Made by a program: the position numbers and the translations under genes. The notes below the pieces were generated by a model. The model saw only the letters and a list, made by a program, of their open reading frames with translations, was not told the origin of the DNA and searched no databases. A DNA stretch of 52,458 nt from Pirellulales bacterium (GTDB lineage: Bacteria > Planctomycetota > Planctomycetia > Pirellulales > JACPPG01), in the NCBI GenBank assembly GCA_036490175.1, contig DASXEJ010000268.1, forward strand, positions 1 to 52,458. Direction: 5' to 3'. The number at the start of each line of letters is the position of its first letter. Position 1 is the stretch's first letter. Below are positions 1 through 52,458 of the stretch, piece after piece.

Positions 1-265
1 CAGAGGACCAAAGCTGACCAAATCGTACTCACGCCCCGCATACGATGCAAGTTCGGTACTGCCAGGGCGGGCTGCACATGGACGTGGCAAGCAAAAGCAA
101 AATCCTTGCCGTTATGGACGTTTCTTGGCACTTCCGGCTGACGCTTGCCGTTTGACAGCAGTAGAATAGCCGACGCTGGCGGACAGTTCGTTTCGCGGGC
201 ACATTCCCACCACTCCGCATGCCGAGGCGCAACGCCCGGCGGCCTACCGCGCGCAGTTCTCTGTC

Positions 266-1471
266 ATGGCACTTGATCTGGTCGACACGCTAAGTCAGTT
301 GGTCGCGATTCCCAGCGTGAATCCCATGGGGCGCGCCGTTTCCGGTCCGGAGTATTTCGAGTACCGCGTAACCGACTGGCTGCAGCAATTGTTCGAGCGG
401 TGGTCGCTTCCATGGCAACGGCAGACAGTCGATACCAAGCGCGACAACATTATCGCGCGCTTCGACGGAGATCCTGCGCCGGCCGCTGGCGGAAAAGTCA
501 TTCTTTTCGAAGCCCACCAGGACACCGTGCCTGTCGACGGCATGACAATCGACCCTTGGCGGCCCACAGTCCGCGACGGCCGGCTTTACGGCCGCGGCTC
601 GTGTGACATCAAGGGGGGTATGACTGCCATGCTCGGCGCCCTGGCACGACTGATGAGCGATGCCCCACGCCGACGGCCGACTGTCATCATGGCCTGTACG
701 GTGAACGAAGAGCACGGTTACAGCGGCGCTTCGGCGCTAACCCGGCTGTGGACTTCGTCCAGCGCAGACTCGATCATCCCGCGCGTGCCCGATGCCGCGG
801 TGATTGCCGAGCCCACGAATCTGGACGTCGTCGTCGCGCACAAGGGAGCGGTGCGCTGGCGATGCCACACGCATGGCCGCGCGGCGCACAGCTCGCAACC
901 GCAGCTGGGCGACAACGCAATTTACAAAATGGCCCGCGTCGTGGCCGCGCTAGAAAGCTACGCCCGCGATGTGCCCGCCTCGCTCCCGGCGCACCCGCTG
1001 TGCGGGCGTGCCAGCCTGAGCGTGGGCGTAATCGGCGGCGGTCTGAGCGTAAACACCGTGCCGGCGCGGGCCACGATCGAAATCGATCGCCGCATCATCC
1101 CTGGCGAGGACGGCGAAGCGGCCTATCGGCAGGTGATCGATTACGTCGCGCATCGGACCGAGCTAGGAACATTTGTCGAGCACGAAAGACCGTACCTCGA
1201 AGGACGCTCTTTGAACGACGGACCCAACAAACAACTGGCCAGCCAGTTGGTCGCGGCCGCCCGCACCGTACATGGTCAGGCGGCCGAGATTGGCGTCCCC
1301 TTCGGCACGGATGCGGCCACGATCGCTGCGGCGGGCGTGCCGAGCGTGGTCTTCGGGCCTGGCTCGATCGCCCAGGCCCACACGGCCGACGAATGGCTGT
1401 CGCTGGACGAACTCTCGCAAGCCAGCGAGGTGCTGTATCGGTTCCTCTCAGAAACGATGAATGCAAAATGA
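266..1471 (+). CDS. M20-family metallopeptidase (ArgE/DapE/acetylornithine deacetylase-like)
   Basis: A 401-aa cytosolic zinc hydrolase that likely removes an acyl group or cleaves a small peptide-like amide. Metal-site motifs are in the expected order: EAHQDTVP with His84, GRGSCDIKGG with Asp114, the catalytic/bridging pair Glu148-Glu149 in NEEHG, IAEPT near residue 190, and a C-terminal QAHTADEW supplying the last His. A dimerisation (lid) domain sits between about 195 and 310. The length is normal for ArgE/DapE relatives. The exact substrate cannot be read from sequence; ArgE, DapE, succinyl-diaminopimelate and carboxypeptidase G2-like activities are all possible. The ATG start has no clear ribosome binding site. 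The gene stands alone, convergent with the small secreted protein that follows. No signal peptide is visible. Confidence 0.88.
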   Translation: MALDLVDTLSQLVAIPSVNPMGRAVSGPEYFEYRVTDWLQQLFERWSLPWQRQTVDTKRDNIIARFDGDPAPAAGGKVILFEAHQDTVPVDGMTIDPWRPTVRDGRLYGRGSCDIKGGMTAMLGALARLMSDAPRRRPTVIMACTVNEEHGYSGASALTRLWTSSSADSIIPRVPDAAVIAEPTNLDVVVAHKGAVRWRCHTHGRAAHSSQPQLGDNAIYKMARVVAALESYARDVPASLPAHPLCGRASLSVGVIGGGLSVNTVPARATIEIDRRIIPGEDGEAAYRQVIDYVAHRTELGTFVEHERPYLEGRSLNDGPNKQLASQLVAAARTVHGQAAEIGVPFGTDAATIAAAGVPSVVFGPGSIAQAHTADEWLSLDELSQASEVLYRFLSETMNAK

Positions 1472-1563
1472 TAAATGATGGCTGATCCAGTCAGCGGCTC
1501 GGCGGCCTGGGCCCTGTTCCGCCGAGCACCATTCATCGTCCCGCATTCATCGCTCTGCGTTTC

Positions 1564-1890
1564 CTAGAACTGATCCAGGATGAAGTGATGACCCCAATGA
1601 TATTTGCGGGTCATGGGGAATTCGTTGTGCCAGCGCTTGTTGTACACCGGCACCCGCATCTCTGGCGGATAGCGGTAGTACAGGCTCTCCGAGCTGCGGT
1701 AATAGTCCGCGCTCCAGAAGTTCTGCGGGTACCACACATACGGGTAGTGGTAGAAGCGGTCCCAATCCTGGGTGTTGTAGCTGCGGGCCCACTGCCGGCC
1801 GTACGCCTGCTCCTGGGCGTCGGCCGAGGTGGCCAGGGCGCAGCACAGTGCCAGCGCGCAGAGCACCGCTAGCAAACAGCGACGAATCAT
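1564..1890 (-). CDS. small secreted Tyr/Trp-rich planctomycete protein
   Basis: A 108-aa protein with a clear Sec signal peptide (MIRRCLLAVLCALALCC then ATSADAQ), giving a mature chain of about 80 residues. The mature part is packed with Tyr, Trp, His and Arg (for example YHYPYVWYPQNFW and YYRSSESLYYRYPPEM). Its function is unknown; similar short exported proteins recur in planctomycetes, from memory rather than a search. The start is placed at the second in-frame candidate because a GAGGGGGG ribosome binding site lies about 8 nt upstream of that ATG. It could be a cell-wall or matrix component (inference only). Confidence 0.8.
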   Translation of the reverse strand: MIRRCLLAVLCALALCCALATSADAQEQAYGRQWARSYNTQDWDRFYHYPYVWYPQNFWSADYYRSSESLYYRYPPEMRVPVYNKRWHNEFPMTRKYHWGHHFILDQF

Positions 1891-2321
1891 CGTGAATCCC
1901 CCCTCACCCACGACGAATGCCGGCTGGCTCGTAAGCGGAGCCTTTGTGTTGCCGGCACATGTGCCTGGGTTTGTATGAGTGACAATCGGCTGCCATTACA
2001 GGCCGCATTGAGGGAATATTCGCTAAAGCCGGTAAGGTCATCGATTTACAGCGAAGCCGGAAAAGCTCGGCAAACTTTGCGGGCGCGCAGGGCACTCGCA
2101 ACGTGACGTCGGTCGCGCCGGCGACACACTTTCACCGCACTGTCCGCAGCTGCGCACGCTTGTCCATCGCGGGCGATCACCCACTGTATTCGGATCGAAC
2201 GTGCACTTTGCCCAGCCTTATGAGAGGTCCAAGCTACCCGCCGCAAAGTGGCTTAGATAAAAGGCAGACTGTTGGACCCGCGGCGCAGGCATTGCCGGCG
2301 GCGCTGGCGAGGCGATGCTAT
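1891..2321. other. intergenic stretch, no gene seen
   Basis: About 430 bases between two leftward genes. Only low-quality open frames occur, and they overlap each other on opposite strands. It must hold the promoter of the small secreted protein, but no convincing -35/-10 pair or terminator hairpin was found. Confidence 0.5.
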
Positions 2322-3137
2322 TTACCGCCGTGCGGCCGATTCCGGGGCCGACTCTTCCTGGGGCATGCGCCCCTCGGCCAATTCCTGGTCCCATTCGTCC
2401 ATCAACGGCCAATCGACGGCACACGTGCCAAAGTCGGCCATATGCAAGTAACCCTCCAGCCGGGCGATCGTTTGATCGAGCTGAGCATTGTTCTTGCGGA
2501 AGATCGGGCCGTGGCTGGGCAACAGCCATTCGACGTCGCTCGCACGAATGCGTTTTAGCGACTGGAGGAATGCCGGAATGTCGCTGCCGTGATGCGCATC
2601 GATGGCCCCCACGCAGCCGTCGCGATAAATGTTGTCGCCGCTGAAGAGCAGATTTCCCAGCCGGAACGAAAGCTGGCTGTCGGTATGCCCCGGGGTATGC
2701 CAGACCTCAAGCTTGAGCTTGCCGACTGGGATAACATCGCCATCGTCAACGAGTGCGTCCAGCTTCACCGGCGGCATCTCGAGATGGATGTCCTGGGCGT
2801 CGATGCGGGCGAACGTCTTGATCGGGTCGCCCGTCGCCAACGCGTCCGCGGCCAAATGGTGGCCGGTGACGGTCGTTTTCAGCAACTGCTTGACCTTGGC
2901 CAGTCCCTGGATGTGATCCACGTCGGCGTGGGTAGCAATAACGGTTTTGCAGTTCGACAACGGGAAATCGAGCTGGCGGATGATTTCCACGATCTCGTCG
3001 ACCGTTTCGTCGAAACCGACATCGATCAGCAGCCACTCGCCCTCGTCGTAGACCAGATAAACGTTGCACCCCAGGCGCGCACCGGCCTGGTAGTTCATCT
3101 CGATGACATGGGGAAAAACGGGCTTCCGTTCTAACAT
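2322..3137 (-). CDS. MBL-fold metallo-hydrolase (glyoxalase II-like superfamily)
   Basis: A 271-aa metallo-beta-lactamase fold protein. The metal-binding landmarks are [10 protein letters not shown] near residue 77, HTPGHTDSQ near 150, [10 protein letters not shown] near 170 and PSHGPIF near 225. The first motif is an HxDxDH version of the usual HxHxDH, so the second His of the Zn1 site is replaced by Asp. That variant occurs in some uncharacterised MBL proteins, so loss of function should not be assumed. The start is taken at ATG 3137 because AAAGGAACC lies just upstream; an earlier in-frame start would add nine residues. It is the last gene of a leftward run that begins near 8248. The substrate is unknown. 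Confidence 0.85.
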
Positions 3138-3310
3138 CGCTTGGTTCCTTTGGTCGCCAGGCACAGCCGGCAGGTAGGCCTAAGGCAATCGCACCCGATT
3201 TTAGCAAGCTGGCCGAAAAGCTCCAGGACACTCGCCGTGCGGCCCGCAGTAGTGCGCGGGAATTCCACGGGAAATGTCATGCGGCCGGCCCGCTTTTGTG
3301 CCGAATTCGC

Positions 3311-4249
3311 TCAACCGCCGTTGATGATCGCGGCCAGCCCCTCGCGATAAGAGGGATAGGCCAGCTGCACGCGCAACTCGCGAACCAGCCGGGCATTGCT
3401 GACCCGTTTGTCGCTTGTGGCCCGTACTGCCGAGGGAAGCGTCGCGTCCGGAGACAGGAAGCGGGGCTTTGGCGCGTCGAGTAACCGCGCTAGCTCGGCA
3501 TAGTACTCGCGGCGGTTGATGGGGCAGCCGTCCGAAACCAGGTAGTAACGGTGTCCATGTAGGGCTTGCTCAGCGGCGAGGACGACGCTGGCCGCATCGT
3601 CGACGTGAATCAGATTGAGCCACCCCTTTGCCGGCGCGGCGATCGTCCGGCCCGCCTCGAGCGCGTCCCGGCTGGGAATCCGACCAGGACCGTAAATACC
3701 TGCCATTCGCAGAATGATCGAATCGGCACCGCGTGGATGCGCGAGCAATGCCTCCTCAGCAGCCAGGCATGCCTTGCCCCCCGTACGATCCGGAAAGCAC
3801 GGTGTATGCTCGTCGATCCACTCGCCCCCCCGGTCGCCGTAGACGCCCGTCGAACTTACATAGATCACCCGTCCGGTGCCTGACGGCAGTGCATTCAAGA
3901 CATTGACCAGCCCACGCAGGTAGACCTCTTCGATGCCGCGGGATTGCGTGCGATCGTAGCCGACAGCGTACAGTACTGTGGCCGCCGCGGGCACGCTCGT
4001 TAGCGTTTCCAATCGCATGACGTCGGCCACGATCGGCCGAATGCCGGCCTGCGCGAATTCCTCCCCATGCTTGCGCGAACGTGTGATCGCGTAGACCTCG
4101 TGACTCGCCGCTCGCCACCGCTCGGCGACACGCCGCCCTAAATAGCCACAGCCTACGACCAGCTTCGGTCCCGCGTGGGCGCGCGGCGGTAGCGGCCGCA
4201 ACGTATCCCGATGCTGTTCTTGGTGGTTGTCAGCCATAATCTTCTTCAA
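3311..4249 (-). CDS. NAD(P)-dependent epimerase / SDR-family oxidoreductase (YeeZ-like)
   Basis: A Rossmann-fold protein of 308-312 aa. The nucleotide-binding motif GCGYLGRRVAERW is near residue 33, and an extended-SDR signature VSSTGVYGDRGG lies around 130; the usual SDR Lys of YxxxK is not obvious, as in YeeZ/YbjT-like proteins. It probably acts on a nucleotide-linked sugar or is a regulatory NAD(P)-binding protein. The first possible start is a TTG at 4249 that overlaps the ruvX stop (TTGA), which implies translational coupling; an ATG at 4237 is the alternative. Upstream neighbours make GDP-mannose and UDP-sugars, so a sugar role is plausible but inferred. Confidence 0.8.
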   Translation of the reverse strand: MKKIMADNHQEQHRDTLRPLPPRAHAGPKLVVGCGYLGRRVAERWRAASHEVYAITRSRKHGEEFAQAGIRPIVADVMRLETLTSVPAAATVLYAVGYDRTQSRGIEEVYLRGLVNVLNALPSGTGRVIYVSSTGVYGDRGGEWIDEHTPCFPDRTGGKACLAAEEALLAHPRGADSIILRMAGIYGPGRIPSRDALEAGRTIAAPAKGWLNLIHVDDAASVVLAAEQALHGHRYYLVSDGCPINRREYYAELARLLDAPKPRFLSPDATLPSAVRATSDKRVSNARLVRELRVQLAYPSYREGLAAIINGG

Positions 4250-4722
4250 TCATCCAATCCAGTTGGCGTCGTTGTTGCGCCGCCAGATTCGAGATAGCCT
4301 GCAAGCAGAATCTGCGCGGCAAGTTTGTCGAGCCGTGCCTTGCGCTGTTTCTTTGTCATTTCGGCCGCGCCCAAGAACTGTTGGGCTTCGGCGGTGGTAA
4401 AGCGCTCGTCAAAAAACTCAACGGGCAAGCCCGTGATCTCCGAGAGCCACTGGCCAAATTTCCTCGCCTCGCGCGATTTCTGACTTTCGCGCCCGTCGAC
4501 GTGTATCGGCAACCCTACCACGACAAGCGTAACACGCTCTTCGGTTAGCAGTCGACGCAGATACTCTGCATCGGCCTGCGGACTGCGCCGGGTGTAGTTA
4601 TCGAAGGGACTGGCCAGCGTCCGCCGGGCATCGGAAATCGCAATCCCTAGGCGCACAGTACCGTAATCGATGCCGGCAACGCGGCCCGGCACGGCGTCGG
4701 ATGATGGTCTGGTTGCTGTCAC
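4246..4722 (-). CDS. ruvX: Holliday junction resolvase RuvX/YqgF-like, pre-16S rRNA nuclease
   Basis: A 158-aa RNase H-like nuclease of the YqgF family, known to process the 5' end of 16S rRNA and proposed as a resolvase. Recognisable elements are the first strand VAGIDYGTVRLGIAISD with its catalytic Asp, VVVGLPIHVDGRES near residue 80, FFDERFTTAEAQ near 115 (acidic residue) and a final conserved Asp in KARLDKLAAQ. The start codon is GTG at 4722. Length and motifs are typical. Its stop overlaps the next gene by a few bases, so the two are likely co-translated; manC lies 47 nt upstream. Confidence 0.93.
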   Translation of the reverse strand: MTATRPSSDAVPGRVAGIDYGTVRLGIAISDARRTLASPFDNYTRRSPQADAEYLRRLLTEERVTLVVVGLPIHVDGRESQKSREARKFGQWLSEITGLPVEFFDERFTTAEAQQFLGAAEMTKKQRKARLDKLAAQILLAGYLESGGATTTPTGLDD

Positions 4723-4769
4723 AGAAATGGAGAGTTAGATAGCTGCGCGATCGTAGCGGCACAGCCCAA

Positions 4770-5876
4770 TTATAGGTGTACGTTCCAGCCGCGTTGGGCC
4801 AATTCCTTGACCACCTGGCGCAGGGATTCCTCATCGCGGCGGTTGGCCACCAATGTGGCGTCGGGTGTGTGAACGATGATCAAATCCTCGACCCCCACGG
4901 TCACGATCAAGTGGTCGTTAGGACCGCCGCCATAGACGATCGACCCCTTGGTATTCAGGCCCAGATGCCGGCCGACGACCGTGTTGCCCTGTGGATCCTG
5001 GCCGCGCTGGCGCGACAGGGCTTGCCAACTCCCCAAGTCGTCCCAATCAAACGGAGCTTCGATCAACACCACATCGTCAGCGTGCTCCATAACGGCGAAG
5101 TCGATGGAAATCCCTCGAATCGCCGCAAAGTCGCGCGCGAAGATTTCCGTGAACTTCGGCGTGCCAAAAGCCGCTGCGATCGTCCGCAAGTGCGCCATCA
5201 TCTCGGGCTGATGCTGCGCGAGCGCATCGACAATGGTCGCCGCGCGCCACACGAAAATGCCCGAGTTCCAATAGAAGTTACCCGAATCGACATATTGCCG
5301 AGCCACGTCGGCCTGAGGCTTCTCGCGAAAGCGCGACACACGATAGGCGGAACAAGGAGCGTTCTTTGCCGCGGCACTCGGTCCCATGTCCAACGGCGCG
5401 CCGCGCTCGAGATATCCAAAACTTTCGGCGGGATACGAAGGACGAATGCCAAACGTCACCAGCCGGTTGGGCGCATTTTCGACGAGCGCAACCGCTTGCC
5501 TGACCGCATTCTGAAACGCCGCCGCGTCGCGGATCACATGATCGGCCGGCAACACCAGCATCGTGCCCTGGGGATCGTGCTGCGCTATGAGCAGGGCCGC
5601 CAGCCCGATGCACGGCGCCGTGTCGCGCTTGCAGGGTTCGGCCAGCACCGCCGCTGAGGGCAATTCTGGCAACTGCTCGCGCACCGCGTCGGCCAGTACC
5701 GCCGAGGTCGCAATCAAGCGCCGTTCGGGCGGCACCAGATCTCCCAGCCGATCGAGCGTCGCCTGCAACAACGACCGATCACCCAGTAGCTTTAACATCT
5801 GTTTCGGCGTTGCTTCACGGCTAACGGGCCAAAACCGTGTACCAGACCCACCAGCCATTACCAGGGCGTGCAACAT
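4770..5876 (-). CDS. manC: mannose-1-phosphate guanylyltransferase
   Basis: A 368-aa nucleotidyltransferase that makes GDP-mannose from GTP and mannose-1-phosphate, feeding glycan and lipid glycosylation in the cytosol. The N-terminal pyrophosphorylase signature MAGGSGTRFWPVSRE is at residues 8-22 with the metal/phosphate-binding Lys in TPKQML. Other family motifs are LPADHVIRD near 103, ESFGYLERG near 150, FREKP near 185, WNSGIFVW near 200 and the DDLGSW motif near 283. It lacks the C-terminal isomerase domain of bifunctional ManC/AlgA, so it is the short form. ATG start at 5876. It follows the UDP-sugar pyrophosphorylase by 83 nt, pointing to a nucleotide-sugar operon. Confidence 0.93.
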   Translation of the reverse strand: MLHALVMAGGSGTRFWPVSREATPKQMLKLLGDRSLLQATLDRLGDLVPPERRLIATSAVLADAVREQLPELPSAAVLAEPCKRDTAPCIGLAALLIAQHDPQGTMLVLPADHVIRDAAAFQNAVRQAVALVENAPNRLVTFGIRPSYPAESFGYLERGAPLDMGPSAAAKNAPCSAYRVSRFREKPQADVARQYVDSGNFYWNSGIFVWRAATIVDALAQHQPEMMAHLRTIAAAFGTPKFTEIFARDFAAIRGISIDFAVMEHADDVVLIEAPFDWDDLGSWQALSRQRGQDPQGNTVVGRHLGLNTKGSIVYGGGPNDHLIVTVGVEDLIIVHTPDATLVANRRDEESLRQVVKELAQRGWNVHL

Positions 5877-5959
5877 CGAGCTGTCTCACTGAGGAATTAA
5901 AAACCGCCCACGACATCCAAAGTCGCAGTTCAAATTCACGGGCACATCCATGGTCGCAA

Positions 5960-7378
5960 TCACTGAAAATAACGGTCCGCCGTGATGGTCAATCCGGGTT
6001 TGACCTTCTCTACCGCTTCGACCGCGTCGAGGGCAAACAGCGGACTGATCTCGATCTTAACGCCATCAGCGACCGTCGCCCCCGCGTCGCACAACCACTG
6101 GCGGTGCAGCTTCATCATCTGCGCTCGCACAGTTTCCGGTGAATCGCGATCCGCGCCGGGACCGTTCTTCAGCGGCGCGAACACAGCCTGCTCGTCCACC
6201 TCGACGACCAACGACTGCTCGGCCGCCGGTAGCAGGTCGAAAATGAACTGCTCGAACTTGATCGCGTTCGGCTTGTCGGGCTCCACCGACCGGCCGCCTT
6301 CGTCGACATACGGCACTTTCTTGTGGGCAAAATGGAACGGCAACTGGCCGCCGCCGGTGCTCATTCGCGCGAGAAACGCCACGTCGAACATATGCACCGC
6401 GATATTGCCGGCCCACAACTTGAGCGAGCCGTCGGGCTGGCGGAGTTCGGCCACTTCGTCTGGCAGATCGCTGTATTCGATGATCTGCACCTTGCCATCG
6501 ACCGTCGCCACATTCCCGACACGATCAAGCGGTTGTTGCTTGGCTACTACTTGTGTCGAGACCTCGGCTTTGGCCTCCAGATGGTGGCCGATCAACAGCG
6601 GGTCGCAGACGACGACTAGTGGATTGTCGACCTGATAATAAAAGAGTTGCTCCAGCCCGCGGCGATGCATGTCGGCCAGCAGGCCTCCACGGTCAAGTGC
6701 CCGCAACATACCACCATGCCCATCGGGGCTTTCAAAGAGACTCCCGCGCTCGGCCAGCAGCAATCGCCCGGTTTGTGCGTCGACTGCCGGCATCGAACCC
6801 TGGCAAAATACCACGACATCTTTTTGCGGCATCCCAAAACGGTTGTGCTTTTCGAGGGCCGCGATCGTTTCCTCGTGGGTCGCCGGACTGGTCATTACGT
6901 ACAACGGAACGTCGACGCCGAAGCGGTGCCGGATAGCTTGCACTTTTTCGAAATGAATCTGAAAGAGCGAGGCTTGCGACAAGGGTCCGATCGGGTACAG
7001 CCCCTTGGGGTGATCGAAGCCCAGCCGGGTCCCCTGCCCTCCCGCCACGAGCACGACGCCAATTTTTCCTGCGCGCAGGGCCGCCTTGCCGCGCTCGATG
7101 GCGCGCGTCGTTTCGGGCCCCGGCGTCTGGTCGGCCAGTCGAATGGCCGGCGGCGGCTCGGCCCGCCGGGCCCGGTCGGAGTGATCCTGCGAGGCTGGCC
7201 GCGCCGCGCTGCGGGCCTGCGCGACGAGTTCGGCGATTTGTGCAAAATCGATTCCGTCGATCTGCCGCACGAGTTCGGCGCGTTCTGCTTGATTCAGGTC
7301 GTCCCAAAAGCGCAGCAAGTGCCCCTGTCCGATAGGACGCAGCCGCGCGAGCAGTTCCTCTTTGCCAGGTGTGTTCAT
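5960..7378 (-). CDS. UTP-dependent sugar-1-phosphate uridylyltransferase (eukaryote-like UDPGP/UAP1 family)
   Basis: A 472-aa member of the UDPGP family, to which eukaryotic UDP-GlcNAc pyrophosphorylase (UAP1/AGX) belongs, rather than the bacterial GalU or GlmU type. Evidence: LVAGGQGTRLGFDHPKG around residue 112, VMTSPATHEET near 165, NPLVVVCDP near 260 with the substrate-binding Asn/Asp region, IIEYSDLPDE near 300, NIAVHMFD near 330 and FEQFIFDLLP near 370. It likely forms UDP-GlcNAc or UDP-GalNAc (or UDP-Glc) in the cytosol; which sugar is used cannot be told. ATG start. It sits 83 nt upstream of manC in a leftward cluster. Confidence 0.88.
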   Translation of the reverse strand: MNTPGKEELLARLRPIGQGHLLRFWDDLNQAERAELVRQIDGIDFAQIAELVAQARSAARPASQDHSDRARRAEPPPAIRLADQTPGPETTRAIERGKAALRAGKIGVVLVAGGQGTRLGFDHPKGLYPIGPLSQASLFQIHFEKVQAIRHRFGVDVPLYVMTSPATHEETIAALEKHNRFGMPQKDVVVFCQGSMPAVDAQTGRLLLAERGSLFESPDGHGGMLRALDRGGLLADMHRRGLEQLFYYQVDNPLVVVCDPLLIGHHLEAKAEVSTQVVAKQQPLDRVGNVATVDGKVQIIEYSDLPDEVAELRQPDGSLKLWAGNIAVHMFDVAFLARMSTGGGQLPFHFAHKKVPYVDEGGRSVEPDKPNAIKFEQFIFDLLPAAEQSLVVEVDEQAVFAPLKNGPGADRDSPETVRAQMMKLHRQWLCDAGATVADGVKIEISPLFALDAVEAVEKVKPGLTITADRYFQ

Positions 7379-7438
7379 TCGTGCTTCGTCAGCAAGATCG
7401 CAATTTTTTCATTGAAACTGGGTGATCGACGCCCGACA

Positions 7439-8248
7439 CTAAGTCAACGGAATACGTAGTCCATCGTAGGCTAGCTGCATGCCAGACGGCAAAAGGGCAT
7501 TCGTGGCCTCGTGCTCCAAGTCGTGAGAGAGGTGCGTGAAGTAGGTTTGCTTCGGTTGCAGTCGTTGTGCCACGGCCACGGCCTCGTCAAAGCCAAAATG
7601 GGTGGCATGCGGCTTCGGGCGCAGGCAGTCCAGGATCAAAACGTCGAGCCCCGCGAGCAACGGCCAGCTGGCTTCGGGGATTTTGTTCGTGTCGGTGCAG
7701 TAGGCCACATTGCCGAAGCGGAAGCCCAGCACCTCGAATCGGCCGTGCAATAGGCGAATCGGCACCACTCGTACACCCAGCAGATCAAAAGGCTCGGTCG
7801 TAATGCGACGGATTTCGAGCAGCGGAATGCCGCCGGGGTGCGGGGCTCCTTCGGCCGCAAACGCGTAGTCGAAGGATTTGCGGATCCGCGATTCGACCGC
7901 TTCTTCGCAATACAGCGGCAGTCTGTGCCCCAAGTAATAGGGAAACAGCCGCACGTCATCCAGCCCAAACAGGTGATCCGCATGCTCGTGCGTATAGAGC
8001 ACCGAGTGGACCAGACCGAGTCCTTCGCGCAACAGCTGAGTCCGTAGGTCCGTCGGCGTATCGACAAGCAATATCCCTTCGGGCAATCCGAGCGCCAGGC
8101 CGCAACGCGTGCGTTTGTTTCTCGGATCCGAACTGCGACAGGTATCGCAGCCGCATCCGACAACCGGCACACCCACGGACGTACCGGTACCCAGAAAGAC
8201 CAACTCGCCAGAAATATCAGTCGTTGTCGGAATGTGTGCGACGGGCAT
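7439..8248 (-). CDS. MBL-fold hydrolase, PhnP-like (cyclic-phosphate phosphodiesterase family)
   Basis: A 269-aa metallo-beta-lactamase fold protein. GTGTSVGVPVVGCGCDTC near residue 20 is the PhnP-type N-terminus with Cys residues that can bind a structural metal. YTHEHADHLFGLDD near 87 is the canonical HxHxDH motif, and a late conserved His is in TYFTHLSHDLEH near 240. PhnP relatives hydrolyse cyclic phosphodiesters such as phosphoribosyl cyclic phosphate or 2',3'-cyclic nucleotides, but no phosphonate lyase genes are nearby, so the substrate remains open. It is the first gene of the leftward cluster, 60 nt upstream of the UDP-sugar pyrophosphorylase. ATG start. Confidence 0.88.
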   Translation of the reverse strand: MPVAHIPTTTDISGELVFLGTGTSVGVPVVGCGCDTCRSSDPRNKRTRCGLALGLPEGILLVDTPTDLRTQLLREGLGLVHSVLYTHEHADHLFGLDDVRLFPYYLGHRLPLYCEEAVESRIRKSFDYAFAAEGAPHPGGIPLLEIRRITTEPFDLLGVRVVPIRLLHGRFEVLGFRFGNVAYCTDTNKIPEASWPLLAGLDVLILDCLRPKPHATHFGFDEAVAVAQRLQPKQTYFTHLSHDLEHEATNALLPSGMQLAYDGLRIPLT

Positions 8249-8438
8249 GGGCGGATTCTACGAGACTTGGGGGAACCTCGGCAAATGGTATCGGCCACAG
8301 GACGGATAAGGCGACCTCACGGATTTTTTCGCGCGGCCGATTCAGGGGCAGCCCGGAATGTGATACGCTGACGGCACCGGCATGAAGAAAAATGCCAAAA
8401 ACTTCAGGCATGTTGAACCAGGATCTGAGGAAATTGCC

Positions 8439-8801
8439 ATGACAGTCGAAGTTCGTGAAGAGTCGGCCGCCAAAGCTCTCGTCGTGCGCATCAGCGGAAA
8501 GCTCAGCAAGGCCGATTACGAAAAATTCGTGCCCGAAGTCGAGCGACTGATCAAGGCGAACGGCAAGATCCGCATTCTACTCGAATTGCACGATTTCCAC
8601 GGTTGGGACGTCTCGGCCTTGTGGGAAGACATCAAGTTCGATGTAAAGCATTTCCGCGACATCGAACGATTGGCAATTGTCGGCGAGACGAAATGGGAAC
8701 AAGGAATGGCGGCATTCTGTAAGCCGTTCACCTCGGCCACGATCATGTATTTCGATCACACCAAGATCGCAGACGCCAAGGCCTGGCTCGAATCCGCATA
8801 A
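8439..8801 (+). CDS. SpoIIAA-like STAS-fold protein
   Basis: A 120-aa protein resembling the SpoIIAA-like (DUF3478) family: short, soluble, with the pattern KLSKADYEKFVPEVERLI, then ILLELHDFHGWD, DIKFDVKHFRDIERLAIVG and a Tyr-Phe near the end. These are thought to be STAS-like or CRAL-TRIO-like lipid/regulator folds; no enzyme activity is known. The start is taken at ATG 8439 because TGAGGAA lies 6-7 nt before it; an upstream in-frame start at 8382 lacks support. It is divergent from the PhnP-like gene and convergent with the gamma-glutamyltransferase. Confidence 0.85.
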   Translation: MTVEVREESAAKALVVRISGKLSKADYEKFVPEVERLIKANGKIRILLELHDFHGWDVSALWEDIKFDVKHFRDIERLAIVGETKWEQGMAAFCKPFTSATIMYFDHTKIADAKAWLESA

Positions 8802-8849
8802 CGATCAGCCGAATCCACATGCGCGAGGATGTGGCCGGTAGTCGGGTGC

Positions 8850-8876
8850 CATGCCCACGCGTCGAGCGTGGGCATG
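8850..8876. repeat. perfect palindrome between convergent genes (REP-like)
   Basis: An 11-bp perfect inverted repeat (CATGCCCACGC, 5-nt GTCGA spacer, GCGTGGGCATG) in the 148-base gap between two convergent genes. The same style of palindrome recurs in planctomycete intergenic DNA, from memory. It could act as a bidirectional transcription stop for the SpoIIAA-like gene and the gamma-glutamyltransferase, but no T-run follows. Confidence 0.7.
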
Positions 8877-8949
8877 CAAAGTGCGCTCAGTCGTACACCA
8901 TACCTACGTAGCGACCGCTCCCACGGCGCGACAAAGTCGGAACCAACCT

Positions 8950-10683
8950 CTAGTACCCGGCTGCCTTACCCACAGCCTGCCGGGTGTCGGCCGCGCCCTC
9001 GAGCACTTCGCCGCGGACGTAAATCGTGTGCGCATCTCCCTGCTCGCGCGGTTTGGCCACAACGACATGCCCGAGCGCGCGAAGCTCGCGCACCAAGGGC
9101 TGATTGTTCGGCTCGTCCGCCAATTCGAACGTGACGCGCTCGGGCAGCCATTGGTGGTGCAGACGCGGGGCGTCGACCGCCGCCTGCACATCCATCTGGA
9201 AATCGAGTGCATTCAATAGCACGCAAAGTACGGTGTTGGGAATCGTGCGACCGCCGGGCGATCCGGTTACTAGCCGCAGCCGGCCTTCGCGCGCGACGAT
9301 CGTCGGCGATTGCGAGCTGAGCATCCGCTTCCCTGGCGCGATCACGTTGGCCGGCGTGCCGATCGCTCCACGGCGATCCGTGTGCCCCGGCCGCGCGTTG
9401 AAGTCGGTCATCTCGTTGTTCAAGAGAAAGCCCGCGCCACGGACGACGATTCTCGCGCCGAAGCTCTCCTGCAGCGTGTAGGTGTTGGCAACCGCCATCC
9501 GCTGCGCGTCGACGATCGAAAAATGGGTTGTACTCTCTCCCTCGACAGTGAGCGATAATTCGGGCGCTAGCGCGGCGCTCGGAGTAGCGTGATTCAGGTC
9601 GATACCGGCTGCCAGCTGGCGCGCGTAGTCCTTGCTCGTCAGCCTCGTCGGTATATTGACAAAGTCGGCATCCCCCAGATACCGCGCGCGATCGCAATAC
9701 GCCCGCCGCATGGCTTCGATCATCAGATGTACGGTGCGTGGCGCGAAACGGTCCTGCGATGGAAGATCGAAGTTTTCCAAGATATTGAGCATCTCGACCA
9801 GGCAAATGCCGCCGGAACTGGGCGGCGGCGGACCGAAAACGTCGAATCCGCGATAGGTGCCATGAATCGGCGTGCGGGCCTTGGCCTCGTAGGTGGCCAG
9901 GTCGGCGGCCGAGATCAAGCCGCCGCCGGCGCGCATCTCGGCCACGATCTGATCGGCCACGACGCCGCGATAAAACGCGTCGGCCCCTTCGGCGGCAATC
10001 AATCGCAACGTGGCAGCCAACTCGGCCTGCACCAATCGGTCGCCGGCTTGCCACGCTGTGCCATCGGGCTTGCTGAACACGTGGCGAAACTCGGTGCTGG
10101 TCGTCGGTTTGGCGGCGGTCTTTGTCAGTTCCTCGGCGATATTGCGATCAATGGCAAAGCCATCGGCGGCCAACGCAATGGCCGGTGCCACGAGGTCTCG
10201 CCATGGAAGCTTCCCCCAGCGGCGATGTGCCAACTCGAGCCCGCGCAGCGTGCCGGGCACGCCTACTGCCTTGTGCGTATAGGGGGCCCTATCAGCGACG
10301 AACATATCTGGCGTGGCGGCAGCCGGCGCCGTCTCGCGATAGTCGATGCAGACCGGTTGCTCCCCCGCACCGGGCCAAACCAGCATGAAGCCGCCGCCCC
10401 CAATATTGCCGGCCTCGGGGTAAGTGACCGCCAGTGCCAAGGCCACAGCCACTGACGCATCGACCGCATTGCCACCGCGTTCGAGTACGACCCGCCCCAC
10501 GTCACTCGCTTCCGGCGAGACCGAAACGACCATGCCGTTCCGGGCAACCACGGGTTGCGCCGGCTGGCCCGGATCGCGTGCGTGCGCGTAACACGCCAAG
10601 AACATTGAAAGCAAAATGGCGCATGTCAGGCACGCGCCCCGCCGTCGTGATCTGTGGGCCGTAACCATAAGAACGTGACGCAT
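8950..10683 (-). CDS. ggt: gamma-glutamyltransferase (glutathione hydrolase), exported
   Basis: A 577-aa Ntn hydrolase that removes the gamma-glutamyl group of glutathione and related peptides outside the cytoplasm. A basic, hydrophobic signal region (residues about 9-36) ends near the Ala-rich AHARDPG. The nucleophile Thr is the first Thr of the TTHFSIVD motif, where the precursor is expected to cleave itself into large and small subunits. Other family motifs are GGNAVDASVA, GNIGGGGFM, YRETAP, ANTYTLQESFG, LLNNEMTDF and GSPGGRTIPN. The start is placed at ATG 10683; an upstream in-frame start adds 22 poorly supported residues. It is divergent from the TPR membrane protein, about 120 nt apart. 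Confidence 0.94.
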   Translation of the reverse strand: MRHVLMVTAHRSRRRGACLTCAILLSMFLACYAHARDPGQPAQPVVARNGMVVSVSPEASDVGRVVLERGGNAVDASVAVALALAVTYPEAGNIGGGGFMLVWPGAGEQPVCIDYRETAPAAATPDMFVADRAPYTHKAVGVPGTLRGLELAHRRWGKLPWRDLVAPAIALAADGFAIDRNIAEELTKTAAKPTTSTEFRHVFSKPDGTAWQAGDRLVQAELAATLRLIAAEGADAFYRGVVADQIVAEMRAGGGLISAADLATYEAKARTPIHGTYRGFDVFGPPPPSSGGICLVEMLNILENFDLPSQDRFAPRTVHLMIEAMRRAYCDRARYLGDADFVNIPTRLTSKDYARQLAAGIDLNHATPSAALAPELSLTVEGESTTHFSIVDAQRMAVANTYTLQESFGARIVVRGAGFLLNNEMTDFNARPGHTDRRGAIGTPANVIAPGKRMLSSQSPTIVAREGRLRLVTGSPGGRTIPNTVLCVLLNALDFQMDVQAAVDAPRLHHQWLPERVTFELADEPNNQPLVRELRALGHVVVAKPREQGDAHTIYVRGEVLEGAADTRQAVGKAAGY

Positions 10684-10805
10684 GGGAGAGTCGCCTGAGC
10701 GCATGGTCTCAATGCCGGCGGATAGCATCGTTCGCCTTGCCGTAGCCATCGCGATCCACGATTCCCTAAAATGTGTTACCGCAAAGGACGCAGGTCGGTT
10801 ACCAA

Positions 10806-13028
10806 ATGGTATCGCTCAAAACGCCGCATCACCACGTAACGTACTCGCTGCTGGCGATCCCCCTGCTGATCGCCGTGGTGGCGCTCGTGTATGTGCCGGG
10901 CGTGAGGGCTCCCTTTATTTTCGACGATAAATTATCGATCATCGACAATGCCTCGATAGAACACATCTGGCCGCTTATCGGAGACGAGGACCGCCCCGGC
11001 CCCCTGGCCCCACCGCGGGATATTAGCACCGCCGGCCGCCCCTTGGTAAACCTGTCCTTCGCCGTCAACTACCACTTCGGCGGGCTCGATCCGACGGGGT
11101 ATCACTTCGCGAACATTGTAATCCACGCGCTATCGGCCATGTTGCTGTGGGCCATCCTGCGGCGAACGCTACGGCTGGAATTCTTTGCCGATCGATTCGC
11201 CGGCGCGGCCGAGCCACTGGCGCTGGGCGCGGCGGTGCTGTGGGCCGTCCACCCCCTGGTCACCGAAGCAGTCGAATATATCACCCAGCGCACCGAGCTA
11301 ATGCTGGGCTTTTTCTACTTGGCGACGTTATACGCCGCATTGCGGTTTTGGGAGTCGCCAAGTCGCGGCGAACGACGAGTATGGCTCGCCGTCGCAACCG
11401 TGGCCTGCCTGCTGGGCATGGCGTGCAAAGAGGTCATGGTCACTGCGCCGCTGGTGATATGGCTCTTCGAGCGCACTTTTATCGCGGGGTCGTTCCGACG
11501 CGCGCTCGAAGACTCTTGGCCGCTCTATTTTGGTTTGGGTGCGGGCTGGTGTTTGCTCGTCGCCTTGAACTTGCACGGGCCGAGAGCCGAGTCGGCCGGG
11601 TTCCATCTTGGTGTGTCGGCCTACGCCTGGTGGCTGACGCAGACCAGGGTGCTTTGCTACTATTTCCAGCTCATATTTTGGCCCTGGCCATTGGTGATTC
11701 ACTACGAGCTTCCCTACCTGGATTCGGTTCAGGCGGCGTGGCCGTGGGTGGTGATTGCCGGCGCATTCATCGTCGCAACGGCCGCCTTGGTGTGGCGTCG
11801 CACAGCGACGGGATTTGTCGGCGCCTGGGTGCTATTGATTCTCTCCCCGACGCTGGTAGTGCCGATCGTGACCGAAGTGGCCGCCGAGCGGCGCATGTAT
11901 TTGCCCTTGGCCGCGATCATGGCCTGGCTGCTAGCCTGTGTGTATCTGTTATTACAAAGAGCGCAAAAGTCGTTGTGGTCCGCGGAAGACGATGCCGCAT
12001 TTCGCTGGCAATGGGCCGCGGTTCTAGCCATCGTCGTCGTGCTCTGCGCCGTACCGCTGGGCTGGGTCAGCGCGCAGCGCGTCATGGTTTATAACGACGC
12101 CGTCGGATTATGGCAGGACGCCGCCCTCTATCAGCCCGACGATGCGCGTGTGCAAAATAATCTCGGCGTCGAGTTAGTGAATGCCGATCGGCCCGACGAG
12201 GCACTTCCGCACTACGAGCGTGCCTTGCAACTCAAGCCCGACTACGTCGAGGCCCAAAGCAACATCGGTGTGGCACTAGTCAAGCTCGATCGGCCGGAAC
12301 AAGCCACGATTGAATTCGAAAAGGCGCTGGCACTAGACCCACGATTTGCGGATGCGCACATCAATCTGGGCCACCTGCTCGCTCAAGAGGGACATCCGCA
12401 GGATGCCATCGCGCACTACCGGCAGGCCCTGGAGCGCAAGCCACGCGTGGCCGAGGTGCATGCCAATCTCGGGCATGCGCTGGCAGGGTTGGGTGAATCT
12501 CAACCGGCGATCAAGGCACTCGCCGAAGCCGTCCGGCTCGATCCAGATTTTGCCGAGGCGCATCTGAATCTTGGTGCCGAGTTGGCCAAGAGCGGTCAAC
12601 CGGATGAAGCCGCCAGGCATTACGCCGAGGCCCTCCGCGCCCGGCCCGATTTCGTCGAAGCGCATAATAACTGGGGCGTGCTGCAGAGCGGTCGCGGCGA
12701 GACCGAAGAGGCAATCAAACATTTCCAGCAAGCCCTGCAACTGCGCCCCGACTATGCCGAAGCACACAGCAACCTGGGCATCGCCCTGTTCGCCGCCGAT
12801 CGAACCGCCGCAGGGCTTGAACAGTTCGAAGCGGCCGCGCAGCTCAAGCCCGAACCGACGGCTTTTGCCAACCTGGCCACGGCCTATGCCCAGTTGGGCC
12901 GCTCGGAAGATGCCATCGCCAGCGCCCAAAAAGCCGCCAACATGGCCCGCGCCCAGGGACAATTTTCGCTGGCCGCGCAGATGGACGACTGGTTGCGAGA
13001 CTACCGCCGGCGTTTGTCGCCACGGTAG
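10806..13028 (+). CDS. polytopic membrane protein with C-terminal TPR array (TMTC / GT-C-like)
   Basis: A 740-aa protein of two halves. Residues 1 to about 430 carry roughly ten hydrophobic segments, and the first periplasmic loop holds PFIFDDK with two adjacent Asp residues (40-41), the acidic signature of GT-C glycosyltransferases and of eukaryotic TMTC O-mannosyltransferases. Residues about 445-730 form some eight tetratricopeptide repeats with the pattern A..NLG.....G....A...Y..AL...P. The architecture (GT-C membrane part plus TPR) matches TMTC-like proteins, suggesting a lipid-linked-sugar-dependent glycosyltransferase; this is inferred. The start is ATG 10806; a GTG at 10773 is possible. 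The nearby GDP-mannose gene is suggestive but not linked. Confidence 0.85.
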   Translation: MVSLKTPHHHVTYSLLAIPLLIAVVALVYVPGVRAPFIFDDKLSIIDNASIEHIWPLIGDEDRPGPLAPPRDISTAGRPLVNLSFAVNYHFGGLDPTGYHFANIVIHALSAMLLWAILRRTLRLEFFADRFAGAAEPLALGAAVLWAVHPLVTEAVEYITQRTELMLGFFYLATLYAALRFWESPSRGERRVWLAVATVACLLGMACKEVMVTAPLVIWLFERTFIAGSFRRALEDSWPLYFGLGAGWCLLVALNLHGPRAESAGFHLGVSAYAWWLTQTRVLCYYFQLIFWPWPLVIHYELPYLDSVQAAWPWVVIAGAFIVATAALVWRRTATGFVGAWVLLILSPTLVVPIVTEVAAERRMYLPLAAIMAWLLACVYLLLQRAQKSLWSAEDDAAFRWQWAAVLAIVVVLCAVPLGWVSAQRVMVYNDAVGLWQDAALYQPDDARVQNNLGVELVNADRPDEALPHYERALQLKPDYVEAQSNIGVALVKLDRPEQATIEFEKALALDPRFADAHINLGHLLAQEGHPQDAIAHYRQALERKPRVAEVHANLGHALAGLGESQPAIKALAEAVRLDPDFAEAHLNLGAELAKSGQPDEAARHYAEALRARPDFVEAHNNWGVLQSGRGETEEAIKHFQQALQLRPDYAEAHSNLGIALFAADRTAAGLEQFEAAAQLKPEPTAFANLATAYAQLGRSEDAIASAQKAANMARAQGQFSLAAQMDDWLRDYRRRLSPR

Positions 13029-13262
13029 ACATCGCTGGCGCGCGCATCGGTCAACATGCGCGAACGCCTTGGAGCGCATCTGTCGGCCCGCGTGTCGTTG
13101 ATACGAAGACGCCGCGCGTTGCCATGGGCCTTGTGGCCCGCCTAATTGCGCGATCCGGCACCGCCGTTATTCTGCGATGCTCCGCTTTTGCAAACTATAT
13201 TTTCGTTACGGCATCCGCTCGATCGGGTTCTCGCATTTTCCACCGGGGTAGAGAGAAAAAAG

Positions 13263-13865
13263 ATGGCTCATCTCGCAGAAATTAACGACATCGAAAACCC
13301 GTTTCGCTCTGGTGCCGCTTCGTTGCCGGTCGAGTCGTTACCTGTCGAGGCGCCGGTGGCCCTTCCCGCGTCCGTCATCGAAGAGTTGCGGGCCTTCGTC
13401 GGCCCCAGCGCTGACTACTACCTGAAGGCATGGGACGGGCGTCTGCGCAATGCTGCGTCCGAAATCCGCATCAACTGGGCCGCATTTTTGTTTCCCACCT
13501 TCTGGTTCTCTTATCGCAAGCTGTATCGCCAGGCTGTGCTCGTGTATATGGCCAACCTGGCCATTTCATCGATCGCGATCGTAGTGTTTATGGGCATCCT
13601 GGGAACGCAACGAACTCCGCTGGCGATCGGTCGGCTGGCGATTGGCTTCATTTGTGGTCGATACGCCAACGCGTGGTACCTGTCCCGGGCTTTACGCGCG
13701 ATCTCGAAAGCCCAGGATCAAGGCCACGATCATGACGAGCGAATGTTGGTACTTGCGCGCCGGGGCGGCACGAACATTCTGGCGGTATTCGGCATGTTTC
13801 TGCCGTTCCTCGCGTGGCTCTTCGTCGTTTGCATCGCGGTGGTCGTGATCACGGTCGGACGCTGA
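13263..13865 (+). CDS. DUF2628-like inner-membrane protein
   Basis: A 200-aa protein with a soluble N-terminal part (about residues 1-70) and then hydrophobic stretches around 75-90, 95-125, 130-150 and 175-200. The sequence WAAFLFPTFWFSYRKLYRQA resembles the DUF2628 signature (aromatic-rich segment before the membrane helices). Its function is unknown. The start is ATG 13263, directly after an AGAGAGAAAAAAG purine-rich stretch that serves as ribosome binding site; the longer frame from 13146 reads through a region without coding character. It is convergent with the LssY_C gene. Confidence 0.75.
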   Translation: MAHLAEINDIENPFRSGAASLPVESLPVEAPVALPASVIEELRAFVGPSADYYLKAWDGRLRNAASEIRINWAAFLFPTFWFSYRKLYRQAVLVYMANLAISSIAIVVFMGILGTQRTPLAIGRLAIGFICGRYANAWYLSRALRAISKAQDQGHDHDERMLVLARRGGTNILAVFGMFLPFLAWLFVVCIAVVVITVGR

Positions 13866-13878
13866 GATAAAACGGTCC

Positions 13879-14727
13879 TCATTTCAACCAGCCGCGTAGC
13901 CAGGTCCAGAAACGATTCTTGGCTGCCACGGCTGGCGGATTGGGCTCGACCACCGGCGCCGCGTTTGTGATCTCATTGCTCGGGCTAATGACGCCGATCG
14001 TGACTTCGCCATCAGTGTAATAGCGGTCTCCCCCGCCGTTGCGCCCGTTAAGGGTGGGTCCCACTCCGGTGACCTGGAACGTACGCTGCAACTCGTGGGC
14101 GTTGGCGAGACTTTCGAGTACATGATCGCGCTCGGCGTCGACGTCCGGATCGATGTGGTGCGTGACCTGACCCGTGCGATGGCTGATTCCCACGCTCCGA
14201 TCGAACGTGCCGGCCCCCAGCCAAATCGGCCGCCCGTCGTCGCTCGTCTGGTCACTTAGCCAGAACCGCACATGATGGCGTTCCTTGGCACTTTTGCCCA
14301 CCAACTGCTCGAAAGCCAAATCCTGCTTGCGGCCCCACACGTACAGGCTGCTGACCGGGGCATCCTCGTATTTTCGATCCAGCACCACGCTCTCGGCGAT
14401 ATGCATGCTCGAGCGCATCGTGATCGCGTCGGCCGGATGCCAGCCGGCAGCGATCACGGCTCGTACCACTTCCTCTTTTGTTCCGACCAAACCGACGTTC
14501 AGCGGATCGCCCGGAATGCCGGTGTGCGTGTGCGTGATCTTGGGAGCATCTGCCAGGTTGGGCTGATGCTCGTAATGCTGCCACGCCAGCGGCACCAGCA
14601 AATACGCGATCAGCAAGTACAACCCCAGGACCAACGAGAACCGCACCGCATAGCGCCGCATCCGCCGCGGCGCCGGCTTCACGGCGTCGCTAGCGGTTGG
14701 TGTCACGGTTGAATTGGTTAGGTCCAT
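13879..14727 (-). CDS. LssY C-terminal domain membrane-anchored protein
   Basis: A 282-aa protein with one transmembrane helix (YAVRFSLVLGLYLLIAYLLV, about residues 26-45) and a C-terminal extracytoplasmic domain resembling LssY_C: GDPLNVGLVGTKEEVVRAVIAAGW near 73, SSLYVWGRKQDLAFEQ near 127, HHVRFWL near 150, and WLGAGTFDRSVG near 170. LssY_C domains are found fused to or beside type I secretion or phosphatase-like membrane genes; their role is not established. ATG start. It is divergent from sucC across a 332-nt gap. Confidence 0.8.
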   Translation of the reverse strand: MDLTNSTVTPTASDAVKPAPRRMRRYAVRFSLVLGLYLLIAYLLVPLAWQHYEHQPNLADAPKITHTHTGIPGDPLNVGLVGTKEEVVRAVIAAGWHPADAITMRSSMHIAESVVLDRKYEDAPVSSLYVWGRKQDLAFEQLVGKSAKERHHVRFWLSDQTSDDGRPIWLGAGTFDRSVGISHRTGQVTHHIDPDVDAERDHVLESLANAHELQRTFQVTGVGPTLNGRNGGGDRYYTDGEVTIGVISPSNEITNAAPVVEPNPPAVAAKNRFWTWLRGWLK

Positions 14728-15059
14728 CGTGCCGTTTTACCGCCGCTCTACCGGGGAAGAATCGCGCTTGCCAATTGGCCAAGTATAGCACCGCAGAAGG
14801 CATCACTGGCTGACGAGGACTACCCCTCTAGTTCCAGACGTCCCGCGGCAGATAGCGTCAATTAAGAATGAATGAATCGCAAGCAAAAACGCGACTTGCG
14901 CGCTGCATGCCAGGATCTTGGTTTTGCCGCGCGCAGTTGATTCGGGGCGCCGCGCGCTCCTTGACCATCGGCGCAGGCCGCACCTATAATCCGCGGTTTG
15001 CATGCCTCGCACGCCCCACGTTCCGGCCGGCGTTTCCTCCCTCAGCGATAGAGCGAGCG
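14728..15059. other. intergenic region upstream of sucC
   Basis: A 332-base divergent spacer between the LssY_C gene and sucC. It carries the sucC promoter near its right end (described separately). An open frame runs through it into sucC but shows no homology, so it is treated as non-coding. No other structure was seen. Confidence 0.6.
14961..14990 (+). promoter_or_regulatory. sigma70-like promoter of sucCD
   Basis: TTGACC is followed after 18 bases by a perfect TATAAT, ending 70 bases before the sucC ATG. This is the closest match to a housekeeping consensus noticed in the window and would drive the sucC-sucD operon. Confidence 0.7.
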
Positions 15060-16247
15060 ATGAAGATTCACGAGTTTCAAGCGAAAGAGATTCTCCGCAA
15101 GGCCGGCGTCGCCGTGCCCCGCGGCATCGTGGCGAAAACCGCAGCCGAAGCCGCCGAAGCGTTTCGCACGCTGGGCGGGTCACTGGCCGTGGTCAAGGCC
15201 CAAATCCATGCCGGCGGACGTGGCAAGGGAACGATCAAAGACAATGCCAAGCAGCACGGTGTCGAACTGGTGCGCAGCGCCGACGATGCGGCCCGCGTGG
15301 CGGGCAACCTGATTGGCCACGCGCTGGAGACGATCCAAACCGGCCCGGCCGGCCAGACCGTCCGCCAGGTATTGGTCGAAGAAGGCTGCGACATCGCCCG
15401 CGAGTTGTACTTGGGTATCGTCGTTGATCGCGCGGCGGCGGGTCCGGTGCTGATGGTCTCGCAAGAAGGGGGCATGAACATCGAAGACGTCGCGGCCAAG
15501 ACGCCCGAGCTGATCTATCACGAACGCTTCAGCCCCACGGCCGGTCTGGAAAGCTACCAGGCCCGCAAGCTGGCGGCCAAGCTAGGGCTGAAGGGAGCCA
15601 GCGTCGCCTCGGCAGAGAAGTTCATGAAGGGGCTTTGCCGCGTATTCGTGCAGAGTGATTGCAGCCTGGCCGAGATCAATCCACTGGTTGTCACCAGCGC
15701 CGGCGACCTATTGGCGCTCGACGCCAAGATGACCTTCGACGATAACGCCATGTTCCGCCATAAGGATCTGGCCGAATACCGCGACATGTCCGAGGAAGAG
15801 CCGGCCGAAGTTCGCGCCGCCACCGCGGGACTCAGCTATGTCAAGCTCGAAGGCAATATCGGCTGCCTCGTCAATGGCGCCGGGTTGGCCATGAGCACCA
15901 TGGATCTGATCAAGCTGCACGGCGGTTCGCCGGCCAATTTTCTCGATGTCGGCGGTGGGGCGAATGTCGATCAAGTGACCGAGGCCTTCCGCATCCTGCT
16001 TTCGGACAAGAACGTCAAGGCCGTGCTCGTGAACATCTTCGGCGGGATCATGCGTTGCACCACCATCGCCAACGCCGTCGTGGCCGCCTACAAGACCGTG
16101 GGATTCAACGTGCCGCTCGTCGTGCGCCTGGAAGGGACCGAAGTCGACGAAGGGCGCAAAATCCTCGCCACCAGCGGCGCAAGCATCATCAGCGCCGAGG
16201 GCCTGACCGACGCTGCCAAAAAGGTCGTGGCGGCCGCTGTTGCCTAA
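15060..16247 (+). CDS. sucC: succinyl-CoA ligase (ADP-forming) subunit beta
   Basis: A 395-aa ATP-grasp subunit of the TCA-cycle enzyme that interconverts succinyl-CoA and succinate with substrate-level phosphorylation. It begins with the typical [20 protein letters not shown]. The ATP-grasp part follows ([12 protein letters not shown] near residue 45, [14 protein letters not shown] near 105), then EINPLVV near 198, [17 protein letters not shown] near 263 and the C-terminal flavodoxin-like [10 protein letters not shown] near 325. Length matches the family. The longer open frame from 14868 is rejected because the canonical N-terminus starts here. The partner alpha subunit follows 74 nt downstream, and a promoter lies 70 nt upstream. 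Confidence 0.97.
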
Positions 16248-16321
16248 TCAAATCGGCGTCGTCCGTCTCCCGCTCCAAAATGCCAACAGAAATTCTGCCC
16301 GCACTGTAATACGAGTCGAAC

Positions 16322-17203
16322 ATGAGTATTCTGATCAATAAGAACACCCGCGTCCTTTGTCAGGGTATCACGGGTAAAGTCGGGCAATTTCACACCAAGG
16401 GATGCCTCGACTACGGGACCAAGATGGTGGGGGGCGTCACGCCGGGCAAAGGGGGCGAGTCGATACTGGGTCTCCCGGTGTTCGACACTGTAGTCGAAGC
16501 GGTGCAGCAAACCGGCGCCGATGCCACGATGATCTTCGTCCCCCCCGCCTTCACCGCCGATGCCATCCTGGAAGCGATCGACGCGGGCATCAAAACCGTG
16601 ATCGCGATTACCGAGGGCGTACCAGTGATCGACATGGTGCGTGTCTACGATGTCGCGCGGCACAGCAAGTCGGAGCTCGTCGGTCCGAACTGCCCCGGTG
16701 TGATCACGCCCGAAGAGTGCAAGATCGGCATTATGCCGGGTCACATTCATCGCAAAGGGCCTGTCGGCTTGATGAGCCGATCGGGCACGCTGACCTACGA
16801 AGCCGCCTGGCAATTGACAGGTCTCGGACTGGGCCAATCGACGTGCGTTGGACTGGGTGGCGATCCGATCGTGGGCACATCGTTCATCGACGTGCTGCGG
16901 CTGTTCGAGGCCGATCCTGCCACCGAAGCGATCCTGATGATGGGCGAAATCGGCGGCACGGCCGAGGAAGAGGCCGCGGCTTTCGTTCGCGAGCACGTCA
17001 CCAAGCCCGTGGCCGCGTTCATCGCCGGCCGTGCCGCGCCTCCTGGAAAGCGGATGGGACACGCCGGGGCGATCATCTCGGGTGGCAAGGGAACGGCCAC
17101 TGAAAAGATCGCCGCGCTGGAAGCCGCCGGCATCGAAGTGGCGCAAAGCCCGGCCGACATGGGCACTGCCATGCAACGCGCCATCGCCCGCAAGAAGCGC
17201 TAG
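16322..17203 (+). CDS. sucD: succinyl-CoA ligase subunit alpha
   Basis: A 293-aa CoA-binding subunit that works with Suc[25 protein letters not shown] carries the CoA-binding GxTGxxG motif. [20 protein letters not shown] is the central family signature near residue 125. The phosphorylated active-site His lies in GHAGAII near 245, followed by [17 protein letters not shown] start. It is co-directional with and adjacent to sucC, so the two form a standard operon. Confidence 0.97.
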
Positions 17204-17408
17204 ACGGCACGCTGCTCCTGTTCTGTCCCCCGCATGTGTGCGTCCGCGCCCTCGATTCGTACACAGCACTCGCGTGCGGCGATGCCAGTACGTGCGCGCG
17301 ATTTCGATCACCCGCGCCACAGCGGCACTCGTCCGCAGAGTCAGAATAGGTAGAATAACAAGTTCGCCATGCGTGCATCCGCTTGTTGTTCACGGAAGGA
17401 ACCCCCGC

Positions 17409-19484
17409 GTGGAATTCCGCCTGCAGAGCCCCTTTCAACCGGCCGGTGATCAGCCGCAAGCCATTGCCACGCTGACCGAGGGCTTGCGCGCGCAACGCAA
17501 GCAGCAAGTGCTGATGGGAGTGACCGGCTCGGGCAAGACGTTCACCATGGCGAACGTTATCCAGAACATCCAAAAGCCAACGTTGGTGCTATCGCATAAC
17601 AAGACCTTGGCCGCACAGCTGTACGGCGAGTTCAAAGATTTCTTCCCTTATAACGCCGTCCATTATTTCGTCAGCTATTACGATTATTATCAGCCCGAGG
17701 CCTACATCCCGCAGCGCGATATTTACATCGAGAAAGACGCCTCGATCAATCAAGAGATCGACCGGCTGCGGTTGGCCTCGACCAGCGCGCTGGTCAGCCG
17801 GCGCGATGTGATCATCGTGGCCAGCATCTCGTGCATCTATGGCTTGGGATCGCCCGAGGATTATCGGGCCATGGTCATCGGCATGCGGCGCGGTCAAGAG
17901 ACCGACCGCGACGAGCTATTGCGCAAGCTGGTCGACGTGCAATACGAGCGCAACGACGTGGAGTTCGCTCGGGCTAAATTCCGCGTTCGCGGTGATTGCG
18001 TCGAGCTGTGGCCGTCTTACGAAGAGTACGCTCTTCGCATCGAGTTCTGGGGGGACGAGATCGAGAAGCTCTCGATCATCAATCCCACCAGCGGCGAAGT
18101 CATATCGGTCGAGGAAGAACTATACGTCTATCCGGCCAAGCACTTCGTCCTGCCCGAAGAGCGAATCGAGTCGGCCGTGCAGGCTATACGGGAAGAACTC
18201 GATCAGCGTCTGACCCAGCTGCGCGATAATGGCAAGCTGCTCGAGGCACAGCGTTTAAATGCCCGGACGCGGTTCGATATCGAAATGCTGCTGGAGGTGG
18301 GCTACTGTCCGGGCATCGAGAACTACAGCCGGCCGCTGTCGGGCCGTCCGGCCGGCTCAACCCCTGATACGTTGTTCAACTATTTTCCCGACGACTTCAT
18401 GATGTTCATCGACGAGTCGCATGCCACGGTGCCGCAGATTCGTGGCATGTTCGCCGGCGATTTCAGCCGTAAATCGACATTAGTCGAGCATGGTTTCCGG
18501 CTTCCCAGCGCACTCGATAATCGTCCGCTACGATTCGATGAATGGGAGAAGAGAGTCCGCGAGGTCATCTATGTCTCGGCCACGCCTGGTCCGTACGAAT
18601 TGGGGCAGACCGGTGGCGAAGTCGTCGAACAGGTGATTCGGCCGACCGGCCTGTTGGACCCGGTGATCGAAGTCAGCCCTGCCCGCGGCCAGGTGCCGCA
18701 TTTGCTGGGGCAAATACGCGAGCGAGCGGCCGTGGGCGAGCGCGTGCTGGTCACCACGCTCACCAAGCGACTGGCCGAGGACCTGTCGTACTATCTCACC
18801 GAGCAAGGCGTGAAGTGCAAGTGGCTGCACAGCGAGCTGGATGCCTTCGAGCGAGTCGAACATCTGCGCGAGCTGCGTGAAGGGCGCTTCGAGGCACTGG
18901 TGGGCGTGAACCTGCTGCGCGAAGGGCTCGATCTGCCCGAGGTCTCGATGGTAGCGATTCTCGACGCCGACAAGGAGGGTTTTCTGCGCAGCGAAACCTC
19001 GCTAATGCAGACCATCGGCCGCGCGGCCCGCAATGTAAATGCCAAGGTGATGCTGTATGCCGATCGCGTGACCGTATCAATGCAGAACGCGATCGATGAG
19101 ACCATGCGTCGCCGCGCCTTGCAGCAGGCGTACAACGTCGAGCACGGCATCACGCCCGAGACGGTTCGCAAAACGATCAAGTCCGGCATCGAATCGCAGG
19201 CAGCCGCCCATGCCGAGGCCAACCGGGCCGTCGGGCGTAGCGATGAGGCCGAATACATTACCGAGGAATACATTCAGGAGTTGGAAGGCGAAATGCTGGC
19301 AGCGGCCGAATCGCTGGAATTCGAACGTGCCGCATCACTCCGCGATCGGATCAGCCAGTTACGCGACTCGATCGGCCGCAAGCGGAACGAAGTCGAGGTT
19401 CACGCCACGCGGGAAAAACGAGGCAAACGACGCGGACGCAGCTCCGGGACCGGCGGTCGCGTGCCGCGGCCCAAGCGAGGCTAA
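17409..19484 (+). CDS. uvrB: UvrABC excinuclease subunit B
   Basis: A 691-aa DNA helicase-like protein of nucleotide excision repair: it is loaded by UvrA, verifies the lesion with its beta-hairpin and recruits UvrC. Visible are Walker A GVTGSGKT near residue 38, the damage-probing hairpin region around [18 protein letters not shown] near 90, the Walker B DESH near 335, ATPGPYE and helicase motifs V-VI ([17 protein letters not shown]) near 500-540, and a C-terminal UVR motif (about 620-655) for UvrC contact. The start is GTG 17409 with AAGGAA 8 nt upstream and the canonical [16 protein letters not shown]-terminus; the longer frame from 17031 overlaps sucD and is rejected. The C-terminus ends in a basic Lys/Arg/Gly tail. 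Confidence 0.97.
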
Positions 19485-19573
19485 CCCGGCAAGCCCCCCC
19501 GATCATGTTATCTCGGCCCGCCCGCGGAATTTCCTCGTCGCCACAAAACTAAAACCTACCTTTGCGATTCTCT

Positions 19574-19601
19574 TTGACAGCGGACGAATATGACATAGTG
19601 T
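19574..19601 (+). promoter_or_regulatory. possible promoter of the Flp pilin gene
   Basis: A perfect TTGACA is followed after 16 bases by TAGTGT, about 125 bases upstream of the pilin start. The -10 is poor (TAGTGT versus TATAAT) and the spacing short, so this is tentative. Confidence 0.35.
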
Positions 19602-19725
19602 TTCCACTAGAGGCACGAGCTCGGCCTGCTTTTTGCGAATAGTTTTTGGCGACCGTCGCTGCGTCATTTCCAGTCGGATGTTCATCCGGCCAGGGGCGGT
19701 CCCCTAGATCGTGGAGGCTACAGCC

Positions 19726-19902
19726 ATGAGACCGTATGCCGCGAAGATTCTACGCTTCCTCGCTGCCGAGGATGGCCCAACCGCAGTGGAATATGCGGTG
19801 ATGTTGGCGTTGATCGTGGTCGTCTGCTTGACAGCCATTCAACAGATCGGCACCAGTGCGAACAGCACGTTTAACGCCGTCGCAACACAGCTGAGCTCGT
19901 AA
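19726..19902 (+). CDS. Flp/Fap-type pilin (type IVb)
   Basis: A 58-aa pilin subunit of the Flp (Tad) family. A short basic leader ends at EDG, followed by the processing-site and pilin motif PTAVEYAVMLALIVVVCL (Glu-Tyr at the conserved position) that becomes the N-terminal helix after prepilin peptidase cleavage. The short hydrophilic tail ends in TQLSS. The start is ATG 19726 with GTGGAGG 8 nt upstream. No tad genes are in this window, so assembly would depend on distant loci. A perfect hairpin terminator follows 82 nt downstream, so it is probably monocistronic. Confidence 0.92.
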   Translation: MRPYAAKILRFLAAEDGPTAVEYAVMLALIVVVCLTAIQQIGTSANSTFNAVATQLSS

Positions 19903-19984
19903 TCGGCAGGATTCGTAAGCGCCGCGGCTGCATGTGTTGCTGCGACGTGAACACCTGCCAACTACGACCGGCCCAACAGAGTGT

Positions 19985-20024
19985 ACAATCCGGCAGCCAG
20001 CCACTGGCTGCCGGATTGTTTTTG
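19985..20024 (+). terminator. rho-independent terminator after Flp pilin
   Basis: A perfect 16-bp stem (ACAATCCGGCAGCCAG pairs with CTGGCTGCCGGATTGT) with a 3-nt CCA loop, running into five T residues. It lies 82 bases after the pilin stop. This is the strongest intrinsic terminator seen in the window. Confidence 0.9.
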
Positions 20025-20143
20025 CGCTGCGAGCATCCGGCCGCTGCAACACATCAGGGCGAGTTTCCAATTCTTGAATCCCAGGCCTCAACACCTGACG
20101 GACGCACGTGGAGACCCGAGCATGCTCCTCCCGGCGATCTTAC

Positions 20144-20235
20144 TTTTGTGCCTCTTCGTGCTTTTGGTGGCAACCTCTTTGGCAGGCTGAGGGAATACAA
20201 GGAATGGCCACGAAAAGCGCGAAGAGACACAAAAA
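20144..20235. repeat. dispersed imperfect inverted repeat
   Basis: Two arms of about 28-30 bases (around 20144-20171 and 20206-20235) pair imperfectly: one reads TTTTGTGCCTCTTCGTGC, the other reverse-complements to TTTTTGTGTCTCTTCGCGC. They are separated by about 34 bases. Such miniature, hairpin-forming elements are common in planctomycete intergenic DNA, from memory. No ORF or target duplication is clear. Confidence 0.55.
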
Positions 20236-20360
20236 TCGATACCAGTGCTCGATATGCCCGTGTCATGCCGGCCCAAAGAATCGCGGGCGCAGAGAATACC
20301 CCGGGGCCATACCGGCTGAGACGATATTTCGGGGCGACCGGTTAAGAAATCCTCGCTCCG

Positions 20361-20384
20361 GCGGCCGGCTGCAAGGCCGGTCGC
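20361..20384 (-). terminator. possible terminator of tRNA-Leu
   Basis: A 9-bp GC-rich stem (one G-T pair) with a 6-nt loop lies 17 bases beyond the 3' end of tRNA-Leu in the direction of its transcription. The following sequence is only weakly T-rich, so a terminator role is tentative. Confidence 0.3.
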
Positions 20385-20400
20385 CGGGCTGGATTGTTAG

Positions 20401-20484
20401 TGCCGAAGAGAGGACTCGAACCTCCACGACCTTACGGCCACAACGTCCTGAGCGTTGCGCGTCTGCCAATTCCGCCACTTCGGC
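20401..20484 (-). tRNA. tRNA-Leu (anticodon CAG)
   Basis: An 84-nt class II tRNA. The acceptor stem pairs GCCGAAG with CTTCGGC and is followed by discriminator A. The anticodon stem CAACG/CGTTG closes the loop CTCAGGA, giving anticodon CAG, which reads CUG codons. The D-arm contains GGAATTGGCAGAC, and the T-arm contains GGTTCGAGTCC. The long variable arm is as expected for leucine tRNA. CCA is not encoded. Confidence 0.96.
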
Positions 20485-20602
20485 TAACCAGACCTTTATA
20501 GGTCAAGAAGTGGACCCTTTCAAGCGGCGCAGATGAGCCGCCGAGGTCCCTTGGCGCAATGGCTCGCGCCGATCGCAGCACGCGGCGCCCAACGCTCGCG
20601 TA

Positions 20603-20947
20603 TTAGTAGCGTGACACGCTGCGGTCGATCTCTTCGGCCCAACGGTCGATGCCGCCGGCCATGGTGCAGGCCTTGTTGTAGCCCTGCCCACGCAGCCATC
20701 TTGCTACACGCTCGCTGCGCCCGCCATGATGGCAATGAATGACAACTTCCTGATCGCGGTAGGACACGAGCTCGTCCAGCCGGGTCGCCAATTCGCTCAT
20801 CGGCAGCAGGCGGGCTCCCTCGATGCGCGCGACGGCATATTCGTCAGCTTCGCGACAATCGATCAACAAAAAAGGCTCGCCCGCGTCCAGTTTTTCCTTC
20901 ACGCTACGGCAGGTAATCTCTAGCGGCATTTCGCTCTCAGCGTTCAT
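20603..20947 (-). CDS. rhodanese-like single-domain protein
   Basis: A 114-aa rhodanese domain. The active-site loop HCHHGGRS carries the catalytic Cys at the start of CHHGGR, with LIDCREADEYAVARIEGA and TMAGGIDRW as the flanking signatures. Single-domain rhodaneses move sulfane sulfur between carriers in the cytosol. The start is placed at ATG 20947 (MNAESEMPLEITC); the frame is open for 55 more residues upstream but these look non-coding. It is divergent from addB and next to tRNA-Leu. Confidence 0.88.
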   Translation of the reverse strand: MNAESEMPLEITCRSVKEKLDAGEPFLLIDCREADEYAVARIEGARLLPMSELATRLDELVSYRDQEVVIHCHHGGRSERVARWLRGQGYNKACTMAGGIDRWAEEIDRSVSRY

Positions 20948-21126
20948 GGCCAAGTCACTCGGGTAGCTGTTGTCTTGGGGGGTTCGCACACAAAAATGCA
21001 TCGCAAGCCGAAGAATTCTACGGCGCGAACGTCCTATCGAGAAGATGCCGATCGGCAGGTTCCTTGTGCAGTCCCTTGGCGTCCGGGACAATACTATATC
21101 GCTGTGCCACACGGAGGGATGTCTGA

Positions 21127-24100
21127 ATGCCAGGGAGCGTGGTCGTCATCGCGGGGCCGGCCGACAGCGGCAAGACCGACTGGTTGCTCGCGCACTACCG
21201 GAAAGCTGTCGCATCGGCCGGATTGGGCGGCACGCTGTGGATTGCGCCGACGCATCGCAGCGCGGCCGACGTGCGCGGCCGATTGCTGGACGACACGTTA
21301 GGCGCCTGCTTCCGGCCGGCCGTGATGACTTTTGCGCAATTCGCCGAACAGGTGCTGGCCGCCAGCGATAGGGTCGTGCAGCCGATTACCGATCTGGTCA
21401 AACGGCAGATCGTGCGACGCCTCATTCGCACGGCGGCCCACGACGGTCGCCTCGTACACTTTCGGCCGATTGCCGGCACAACGGGCCTGGTCGATCTGGC
21501 CACCGAGTTTATTAGCGAGCTGAAACGCTACGAGATCTGGCCTGACGACTTCGAGCAGGCTTGCCACAAGCGCGGGCGGCAGCAGAAAGATCGCGAGCTG
21601 GTTGCGCTCTATCGCGGCTACCAGGACTACCTCAACCAACATCAGTTTTACGATGTTGAAGGACGTTTCTGGACCGCCCGTGAATTGCTAAACGATGGCC
21701 AAACACGTCCCTTCGACAAAGTGCGCTGCGTGGTCGTCGACGGCTTTACCGACTTCACCCGCACGCAGCACGAGATTCTCGATATTCTGGCCGAGCGCGC
21801 CGAGACGCTGCACGTTTCTTTGCCGCTAGAGAAAGAGCCGCATCGCGCGGACTTGTTCGCCAAGCCACGCCGCACGCTGGCCAAATTCGGGAAACCCCAG
21901 CGTGCTGTGACAATCGACTGGCGCCCGCGGCCGGCAGAGCCCCGCTGGCCGGCGCTGGCGCATGTCGAAACGGAGCTTTTCAAAAGTCCCCGATTAGTGC
22001 GTCCTGCGTCGACAACAGCCGGCATCGAGGTGATCGAAGCCGCCCGTGCGATCGACGAACTGTATCTCGTCGGGCGGCACATCAAGCGATTACTGGTCGA
22101 GGGTGACCCCGATTCACGCGATGGCGCTGGCGTGCCGCCGGGGGACATCGCTGTGGTATTACGGTCGCCTGGGGCGCTCGCCACTTTAGTGCGCGAAGCA
22201 TTCGACGAGTTAGGACTACCCTATGCGATCGACGAGGGGCGTCCGCTGCGGCAAGTGCCGGTGGCCGTGGCGCTGGTGGCGCTCTTGCGATTGCACGTAG
22301 AGGATTGGCCCTTTCGCTCGCTCGTGGCGCTACTGACGAACAACTATTTTCAACCCGAATGGCCCGAGTCGCGCGCAGGCGCCGTCGCGGTAGCAGCCGA
22401 TGCCACGATTCGCAGTTTGCAACTGGCACGTGGTCGAGAGCCGCTACTGGCCGGCTTGCGCCGCCTGGCTAGTGATGCTGGAGACAATGCTAAAGATCAG
22501 AAAAGCGCCCGCGAAACGCTGGCGCTGGTGGAACGAATGGCAAGGGCTTTCGACCGCTTGCCCGTGCAGGCATCGTACGCGGATTGGGCACGCGCTTTGG
22601 CAGCGCTTGCCGGCGACACCGGTTTGACACGCGCTTGGAAGCCGGGCAGCATCGATCCCATAGCCGTACGCGATCGCGCTGCCTGGGAGCTGATGATCGA
22701 GTCTCTAACGGCGTCGGCACGTTTCGCCTTGGGTACTGATGAGAATCCCGAGTTACTCGATGGACGGCAACTGCTCGATTTTCTGATCGATGTGGTGCAT
22801 ACGGGAAGTTTGCCGGGCCTTGAGGACGAAGTGGGACGAATTCGCGTGCTGTCGGCCGCCAGCGCTCGTGCCTTGTCGATTCCCTATGTCTTTTTCGCTG
22901 GTATGTCGGAACGCGCGTTTCCGCCGGCAGAACGGGCCGACCGCTTGTACAGCGAGGCGGAATACGAGCGATTCGTCGGCGCCGGATTGGACCTGACGCT
23001 ACATGCCGAGGCAAGCCAAGAGGAGATGCTGCTGTTCTACGAAGTCGTGACCCGTGCCCGGCGGCGACTGTATCTTAGTTATCCCGGTTTAGACGACAAA
23101 GGTCAGCCGCTTTTACCGAGCCCTTATCTGGCCGAGCTCGAACAAGTTTGCGGCAACAAGGTTGCACGATTGCGCGTCGAGGACCTCAGTCCCCTGCCCC
23201 GCGCGGACGACATTGCCGGCGCAGCGGATCAACGCTTGCTGGCAGTCGCACAAGCGGTCGGCCGGGATCGGAAGTCTTCTTCCGCAAGTTCGACAGCGCG
23301 CTCCACGGCTAAAAAAGGTAAGGGCCGATCCCGCGCCGCAGCAGCCGAGACGTCCGCTGCGTCGGTCGGCATGTTAGCCAGTCTGGCTCAGCGAACCGAA
23401 ACCTCGGTTGTCTTTCAAAACATCATGGCCGGCCTGGATACGATCGCCAGTCGTGCCGAGCGAGCGGGCTTTGGCCCCTTCGAGGGCATGCTCACGAGCG
23501 ATGCAGCGCGTACACAGTTGGCGAAACAGTTTCCACTAGACGAGCGCTGGAGCGCCAGCCGTCTGGAAGAGTATCGAGGCTGCCCCTACCGGTTTTTTCT
23601 GGCGCGCGTACTACACGTCGAACCGATTGAGGGGTTGGAGCTGTCGACCGATTCGATGGCGCGCGGATCGGCGTTGCACGATGCCCTGGCGCGGCTGCAC
23701 CGCGAGTTGAATGCTACGCTAGGGAAGCCTGTCTCTCCCGCCGCGCCCGAGGCCCAGGTCGCATTTCGCCAGGCGTCCGAGCAGTTGCTGGCCGAAATGG
23801 CCGTCCGCAACGCGGGGCGTATGCAGCCTTTTCAGGCGGCGCTGGCCGAGATCGATCGCCGCCTGCTCCGGCAATGGCTGGAGGAATATCTCGTCCAGCA
23901 TGCCAAGTACGATGATCAATGGCGCGCCTTCGAAGAATGTCTTGTGCCCGCCCATTTTGAGGTTTCGTTTGGCGACGATTCTCCGAGCGACGATCCGCTG
24001 TCGAGCACGAAACCGCTCGTGCTCACCGCGGGCGACCGCAGCGTGCAGGTCCGCGGACGAATCGATCGTGTCGACGTGGGACGCATCGCTGGCGCGCCGG

Positions 24101-24534
24101 TGTTCAACGTTCTCGATTACAAGACCGGTCGCGCGAATCGCCACGCCAAAAAGGCCATCGAGTCGGGCGATGCATTGCAAACGTTTCTGTACGTGCTGGC
24201 GGCCGAGCAGTTGTTTGCCCGCGCCGGACGGCTTCCCTGGGCCACTGGATACTGGTTTGTTTCCGACGGCGGCTACCCAGCGAAGCAAGCTGTGGCGATT
24301 CGAGAGCAGGTCGATGACAAGCTGGCGCAAACGGATCACTGGCAACAGTTGCTGACCGTGAATACGGCCCGCGTCGTCGAGTTGGTGGAACGCATCGAGG
24401 CGGGCAACTTTCCGGTCGTCAGTCGCGACGAGCAATGCACCAGTTATTGCGATTTTCGCACCGTCTGCCGGATCAATCACATTCGATCCCTGGAGAAGAG
24501 CAGCACATGGCAGCTCACAGCGGACCAGGCCTGA
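21127..24534 (+). CDS. addB: AddB-like helicase-nuclease subunit (PD-(D/E)XK, Fe-S)
   Basis: A 1135-aa subunit of an AddAB-type complex that resects double-strand breaks for recombination. The N-terminus has a Walker A motif (GPADSGKTDW, about residues 9-18). The C-terminal RecB-type nuclease has Asp997 and Lys999 in LDYKTGR and an iron-sulfur cluster formed by Cys819 (YRGCPYRF) with Cys1104, Cys1108 and Cys1114. The spacing is CX3CX5C rather than the usual CX2CX5C. A Ser/Ala/Lys-rich linker around residues 712-745 looks disordered and is unusual for the family. ATG start with GGAGGG upstream. Its 3' end overlaps addA by 28 nt, implying coupled translation. Confidence 0.9.
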   Translation: MPGSVVVIAGPADSGKTDWLLAHYRKAVASAGLGGTLWIAPTHRSAADVRGRLLDDTLGACFRPAVMTFAQFAEQVLAASDRVVQPITDLVKRQIVRRLIRTAAHDGRLVHFRPIAGTTGLVDLATEFISELKRYEIWPDDFEQACHKRGRQQKDRELVALYRGYQDYLNQHQFYDVEGRFWTARELLNDGQTRPFDKVRCVVVDGFTDFTRTQHEILDILAERAETLHVSLPLEKEPHRADLFAKPRRTLAKFGKPQRAVTIDWRPRPAEPRWPALAHVETELFKSPRLVRPASTTAGIEVIEAARAIDELYLVGRHIKRLLVEGDPDSRDGAGVPPGDIAVVLRSPGALATLVREAFDELGLPYAIDEGRPLRQVPVAVALVALLRLHVEDWPFRSLVALLTNNYFQPEWPESRAGAVAVAADATIRSLQLARGREPLLAGLRRLASDAGDNAKDQKSARETLALVERMARAFDRLPVQASYADWARALAALAGDTGLTRAWKPGSIDPIAVRDRAAWELMIESLTASARFALGTDENPELLDGRQLLDFLIDVVHTGSLPGLEDEVGRIRVLSAASARALSIPYVFFAGMSERAFPPAERADRLYSEAEYERFVGAGLDLTLHAEASQEEMLLFYEVVTRARRRLYLSYPGLDDKGQPLLPSPYLAELEQVCGNKVARLRVEDLSPLPRADDIAGAADQRLLAVAQAVGRDRKSSSASSTARSTAKKGKGRSRAAAAETSAASVGMLASLAQRTETSVVFQNIMAGLDTIASRAERAGFGPFEGMLTSDAARTQLAKQFPLDERWSASRLEEYRGCPYRFFLARVLHVEPIEGLELSTDSMARGSALHDALARLHRELNATLGKPVSPAAPEAQVAFRQASEQLLAEMAVRNAGRMQPFQAALAEIDRRLLRQWLEEYLVQHAKYDDQWRAFEECLVPAHFEVSFGDDSPSDDPLSSTKPLVLTAGDRSVQVRGRIDRVDVGRIAGAPVFNVLDYKTGRANRHAKKAIESGDALQTFLYVLAAEQLFARAGRLPWATGYWFVSDGGYPAKQAVAIREQVDDKLAQTDHWQQLLTVNTARVVELVERIEAGNFPVVSRDEQCTSYCDFRTVCRINHIRSLEKSSTWQLTADQA

Positions 24535-27500
24535 CCGAACAGCAGCGCCGCGCGGTTGAGACACGCGATGTGTCGATTGCGCTGTCGGCCGGCGCCGGCT
24601 GCGGCAAAACGCACGTCCTGGTCGAGCGCTATCTGTCGCACCTGGCTCCCGGCGGCGCGGACGAAGCGGCGCCCATGGCCGGATTGATTGCCATCACTTT
24701 TACCGACCGCGCGGCGCGCGAAATGCGCGAGCGGGTGCGCCGCAAATGTCGCGAACGTTTGCAACACGCTGCAGGTGAAGAAGAAGCGGCCGCCTGGCTG
24801 AAGCTGTTGCGCGAGCTCGAGACAGCCCGTGTCAGCACGATCCATTCGTTTTGCGGATCCCTATTGCGTTCGCACGCCGTCGAAGCTGGTATCGATCCAC
24901 GCTTTCAGGTCTTGCAGCCGGGACAGGCGGCCACGTTGTTCGCTGAGCAGATGGACGACCAGTTGCGCGCGCAACTCGGAGAACGCAACGAGGATCTGCT
25001 GAATTTGATCGTCATGTTCGGACTGCCACGCGTCCGCGAGATGGTTCAGCACCTGCTCGGGCGGCGGCATGACATCGATTTCGACGTGTGGACCGATGTA
25101 ACGCCTGACGACCTGGTCGCGCGATGGCGCAAAGTCGAGCGCGAGCAGGTTCTGCCGCTGGTGCGCGAGGAATTCCTGGCACTGCCGCAAGTCGAAGATA
25201 TCGGCAAGATCATGGCCGGTTGGACTCCTACAAATCAGGTAATGTGCGAGCGATTTGGCGCGCTGACGATTGCCTTCGCTGCCCTGGCGGAATCCGACGA
25301 CCTCCTCGGCTTGCTGACCGCGATTCGTGAGAATGCCAAGGTGCAAGGGGGTGGCAGCGCCAAGCAGTGGCACAGCCTTGAGGTTTATGATCAGTTCCGC
25401 GACGCGGCAAGCGCACTGCGCGACTGGATCGATAAGAAAGTCGATCGCTTGGGCATCGCTGTCGCCGCCTCGCGCGAAAGTGCCGCGGCCGGTTTGGCGC
25501 TGCTCCGCGTGGCCGAGCCCATCATCGCGGCTTATGAGGCGCACAAGCGCGAAATGAGCATGCTCGACTTCAACGATATGCTGATTCAGGCCCGCGATCT
25601 GTTGCAGGGCCCCCACGGGCCTGATCTGCGCAAGCAACTGTCGTCGCGGTTGGTGCTATTGCTGGTCGACGAGTTTCAGGACACCGACCCGTTGCAAGTC
25701 CAATTAGTGGAAGTTCTCTGCGGCGACCAGCTGGAACAGGGCAAGCTGTTCTTTGTCGGCGATGCGAAGCAATCGATCTATCGCTTTCGCGGCGCCGATC
25801 CGCGCGTGTTTCGCCAGCTGCGCGAGCGCATCCCGCAAGAGGGTCGCCTACCCCTGACCAAGAATTTTCGCAGTCAGCCGGCCGTGCTCGACTTTGTCAA
25901 CGCGCTGTTCTGCGATCGTTTGGGCCCCGCTTACGAAGCCCTGCATGCCGATCGAACACCGTTGACAGATCAACCAGCGATCGAGTTCCTCTGGGCCACG
26001 CTCGGGGACGACAACACGCAGAAGCCCACGGCCGAGTTGCTGCGCCGCCAAGAGGCTGACTGGATCGCGCGACGGCTGGCCGGCATGTTTGCCGCGGGCG
26101 ACATGCTAATCCACGACCGAAGCAAGAACGAGACACGGCCGGCCGCGGCGGGCGATGTCACGATTCTGTTTCGCGCTTTATCGGATGTGCAATATTACGA
26201 AGAGGCGCTGCGACATTATTCCATTCCCTATTACCTGGTCGGCGGGGCGGCGTTCTACGCGCAGCAAGAGGTCTTCGACCTGTTGAACCTATTGCGGACA
26301 CTGGAAGCTCCGCACGACCTGGTCAGCCTGACAGGCGTACTGCGCAGCCCTTTTTTCTCGCTGGCAGACGAAACCTTGTTCTGGCTCGCACAGCACGCCA
26401 ACGGATTGGCCGCTGGTCTGTTTGCCACCCGATTGCCGTCTCAACTGGACGAAGCACAACGCGGCCGTGCGCAATTCGCCGCCGAGACTCTGGTGTATTT
26501 GCGAGCGCGGAAGGACCGGCTTCCCATCGCCCGACTGATACGCGAAGCGCTCGAGCGCACGGGCTACGACGCTTTGCTGGTGGCCGAGTTTCTTGGCGAG
26601 CGCAAGTTGGCCAACCTGCGCAAGCTGGTCGACCATGCTCGCAGTTTCGACCAATCGGGCATCTTCACGCTGGCGGATTTCATTCACGAGCTGGCCGAAT
26701 TTGTTTCGCAGCAGCCGGACGAGCCGCTAGCGCCGGTCGAACTCGAATCGAGCACCGTCGTTCGTCTGATGACCATTCATCAGGCCAAGGGACTGGAGTT
26801 TCCGGTGGTCGTCGTACCGGACTTGTCGCGTAGTCCCGGTGGCATGCGCGGAGCGATGGCTTTCAGTCGCGAGTTGGGGCCACTCCTGCGCGCCAACTTG
26901 GGACCAGACGAAACGGGCCCGTGCGGACTGGACCTGTACCGCATGCTCGATGAGCAAGAAGAGGCCGACGAGGAGATCCGCCTGCTATACGTCGCGACAA
27001 CGCGGGCCGCCGATCATTTGATCCTGTCGGCCGGGCTGCGAGATATCGAAAAACCGACGGGCGGCTGGCTGGAACTGTTGGCCAGCCGGTTTGAGCTGCG
27101 CACTGGTGAATTCAAAGCCAAGCTGCCGGCGGGCTATGCACGGCCACAGGTCACGGTCACGCTCTCTCAACCGGACGTCCCTAGTGGCGTTATACAGGGG
27201 ACATCGCGCGTCGATCTGGCGGCAGTGGCCGCGGCGACGCGCGATTGCGTGGTTAATGGCGGTGGCCATGCGCCGCGCATCGTCGAACCGGTAACGCCCG
27301 ATCTGGCGGCGCGACGGGTGTTTTCCTTTTCGCGGCTGGCTGGCAACTTCGCGAAGAACGATGCGGCGTTGCAGGATCCATTGCTACGTGAAACACCAGC
27401 GGCCGAAACCTTATCGGCGGATCAGGAGAGCGACGCAACCGAGCTTGGAACCTTGGTACACGCTGTGCTGGCTCAAATCGATTTCTCGGGCAAGGACGAC

Positions 27501-28010
27501 GTCGCGGCCCGTTGTCGTCGCGAGCAATCCCGGCACTTTGCCGCGACGACGACGGAACCTGCTACAGCGATCACGCTGATCGAACGTTTCTTGCAGTCGT
27601 CGCGGGCCGCAGCGCTGCGAACGGCGCAGGTCGTTCATCGCGAGTTGGAATTTCTCTTGGCATGGCCACCGGGCCAGCCGCGCCAGGGGCGCATGATCCA
27701 GGGTTTCATCGATTGCCTGTATCAGGATCGATCCGGCGATTGGCACCTAGTCGACTACAAGACCAACCGCGTCGCGGCCGACTCGGTGCCGCAAGCAGCG
27801 CAGGCCTATGAATTGCAAATGTCGCTGTACGCGCTGGCGGTCGAAGAGGTTTTAGGCCGGAGTCCAGCTAGCCTGGTGCTGCACTTTTTGCAGCCCGGGG
27901 TGGAACACGTTTGCGTCTGGAACCATGAGACCCGTGAGTGGACGATCACTATGATCGATAACGCCCTGGCGGCTTACGGCACGCCATCAACCAACCACTC
28001 GCGCTCTTAG
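24507..28010 (+). CDS. addA: AddA-like UvrD-family helicase-nuclease
   Basis: A 1167-aa motor subunit pairing with AddB. Walker A is SAGAGCGKT near residue 27, followed by motif Ia ITFTDRAAREMRERV, motif II LLLVDEFQDTDPLQ near 388, motif III GDAKQSIYRFRGADPR near 415, motif V/VI HQAKGLEFPVVVVPD near 755 and LYVATTRAADHL near 830. The C-terminal nuclease carries Asp1083 and Lys1085 in HLVDYKTNR. The start is ATG 24507 with GGAGA about 8 nt upstream; a longer frame from 24435 would extend further into addB. No other recombination genes are next to it. Confidence 0.93.
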   Translation: MAAHSGPGLTEQQRRAVETRDVSIALSAGAGCGKTHVLVERYLSHLAPGGADEAAPMAGLIAITFTDRAAREMRERVRRKCRERLQHAAGEEEAAAWLKLLRELETARVSTIHSFCGSLLRSHAVEAGIDPRFQVLQPGQAATLFAEQMDDQLRAQLGERNEDLLNLIVMFGLPRVREMVQHLLGRRHDIDFDVWTDVTPDDLVARWRKVEREQVLPLVREEFLALPQVEDIGKIMAGWTPTNQVMCERFGALTIAFAALAESDDLLGLLTAIRENAKVQGGGSAKQWHSLEVYDQFRDAASALRDWIDKKVDRLGIAVAASRESAAAGLALLRVAEPIIAAYEAHKREMSMLDFNDMLIQARDLLQGPHGPDLRKQLSSRLVLLLVDEFQDTDPLQVQLVEVLCGDQLEQGKLFFVGDAKQSIYRFRGADPRVFRQLRERIPQEGRLPLTKNFRSQPAVLDFVNALFCDRLGPAYEALHADRTPLTDQPAIEFLWATLGDDNTQKPTAELLRRQEADWIARRLAGMFAAGDMLIHDRSKNETRPAAAGDVTILFRALSDVQYYEEALRHYSIPYYLVGGAAFYAQQEVFDLLNLLRTLEAPHDLVSLTGVLRSPFFSLADETLFWLAQHANGLAAGLFATRLPSQLDEAQRGRAQFAAETLVYLRARKDRLPIARLIREALERTGYDALLVAEFLGERKLANLRKLVDHARSFDQSGIFTLADFIHELAEFVSQQPDEPLAPVELESSTVVRLMTIHQAKGLEFPVVVVPDLSRSPGGMRGAMAFSRELGPLLRANLGPDETGPCGLDLYRMLDEQEEADEEIRLLYVATTRAADHLILSAGLRDIEKPTGGWLELLASRFELRTGEFKAKLPAGYARPQVTVTLSQPDVPSGVIQGTSRVDLAAVAAATRDCVVNGGGHAPRIVEPVTPDLAARRVFSFSRLAGNFAKNDAALQDPLLRETPAAETLSADQESDATELGTLVHAVLAQIDFSGKDDVAARCRREQSRHFAATTTEPATAITLIERFLQSSRAAALRTAQVVHRELEFLLAWPPGQPRQGRMIQGFIDCLYQDRSGDWHLVDYKTNRVAADSVPQAAQAYELQMSLYALAVEEVLGRSPASLVLHFLQPGVEHVCVWNHETREWTITMIDNALAAYGTPSTNHSRS

Positions 28011-28015
28011 CCTTG

Positions 28016-29470
28016 CTAGGGCGTGCAACTCGGACGCTCCACACTCTGCTCTGGCGCTACATCGCGAAACGGTTGCCCTTCTTTGTACAACGCCAGACGT
28101 TTTGTCCATTCCGCGCGCAGCGTTTGAACCTGCTGCTGCTCGATTGCCTTACCTATCCATTTCACAGCGCTGGCGAAATCGCCGCTTTCGGCACAGGCAT
28201 TGGCTAGTACGGCCAGGGCCTCGGGATCTTTATCCTTGGATAGCGAGCGGGCCATGTTGGCCGTCCGCACCGCGCGATCGACATCGCGATACTTGGCGTC
28301 AGCGGTTGCCATTAGGACCCAAGCAAGGCTTTTGCGAGCGTTGATGCTTTTGGAATCGAGCTCCAGCGCCTTTTCGAAGTCGTCGATCGCTTTGCCCGTA
28401 AGTCCCTGATGAAAATAGGCTTCGCCGCGCCCGATAAAGGCGTCGGGAAACTTGGGGGCAAGGCCGATGACTTTGGTAAAGTCGGCCACGGCTTTGCCGT
28501 ATTCTCCCTTTTGGGTCCAAGTCGTTCCGCGCACGACATAGGCGTAAATCTTGCGAGGGGCAAGGCGGATAACCTCGTTTAGATCATCGATTGCCTTATC
28601 GGACTGGCCAATCGCCTGCCAAGCGACAGCCCGGTTTTGAAGCGCTAGCGCATTTTCCGGGTCGACGCGAATCGCTTCGTTGTAATCGAGAATGGCGTCG
28701 TCATACTGCCTGCGTTCGTGCCGGAGCAGACCACGATTGCTGAATGCGATCGAAAATCTGGGATTGGCACGAATCGCTTTGTCGAAGTCGGCCAGGGCCT
28801 GGTCGAATTTTCCGACGCGTTTCCAGATCAGGCCACGGTTGTTATAGGCCACGGCGCATTCCGGATCTATCTGGATCGCCTTGAAGTAGTCGGGGACGGC
28901 CTTCTCATCGCGGCCGCGCTGATCCCAGAGTAATCCGCGGTTGACATAAGCCATCGCGTATTGTGGATCGAGGCGAATCGCTTCGTCCAAGTCCTCAATG
29001 GCCTTCTGCGGATTCCCTTGGCTGCTCCAAGCCATGCCGCGACGACTAGCGACCTGCGCATTCGAGGGGTCAATTTTGAGAGCAGTCGTGAAATCTTTAA
29101 TCGCCGCCGTGAAGTACTGCCCTTCCACAAGAGTGACGCCCCGCTGTTCGTACGCCCATGCTGATTCGGGCTCGGCCTTGATCAGTTTGGTGTAGTAATC
29201 CAGAGCATCGGTCATTCGCAACATGTCGTCGATTTTCGCCCATCCTTGCACGCGACCACCGACGAGCAGCAAATCGTCCTTGGCTTCAGCCACAACGTAC
29301 GGCAAATTGTTGCGCCGTGAATCGTCCACGGCGCGGCCGTCTACTATCAATTGGCAGCCCTTCTTCGGCATGACGCGCACACCGACCCAGCGCCGCTGCT
29401 CGGCGTCCTCTGCCTGGACTGGCGCCAACAATAGCGCAAGAATCACGCTCGCCGAAAATATCCGCAGCAT
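28016..29470 (-). CDS. secreted TPR-repeat protein
   Basis: A 484-aa exported protein. A signal peptide (MLRIFSASVILALLLAPVQA) is followed by an SH3-like segment (WVGVRVMPKKGCQLIVDG to GWAKIDDML), then a continuous run of about ten tetratricopeptide repeats between residues 70 and 420 (for example YNNRGLIWKRVGKFDQALAD and ALQNRAVAWQAIGQSDKAID). It is probably a periplasmic or surface scaffold for protein contacts; the partner is unknown. The start at ATG 29470 has AGGGGGC upstream. It is convergent with addA, only 5 nt apart. Confidence 0.88.
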   Translation of the reverse strand: MLRIFSASVILALLLAPVQAEDAEQRRWVGVRVMPKKGCQLIVDGRAVDDSRRNNLPYVVAEAKDDLLLVGGRVQGWAKIDDMLRMTDALDYYTKLIKAEPESAWAYEQRGVTLVEGQYFTAAIKDFTTALKIDPSNAQVASRRGMAWSSQGNPQKAIEDLDEAIRLDPQYAMAYVNRGLLWDQRGRDEKAVPDYFKAIQIDPECAVAYNNRGLIWKRVGKFDQALADFDKAIRANPRFSIAFSNRGLLRHERRQYDDAILDYNEAIRVDPENALALQNRAVAWQAIGQSDKAIDDLNEVIRLAPRKIYAYVVRGTTWTQKGEYGKAVADFTKVIGLAPKFPDAFIGRGEAYFHQGLTGKAIDDFEKALELDSKSINARKSLAWVLMATADAKYRDVDRAVRTANMARSLSKDKDPEALAVLANACAESGDFASAVKWIGKAIEQQQVQTLRAEWTKRLALYKEGQPFRDVAPEQSVERPSCTP

Positions 29471-29625
29471 CAGATGCCCCCTGAAAATCGCCGATACGTC
29501 CACCACAAGTGGCAGCCATTATGGGGGCAGCGTTGCGAGCAGGCAAGAATTTCGTACAACGCAGCTGGCACAAGAGGCCCAGCAAATGAAATCGCCGAAT
29601 TACGGGCACCGCCGGCCGATTACAG

Positions 29626-30681
29626 CTAGGTGCTTAGCGCGGCCGCTGCCGTACCAATACGAGCAGACGACGTGCTGTGCGTGCCCGCAAGAGCCAGCAC
29701 CCACTCGACGACGCGCCAATCGAGCCAGCGACGATCGGGATCGCCACTTCGGGCACCGATGAACCCCAGATGGCCGCCATGCCGGGCGACGCGCAGTGTC
29801 GTCGACCGTGATCGCGGTAAGTTCGCAAGCGAATGCAGCGGAACCAGCGGGTCGTCAGCCGCGGCCAGGATCAAGGTCGGCAGCCGAATCTCGGGCAGCA
29901 GCGGCGCCGAACTACATTCGCGATAGTAGTTCTCGGCCGTGCCAAACCCACAGACGGGCGCCGTGAACCAATCATCGATCTCGCGCAGTTGTTTTGGCCG
30001 GCGGATAAAATCGACTACCGCGGCATGCGGCGCCCGCACCCGGCGTTCGTCCAGTTGCCGGTGCAATAGCTTGGCAAAGTATCGATCGTAAACACGATTC
30101 CGCCAGCGGCTGATCCATTGCGAGCAGGCCGAGAGGTCGATCGGTGGGCAGACGGCCATCACACTTTGCAAATTGGCCGGTGTGGCGCTGGATAACTCGC
30201 CCGCCAGCTTGAGCGCGATATTTCCGCTGAGAGAGAACCCGATCATCGCCACCGGCGACCCGGGACAAAGGTTCGCGATATAACGCAGCGCTGCCACAGC
30301 GTCCGCCGAGCGACCGCTGTGGTAAGGAAGCCGCGCCAGTTCGACGCCCGCTCCGCAGCCGCGCAGATCCATGCGAAAAGCGCGTACCTTGCGGGCCCGC
30401 AACTTGTCGGCGATCCGCCGCATATAAACGCTCTGGTGGCAGCCCCCCAAGCCATGCATCAAGAGGGCCGTTTGGCCGCCAGCCGGCCAATCTGCCGGAC
30501 AGTCGTCGTGCAGAATAATCTGATCGCCGTCGTCCAGCGTCACCCGGTGCTGGGCGGCACTATAGTCAGGCAGGGGACCGGGAAGAAACACGCCGGCCAG
30601 CGTCTGCAGATGCCCGTTGCGCAATAATGGGTGGGGCCGAAAGGAGGGAAGTTCAAACTCGCCAAACGGCCAGATTTTCAC
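29626..30681 (-). CDS. alpha/beta-hydrolase, YheT family
   Basis: A 351-aa hydrolase of the YheT/ABHD1-3-like family. The characteristic N-terminus FRPHPLLRNGHLQTLAG is present, with the oxyanion/lid segment LLMHGLGGCHQSVYMRR near residue 93, the nucleophile elbow GFSLSGN near 150, an Asp in LAAADDPLVPLHSL near 275 and the catalytic His in RHGGHLGF near 305. Its substrate is unknown; a lipid or short-chain esterase is likely. ATG start. It is leftward, separated from the TPR gene by about 155 nt. Confidence 0.9.
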   Translation of the reverse strand: MKIWPFGEFELPSFRPHPLLRNGHLQTLAGVFLPGPLPDYSAAQHRVTLDDGDQIILHDDCPADWPAGGQTALLMHGLGGCHQSVYMRRIADKLRARKVRAFRMDLRGCGAGVELARLPYHSGRSADAVAALRYIANLCPGSPVAMIGFSLSGNIALKLAGELSSATPANLQSVMAVCPPIDLSACSQWISRWRNRVYDRYFAKLLHRQLDERRVRAPHAAVVDFIRRPKQLREIDDWFTAPVCGFGTAENYYRECSSAPLLPEIRLPTLILAAADDPLVPLHSLANLPRSRSTTLRVARHGGHLGFIGARSGDPDRRWLDWRVVEWVLALAGTHSTSSARIGTAAAALST

Positions 30682-31026
30682 GAATCACCTGTGCGCAGCA
30701 ATCGTGGCCAGTGGCGGTCGCATACCGTGGGTCGACGCACCAGCTAGCAGCAGAATCTAGCTTAAACACCGACCTGCCGTTTCGGCAAGGGTCGCGGCCT
30801 GTGAAAATCGATGCTCACACAAACCAAATGGCGCTCGAAGAGCTCCAGATTGACGCCCCATCATGCATCGAGAGGTAGCACCCTGGCACGGGCACGTGAG
30901 GGATCAACCACGATTAGTGCTCCGGGAAATAGTTTCACGACGCATCAACCAAAGATTCGATGTCCGTAGACCGCCCAGACGAAGGGAGCACTTCAGTGAA
31001 ACCACGAATGCAACGCTGAAGCGCCC
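30682..31026. other. intergenic stretch, no gene seen
   Basis: About 345 bases between two leftward genes. Open frames crossing it show no coding character. It must contain the YheT-like gene's promoter, but no convincing -35/-10 pair or terminator hairpin was identified. Confidence 0.45.
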
Positions 31027-31968
31027 CTACGGCGATCCCTCCGCCGCGATCATATCCAACTCGGGAATGCGTTGCTTTGTGGGATCGTCGAAATCGATCA
31101 GGCATTGCCCCGTCAGATCGGCGAGTTCTGCGTTGGCGACCAGGAACACGCGGGCTCCGAAATGGAGAACCGGTAGCATCTTGCCATCAAGCTCGACCGA
31201 CAGATCCGGCGCCGTGCCGCTCAACCTCCCTATGGCCTGCGCATAACCAAGCGGGTGCCAATCGTGGTCGATATTGCCGATGTACTTCAAGGCCATGGGG
31301 TCGTCCTCGCGCAATTGCGCGACTGCCTGCTCATAGGCGTGATAAAACGGCCGATAATTCGCCCAATGTCCCGCCGCAACATCGTGGTTGTCGAGCGCGG
31401 CAAGTGCCTCGGGCGAGAGCCGCTTCGCCAGGTCCGCACTGAGGATGTTGTTCGCGCCGTCCCCCGCAGCCAGCGACTGTTCAACTACTTGGATCACTTG
31501 CAACAGCCCGCGGGCGTTGGCCGGGTAGAGGGGACGCTCGCCGGCGGAAAAAATAATCGCCGACACATGCTGACCCGGCTTGATCGAGCCGCCGAGCCTG
31601 GAAATCGTGTCAACGACGGTGGCACCGCGCAGCTCGTCATAATCGCCGACGAATGTAAACTTCTGCCCGGGCCGGCCTAGCGATTTCAGGTGCGAGATGG
31701 AAAGTTGTGCCTCGGTGACCGGATCGTAAGCGACCAGCCGCAGCAGGCGTACCGGCATCTTGTTGTCGAGGAGCGCGGCTAATGATTGCTTGGGCGTGAC
31801 CGTCGGCCGATCGCCGGCGCGCGTGCCGGAGCTCGCGTGTGAGTTACCGTTCTCAGCCGCGCGATCCGTAAGAACTTTTTGGCGGACGCCCACGATCGCC
31901 ACGACTGCGACTACGACAAACAACAATCCGCCAACTCTTCGAGCGCGGCGTGCATGAATGGACGGCAT
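31027..31968 (-). CDS. membrane-anchored or secreted protein of unknown function
   Basis: A 313-aa protein not recognised from any family. A basic start (MPSIHARRARRVGG) leads into a hydrophobic helix (LLFVVVAVVAIVGV), so it is anchored or exported. The rest is soluble, with a Rossmann-like look in places (TFVGDYDELRGATVVDTISRL) and a region rich in acidic residues near the C-terminus. No Cys pairs, metal motifs or repeats were seen. Conservation in other planctomycetes was not checked. ATG start. Confidence 0.7.
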   Translation of the reverse strand: MPSIHARRARRVGGLLFVVVAVVAIVGVRQKVLTDRAAENGNSHASSGTRAGDRPTVTPKQSLAALLDNKMPVRLLRLVAYDPVTEAQLSISHLKSLGRPGQKFTFVGDYDELRGATVVDTISRLGGSIKPGQHVSAIIFSAGERPLYPANARGLLQVIQVVEQSLAAGDGANNILSADLAKRLSPEALAALDNHDVAAGHWANYRPFYHAYEQAVAQLREDDPMALKYIGNIDHDWHPLGYAQAIGRLSGTAPDLSVELDGKMLPVLHFGARVFLVANAELADLTGQCLIDFDDPTKQRIPELDMIAAEGSP

Positions 31969-32051
31969 AACAATCTCGCGAGCGTGCGAATACTACAGTA
32001 ACTGGCAAGGATGGAAAAACTGCTTGCCTGATCGCCGCGGTATGTGCCCGT

Positions 32052-33479
32052 CTAGCACAGCCCCGGAATCAATCGTCCCCCTTCGGTGACGATGGGGATC
32101 GGCCGCCCTTGCGGATTGACCCATTGCGACGCGAGATCGATGTCGAGGTGATGAAACACCGTCGCTGCCAGGTCGGCCGGTCGAACCGGCGTTTCGGCAA
32201 TGTCATAGCCCCGGCGGTCCGTGCTGCCAATCACCTGGCCGCACGGCAACCCGCCACCAGCCACGATCATCGACATGCAATTGGTCCAATGTCCGCGGCC
32301 GGCCGTCGGTGTCATTACCGGTGTGCGGCCAAATTCTCCCATGACCAGGACCAGCGTCGAATCCAGCAGTCCCCGCGCTTCCAAATCCTTCATCAGGGCA
32401 AACAGCGCACGATCCAGCGAGGGCAGGATAGGGGTCAGGCCTTTTTGGATGCCGCCCCAGTGGACTTCGTCGCCATGATGATCGAAGTAGCCCCAAGCGC
32501 CGCTGACCAAAACAAATGTGACGCCGGCTTCGACCAGTCGACGCGCGAGCAGCGCTTTTTCGCCAAGGCTACCGGCGCCGTATGCGTCGCGCGTCATTGC
32601 GGTTTCCTGCGATACGTCGAAAGCGCGCCGTACGTGTTCGCTCGTGACCATATCGACAGCCATTTGTGAAAAGCGATCGGCGCCTTCCATGCCACGCGTC
32701 AGATCCAGGTCACGGCGAAAGCGATCGAACTCCTGACGCAAGGCATCGCGATCGCGCACCCGTGGCACTTCGATTCCCTTGGGCATGGCCAGGCGCCCAG
32801 GCAACTCCTTGCCATTGACCGGCTCGTAGCGGTTTCCCAAGTGGCCAGCGCCCCACACGTCGGATTTCCAAGTATCGGCCAATCCGACGAAGGCCGGCAA
32901 GTTCGCCGCGTTGGGTCCGCGCAACCGCGCGACGACCGACCCCATCGAAGGATAGCCCTGCCCGTCGTTGCCGTCGTCGGTGCGGCGCGCGAGGGCGTTG
33001 CCCGACTGCATGGTGACGGGCGTGTGATTGCTGGCCGAACAATCGACCGAGCGAATGATCGACAGCTTCGGCATGATCTGCGCGGTTAGCGGCAGATGCT
33101 CGCACACGGCGATGCCTGGCACGCCCGTGTTGATCGATTGATACGGACCGCGGATTTCCTGAGGCGCGGTGGGCTTAGGATCCCACATATCAATATGGCT
33201 GGGGCCGCCCGAAAGCCAGAATAACAATACCGACTTTTTACTATTGGTGCTGCCGCCGGAAATACCGCTCGTCCCGGCGGCAGTGCGCAGGCGAAACAGA
33301 TCCACCAGCGACAACCCGGCCAACCCCGCCGTGCCGGTTTGCAGGAACCAGCGGCGCGAGCCGGCGCGGATCGTATCACCGCGCGACGGCATCATCGGAT
33401 TGAGCGAGGTCGAGCGGGCATGCTCGCCATTGTGCTTGGCGACGGCGGCGTCGAGAGACATTTTCGGGGCGGCAGACAT
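32052..33479 (-). CDS. DUF1501 Tat-exported protein (sulfatase-like fold)
   Basis: A 475-aa protein of the DUF1501 family, abundant in planctomycetes. The N-terminus holds a Tat signal (SRRWFLQTGTAGLAGLSLVD). The signature LFWLSGGPSHIDMWDPKP follows, with the C-terminal alkaline-phosphatase-like segments LVLVMGEFGRTP and GRGHWTNCMS. DUF1501 genes are usually paired with DUF1549/DUF1553 cytochrome-domain genes, but none is adjacent here. The start is placed at 33479, giving a normal length; the open frame extends 57 further residues without support, and MSLDAAV (33461) is also possible. Its role is unknown. Confidence 0.88.
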   Translation of the reverse strand: MSAAPKMSLDAAVAKHNGEHARSTSLNPMMPSRGDTIRAGSRRWFLQTGTAGLAGLSLVDLFRLRTAAGTSGISGGSTNSKKSVLLFWLSGGPSHIDMWDPKPTAPQEIRGPYQSINTGVPGIAVCEHLPLTAQIMPKLSIIRSVDCSASNHTPVTMQSGNALARRTDDGNDGQGYPSMGSVVARLRGPNAANLPAFVGLADTWKSDVWGAGHLGNRYEPVNGKELPGRLAMPKGIEVPRVRDRDALRQEFDRFRRDLDLTRGMEGADRFSQMAVDMVTSEHVRRAFDVSQETAMTRDAYGAGSLGEKALLARRLVEAGVTFVLVSGAWGYFDHHGDEVHWGGIQKGLTPILPSLDRALFALMKDLEARGLLDSTLVLVMGEFGRTPVMTPTAGRGHWTNCMSMIVAGGGLPCGQVIGSTDRRGYDIAETPVRPADLAATVFHHLDIDLASQWVNPQGRPIPIVTEGGRLIPGLC

Positions 33480-33817
33480 AGTTGCGCTCGCGGGGGGAGG
33501 GATTGCGCACACCGGCAGGCTGCGGGCATTATATCCATTGGCACACGCCGATGCATCCTTGGTTTCCGTTCTCCCGGCACGAGGCAGATCGAACTTCGGC
33601 GGCAGGTTCCTTGTGGTCTGTGACCGCAAATTACAGAAGTCGGACGCCATCGGCAGGTGCCACGCGGAAGATTCTCGACTGTTAAAACGTTCGGGACGTC
33701 GTTTCGGCCGTGCCGATTGGCAAGGACAATCTCGTACGATACAACCCGAAGGGTCAGCTGGCGTTATCTACCACTGCCCCCAGAGTCAACAAACTAGTTC
33801 GACTGCCCGAGAAACTC
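33480..33817. other. divergent intergenic spacer
   Basis: About 340 bases between the divergent DUF1501 and threonine synthase genes. Both promoters should lie here, but no clear motif was seen. Open frames are antisense-like and unsupported. Confidence 0.45.
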
Positions 33818-35044
33818 ATGCCCTGCTTCGTCACGCATCTGGAAAGTGCCATCGATGGCACGCAATTGCCTGCCAACGAGTTGCAAACATTGCACAAGGA
33901 CCGGCCCTTGTGGGTCCGCTACGATCTCGACGCGGTGCGGGCCACGGTCAGCCGCGACGACCTGATCGAGCGACCTCCTATGATGTGGCGCTATCGCGAG
34001 TTGCTGCCGCCGGCCGACGATCGTTCGATCGTCTCGCTCGGCGAGCAAATGACTCCGATTCTCCGCTGCCGCCGGCTGGGGCATCGTTATGGGCTGGATA
34101 ACCTGTGGATCAAGGACGAATCGCGCCTCCCCACCGGCAGTTTCAAAAGCCGCGGCCTGGCGATGGCGATCACGATGGCGGGACAATTCGGCGTCCGCCG
34201 CGTGGCGATTCCCACGGCTGGCAATGCCGGCGGGGCCATGGCCGCCTATGCCGCGCGCTCGGGCATGGAGGCCTTCGTCTTCATGCCCCGCGATACACCC
34301 ATCGTCAATCAGCTCGAATGTCGCCTGGCGGGTGCCCGCACGTTTCTTGTCAACGGACTAATCAACGATTGCGGCCGCATCGTGCGCGAGGGAAAAGAAC
34401 ATCTCGACTGGTTCGATATGTCGACCCTCAAAGAGCCGTATCGCATCGAAGGCAAAAAAACGATGGGGCTGGAACTCGCCGAGCAATTTGGCTGGGAACT
34501 GCCCGATGTGATCGTATATCCCACAGGGGGCGGTACCGGGCTGATCGGCATGTGGAAGGCATTCGAAGAGCTGGCCGAACTCGGCTGGATCGAAGGGGAA
34601 TATCGCCCCCGCATGGTGGCAGTGCAGTCGACGGGCTGCGCGCCAATCGTGCAGGCATTCGAGGCGGGTGAGCGGTTTGCCAAGCCCTTCGAAAATGCCA
34701 AAACGATCGCCAGCGGCATTCGAGTGCCGGCCGCCGTGGGCGACTTCATGATTCTTGATGCGATTCGCGCCAGCGGCGGCCGGGCCGTGGCCGTCGACGA
34801 GTCGCGGCTGCGCTTCTGGATGGCACTCGGCACCTCGACCGAGGGAATTTCAGTCTGCCCCGAAACTGCCGCCTGTATCGGCGCCGTCGAACAATTGGCC
34901 GCCGAGAAATGGATCGATAGCGAAGAACGGGTGGTGATCTTCAACACCGGCGCCGCGCAGAAATATCCCGAGGCCATGGCGGTGCAACTGCCTGAGATCG
35001 ACAAGGACGCGCCGCTGGATTGGGAGCGGATCGCGCGAGGTTGA
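33818..35044 (+). CDS. thrC: threonine synthase (PLP-dependent)
   Basis: A 408-aa fold-type II PLP enzyme that converts O-phosphohomoserine to threonine. LWIKDESRLPTGSFKSRGLA contains the Schiff-base Lys (residue 110). AIPTAGNAGGAMAAYAARSG is the substrate-phosphate loop, and YPTGGGTGLIGMWKAFEEL binds the PLP phosphate. The start at ATG 33818 (MPCFVTHLESAIDGT) is chosen because the family N-terminus begins there; the open frame continues 36 residues upstream. The gene stands alone, without hom or thrB nearby. A related beta-replacing enzyme is possible but less likely. Confidence 0.87.
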   Translation: MPCFVTHLESAIDGTQLPANELQTLHKDRPLWVRYDLDAVRATVSRDDLIERPPMMWRYRELLPPADDRSIVSLGEQMTPILRCRRLGHRYGLDNLWIKDESRLPTGSFKSRGLAMAITMAGQFGVRRVAIPTAGNAGGAMAAYAARSGMEAFVFMPRDTPIVNQLECRLAGARTFLVNGLINDCGRIVREGKEHLDWFDMSTLKEPYRIEGKKTMGLELAEQFGWELPDVIVYPTGGGTGLIGMWKAFEELAELGWIEGEYRPRMVAVQSTGCAPIVQAFEAGERFAKPFENAKTIASGIRVPAAVGDFMILDAIRASGGRAVAVDESRLRFWMALGTSTEGISVCPETAACIGAVEQLAAEKWIDSEERVVIFNTGAAQKYPEAMAVQLPEIDKDAPLDWERIARG

Positions 35045-35088
35045 CCAAATAGGACGCGACATTCGCCTAGTATCGTTGACGAATTCGC

Positions 35089-35691
35089 TTACCAGCGGCG
35101 GGCCGCAATCACTCGCTCGTCGTCGACGAGCCGTAATTCATTGTCGATCCACTCGGCTACGCGCGTTGCATGGGGGTACATGCCGTGCAACCAGAACATC
35201 AGCACGATGCTCAATCCTAACGAGGCTACGCTGCCGACGAGATAAACCGCAGCCACGCAGAATAAGGCGGCACCAAAAACAACGGTCGCGGACCGGATTG
35301 CCTGCCTTTGGTAAACGTCGTACATCTTGCCGGCATCTCCCAACGCCGAAATATCGTACGCATTGGCGGGGATGCTCAACTCCCCCGCGACAAGCTGGCT
35401 GCGACCTCGCCGCACGACTGAGCGGGCCAACGCTCTGCTCAGCGCAAACGCCAGCGGCGCGGAAAAGATTGCCACCCAACGCACCGTGCTCGTCAGTTCT
35501 GTCGTCGGTGGGGCGATTTTCGGAGAGCGTGCGCACAGGGCGACGCTCAGAAGCACTAACAAAGAAAATGCGAACACCTTGATGGTGATTCGTAGTTGCG
35601 TCAAAAGCGGTTCCAGCTTTTGGGCCAGTTCATTTTCCTCTGGCGCCACGCTGGCCGCGTTCGACAGCAACTTGATTTGATCTTCTTGCAC
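35089..35691 (-). CDS. small integral membrane protein, unknown function
   Basis: A 200-aa protein with hydrophobic helices at about 35-52 (IKVFAFSLLVLLSVALCA), 70-87, 135-150 and 150-165. A charged N-terminal region (residues 1-30) looks helical. The C-terminus is acidic and basic (DNELRLVDDERVIAARRW). No family was recognised. Start is GTG 35691, with a strong GGAGGTCACC ribosome binding site about 8 nt upstream, which supports a real gene. It is convergent with thrC. Confidence 0.75.
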   Translation of the reverse strand: MQEDQIKLLSNAASVAPEENELAQKLEPLLTQLRITIKVFAFSLLVLLSVALCARSPKIAPPTTELTSTVRWVAIFSAPLAFALSRALARSVVRRGRSQLVAGELSIPANAYDISALGDAGKMYDVYQRQAIRSATVVFGAALFCVAAVYLVGSVASLGLSIVLMFWLHGMYPHATRVAEWIDNELRLVDDERVIAARRW

Positions 35692-35744
35692 TCGCGGTGA
35701 CCTCCGGTAAACGATAGGTCACCGCCGCTGCCCGATCGACGACA

Positions 35745-35870
35745 CTATTGCGGCAGATCGCCGTTTTTGCGGCGGCTGTGGTCCTCGGGCCGCACTGCGA
35801 CCGCGACCGCCATCACGACCATGATGACGACTCCCAGGACGATGGCCCCGGCAATCAGCGTTCCCGACAT
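35745..35870 (-). CDS. single-TM micropeptide
   Basis: A 41-aa candidate: a short polar start (MSGT), one strongly hydrophobic helix (LIAGAIVLGVVIMVVMAVAVAV) and a basic tail (RPEDHSRRKNGDLPQ). The start is ATG 35870, preceded by AGGGAAGC as ribosome binding site. It lies 53 nt upstream of the start of the larger membrane protein and in the same direction, so they may be one operon. It could be a chance frame, but the TM plus basic tail layout favours a real membrane peptide. Confidence 0.5.
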   Translation of the reverse strand: MSGTLIAGAIVLGVVIMVVMAVAVAVRPEDHSRRKNGDLPQ

Positions 35871-36177
35871 GGTGCTTCCCTGAAGCCAATTCGGCACGGT
35901 TGCTTCGCCCTCCTGTCGAGCCAACGCGCGCGGCACGCTGTTCTAGCTCCGCTAGCTTCAGCCTATCCCGATTCTGCGCTGGCGGCCAGCGAAAATGTTG
36001 CCCGTCGCACGGAGAATCCGCAGTCGGGTGATGCGGATTTTGCCGCCCGTGACATTTCCGTAATGCCTTGTTGACTACAACCGGCCGCACCCATCGAGGT
36101 CTAGGCATCTTGGCAATCGCGATCGCCAACAACCTGGAAGTTGCAATGCACACGCCGTTGTGAGAGAGTTTGCCACC
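35871..36177. other. divergent intergenic spacer
   Basis: About 307 bases between the micropeptide and the Gfo/Idh/MocA gene. A 167-aa antisense frame crosses it but has no coding character. No convincing promoter was found. Confidence 0.45.
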
Positions 36178-37164
36178 ATGGCGCGCATCAAGATCGGACA
36201 AATCGGCACCGGACATTCCCACGCCCAGGGAAAGATGCAGGTCCTACGCGACTCTGCCGACTACGAGGTCGTGGGCGTTGTCGAGCCCGACACCGAACTG
36301 GCCCAGGCCGCACGTCACCTCACGGCGTACCAGGGCGTCCCCTTTCTGACCGAAGAGCAGCTCTTGAATTTCCCGGGGCTCGCCGCGGTCACCATCGAGA
36401 CGCCAGTTCCTGATCTTACTGCAGCGGCCCAGCGCGCTGTCGAAGCCGGTAAGCACATTCATCTCGAAAAACCGGGGGGTGCATCCCTGCCGAGCTTCCG
36501 CCGCGTTCTGGATACCGCGGCCCGCAAGCATCTCGTTGTGCAGATGGGCTATATGTATCGATACAACCCGGGCATCGTATTATTGCGCAAAGCGCTAACA
36601 GACGGCTGGCTCGGCACGCCGTTTGAAGTTAATGCCGTGATGAGCAAAGTGGTCAATGCCGCCGCTCGCCGGCCGCTGGCTGAGTTCGCGGGCGGCGCAA
36701 TGTTCGAATTCGGCAGCCATTTGATCGACCTGGTCGTGGGGCTGTTGGGACGGCCGCAAGCGGTCACATCGTTCTTGCAGCATGTCGCACCAATCGACGA
36801 TCGATTGGCCGATAGCACGCTGGCGGTGCTCACCTATCCGAAAACCTTGGTCACCGTGAAGTCTAGCACGCTGGAGGTCGAAGGAGGCGACCGGCGGCAC
36901 ATCGTGGTGTGTGGCACCGAGGGGACCTGCCAGGTGCAACCGCTCGACGAGCCGAATGTCAGGCTGACCCTTTCCAAGGCGCGCGGCCAATATCGCCAAG
37001 GGTATCAGGAAATCCGCTTTGGCGATTACCCGCGCTATGTAGCCGACCTGGCCGATTTGGCGCGCATCATTCGCGGCGAAAAAGAGCCTGACTTTTCCTT
37101 CGAACACGACCTGGCTGTGTTAGAAACCACACTCGTTGCAGCCAAGATGCCACTCGATCGCTAG
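36178..37164 (+). CDS. Gfo/Idh/MocA-family oxidoreductase
   Basis: A 328-aa NAD(P)-dependent dehydrogenase. The N-terminal Rossmann motif is IGQIGTGHSHAQGK (GxGxxH), and the family signature HLEKPGGASL near residue 100 holds the Glu-Lys-Pro motif. The C-terminal GFO domain includes FEFGSHLIDLVVGLLG near 180 with the usual His. Such enzymes act on sugars, inositols or their oxidised forms; the substrate is unknown. The start is ATG 36178, after GAGAGAG; MREFATM upstream is possible. No sugar gene is adjacent. Confidence 0.9.
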   Translation: MARIKIGQIGTGHSHAQGKMQVLRDSADYEVVGVVEPDTELAQAARHLTAYQGVPFLTEEQLLNFPGLAAVTIETPVPDLTAAAQRAVEAGKHIHLEKPGGASLPSFRRVLDTAARKHLVVQMGYMYRYNPGIVLLRKALTDGWLGTPFEVNAVMSKVVNAAARRPLAEFAGGAMFEFGSHLIDLVVGLLGRPQAVTSFLQHVAPIDDRLADSTLAVLTYPKTLVTVKSSTLEVEGGDRRHIVVCGTEGTCQVQPLDEPNVRLTLSKARGQYRQGYQEIRFGDYPRYVADLADLARIIRGEKEPDFSFEHDLAVLETTLVAAKMPLDR

Positions 37165-37812
37165 CAAGGATGCTGGCTTGGAATCGCGCTAGACAGTTTG
37201 TGTTCCACGCGCGGTCAGAGTGGTTCCTCAATGGCCAATCGCATGCTTATTCCCGGCGCCAACAGACGAGGGAAAATTTCCACGTCGCGGCAATCCAGAG
37301 CCAAGCCCGCGGCGTACTTCTGGTCGGAATGCTCGCTTCCCCCGCAAGCGAGCACTTGCCACCAGTGGCTCCGGCGTGCGGGCGAGCGAGGTGCGCAGTC
37401 GTAATGCCCTGCTTCGTGCGCACTTTGTCTCGCTGCACGCCGTTAGTCTCGCTGAAATCAAGAAGCGAGACCTCGCCGCGCGGTGGTCCACTGCGCCGGC
37501 TTCTGTTACCACGCTCAGGAACAGCTACTGCCTCATCGCCCCACCGAGAAGCGCGCAGCGTATCATGCTCGCTCATCGTTCGCGGGGCATCTCGATTGTG
37601 ACTCGTTCGATCGCAACTGGCCGACCGGTTGGCTAGTCGTGTCTCTGTCACAAGCAATCTCCGCGCGACTGCCTGGAACGGGTCGTCGTCGGCTGGCGTC
37701 GGTCGTAGGCCGCGGTTGCGTGGCCGGCCAAACCATCCGTGGCGGCACATCGCGCGATGTTTCCACTGACCTTCGGCATTCAACACCTTTGATTATGTTC
37801 GGGAGAATCCAC
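37165..37812. other. long intergenic region, no gene seen
   Basis: A 648-base stretch with overlapping open frames on both strands, none with a recognisable motif or a good start. It contains a 9-bp hairpin at 37330-37354. It may hold a decayed gene, a small RNA or only the regulatory region of the PEP-CTERM gene. Confidence 0.45.
37330..37354. repeat. short perfect inverted repeat
   Basis: TGCTCGCTT and AAGCGAGCA flank a 7-base C-rich loop. The hairpin lies about 165 bases after the Gfo/Idh/MocA stop. No T-run follows, so a terminator role is doubtful; it resembles a dispersed palindrome. Confidence 0.5.
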
Positions 37813-38982
37813 ATGAAACCCGCAAGTTTAAGATTGGCTGTTTGGGCGATTGTACTTGGCTCTGCACTGACGGCTTCCGCCGCCGGGCCTGGATACCAGG
37901 CAGTGAATCTGGTTTCCGACGGCTCGGTTGCAGCGCTACATACCGATCCGAATCTGGTCAACGCCTGGGGAATCGCCTTCAACCCCAACGGATTCGTTTG
38001 GGTCAACGACAATGGCACCGGGCTAGCCACGCTCTACGATGGCCTGGGCACACCTCAATCGTTGGTCGTATCTGTTCCCGGCGATGACGGACCCGCGGAT
38101 CCCACTGGCATCGTCTTCAACAGCTCGAGCAGCTTTGTCGTCAGCGACGGTAACGGCCACTCCGGCGCAAGTGCCTTTATCTTCGCCAGCGAAGACGGCA
38201 CGATTTCGGGCTGGTCTCCTGGCGTTCCTCCTCCTGCTCCCGCCACCGTGGCGCATGTGGAAGTAGACCAAGCGGCCTCTGGTGCGGTGTTCAAAGGACT
38301 GGCCATCGCTACCAACGGCGGTAGCCCGTTCATTTATGCCACCGATTTCCATAACAATCGCATCGACGTTTTTAACGGCTCTTTTGCGCAGGTGACTCCC
38401 ACAGGATCATTCACAGATCCGAACATTCCCGCCGGCTTTGCGCCGTTTGGAATTCAAACCATTAACAACCAGCTGTATGTGACCTATGCAAAACAGGACG
38501 CAGTCGCGCACGACGACGTGGCCGGCCCAGGCAACGGATTCGTGGATGTCTACGACCTGAATGGCAACATGCTGCATCACCTGATCTCGCAGGGGTCGCT
38601 CAATTCGCCGTGGGGGTTGACGTTGGCGCCAGCCAACTTCGGCGTCTACAGCAACGACCTGCTGGTCGGCAACTTCGGCGACGGATTGATCCACGCCTAC
38701 GACCCCACGACCGGAGCACCGCTGGGCACGATGAGCGACAACAGCGGCAATCCGCTCGTTTTCGACGGCCTGTGGGGCCTGCAATTTGGTAACGGATTGA
38801 ACGGCCAGCCGACGAACGGCCTTTTCTTCACATCCGGACCGCAAGGCGAGTCGCATGGACTGTACGGCCGGATCACGCAAACGCCGGAGCCAACATCATT
38901 GGCAATGGCAGCCGTGGCCGCCTTCGGCCTGGCATTCGTCTATCGACGCAACCGGCGCAATGCGAAAACTCTCGCCGGCTGA
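37813..38982 (+). CDS. TIGR03118-family PEP-CTERM beta-propeller protein
   Basis: A 389-aa exported protein with signal peptide (MKPASLRLAVWAIVLGSALTASAA). The body is a six-bladed-type NHL-like propeller with repeats such as AWGIAFNPNGFVWVNDNGTG, GPADPTGIVFN and SPWGLTLAPANFGVYSNDLLVGNFGDG, characteristic of TIGR03118 proteins. The C-terminus PEPTSLAMAAVAAFG followed by a short helix and RRNRR is a PEP-CTERM sorting signal, so the protein is likely handled by an exosortase. The start is ATG 37813 with GGGAGAA upstream; the open frame begins further left without support. No exosortase gene is in the window. Confidence 0.9.
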   Translation: MKPASLRLAVWAIVLGSALTASAAGPGYQAVNLVSDGSVAALHTDPNLVNAWGIAFNPNGFVWVNDNGTGLATLYDGLGTPQSLVVSVPGDDGPADPTGIVFNSSSSFVVSDGNGHSGASAFIFASEDGTISGWSPGVPPPAPATVAHVEVDQAASGAVFKGLAIATNGGSPFIYATDFHNNRIDVFNGSFAQVTPTGSFTDPNIPAGFAPFGIQTINNQLYVTYAKQDAVAHDDVAGPGNGFVDVYDLNGNMLHHLISQGSLNSPWGLTLAPANFGVYSNDLLVGNFGDGLIHAYDPTTGAPLGTMSDNSGNPLVFDGLWGLQFGNGLNGQPTNGLFFTSGPQGESHGLYGRITQTPEPTSLAMAAVAAFGLAFVYRRNRRNAKTLAG

Positions 38983-39084
38983 ATCTAGTGGGATCCTGAC
39001 TGGTGGTGCTGCCAGACGATCAACGTGAAATCTCACAAGTGTGTGATTCAACCCAGTGCTTAACTCACTGGGGAGTGCCCGGGG

Positions 39085-39125
39085 GTAGCGCGGCTTTTAA
39101 ATGCTCGGCCGCGCTACTCCTTTTT
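39085..39125 (+). terminator. probable terminator of the PEP-CTERM gene
   Basis: A 10-bp stem (GTAGCGCGGC with GCCGCGCTAC) around a 13-nt loop, then CC and five T residues. It lies 100 bases after the TIGR03118 gene stop and overlaps the stop of the convergent beta-lactamase gene. Confidence 0.55.
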
Positions 39126-40616
39126 CTTGCGCAACTCGATCCAGTGCGTCAGCGCGTTGCCGCCACGTGATGCGGGACGCGATATCGCGGTCAGCGATCC
39201 TCCCAGCACGTCCTCGCGCAACCGCACTTCCAGGTGCAAGTCGTAAGGCGTTCGTGCGGTGTCGGCCGTGCGCAGATCTCCCCCCGTCCGGCCACGCAGC
39301 CAACCATCGCGATAGCGAACGCCATTCAACAACGTGGCTAGTTGACCTTCAAACTGCACGTGTACATCGCCGTCTTGCTGGACTTCCAGCGTGATCGGCA
39401 GGTCCCTTTCGTAGGTATGAACAAGACCTTCCCATTTGCCGGCTAGCGTCTGCAGGTCTCTATCAGCGTCGGCGGGCGGAGCCTGAAAGAGCAATCCACC
39501 TTCGTCTTTCTTTGCCGCCGCGTCAGCCGGGAGACTGACAATGTCGATGATCTCTTTCGATAAGAGCGACGGCAGCGCGGTATTCGAATTGGCCAAAGCC
39601 ACGACGACCAATCGTTTGGCAGGAACGAGCGTTAGCAGCGTGTTAACGCCCCCCATGCCACCGGAATGCGAGACCGTGGATTCGCCCGCGGCGCTCGTTT
39701 CGACAAACCAACCCAGGCCGTAGCCGCGGTTCTTGGCCGTCTCGAAAGTGGGTTCCTGCATTTTGCGGCGCGATTCGTCTGAAAGAATCTCTTTCTGGTC
39801 CGCTTGCCGATCCCCGCTATGAAACAGACCGAATCGTAGCAAATCATGGGCGCTGGCGTACACGGCCGAACCGCCAGGATGGTCGAAATCGTAAAACGGA
39901 ATTCGCAATCCGTCGGGCCCATAGCGCACGGCCTCGTACTTTTCCAGCCCAGGGCCAATGTCGACCGACATGTGCGGTAGGCCCAGCGGCAAAAAGACCT
40001 CCTCGCGCATGAAGTCGGCATAAGTCTTTCCCGAGGTGCGCGCAATCACGTAATCGATCACGCCGTAACCCAAGTTCGAATACTGAAATCGTTCACCCGG
40101 CGCGCTCACCAGGTTGGCGTAGCGACGGATCGTGTCGTCCATGGGCGGGCGATGAAACGGCTGGTCGGCATAAAAGAATTGATAGTGCAGCGGCAAACCG
40201 GCCGAGTGATTGCCGACGCGCCTTACCGTCGCGTTCGCGGCGTCGCCGACGCGCGCCACGATCTTTGCCTCGCCAAGGTAATCATTGATCGGCTTGTCGA
40301 GATCGATCTTGCCGCGCTGGACGAGAAGGGCCAGCCCAGTGGCGGTAATCGGCTTCGAGATCGAGGCCAAGGAATACATCGTATGTTCGTTGGCGGGAAC
40401 GCGATTCTCGCGATCGGCCCAACCGAAGCCCTGCTCCCAAATGATCTGTCCATCGCGCGCCACCGCCACAGCCACGGAAGGAACGCTGTGCTTGGCCAGT
40501 TCCTGTGGAATCTTAGCGCGCAAGGCATCGAACTCGTCGGCCGCGGCTTGCGCCAGGACCAATGTGGTAATACCGACGCCCAGTGCGAAGCGCACCAACA
40601 GCCGCATGCGATGCAT
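39114..40616 (-). CDS. serine beta-lactamase-like hydrolase (class C/AmpC-fold), exported
   Basis: A 500-aa protein with a signal peptide (MHRMRLLVRFALGVGITTLVLAQAAA). The penicillin-binding/AmpC fold is clear: the nucleophile motif is SISK (SLASISKPITATGL) near residue 83, the second motif is YSNLGYG near 180, and a third HSGG lies near 315. A C-terminal domain of about 110 residues follows. Such proteins include peptidoglycan D-aminopeptidases and esterases; true drug-resistance lactamase activity is not implied. GGAG sits 7 nt before ATG 40616, so this start is preferred over 40622. It is divergent from the amidohydrolase gene. Confidence 0.9.
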   Translation of the reverse strand: MHRMRLLVRFALGVGITTLVLAQAAADEFDALRAKIPQELAKHSVPSVAVAVARDGQIIWEQGFGWADRENRVPANEHTMYSLASISKPITATGLALLVQRGKIDLDKPINDYLGEAKIVARVGDAANATVRRVGNHSAGLPLHYQFFYADQPFHRPPMDDTIRRYANLVSAPGERFQYSNLGYGVIDYVIARTSGKTYADFMREEVFLPLGLPHMSVDIGPGLEKYEAVRYGPDGLRIPFYDFDHPGGSAVYASAHDLLRFGLFHSGDRQADQKEILSDESRRKMQEPTFETAKNRGYGLGWFVETSAAGESTVSHSGGMGGVNTLLTLVPAKRLVVVALANSNTALPSLLSKEIIDIVSLPADAAAKKDEGGLLFQAPPADADRDLQTLAGKWEGLVHTYERDLPITLEVQQDGDVHVQFEGQLATLLNGVRYRDGWLRGRTGGDLRTADTARTPYDLHLEVRLREDVLGGSLTAISRPASRGGNALTHWIELRKKKE

Positions 40617-40808
40617 TGCCATTCTCCGCGAATCAAGGTGTAGAAACGTGCGATACGGACCGGATCAGCCCACCGAATGTAATTGGCCGCCGAGGGGGTG
40701 TCGAATCGTGGCGGGACGAAAGGTCCGTTCGCGGGCCATTTCTGGGCGTGTTATAGTGGCGCGGCCAGGTAGGGTTGTCGAGCTCAGCTGCTGTCGGAGA
40801 ACTTTCGC

Positions 40809-42548
40809 ATGCGTCGTATCGGCCTGTATTGGCTCGCTGTCGCGCTCTTCGGCGTGCCGTCGCTGGTGGCCGAGGCGCAGACGCCACGCGGCGCATCGCA
40901 GGTAGCCCAGAACACAGTCAACCAGCAAACGCCCGTCTACGACGTAATTCTGCGCGGCGGCACGATTTACGACGGCAGCGGAGGTCCGCCCGGCGTCGGC
41001 GATGTCGGCCTGCGCGGCGATCGCATCGCGGCGGTCGGCAATCTTGCCGGAGCGCGCGCCGCACGCGAAGTCGATGTCCGCGGGCTGGCCGTCGCGCCAG
41101 GCTTTATCAACATGCTCTCTTGGGCCACGGTGTCGCTGTTGCACGATGGACGATCGCAGAGCGATATCCGCCAGGGCGTGACGCTCGAAGTCTTCGGCGA
41201 GGGGTGGTCGATGGGCCCGCTGAACGCGCGGATGCGCAAGGACATGGCCGACGGTCAGGGGGACATTAAGTACGATGTGGCCTGGTCTACGCTGGCCGAA
41301 TATATGGATTACCTGGTAAGTCGCGGCATCTCCTGCAACGTGGCCTCGTTCGTGGGTGCGACCACGGTTCGCATTCACGTGCTCGGCTACGAGGATCGCC
41401 GCCCCACCGCCGATGAACTCGACCAGATGCGACAACTCGTGCGCCAGGCGATGGAGGGAGGCGCGCTCGGCGTCGGCTCTTCGTTGATTTACGCGCCCGC
41501 CTTCTACGCCGACACGCAAGAGTTGATCGAGCTGTGCAAAGTCGCCGCCAAGTACCAGGGCATGTACATCACGCACATGCGCAGCGAGGGCAATAAACTA
41601 TTGGAAGCGGTCGACGAAACGATACGCATCGCGCGTGAGGCGGGCCTGCCCGCCGAGATCTATCATCTCAAGGCCGCGGGGCGCGATAATTGGCCCAAGC
41701 TCGGCCGTGTCGTCGAGATGGTCGAAGCGGCCCGCGCCGGCGGAACGCGGATAACGGCCGACATGTACGTCTACACAGCCGGCTCAACGGGCCTGAACGG
41801 TGCCATGCCACCCTGGGTGCAAGAGGGAGGTCTGCAGCAGTGGATCGCGCGGATGCGCGATCCGCAAATCCGCGCCCGCGTGGCCGCCGAGATGCGCACA
41901 CCGACCGACAAATGGGAAAATCTGTTGTTGGCCGCAGGCTCGCCCGATCGTGTGCTGTTGGTCGGCTTCAAGAATCTGGCGCTGAAGAATCTCACTGGCA
42001 AGACCCTGGCCGAGGTGGCCCACCGCCGTAAAACCTCTCCCGAAGAAACGGCCATGGACCTGGTGATCGAGGACGACAGCCGCGTCGATACGGTCTATTT
42101 CATGATGAACGAGGAAGACGTGAAGCGCAACATCGCGCTTCCATGGGTGAGCTTTGGTTCGGACGCGCCGTCGGAAGCGCCCGAGGGGGCCTTCACGCTG
42201 GCCAACACGCATCCGCGCACCTACGGCAACGTGGCGCGGCTGTTGGGCAAATACGTACGCGACGAGAAAGTGATTTCGCTCGCCGAAGCCATCCGCAAGC
42301 TCGCCGCGCTACCGGCAGAGAACCTGGGTCTGCGCGATCGCGGGCAGTTGCGGCCGGGCTATGTGGCCGACGTCGCGGTTTTCGATCCGGCCAAAATTCA
42401 GGACCACGCCACCTACGCCGAATCGCACCAGTACGCGACCGGCATGATGCACGTTTTTGTCAACGGTACGCAAGTGCTCGCCGACGGCGAACACACCGGC
42501 GCCAAGCCAGGCCGCGCCGTGTGGGGGCGCGGGCGGAAGGCACCCTGA
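40809..42548 (+). CDS. amidohydrolase, D-aminoacylase-like, exported, HxH motif missing
   Basis: A 579-aa protein with a Sec signal (MRRIGLYWLAVALFGVPSLVAEAQ). It has the D-aminoacylase frame: DVILRGGTIYDGSG, then APGFINMLSWATVSLLHDG, QGVTLEVFGEGWSMGP, YITHMRSEGN, AEIYHLKAAG and SFGSDAPSE. The usual HxH (GFIDxHxH) is replaced by NMLSW, and the metal Cys is absent, while the later His residues and Asp remain. It may hydrolyse N-acyl-amino acids or related amides with one metal, or be altered. It opens a run of four rightward genes and is 39 nt before the next one. ATG start. Confidence 0.85.
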   Translation: MRRIGLYWLAVALFGVPSLVAEAQTPRGASQVAQNTVNQQTPVYDVILRGGTIYDGSGGPPGVGDVGLRGDRIAAVGNLAGARAAREVDVRGLAVAPGFINMLSWATVSLLHDGRSQSDIRQGVTLEVFGEGWSMGPLNARMRKDMADGQGDIKYDVAWSTLAEYMDYLVSRGISCNVASFVGATTVRIHVLGYEDRRPTADELDQMRQLVRQAMEGGALGVGSSLIYAPAFYADTQELIELCKVAAKYQGMYITHMRSEGNKLLEAVDETIRIAREAGLPAEIYHLKAAGRDNWPKLGRVVEMVEAARAGGTRITADMYVYTAGSTGLNGAMPPWVQEGGLQQWIARMRDPQIRARVAAEMRTPTDKWENLLLAAGSPDRVLLVGFKNLALKNLTGKTLAEVAHRRKTSPEETAMDLVIEDDSRVDTVYFMMNEEDVKRNIALPWVSFGSDAPSEAPEGAFTLANTHPRTYGNVARLLGKYVRDEKVISLAEAIRKLAALPAENLGLRDRGQLRPGYVADVAVFDPAKIQDHATYAESHQYATGMMHVFVNGTQVLADGEHTGAKPGRAVWGRGRKAP

Positions 42549-42587
42549 GCCCTCGCGCGCTGCCGGCAGTCGAAGAAAGGCAACTAG

Positions 42588-44318
42588 ATGGACACAAATC
42601 GTCGGAACTTCATCAAGCTCGCAGGCGCCGCCGGGGCCGGACTCATTGCCGCGGGGCGGGCTTCCGGTAATGAGGAAGCTTTACCCGTGGCTGGCGGCCC
42701 AAAGATCGCGAATGGCGCGCAGGCGGCACCCTTCACGACAGAGCTGTTTCTGGATAACCACATGCTCGAAGTCACACCCGGCGTGTCACGCCGGCTGCAT
42801 CCGCCCAAGAAGCATGTGCTGAACCCTGTGGTGCGCTGCGATCGCTGGTGCGACGGCAACGTCATTCAGCCCTATACCACGATGTACGACCCGGAGGACA
42901 AGCTATTTAAGATGTGGGCCCGGACGGGTAGCGATTGGGAGTCACGCTTTATCGACGGCAACGCGGCCTACATGCTCTATTTCACTTCGACCGACGGCGT
43001 CCACTGGAACAAGCCCGACCTGGGCGTGATGGAGATCGCCGGCCGCCGCGACCATAACATCGTCTTTACCAGTGACTCGGTTACCGCGACGGACGCCGCC
43101 GGCGCTCAAGCGACCAAGCCGTTTGTCGAACCGAGTCAGCCAATGCGGCCCCAGGGTAAGAAGGCGTTCTTTTGGGGAGTGAACAAGCATCCCAACCCCC
43201 GCAGCCCGAGCGAGAAATTCGTGGCGCTAGCGATCGTGCAAGATCATCGGCGGGGTGCGCACATCGTCACATCGCCCGACGGCATTCACTGGACGTGCGC
43301 GAGCGCCCCGTTCTGGCAAACGCCGAATGACGTCTCTGGTAAAGGAGACGATTGCCTGATGCACTTGATGTACGACCAGGCAAAGCAGAAATGGACAATT
43401 TATCGCCGCGTGATTCCGCAGTTTACCGAGCGAATGATCGCAGACGAAAGCGACCGCGATCGGCCGGCCGTCGACCGCTACTATCGCTCGTATGCTTACG
43501 CGGATAGCGATGACCTGCGCGATTGGAAGAATCACCGGTTCATACTCAGCATGGACGCCGACGACCCGGCCGACACCGAACTCTACCAATTCGGTTGCCA
43601 TAAGTTCGGCCAGACTTATGTCGGCTACATGAGCGTGTACTATGTGCGTCGCGAGCAATCGCTGGATATCCATCTCGCCACAAGCCGCGACGGGCTGAAC
43701 TTCACCCGCGTCTGCCGAGGCCAGCCGTTCATCCCCTCGGGCGCTTTGGGGTATTACGACTACATGGCAATGGCCTGCTCGCAGCCCGAGCCGATCGTTG
43801 TCGACGACACCGTGTACATTTACTACGCCGCGGCCAACTTTCCGCACAGCGTCGATGTGGCACGATCCGATCCCGAGACACTGCAAGTGGGCGCGGCCCT
43901 GGCGACGTTCAAGCGCGACCGATTTGCCTCGCTCGAAACAAGCGACAAGGACTCGGGACCGTGTCGCGTTGTGACCAAACCATTCACCGTGCGGCAGGCG
44001 AAGTTGTTCTTGAACGCCGCCACCTGGATGAAGGGATCGATCAAGGTCGAAGCGTTAACGCGCGATTGGCAGCCGATTCCAGGCTTTGCCGAACCCCAGG
44101 CGCGGCCCATCCAAGGAGACGCACTCGACCACCCGGTCCGTTGGAACGACAACGCAGATTTGAGCAAGCTCTTGGGAAAGGAGATTCGTCTGAAGTTCTA
44201 TATGACGCGTGCGCGACTCCACGCCATGACACTGAGCGACACCGACCGAAAGCTAGGACCGGTCGATAGCGAATACAAATTCGACCCGCTCGGAGACTCC
44301 AGTCCCAAGCTCAGTTGA
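42588..44318 (+). CDS. Tat-exported beta-propeller protein (GH32/43-like)
   Basis: A 576-aa protein with a Tat signal (RRNFIKLAGAAGAGLIAAG). The body has repeated Asp/Trp-rich blade motifs (YDPEDKLFKMWARTGSDW, TSTDGVHWNKPDLG, TSPDGIHWTC, ATSRDGLNFTRV), typical of five-bladed glycosidase-like propellers of the GH32/43/130 type. A C-terminal beta domain of about 100 residues follows. Catalytic residues cannot be assigned with certainty, so the sugar activity is inferred. The ribosome binding site is AAAGG upstream of the ATG, and the preceding amidohydrolase ends 39 nt earlier, so they are likely co-transcribed. Confidence 0.7.
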   Translation: MDTNRRNFIKLAGAAGAGLIAAGRASGNEEALPVAGGPKIANGAQAAPFTTELFLDNHMLEVTPGVSRRLHPPKKHVLNPVVRCDRWCDGNVIQPYTTMYDPEDKLFKMWARTGSDWESRFIDGNAAYMLYFTSTDGVHWNKPDLGVMEIAGRRDHNIVFTSDSVTATDAAGAQATKPFVEPSQPMRPQGKKAFFWGVNKHPNPRSPSEKFVALAIVQDHRRGAHIVTSPDGIHWTCASAPFWQTPNDVSGKGDDCLMHLMYDQAKQKWTIYRRVIPQFTERMIADESDRDRPAVDRYYRSYAYADSDDLRDWKNHRFILSMDADDPADTELYQFGCHKFGQTYVGYMSVYYVRREQSLDIHLATSRDGLNFTRVCRGQPFIPSGALGYYDYMAMACSQPEPIVVDDTVYIYYAAANFPHSVDVARSDPETLQVGAALATFKRDRFASLETSDKDSGPCRVVTKPFTVRQAKLFLNAATWMKGSIKVEALTRDWQPIPGFAEPQARPIQGDALDHPVRWNDNADLSKLLGKEIRLKFYMTRARLHAMTLSDTDRKLGPVDSEYKFDPLGDSSPKLS

Positions 44319-44651
44319 CGTCGCGCGATGGCAACACGGCGCGCCATGCCTATGGGTCGGGCCATTGTTATCGGCGCGCCGACTGGAGACAGCCGCGGGG
44401 CCGGGACAACGTTCCCGTAGCTCACGCTTGCCAGTAATGGACGGCAGGCAATTCACCGATATTGCCGGCAAAAGTCCGGCATTTACCCCTGTATCGCCCC
44501 CTTCCCAATCCTCTGCGGTGGGCTAAGCTTTTATGTTGCGTCCTGTTGGGTCGCCTCCTTTCTGGCACGAAGCCTATCGGCGGCCCTGAGGTTCGGGATG
44601 CCCCGCGTCGAACGCCTCCCGCTCCCGTTCCTTCCGACGAGGCCCACACAG
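44319..44651. other. intergenic spacer upstream of the aldolase
   Basis: About 333 bases between the propeller gene and the DapA-like gene. No convincing gene or promoter was seen. Confidence 0.45.
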
Positions 44652-45674
44652 ATGGCCGGCGACAATCGCCTTCGTGGCATCTTTACACCTAATATCGTGC
44701 CGCTCGATGCGCGCGGCGACATCAACGAGCCCGAGCTGCGCCGCTACACCGATTGGTTGATCGAGCACGGCGTACATGGCCTGTATCCCAATGGGTCGAC
44801 CGGCGAGTTCAACCGCTTCACCGTCGAAGAGCGGCGTCGCATCATCGCGATCATGGTGGATCAAGCGCGCGGCCGGGTGCCAATCCTGGCTGGCGCCGCC
44901 GAGGCCAACGTCCGCGAGACGATTGCCGCCTGCGAATATTATCACGAGCTGGGCGTGCGAGCGGTGGCGATTGTTTCGCCCTATTACTACAAGCTCAGCC
45001 CGCCGGCCGTGTATGCCTACTTTCGCGAGATCGGCCGGCACACGCCGGTCGACGTGACGCTCTACAACATTCCGATGTTCGCTTCGCCGATCGACGTGCC
45101 GACCGTGCAGCGTCTGAGCGAAGAATTCGAGAAGATCGTGGCGATCAAGGATTCCTCGGGCGATTTGCCGCACATGATCCGCATGATCGCGGCGGTGCGT
45201 CCCAATCGGCCCGACTTCAGCTTCCTCACTGGCTGGGACGCGGCGCTGATGCCGATGCTGCTAATCGGCTGCGACGGCGGCACCAACGCCACTAGCGGCG
45301 TCGTGCCCGAAATCACACGCAAGTTGTACGACCTGACCACCAGCGGCCGACTGGACGAAGCCCGCGAGCTGCAATACAAGGTTGTGCGGCTGTTCGACGC
45401 CATGATGTATACGGCCGATTTCCCCGAAGGCTTTCGCGCCGCTCTGTCGCTGCGCGGCTTCGAGCCAGGCGTGGGACGGCAGCCCATGTCTGAAGGACAG
45501 CAGATCGAGTTATCGACGGTGCGCGACACGTTGCAATGCCTGCTGGCTGAAGAGGGCTTTACGAATGAGCCGATTGGCGGCTGTCCGGCGACTGGCCGCG
45601 TTGATCCAAAAGCCGTGAGCCAGATCGTGCAGGGAGTGCTGGCCGAACTCAATCGCCGCGGCCTGGCGAATTGA
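44652..45674 (+). CDS. DapA/NAL-family aldolase or lyase
   Basis: A 340-aa class I aldolase of the dihydrodipicolinate synthase / N-acetylneuraminate lyase family. [16 protein letters not shown] starts the barrel; [16 protein letters not shown] is the GxxGE loop; [16 protein letters not shown] carries the conserved Tyr; YNIPMF follows; and the Schiff-base Lys is in VAIKDSSGD near 166. Members split or make 2-oxo acids with pyruvate (4-hydroxytetrahydrodipicolinate, sialic acid, 2-keto-3-deoxy sugar acids). Length exceeds true DapA by about 40 aa at the C-terminus, and no lysine genes are nearby, so a catabolic lyase is favoured. The start ATG 44652 ([11 protein letters not shown]) is chosen over an upstream one. 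Confidence 0.85.
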
Positions 45675-45699
45675 GGCTATCGGTAGCGGAGAAGAGAAC

Positions 45700-45768
45700 A
45701 ACCACGAATCGCTCGAATTGGACGAATGAAGAAGGCCAGCGTGTTCCCATTCGTGTCATTCGTGGTTT
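45700..45768. repeat. inverted repeat of the CCACGAAT type
   Basis: The arm AACCACGAATCGCTCGAAT near 45700 pairs imperfectly with ATTCGTGTCATTCGTGGTT near 45750. Elements of this type (CCACGAAT...ATTCGTGG) are scattered in many bacterial genomes, from memory. No ORF or flanking duplication was seen. Confidence 0.6.
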
Positions 45769-45824
45769 CGACGAATTTGGCCATCGATCGAGAGAATTGA
45801 ATTGCAGGGAACTGAGAAATATTT

Positions 45825-45852
45825 GCCACAGAGGACGCCGAAGTCACAGAGG
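45825..45852. repeat. CACAGAGG-type dispersed repeat fragment
   Basis: GCCACAGAGGACGCCGAAG is followed by TCACAGAGG, so CACAGAGG occurs twice 19 bases apart. This is typical of short intergenic repeats in planctomycetes, from memory. Confidence 0.5.
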
Positions 45853-45993
45853 TAGAAGTTCGAGATGGAAACTGGCGGCACGCGGTCAATGGTGAATGCC
45901 ACTTACTCGTTGCGACCGCTTCTTCCTCACTATCCTCTGAGTACTCAGTGGTGAAATCTGTCTTCGGTATTTCGGATTGACGCGCAGTATTTC

Positions 45994-46773
45994 ATGGCTC
46001 GGAAAAAAGCAAAACCTTCTGCTGCGGCGGGTCGAGCGCGCAATGCCGCGCGCGGGCAGAAGCCTGCCGCTAGCCGGCCGCCGCGCGTACGCCGGGTGGC
46101 GGCTGCTGCAAAGCCAATCGTCCCTGAACCAGCTTCCAAGCTGGAACAAAAGTCGTTGCCGCCCCACGACGGCCTGAGTATCGCACTTGTCGAGGTTGGC
46201 AATCTGACCCCGGCCCTGGTCGTGGCGGATCGCTGCGCCAAGTCGGCCGGTGTGCATATCCTGGGAATCGAAAGCACCGACAGCCCGGTGCAGTGCATCA
46301 AACTGGTCGGCCGCGCCGCCGACGTCCGCGAAGCGGCCGAACAAGGGGCCGAGCTCGCCCGGCAGATGGGCTCGACCTGCATTTGGACGACCATGCTGGC
46401 GCCCCTGGCGGCAACCCGCGCGCTGGCCGAACAACCACCCGCCTACAGTCCGCTGCTGGACGCCTACGACTCACGCAATCCTTTGGAGAATCACATGAGC
46501 AGTTCCGACGCCATCGGCCTGATCGAGACGCAAGGGCTCGTGGCCGCGTTACACGCCACCGACGACATGCTGAAATCCGCCAGCGTGCAACTGGTGGGCA
46601 AGGAAAAGATTGGCGCAGCCTACGTGACGATCGTCATCCGCGGCGACGTCGCGGCCGTGCAAGCCGCCATTGCCGTGGGCAAAGACACGATCGAACGCTT
46701 GGGCGGAAAACTGATCATGGCCGACGTTATACCTCGACCGCACGCCGAGCTGGCTGCGCTACTGCCGAAGTAA
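45994..46773 (+). CDS. tandem-BMC-domain shell protein (BMC-T-like) with basic N-terminal tail
   Basis: A 259-aa bacterial microcompartment shell protein. Residues 1-57 form a basic, Ala/Pro/Lys/Arg-rich, probably disordered tail (MARKKAKPSAAAGRARNA...). The first BMC domain (about 58-145, LSIALVEVGNLTPALVVADR) is divergent. The second (168-259, AIGLIETQGLVAALHATDDM, ELVGKEKIG-like core, VTIVIRGDVAAVQAAIAVG) is canonical. BMC-T proteins trimerise to a hexamer-like tile. No other shell genes are in the window. The start at ATG 45994 has no good ribosome binding site, while an internal ATG at 46495 (residue 168) has GGAG 6 nt upstream and could yield a separate 92-aa BMC-H-like product. Confidence 0.9.
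   Translation: MARKKAKPSAAAGRARNAARGQKPAASRPPRVRRVAAAAKPIVPEPASKLEQKSLPPHDGLSIALVEVGNLTPALVVADRCAKSAGVHILGIESTDSPVQCIKLVGRAADVREAAEQGAELARQMGSTCIWTTMLAPLAATRALAEQPPAYSPLLDAYDSRNPLENHMSSSDAIGLIETQGLVAALHATDDMLKSASVQLVGKEKIGAAYVTIVIRGDVAAVQAAIAVGKDTIERLGGKLIMADVIPRPHAELAALLPK
46485..46497 (+). promoter_or_regulatory. internal Shine-Dalgarno and start codon inside the BMC gene
   Basis: GGAG at 46485-46488 is followed six bases later by ATG at 46495-46497, in frame, at the exact boundary before the canonical second BMC domain (MSSSDAIGLIETQG). Translation from here would give a 92-aa single-BMC protein ending at 46773. Confidence 0.5.
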
Positions 46774-46809
46774 GGGGCAATTGAGGGACGGCACGAGGTG
46801 TCCGATCTA

Positions 46810-47448
46810 CTAGTCCACGTACCACTTGCCGTGAACTTGTCGAAAACTGACTACTTCTGAAAACGACCCCTCTCGTGTGATCTGTCGCGTTGCACCGGTA
46901 ACAGGATCGGACTGGGTTTCAACGACTTGAGTGGTGCCGGTGCATTTCGCGCTCGCCGTTGCCCCTTCCCTCGCGATACTTGTCAGGTCGCGAACAATGA
47001 TCACCGACGGATTGTTCGCTTTGGCGATATAGTTGTGGGCGGCCACGTAGAGTTCAAGCTTGTTCGTCGCGCTTTTAGCGACGCGCGCTGCAATCGTTGG
47101 CATCTCCTTGATCAGTCGCTTATTCTCGTCGTCGGTCCAATTTCGATCGAATTCCTCCCAATGGACGTCATACTTTTTAACAATCGCCCGCAGCGCTTGG
47201 TCTTTTGAAGTGCCCGCTTGCAGCGCGACGTGCAATACTTCGCGCTCGTGGCGCTCGTCGGTGAAGAGAGCAAACAGCGCTCGGCGATCGGCGTCGTTGA
47301 TAGCCTTTTTGTAGGCGGCGAAGGCGGCTTCGGGCCATTCGTGCCCGACGTTGCTCTGTACGTCCACAGCATTTGAATTGGTGTGCGGCGCCACGAGCAA
47401 GAAGGTTGCAGCGGTCAGGTATTGGATAATAAACGGGCTCCGGCGCAT
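46810..47448 (-). CDS. secreted protein of unknown function
   Basis: A 212-aa protein with a signal peptide (MRRSPFIIQYLTAATFLLVAPHTNSNA). The mature part starts with a helical segment similar to DUF-type stress or lipoprotein regions (HEWPEAAFAAYKKAINDADRRALFALFTDERHER) and ends with a beta-rich tail (SFSEVVSFRQVHGKWYVD), the latter like the NTF2-like or nuclear-transport-fold pattern. The function is unknown. ATG 47448 lies 8 nt after the kinase stop with AGG overlapping that stop, so it is likely the last gene of the regulator-kinase operon. Confidence 0.75.
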   Translation of the reverse strand: MRRSPFIIQYLTAATFLLVAPHTNSNAVDVQSNVGHEWPEAAFAAYKKAINDADRRALFALFTDERHEREVLHVALQAGTSKDQALRAIVKKYDVHWEEFDRNWTDDENKRLIKEMPTIAARVAKSATNKLELYVAAHNYIAKANNPSVIIVRDLTSIAREGATASAKCTGTTQVVETQSDPVTGATRQITREGSFSEVVSFRQVHGKWYVD

Positions 47449-47456
47449 GGACGTAC

Positions 47457-49196
47457 CTATATCAAAGCTTGCTCGTCGTTCGTGCTTGAGTTCGATACCG
47501 GCAGCAGCATCATGACGCACGTTCCCTGGGGCGTGCTGTCAATCTCCACCCGCCCGCCATGCGCGGTGACGATGCGCCAGCATTTTGACAGCCCGTTCCC
47601 CAATCCACGGCCGGCGCCGCGGCCGGAATAGAACGGATCGAAGGCGTGGCGGCGTACATCGGATGGTATGCCAGGGCCGTTGTCATGGACGCTGATTGCA
47701 ATGTGCCGTGATGGCGGCATATTGCACGACGCAGGGTGCTCTTCGGCGCCTCGTCTGTCGCGTGCGGGCTTGCCCCTCACCCTGCCCTCTCCCACGAGGG
47801 GCGAGGGTTCTGAGCCGTGCCGTGCGGCGATGGTTTCTTGGAATTGCTGCACACTGCAAACGATCTCGATACGGCCGCCGGGCGAGAGGGCATCAAATGC
47901 GTTTTCGCACATGGCCCGTAGTGCGACCTGCAATTGCGTGACGTCGGCGTGCAGCGCGGGAAGATCGCGCGGGCAATCGAAAGCGAGCGTAACGCTCTGG
48001 GCTTCGGCCCGCGTGGCAAGCTCGGCGACGACGGTTTCGATGGTTTGTGCGACGTTACATGGTTCCAGCCGCGGTTGCGGAGGCCGGGCAAATAGCATCA
48101 GGTCGGCGATCATTTCATGCACACGACGAGCCTGGGTGTTGATCACCGCCAGTTCGCGCCGTCGTTCCGGATCTTGTTCGTGCCGCAAAAACAACTGCGC
48201 CCGGCCCGAGATCACGGCCAGCGGATTGTTGATTTCATGACCGGCGCCTGCGGCAAACTCAGCCAACGATTCCAGCTTCTCTTCTTCGAGCCGGCGATCG
48301 AACTGCGTTTCCAACTCCACCAGCCGCGCGAACTTGGATGCCGTGTGGGCGAAGTTCTGCGCAGCAAATCCAGGCGACACAAGCCAACGCTGCCGGGCTG
48401 CTTCGGCGCGACTACCAATCTTGGCCGCATGAGCGGCCGTTGTCTTTGCCGACGGTTTTTTCCGCGAGGGAGCCTTGGACTTCGCCCGAGCGTTTGGGTC
48501 AGGCTGCTGCTTGAGCCATTCTGGCAGTGCCGCCACGCAGTCGGCCGTGCACCCGATCGCCCTGAGCCACTTCGGTGCGCCGTGCAGCAGCGCAACGAGA
48601 TAGCTGTGTCCAGAGTAAACTCGCCCGCGAGCCGCGGCTTGTTCGGCCGCGATGACGTCGGCAGCCGCCAGTGACGCCAGCTTCGCCGCGACAAGTGGCT
48701 CACCAGACTTAGCCCGGCGCGGCTGCCCATTTTCCGCGGGCCAATGCGCCACGAGCGAGGCGAGATTCGCAGCCAGCCAGCTGGCCAGTTCGTTAATGGT
48801 GGTCGCTTGCGACGAGCCCTCGCGAAGCCGCGACGGTTGGCAGACGGTCCACAGAGCGAGGGCCGGATCAAGCGCCAGGGCCTCGGCCAGTTGCTGGTGT
48901 GCGTGTTGGTCCGTCGGCTCGATCAACACCTGCAACAACGCTGCCGCCGTTGGCTCGGCCAGCGGTAGTCGGCAACTACAATCGCCAATCGATAGCGGCG
49001 GTAGTCGCTCGATCACGGGCCCACCATTTCGTACGACGGCGTATTGGTGAGATGGGGCCGCGCAATGGCAGGGCACTGGCACCACTCGCGTGGCACAGGA
49101 ACTGGCCTGGCAACACACTTGCGCACCAGCACAGGCGCAGCCATACCCGCCGAACGCGGTCCAAGCCGCTCGTCGCTCGACGATTCGGCCGATCAC
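47457..49196 (-). CDS. sensor histidine kinase with degenerate HDOD-like N-terminus
   Basis: A 579-aa soluble histidine kinase. The H-box FAAGAGHEINNPLAVISG holds the phosphorylated His320, the N-box is MCENAFDAL (Asn432), G1 is DNGPGI near 505 and G2 is GLGNGLS near 531. The N-terminal part (about 85-235) resembles a degenerate HDOD domain (LAEALALDPALALW, SYLVALLHGAPKWL, with LLHG instead of LLHD). The first 75 residues are Cys-rich (CACAGAQVCCQASSC). Between the N-box and G1, residues 461-497 are an extra loop encoded in part by a dispersed repeat. GTG start. It follows the HTH-REC regulator by 83 nt and is the likely partner. Confidence 0.88.
   Translation of the reverse strand: MIGRIVERRAAWTAFGGYGCACAGAQVCCQASSCATRVVPVPCHCAAPSHQYAVVRNGGPVIERLPPLSIGDCSCRLPLAEPTAAALLQVLIEPTDQHAHQQLAEALALDPALALWTVCQPSRLREGSSQATTINELASWLAANLASLVAHWPAENGQPRRAKSGEPLVAAKLASLAAADVIAAEQAAARGRVYSGHSYLVALLHGAPKWLRAIGCTADCVAALPEWLKQQPDPNARAKSKAPSRKKPSAKTTAAHAAKIGSRAEAARQRWLVSPGFAAQNFAHTASKFARLVELETQFDRRLEEEKLESLAEFAAGAGHEINNPLAVISGRAQLFLRHEQDPERRRELAVINTQARRVHEMIADLMLFARPPQPRLEPCNVAQTIETVVAELATRAEAQSVTLAFDCPRDLPALHADVTQLQVALRAMCENAFDALSPGGRIEIVCSVQQFQETIAARHGSEPSPLVGEGRVRGKPARDRRGAEEHPASCNMPPSRHIAISVHDNGPGIPSDVRRHAFDPFYSGRGAGRGLGNGLSKCWRIVTAHGGRVEIDSTPQGTCVMMLLPVSNSSTNDEQALI
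47773..47807. repeat. dispersed GC-rich palindrome inside the kinase gene
   Basis: The 35-base segment CCCTCACCCTGCCCTCTCCC followed by ACGAGGGGCGAGGG is an imperfect palindrome of the kind found as intergenic repeats. Here it is read in frame as PSPLVGEGRVRG within the histidine kinase, between the N-box and the G1-box. Confidence 0.65.
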
Positions 49197-49279
49197 ACCA
49201 CAACCGCCGACCGAGCTTGACCCGGCCGACGGCGTTTTCTAAGCCGACAGATTCATTGCGCCCAGCGGACGGACACGAC

Positions 49280-49861
49280 TCAACCGGCCGACAGCGTCTC
49301 GATGTCCAACAGGTGGCACATGTGCTCGATCAGCGTATCGACCTCGAACGGCTTGTGGAGGAAATCGTTGGCCCCCGCAGCGCGGAGATCTTCGATCTTG
49401 TCCTCTTCCACCATGCCCGAGATGCAGATGATCCGCACATCGTCCATGGTGCTGTCGCCGCGCACGCGCTGGCAGACTTCCTTGCCGTTGATATCCGGCA
49501 ACATGACGTCCAGCACGATCAGGTCAGGGCGATATTCCTTGACCATCATGCCCGCATCGAACCCGTTGTTCACGCTGCGGACCTCGAAACGTCCATCGCG
49601 GTTCAAGACGTCGGTGATCAACTCGACGAGTTCTTCGTCGTCGTCAACGATCAACACCTTGCGTTTGCCGCTTTCCAAAGCGTCTGTCGGGATGCCGTTG
49701 TCGCGCATGAACGAGAAAAGCTCGTTACGCGGAATACGGCGAAAGCGACTACCGGGGACCCGAAACCCCTTAAGCTGTCCAGAATCAAAGCAGCGAATGA
49801 TCGTCTGTTGGCTAACCTTACAGATCTTCGCGGCTTCACCCGTCGTAAAGACAGTCTTCAT
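49280..49861 (-). CDS. response regulator with N-terminal excisionase-type HTH and C-terminal receiver
   Basis: A 193-aa protein in the unusual order HTH-REC. Residues 1-55 form an excisionase/MerR-like helix-turn-helix (TTGEAAKICKVSQQTIIRCF, GSRFRRIPRNELFSFM). Residues about 67-190 form a receiver domain with the acidic pocket Asp73-Asp75 (IVDDDEELV), the phosphoacceptor Asp118 (LIVLDVMLPD) and the conserved Lys170 (HKPFEVD). It likely binds DNA and is controlled by phosphorylation. ATG start. It is the first gene of a leftward operon with the histidine kinase and a secreted protein. Confidence 0.9.
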   Translation of the reverse strand: MKTVFTTGEAAKICKVSQQTIIRCFDSGQLKGFRVPGSRFRRIPRNELFSFMRDNGIPTDALESGKRKVLIVDDDEELVELITDVLNRDGRFEVRSVNNGFDAGMMVKEYRPDLIVLDVMLPDINGKEVCQRVRGDSTMDDVRIICISGMVEEDKIEDLRAAGANDFLHKPFEVDTLIEHMCHLLDIETLSAG

Positions 49862-50329
49862 AAATGCTAACCATCCCTCTCCCTAGCCGATGGTAAGGCT
49901 AGTCTCAGCGGGACTCTCAGCCACCTGCTTTATGAGGGGCGAGAGTACCTAGTCCTCCGTGTGACGCTAGTCGACAGCTAGCCCTTAGCACGCGGTATTC
50001 GTAAATCCTTTACGTCCCAGACCTTTTGCATTCGACAACCTCATCCAGCCCTGCCGAGATTGCCGAATTTGCCATCTACAGCGATTATAGCTATCTTCCG
50101 AAACGAGTCAATATTGATCTCGTCGCCGCAACCTTCTTCTGAAAAGCAACTTACGTCGCTCACCTCAAACTGTGTAGAGGCGGCTTGCGAGCCCTTCCCA
50201 GCTCCATTCCAGACCACTCTCAAGGGGTCCTGCGGGGCTTCGACAACTGGGGCAAGTCGCGTGGCTTCTGGCTGGGTTAAACGACCCAGCAAGACCTGCT
50301 CGGACGCCCTCGCAGGCAACGAGCGATCG
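49862..50329. other. upstream region of the HTH-REC operon
   Basis: A 468-base gap with no gene. An antisense frame of 125 aa from 50418 covers part of it but overlaps mutS-like coding and lacks motifs. Near its left end it has five CTAG-centred motifs (described separately). Confidence 0.5.
49882..49983. promoter_or_regulatory. cluster of five (C/G)CTAG(T/C)C motifs
   Basis: Within about 102 bases upstream of the HTH-REC gene the 7-mer (C/G)CTAG(T/C)C occurs five times, starting at 49882, 49898, 49948, 49966 and 49977. CTAG is expected about 0.4 times per 100 bases by chance. The 49883-49902 pair also forms a 6-bp hairpin (CTAGCC/GGCTAG). They may be operator sites for the HTH-REC regulator itself; this is inference. 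Confidence 0.4.
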
Positions 50330-52222
50330 TCAGGCCGACGGCGCGCCGCCGGCCGGCGGCGGCTCGCCGGCCAGGCCCACCATGTCCAACAACGCCAAAG
50401 CGTTGGTGGTACTGGCAATTCCGGGCCGCAAGTGATAGTCGAAAGTCATTTTTCGCTGCGCACCCTCGCCCGCGAATTGCTCGCGGAAATGCACCGCCCG
50501 GCAAGCCGACGACAAGGGGGGCTCTGCGGCCAGCTCCAGATCGTGAGTCGATACCGCCCCCAGTGCATGGTGCGCCAGCAATCGATCGACCACCCGGCGA
50601 ACTGCAATCTGGCGATCGCGCGAATTCGTGCCGTGCAAGATTTCGTCCAACAGGAATACGAGCACGGGCGACCCTGGCGCATCGCATTGCCGGGCACGCT
50701 CGACGATCGATTTCAACCGCTGCAATTCTGCCAGGAATAACGACACGCCGTCAGCCAGCGAGTCGTCGATACGCATGCTGGTTTCCACCACGACAGACGG
50801 CAACGACAAGCGGCCAGCGCATACAGGCGCCCCGGCCTGCGCTAGCACCAGATTCACGCCCGTGGCGCGCAACAACGTGCTCTTGCCCGACATATTGGAT
50901 CCCGTCACCAGCAAGAACGTGCCGTCGGGCCCCAACTCGACGTCGTTACCCACACGCTTCGCCGTGGAGATCAAGGGATGCGCCAGGTCGCGGGCAGTAA
51001 CCAAGCGCGATCCCCGTGGATCAACCACCGGATATGTCCAGGCCGGATGGTCGTATGCCAGAGTGGCTAGCGAGCAGAGCGCCTCGAACTGCGCCAATGC
51101 GTCCAGCCAATCACGCAGGTGCGGACCCACATGGCGCTGCCACCGTTCCAAAGACGCCAAGACGTGAAAGTCCCACAGCGTCGTGGCCTGAACGATTCCA
51201 TAGACCAATTGCGAGTAGCGCAGGTCGGCCAGATCCAATCTCCGCCGCAGTCGCGTCAATTGCTCGTGCGCCCGATGACCGCCGACAGACAGTTGTTGCT
51301 GCAACTTGACCAGCGCCGGCGTCGTTACGGGCCACGATTCGACAAGCGCCAGCATTTCAGCAAAGCGATGTAGCTGCTGCTCGCCCGAGTCGATCTGCCG
51401 AAAAATTTCATGAAGGCGCCCCACCAGGAGATAACTGATAGCCATTTGCGCGCACACAAGCGCTTGCCACCACAGTCCCCCCGCAAAGCCCGACAAATTC
51501 AAAACGGCCAGAACTACGAGCAGCAAAGGGGACAGGCGGGCGTACCACGAGAGCCACGGTCGCTGCGCCAGCCAGGAGGGCCCTTCGGCCCAGCGTACCA
51601 GCGGTTCGGCGTCCGCCAACTCCTTACCGCCAGGCAACGATTGACCGCGCCAAGTGAGTTCCTGCCGCAGGTCCAATTGCGCGGCTAACTCCGCCACGCT
51701 CTGCTGGCGTGACAGCACGTCCCCCGCATCGGCAGGTGTCAGCAGCCAACGAGCCAGGCAAGTGCGTCCCGCGCTTGTGGTAGCCACACAACAAAGACGG
51801 AACAAAGAGGCCGGGCCGAACAAATCAAGATCCCGGGCCGTGGCCGTCAGCACCACGCCCGCCGGCAATTCCGCCGCCGGCAATCGATCCCAGCGACGAT
51901 CCAAGCGAGCCAATCCGTGCCGGTTCAACATGACCATGCCGCCCGCATGCGCTTGCTGGCGTCGTACCCAGCGATGTCGGACCACCAGTGCGACAAAAAC
52001 ACAAACGCCGCCAAAGGCCGCCAGCGGCCAAGGCCAAGACGGCCCGGCGCCGCGCCACCACCAACCGCCGAGGAGCATCGCCGCAACGAATACACCCGCT
52101 ACGACGCGCAGGTTCGAGAGCCGATCGGAACGCCCTTGCCAATCGCGTATTTCCGCCTCGAACTGCCTGACGCGCTGTTGGTAAATAGCCCTGCGATCCA
52201 GAGACGCGGAAGCATCGAGCAC
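50330..52222 (-). CDS. membrane-anchored MutS-like ATPase
   Basis: A 630-aa protein. Two hydrophobic helices at about residues 40-85 (VFVAAMLLGGWWW and WPLAAFGGVCVFVALVV) are followed by the MutS-like core and lever domains and the ATPase domain: Walker A GSNMSGKST near 440, Walker B FLLDEILHGTNSRDR near 520, and STHDLELA near 560. There is no recognisable mismatch-recognition domain I with the Phe-x-Glu motif, so it is not a standard MutS; it resembles short MutS-family paralogues. The start codon is GTG with AAAGG upstream. It is leftward, 93 nt from mnmG. Confidence 0.88.
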   Translation of the reverse strand: MLDASASLDRRAIYQQRVRQFEAEIRDWQGRSDRLSNLRVVAGVFVAAMLLGGWWWRGAGPSWPWPLAAFGGVCVFVALVVRHRWVRRQQAHAGGMVMLNRHGLARLDRRWDRLPAAELPAGVVLTATARDLDLFGPASLFRLCCVATTSAGRTCLARWLLTPADAGDVLSRQQSVAELAAQLDLRQELTWRGQSLPGGKELADAEPLVRWAEGPSWLAQRPWLSWYARLSPLLLVVLAVLNLSGFAGGLWWQALVCAQMAISYLLVGRLHEIFRQIDSGEQQLHRFAEMLALVESWPVTTPALVKLQQQLSVGGHRAHEQLTRLRRRLDLADLRYSQLVYGIVQATTLWDFHVLASLERWQRHVGPHLRDWLDALAQFEALCSLATLAYDHPAWTYPVVDPRGSRLVTARDLAHPLISTAKRVGNDVELGPDGTFLLVTGSNMSGKSTLLRATGVNLVLAQAGAPVCAGRLSLPSVVVETSMRIDDSLADGVSLFLAELQRLKSIVERARQCDAPGSPVLVFLLDEILHGTNSRDRQIAVRRVVDRLLAHHALGAVSTHDLELAAEPPLSSACRAVHFREQFAGEGAQRKMTFDYHLRPGIASTTNALALLDMVGLAGEPPPAGGAPSA

Positions 52223-52315
52223 GCGCGTGTCACACCTTTCTAGTCACCAGCAAAAGGGCCGGTCGTTTGCGACGAGGATTGTCGTTGGATATGCGGCGCC
52301 ACGCCGCGCGGTCGG

Positions 52316-52458
52316 CTAACGACGCCCTTCCAGGTGGACCATCACCAGCGCCAGATCGGCTGGTGTAATTCCACTAATTCGGCTGGCTTGGGCCAGGCTG
52401 GTGGGCCGCACGCGTGTCAGTTTCTCGCGTGCCTCGTTGCGCAATTGTCCGATGATTG
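52316..52458 (-). CDS. mnmG: MnmG (GidA) C-terminus, partial
   Basis: The last 46 codons of a leftward gene cut by the window edge. The end reads [20 protein letters not shown] then [14 protein letters not shown] and stops at TAG. This is the conserved MnmG C-terminal helix region (RPxTLGQAxRIxGVTPAxxxLLxVHL). MnmG, with MnmE, installs the carboxymethylaminomethyl group on wobble uridine 34 of several tRNAs. The N-terminal FAD-binding part lies outside. Confidence 0.9.

Follow-up and report, generated by a model that had tools for sequence, protein, structure and literature searches.

An internal start site conserved in planctomycete tandem BMC genes probably yields two shell proteins from one gene

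The window considered here, a stretch of 52,458 nucleotides from a Pirellulales bacterium (contig DASXEJ010000268.1 of assembly GCA_036490175.1), carries a tandem-domain BMC shell gene which, to judge from comparison across its family, very probably encodes two proteins: a full-length tandem protein of 259 aa and a 92-aa single-domain protein initiated inside the gene (Table 1). Positions 46480-46497 read CCTTTGGAGAATCACATG, with six bases separating the Shine-Dalgarno (SD) sequence GGAG at 46485-46488 from the ATG at 46495-46497; the sequence of the domain junction is TTTGGAGAATCACATG. This ATG is in frame with the first ATG of the gene at 45994 (501 bases, or 167 codons, upstream), and the stop codon at 46771-46773 closes a product of 92 aa, the segment 46485-46773 being the 3' part of the 259-codon open reading frame and no separate gene. 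An earlier note on this DNA had placed GGAG and an in-frame ATG at the start of the second BMC domain, and the positions, the reading frame and the Pfam matches all agree with this. It had also claimed that the gene's own ATG lacks a good SD, which the anti-SD duplex energies bear out: +0.6 kcal/mol at the 5' ATG (45994) versus -6.4 kcal/mol at the internal site. The 3' end of the 16S rRNA in this genome is canonical, with a normal anti-SD tail (GGATCACCTCCTTT).

Table 1. Features of the tandem BMC gene and its upstream neighbour, in window coordinates
Feature	Position	Strand	Basis
Upstream DHDPS-family aldolase/lyase, probable cargo enzyme	44598..45674	+	PF00701, E 1.4e-59; conserved part from near codon 19 (44652)
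Aldolase C-terminal amphipathic tail, encapsulation-peptide-like	45603..45671	+	Conservation
Tandem-domain BMC shell gene, full-length product 259 aa	45994..46773	+	Open frame; two PF00936 matches
Lys/Arg/Ala/Pro-rich N-terminal extension, 59 aa (MARKKAK...)	45994..46170	+	Common to L006 and L007
BMC domain 1, divergent (Pfam 1-64 of 75)	46177..46371	+	PF00936, residues 62-126, E 4.8e-10
End of domain 1 and inter-domain linker with internal initiation site	46372..46509	+	RNA folding
Internal SD, GGAG	46485..46488	+	Sequence; anti-SD duplex energy
Internal start codon, ATG	46495..46497	+	In-frame start near here in 95/95 family members
Predicted short product, 92-aa BMC-H-type protein	46495..46773	+	Full-length PF00936 match
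BMC domain 2, canonical BMC-H	46510..46740	+	PF00936, residues 173-249

The two PF00936 domains of the long product keep the profile order and are not permuted, which by domain content places it with the BMC-T^s proteins. The 92-aa part taken alone matches PF00936 over the full profile (1-75 of 75, E 2.2e-24), so that the predicted short product has BMC-H size, as previously proposed, and contains a complete domain. It also has the KAAN-like and (P/A)RPH interface motifs that are regarded as basal to BMC-H proteins (PMC8217296) and thereby qualifies as a BMC-H protein; in the window these motifs read MLKSAS and PRPH, and among 24 orthologues the lysine is invariant (MLKSA) and RPH nearly so. 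Domain 2 shares about 55% identity with EutM of Clostridioides difficile. For domain 1, the 24 close orthologues share 44-81% identity with the window gene, and among three congeners with dS of about 1 the dN of this domain is 0.09-0.17, giving a dN/dS of about 0.1-0.2. This indicates purifying selection on domain 1, meaning that the long product, and so probably both products, has been kept. An AF2 monomer model of both domains (pLDDT 88.7) is closest to the synthetic BMC-H tandem fusion 6ner (TM 0.79) versus a TM of about 0.4 for PduT, and the domain orientation taken from such a monomer model is weak evidence. The basic N-terminal extension is found only in this genus, other orthologues beginning at domain 1, and would be absent from the short product. 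Such a basic, probably disordered tail (45994-46170) is unusual on a shell protein.

To place the internal start in its family, an order-wide search of 396 genomes provided about 24 tandem genes close to that of the window and about 50 at a greater distance, and further members came from a scan of named genomes with a domain-1 alignment. The gene is present in two of four congeners, and members occur in bins named Schlesneria, Planctomicrobium, Pirellula and Thermoguttaceae. Removal of duplicates left 95 non-redundant genes from Pirellulales and other Planctomycetia, which fall into 75 clusters when domain 2 is grouped at 85% nucleotide identity. These genes were anchored on the domain-2 motif G-L/F-I/L-E-T-Q-G, and the presence of a start codon played no part in inclusion or exclusion. 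In every one of the 95, an in-frame start codon lies 5-12 codons ahead of this motif (76 ATG, 18 GTG and 1 TTG). The earlier note had pointed to orthologues that keep the domain but lack the ATG or SD as one way in which its proposal could fail; with the 18 GTG and the single TTG counted among the starts, loss of the start codon is seen in none of them, and the comparison thus favors the internal-start reading. In control 8-codon in-frame windows of the same genes, ATG or GTG occurs in 40% and an SD together with ATG or GTG in 6.4%, while 63 of the 95 genes have both SD and start at the domain junction. Apart from the window's own genome, no full-length tandem-family member turned up in a sample of 119 genomes from the phylum, and the family therefore appears confined to the class. 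No full-length relative was found in the plasmid collection.

A conserved methionine preceded by K/R-E-N/D might suggest that these residues are simply kept for protein structure, in which case the SD-like letters would be an amino-acid by-product and no initiation would occur at the site. In the close subgroup, to which the window gene belongs, the motif P-K/R-E-x-x-M is itself conserved and alone yields SD-like codons, a 4-nt SD being seen in 53% of sites versus 51% in synonymous shuffles. However, the linker around the conserved start codon is otherwise variable and in the distant group hardly alignable, yet a start is always present there, with M, V and L alternating as ATG, GTG or TTG. 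In this group, the codon at a distance of 9 from the domain-2 motif is ATG in 18 genes, GTG in 14 and TTG in 1, and valine or leucine is never encoded otherwise there. Across the five-codon stretch in genes without ATG, the valines are encoded by 18 GTG and 1 GTT, with GTG making up 32% of valine codons elsewhere in the same genes. That the valines at the site are GTG is a codon-level pattern and the strongest argument for an internal start.

The start codon also moves with insertions, a further point against the structural explanation: it survives linker insertions in L026 and L036-L038. In L053, the linker has been replaced by a longer, unrelated one, yet AAGGA and an ATG precede domain 2 (AAGGAATGGAAAATCATG). 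Two close relatives, L040 and L041, have TTG versus GTG at the same site, both after the same GGGAGA. Furthermore, the junction in a Thermoguttaceae-like group (L036, L037 and L038) holds two in-frame ATGs separated by five codons, except that L037, the sole gene in which ATC replaces the usual ATG, has lost the second and keeps the first, which has a GAGGA before it.

The PduT-type BMC-T^s proteins, which likewise have two non-permuted PF00936 domains per chain, provided a negative control. The same junction was examined in 21 PduT-like BMC-T genes of Planctomycetota (twenty from a phylum-wide search and one from G125). As a group, these genes differ from the tandem family in lacking the feature: ATG or GTG is present in 6 of 21 and accompanied by an SD in 1 of 21 (Fisher 3e-13 for the start codon and 1e-7 for SD plus start, tandem family versus controls). 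This too is at odds with a purely structural methionine.

The SD itself presents a more divided picture. In the distant group, 77% of sites have a 4-nt SD versus 46% in synonymous shuffles, a level reached by 0 of 500 shuffles, and the energy is -5.5 versus -4.0 kcal/mol. In the close group, the energy of -4.8 versus -4.0 kcal/mol is reached by 11 of 500 shuffles when all sequences are used and by 57 of 500 with cluster representatives, and the amino-acid motif P-K/R-E-N accounts for most of the SD. This is where the case is weakest: among the window's close relatives, the SD improves only modestly on what the protein sequence already dictates. The glutamate codons just upstream of the start in the close group nevertheless show a clear preference, with GAG:GAA at 31:6 versus 165:291 elsewhere; for cluster representatives only, the ratios are 20:6 versus 133:183 (Fisher p 0.0008), the p-values being upper limits on the strength of the evidence because related sequences are non-independent. 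In addition, the GAG codon of the internal SD is identical in three congeners although dS is about 1. On whether the SD is kept at silent positions, a check suggested in the earlier note, the two groups differ: in the distant group the SD lies well above the synonymous null, whereas in the close group, apart from the preference for GAG over GAA, it is barely above it. About a third of the sites in the 95 genes have no 4-nt SD match, and L025, L034 and L069 have hardly any SD. The excess over the null in the distant group and the GAG preference both run against the structural explanation, which we consider very unlikely overall.

Single BMC-H genes provided a positive control for start signals. 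The open reading frames L137-L148, which at first looked tandem, turned out to be normal PVM BMC-H genes with an upstream frame that reads through, and were rejected as family members; genes of this kind served as the controls instead. At the starts of authentic single BMC-H genes in the same genomes, the SD energy is -5.55 kcal/mol and an SD is present in 90%, while at the tandem genes' own 5' ATGs the mean is -2.3 kcal/mol and an SD is present in 30%. The internal sites (-4.8 and -5.5 kcal/mol) resemble authentic BMC-H starts in SD strength and exceed the tandem genes' 5' starts. The weakness of the 5' SDs suggests that more of the short form than of the long form may be made. The RNA around the internal site is also weakly folded, with 54-nt folding energies of -6.7 versus -16.3 and -7.6 versus -14.2 kcal/mol elsewhere in the gene, and it is more open than the gene median in all 95 genes; this weak structure may derive in part from the composition of the linker.

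Domain 2 resembles a complete BMC-H protein with its own N-terminus, and its methionine lies about where real BMC-H genes start, so one could imagine that the gene arose by fusion of two genes and that the SD and ATG of the second persist by inertia, unused. With a synonymous divergence of about 1 among congeners and protein identities down to 37-44% among family members, however, an unused start signal would have decayed, yet all 95 genes keep a start codon. The loci read included no family member in which separate genes encode the two domains. It is thus highly improbable that the site is such a relic. Alternatively, transcription might begin within the gene, and the short protein would be translated from this shorter transcript instead of from the full mRNA. 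This route would employ the same start codon and predict the same conservation; however, a scan of the region 45600-46900 for sigma-70-type promoters, the one type covered, found no promoter-like site, although planctomycete promoters are poorly known. We regard this route to the short protein as unlikely.

Under the preferred reading of two starts on one mRNA, initiation at ATG 45994 would produce the 259-aa tandem protein, of BMC-T type and expected to form a pseudohexameric trimer. Independent initiation at the internal SD and ATG (46485/46495), on unstructured mRNA at the domain junction, would produce the 92-aa BMC-H protein, an expected hexamer without domain 1 and without the basic N-terminal tail. 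Both products would then join the shell of a PVM-type (fucose/rhamnose) metabolosome whose genes lie on another contig, with the neighboring aldolase as an optional cargo module. Initiation itself, the relative amounts of the two products, their oligomeric states, their place in the PVM shell and the mixing of the short with the long form are what we infer from these comparisons.

PVM shells are known from fucose and rhamnose degradation via lactaldehyde (PMC4207490), and the main locus of PVM type lies on another contig of this genome (C303), where a family search found two BMC-H (PF00936) and three BMC-P (PF03319) genes clustered together. PduL, AckA (acetate kinase), AldDH (aldehyde dehydrogenase), a class II aldolase that ends in a C-terminal tail, and a DeoR-type regulator were recognized there by eye in the open reading frame list of L122. 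Because the tandem gene is on C268 and the main locus on C303, the tandem gene is a satellite shell gene of the PVM locus. Two genomes that seem to be without a PVM locus, G053 and G354, are draft assemblies, and this absence was not counted as evidence. At about 20 of the orthologous loci, the DHDPS-family aldolase is the neighbor of the shell gene. Its conserved C-terminal helix, which resembles an encapsulation peptide, reads IV-x-GVLAEL-x-RRG in the nearest orthologues and is looser in others. This enzyme is possibly a second aldolase feeding the PVM metabolosome; in our reading, the satellite module supplies the PVM organelle with an aldolase as well as two shell tiles. That the products of the tandem gene belong to the PVM shell seems somewhat more probable than the opposite. 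The PVM locus has other BMC-H genes, and the need for one more is not obvious. One tentative and rather doubtful thought is that BMC-T and BMC-H proteins in a ratio set by the two starts, together with mixed hexagonal tiles of long and short chains (for example, one long and four short), might tune the pores and cargo contacts of the PVM shell.

Dual products from one gene have several precedents. PduB/PduB' are two shell proteins from one BMC-T gene with a second in-frame start 111 bp downstream (PMC3836489), and the likeness lies in one tandem shell gene with two in-frame starts; however, the Pdu start trims only an N-terminal extension and leaves the trimer type the same, whereas here a whole BMC domain would be lost and the predicted tile type would change. 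In beta-carboxysomes, an internal ribosome binding site gives CcmM35, a C-terminal isoform of CcmM58 without the first domain (PMC8580825). This is again an internal site in a BMC gene whose isoform loses its first domain, but CcmM is a Rubisco scaffold and not a shell tile. In Cas8/Cas11 and Cas10d/Cas11, an internal in-frame start frees a C-terminal domain, which becomes a subunit of its own within that assembly (PMC11899642), although these are unrelated proteins of a CRISPR effector. Two-polypeptide phage endolysins, also unrelated, comprise full-length and C-terminal isoforms from one gene that may associate at a defined ratio, for instance 1:5 (PMC9430671). Dual starts as such are therefore known, and what appears new is a class-wide conserved internal start that would separate a BMC-T-type from a BMC-H-type tile. 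Searches of a collection of open-access papers turned up no account of internal initiation in a tandem BMC gene from planctomycetes.

The composition of a shell is normally regarded as set gene by gene. If the two-product reading is correct, two tile types would be tied to one mRNA, which would explain how planctomycete shells obtain both tiles from a satellite locus and would offer a natural one-gene route to mixed shells. Shell inventories compiled from annotated genes would then overlook a protein in dozens of genomes.

Finally, two features flank the gene. The intergenic region at 45700-45767 contains an imperfect inverted repeat with 23-nt arms (83%) and the sequence ATTCGTGTCATTCGTGG, which is found at 4 places in the genome and is possibly a small repeat element. 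Directly downstream, on the minus strand at 46810-47520, lies a gene for a 236-aa protein with no Pfam match.
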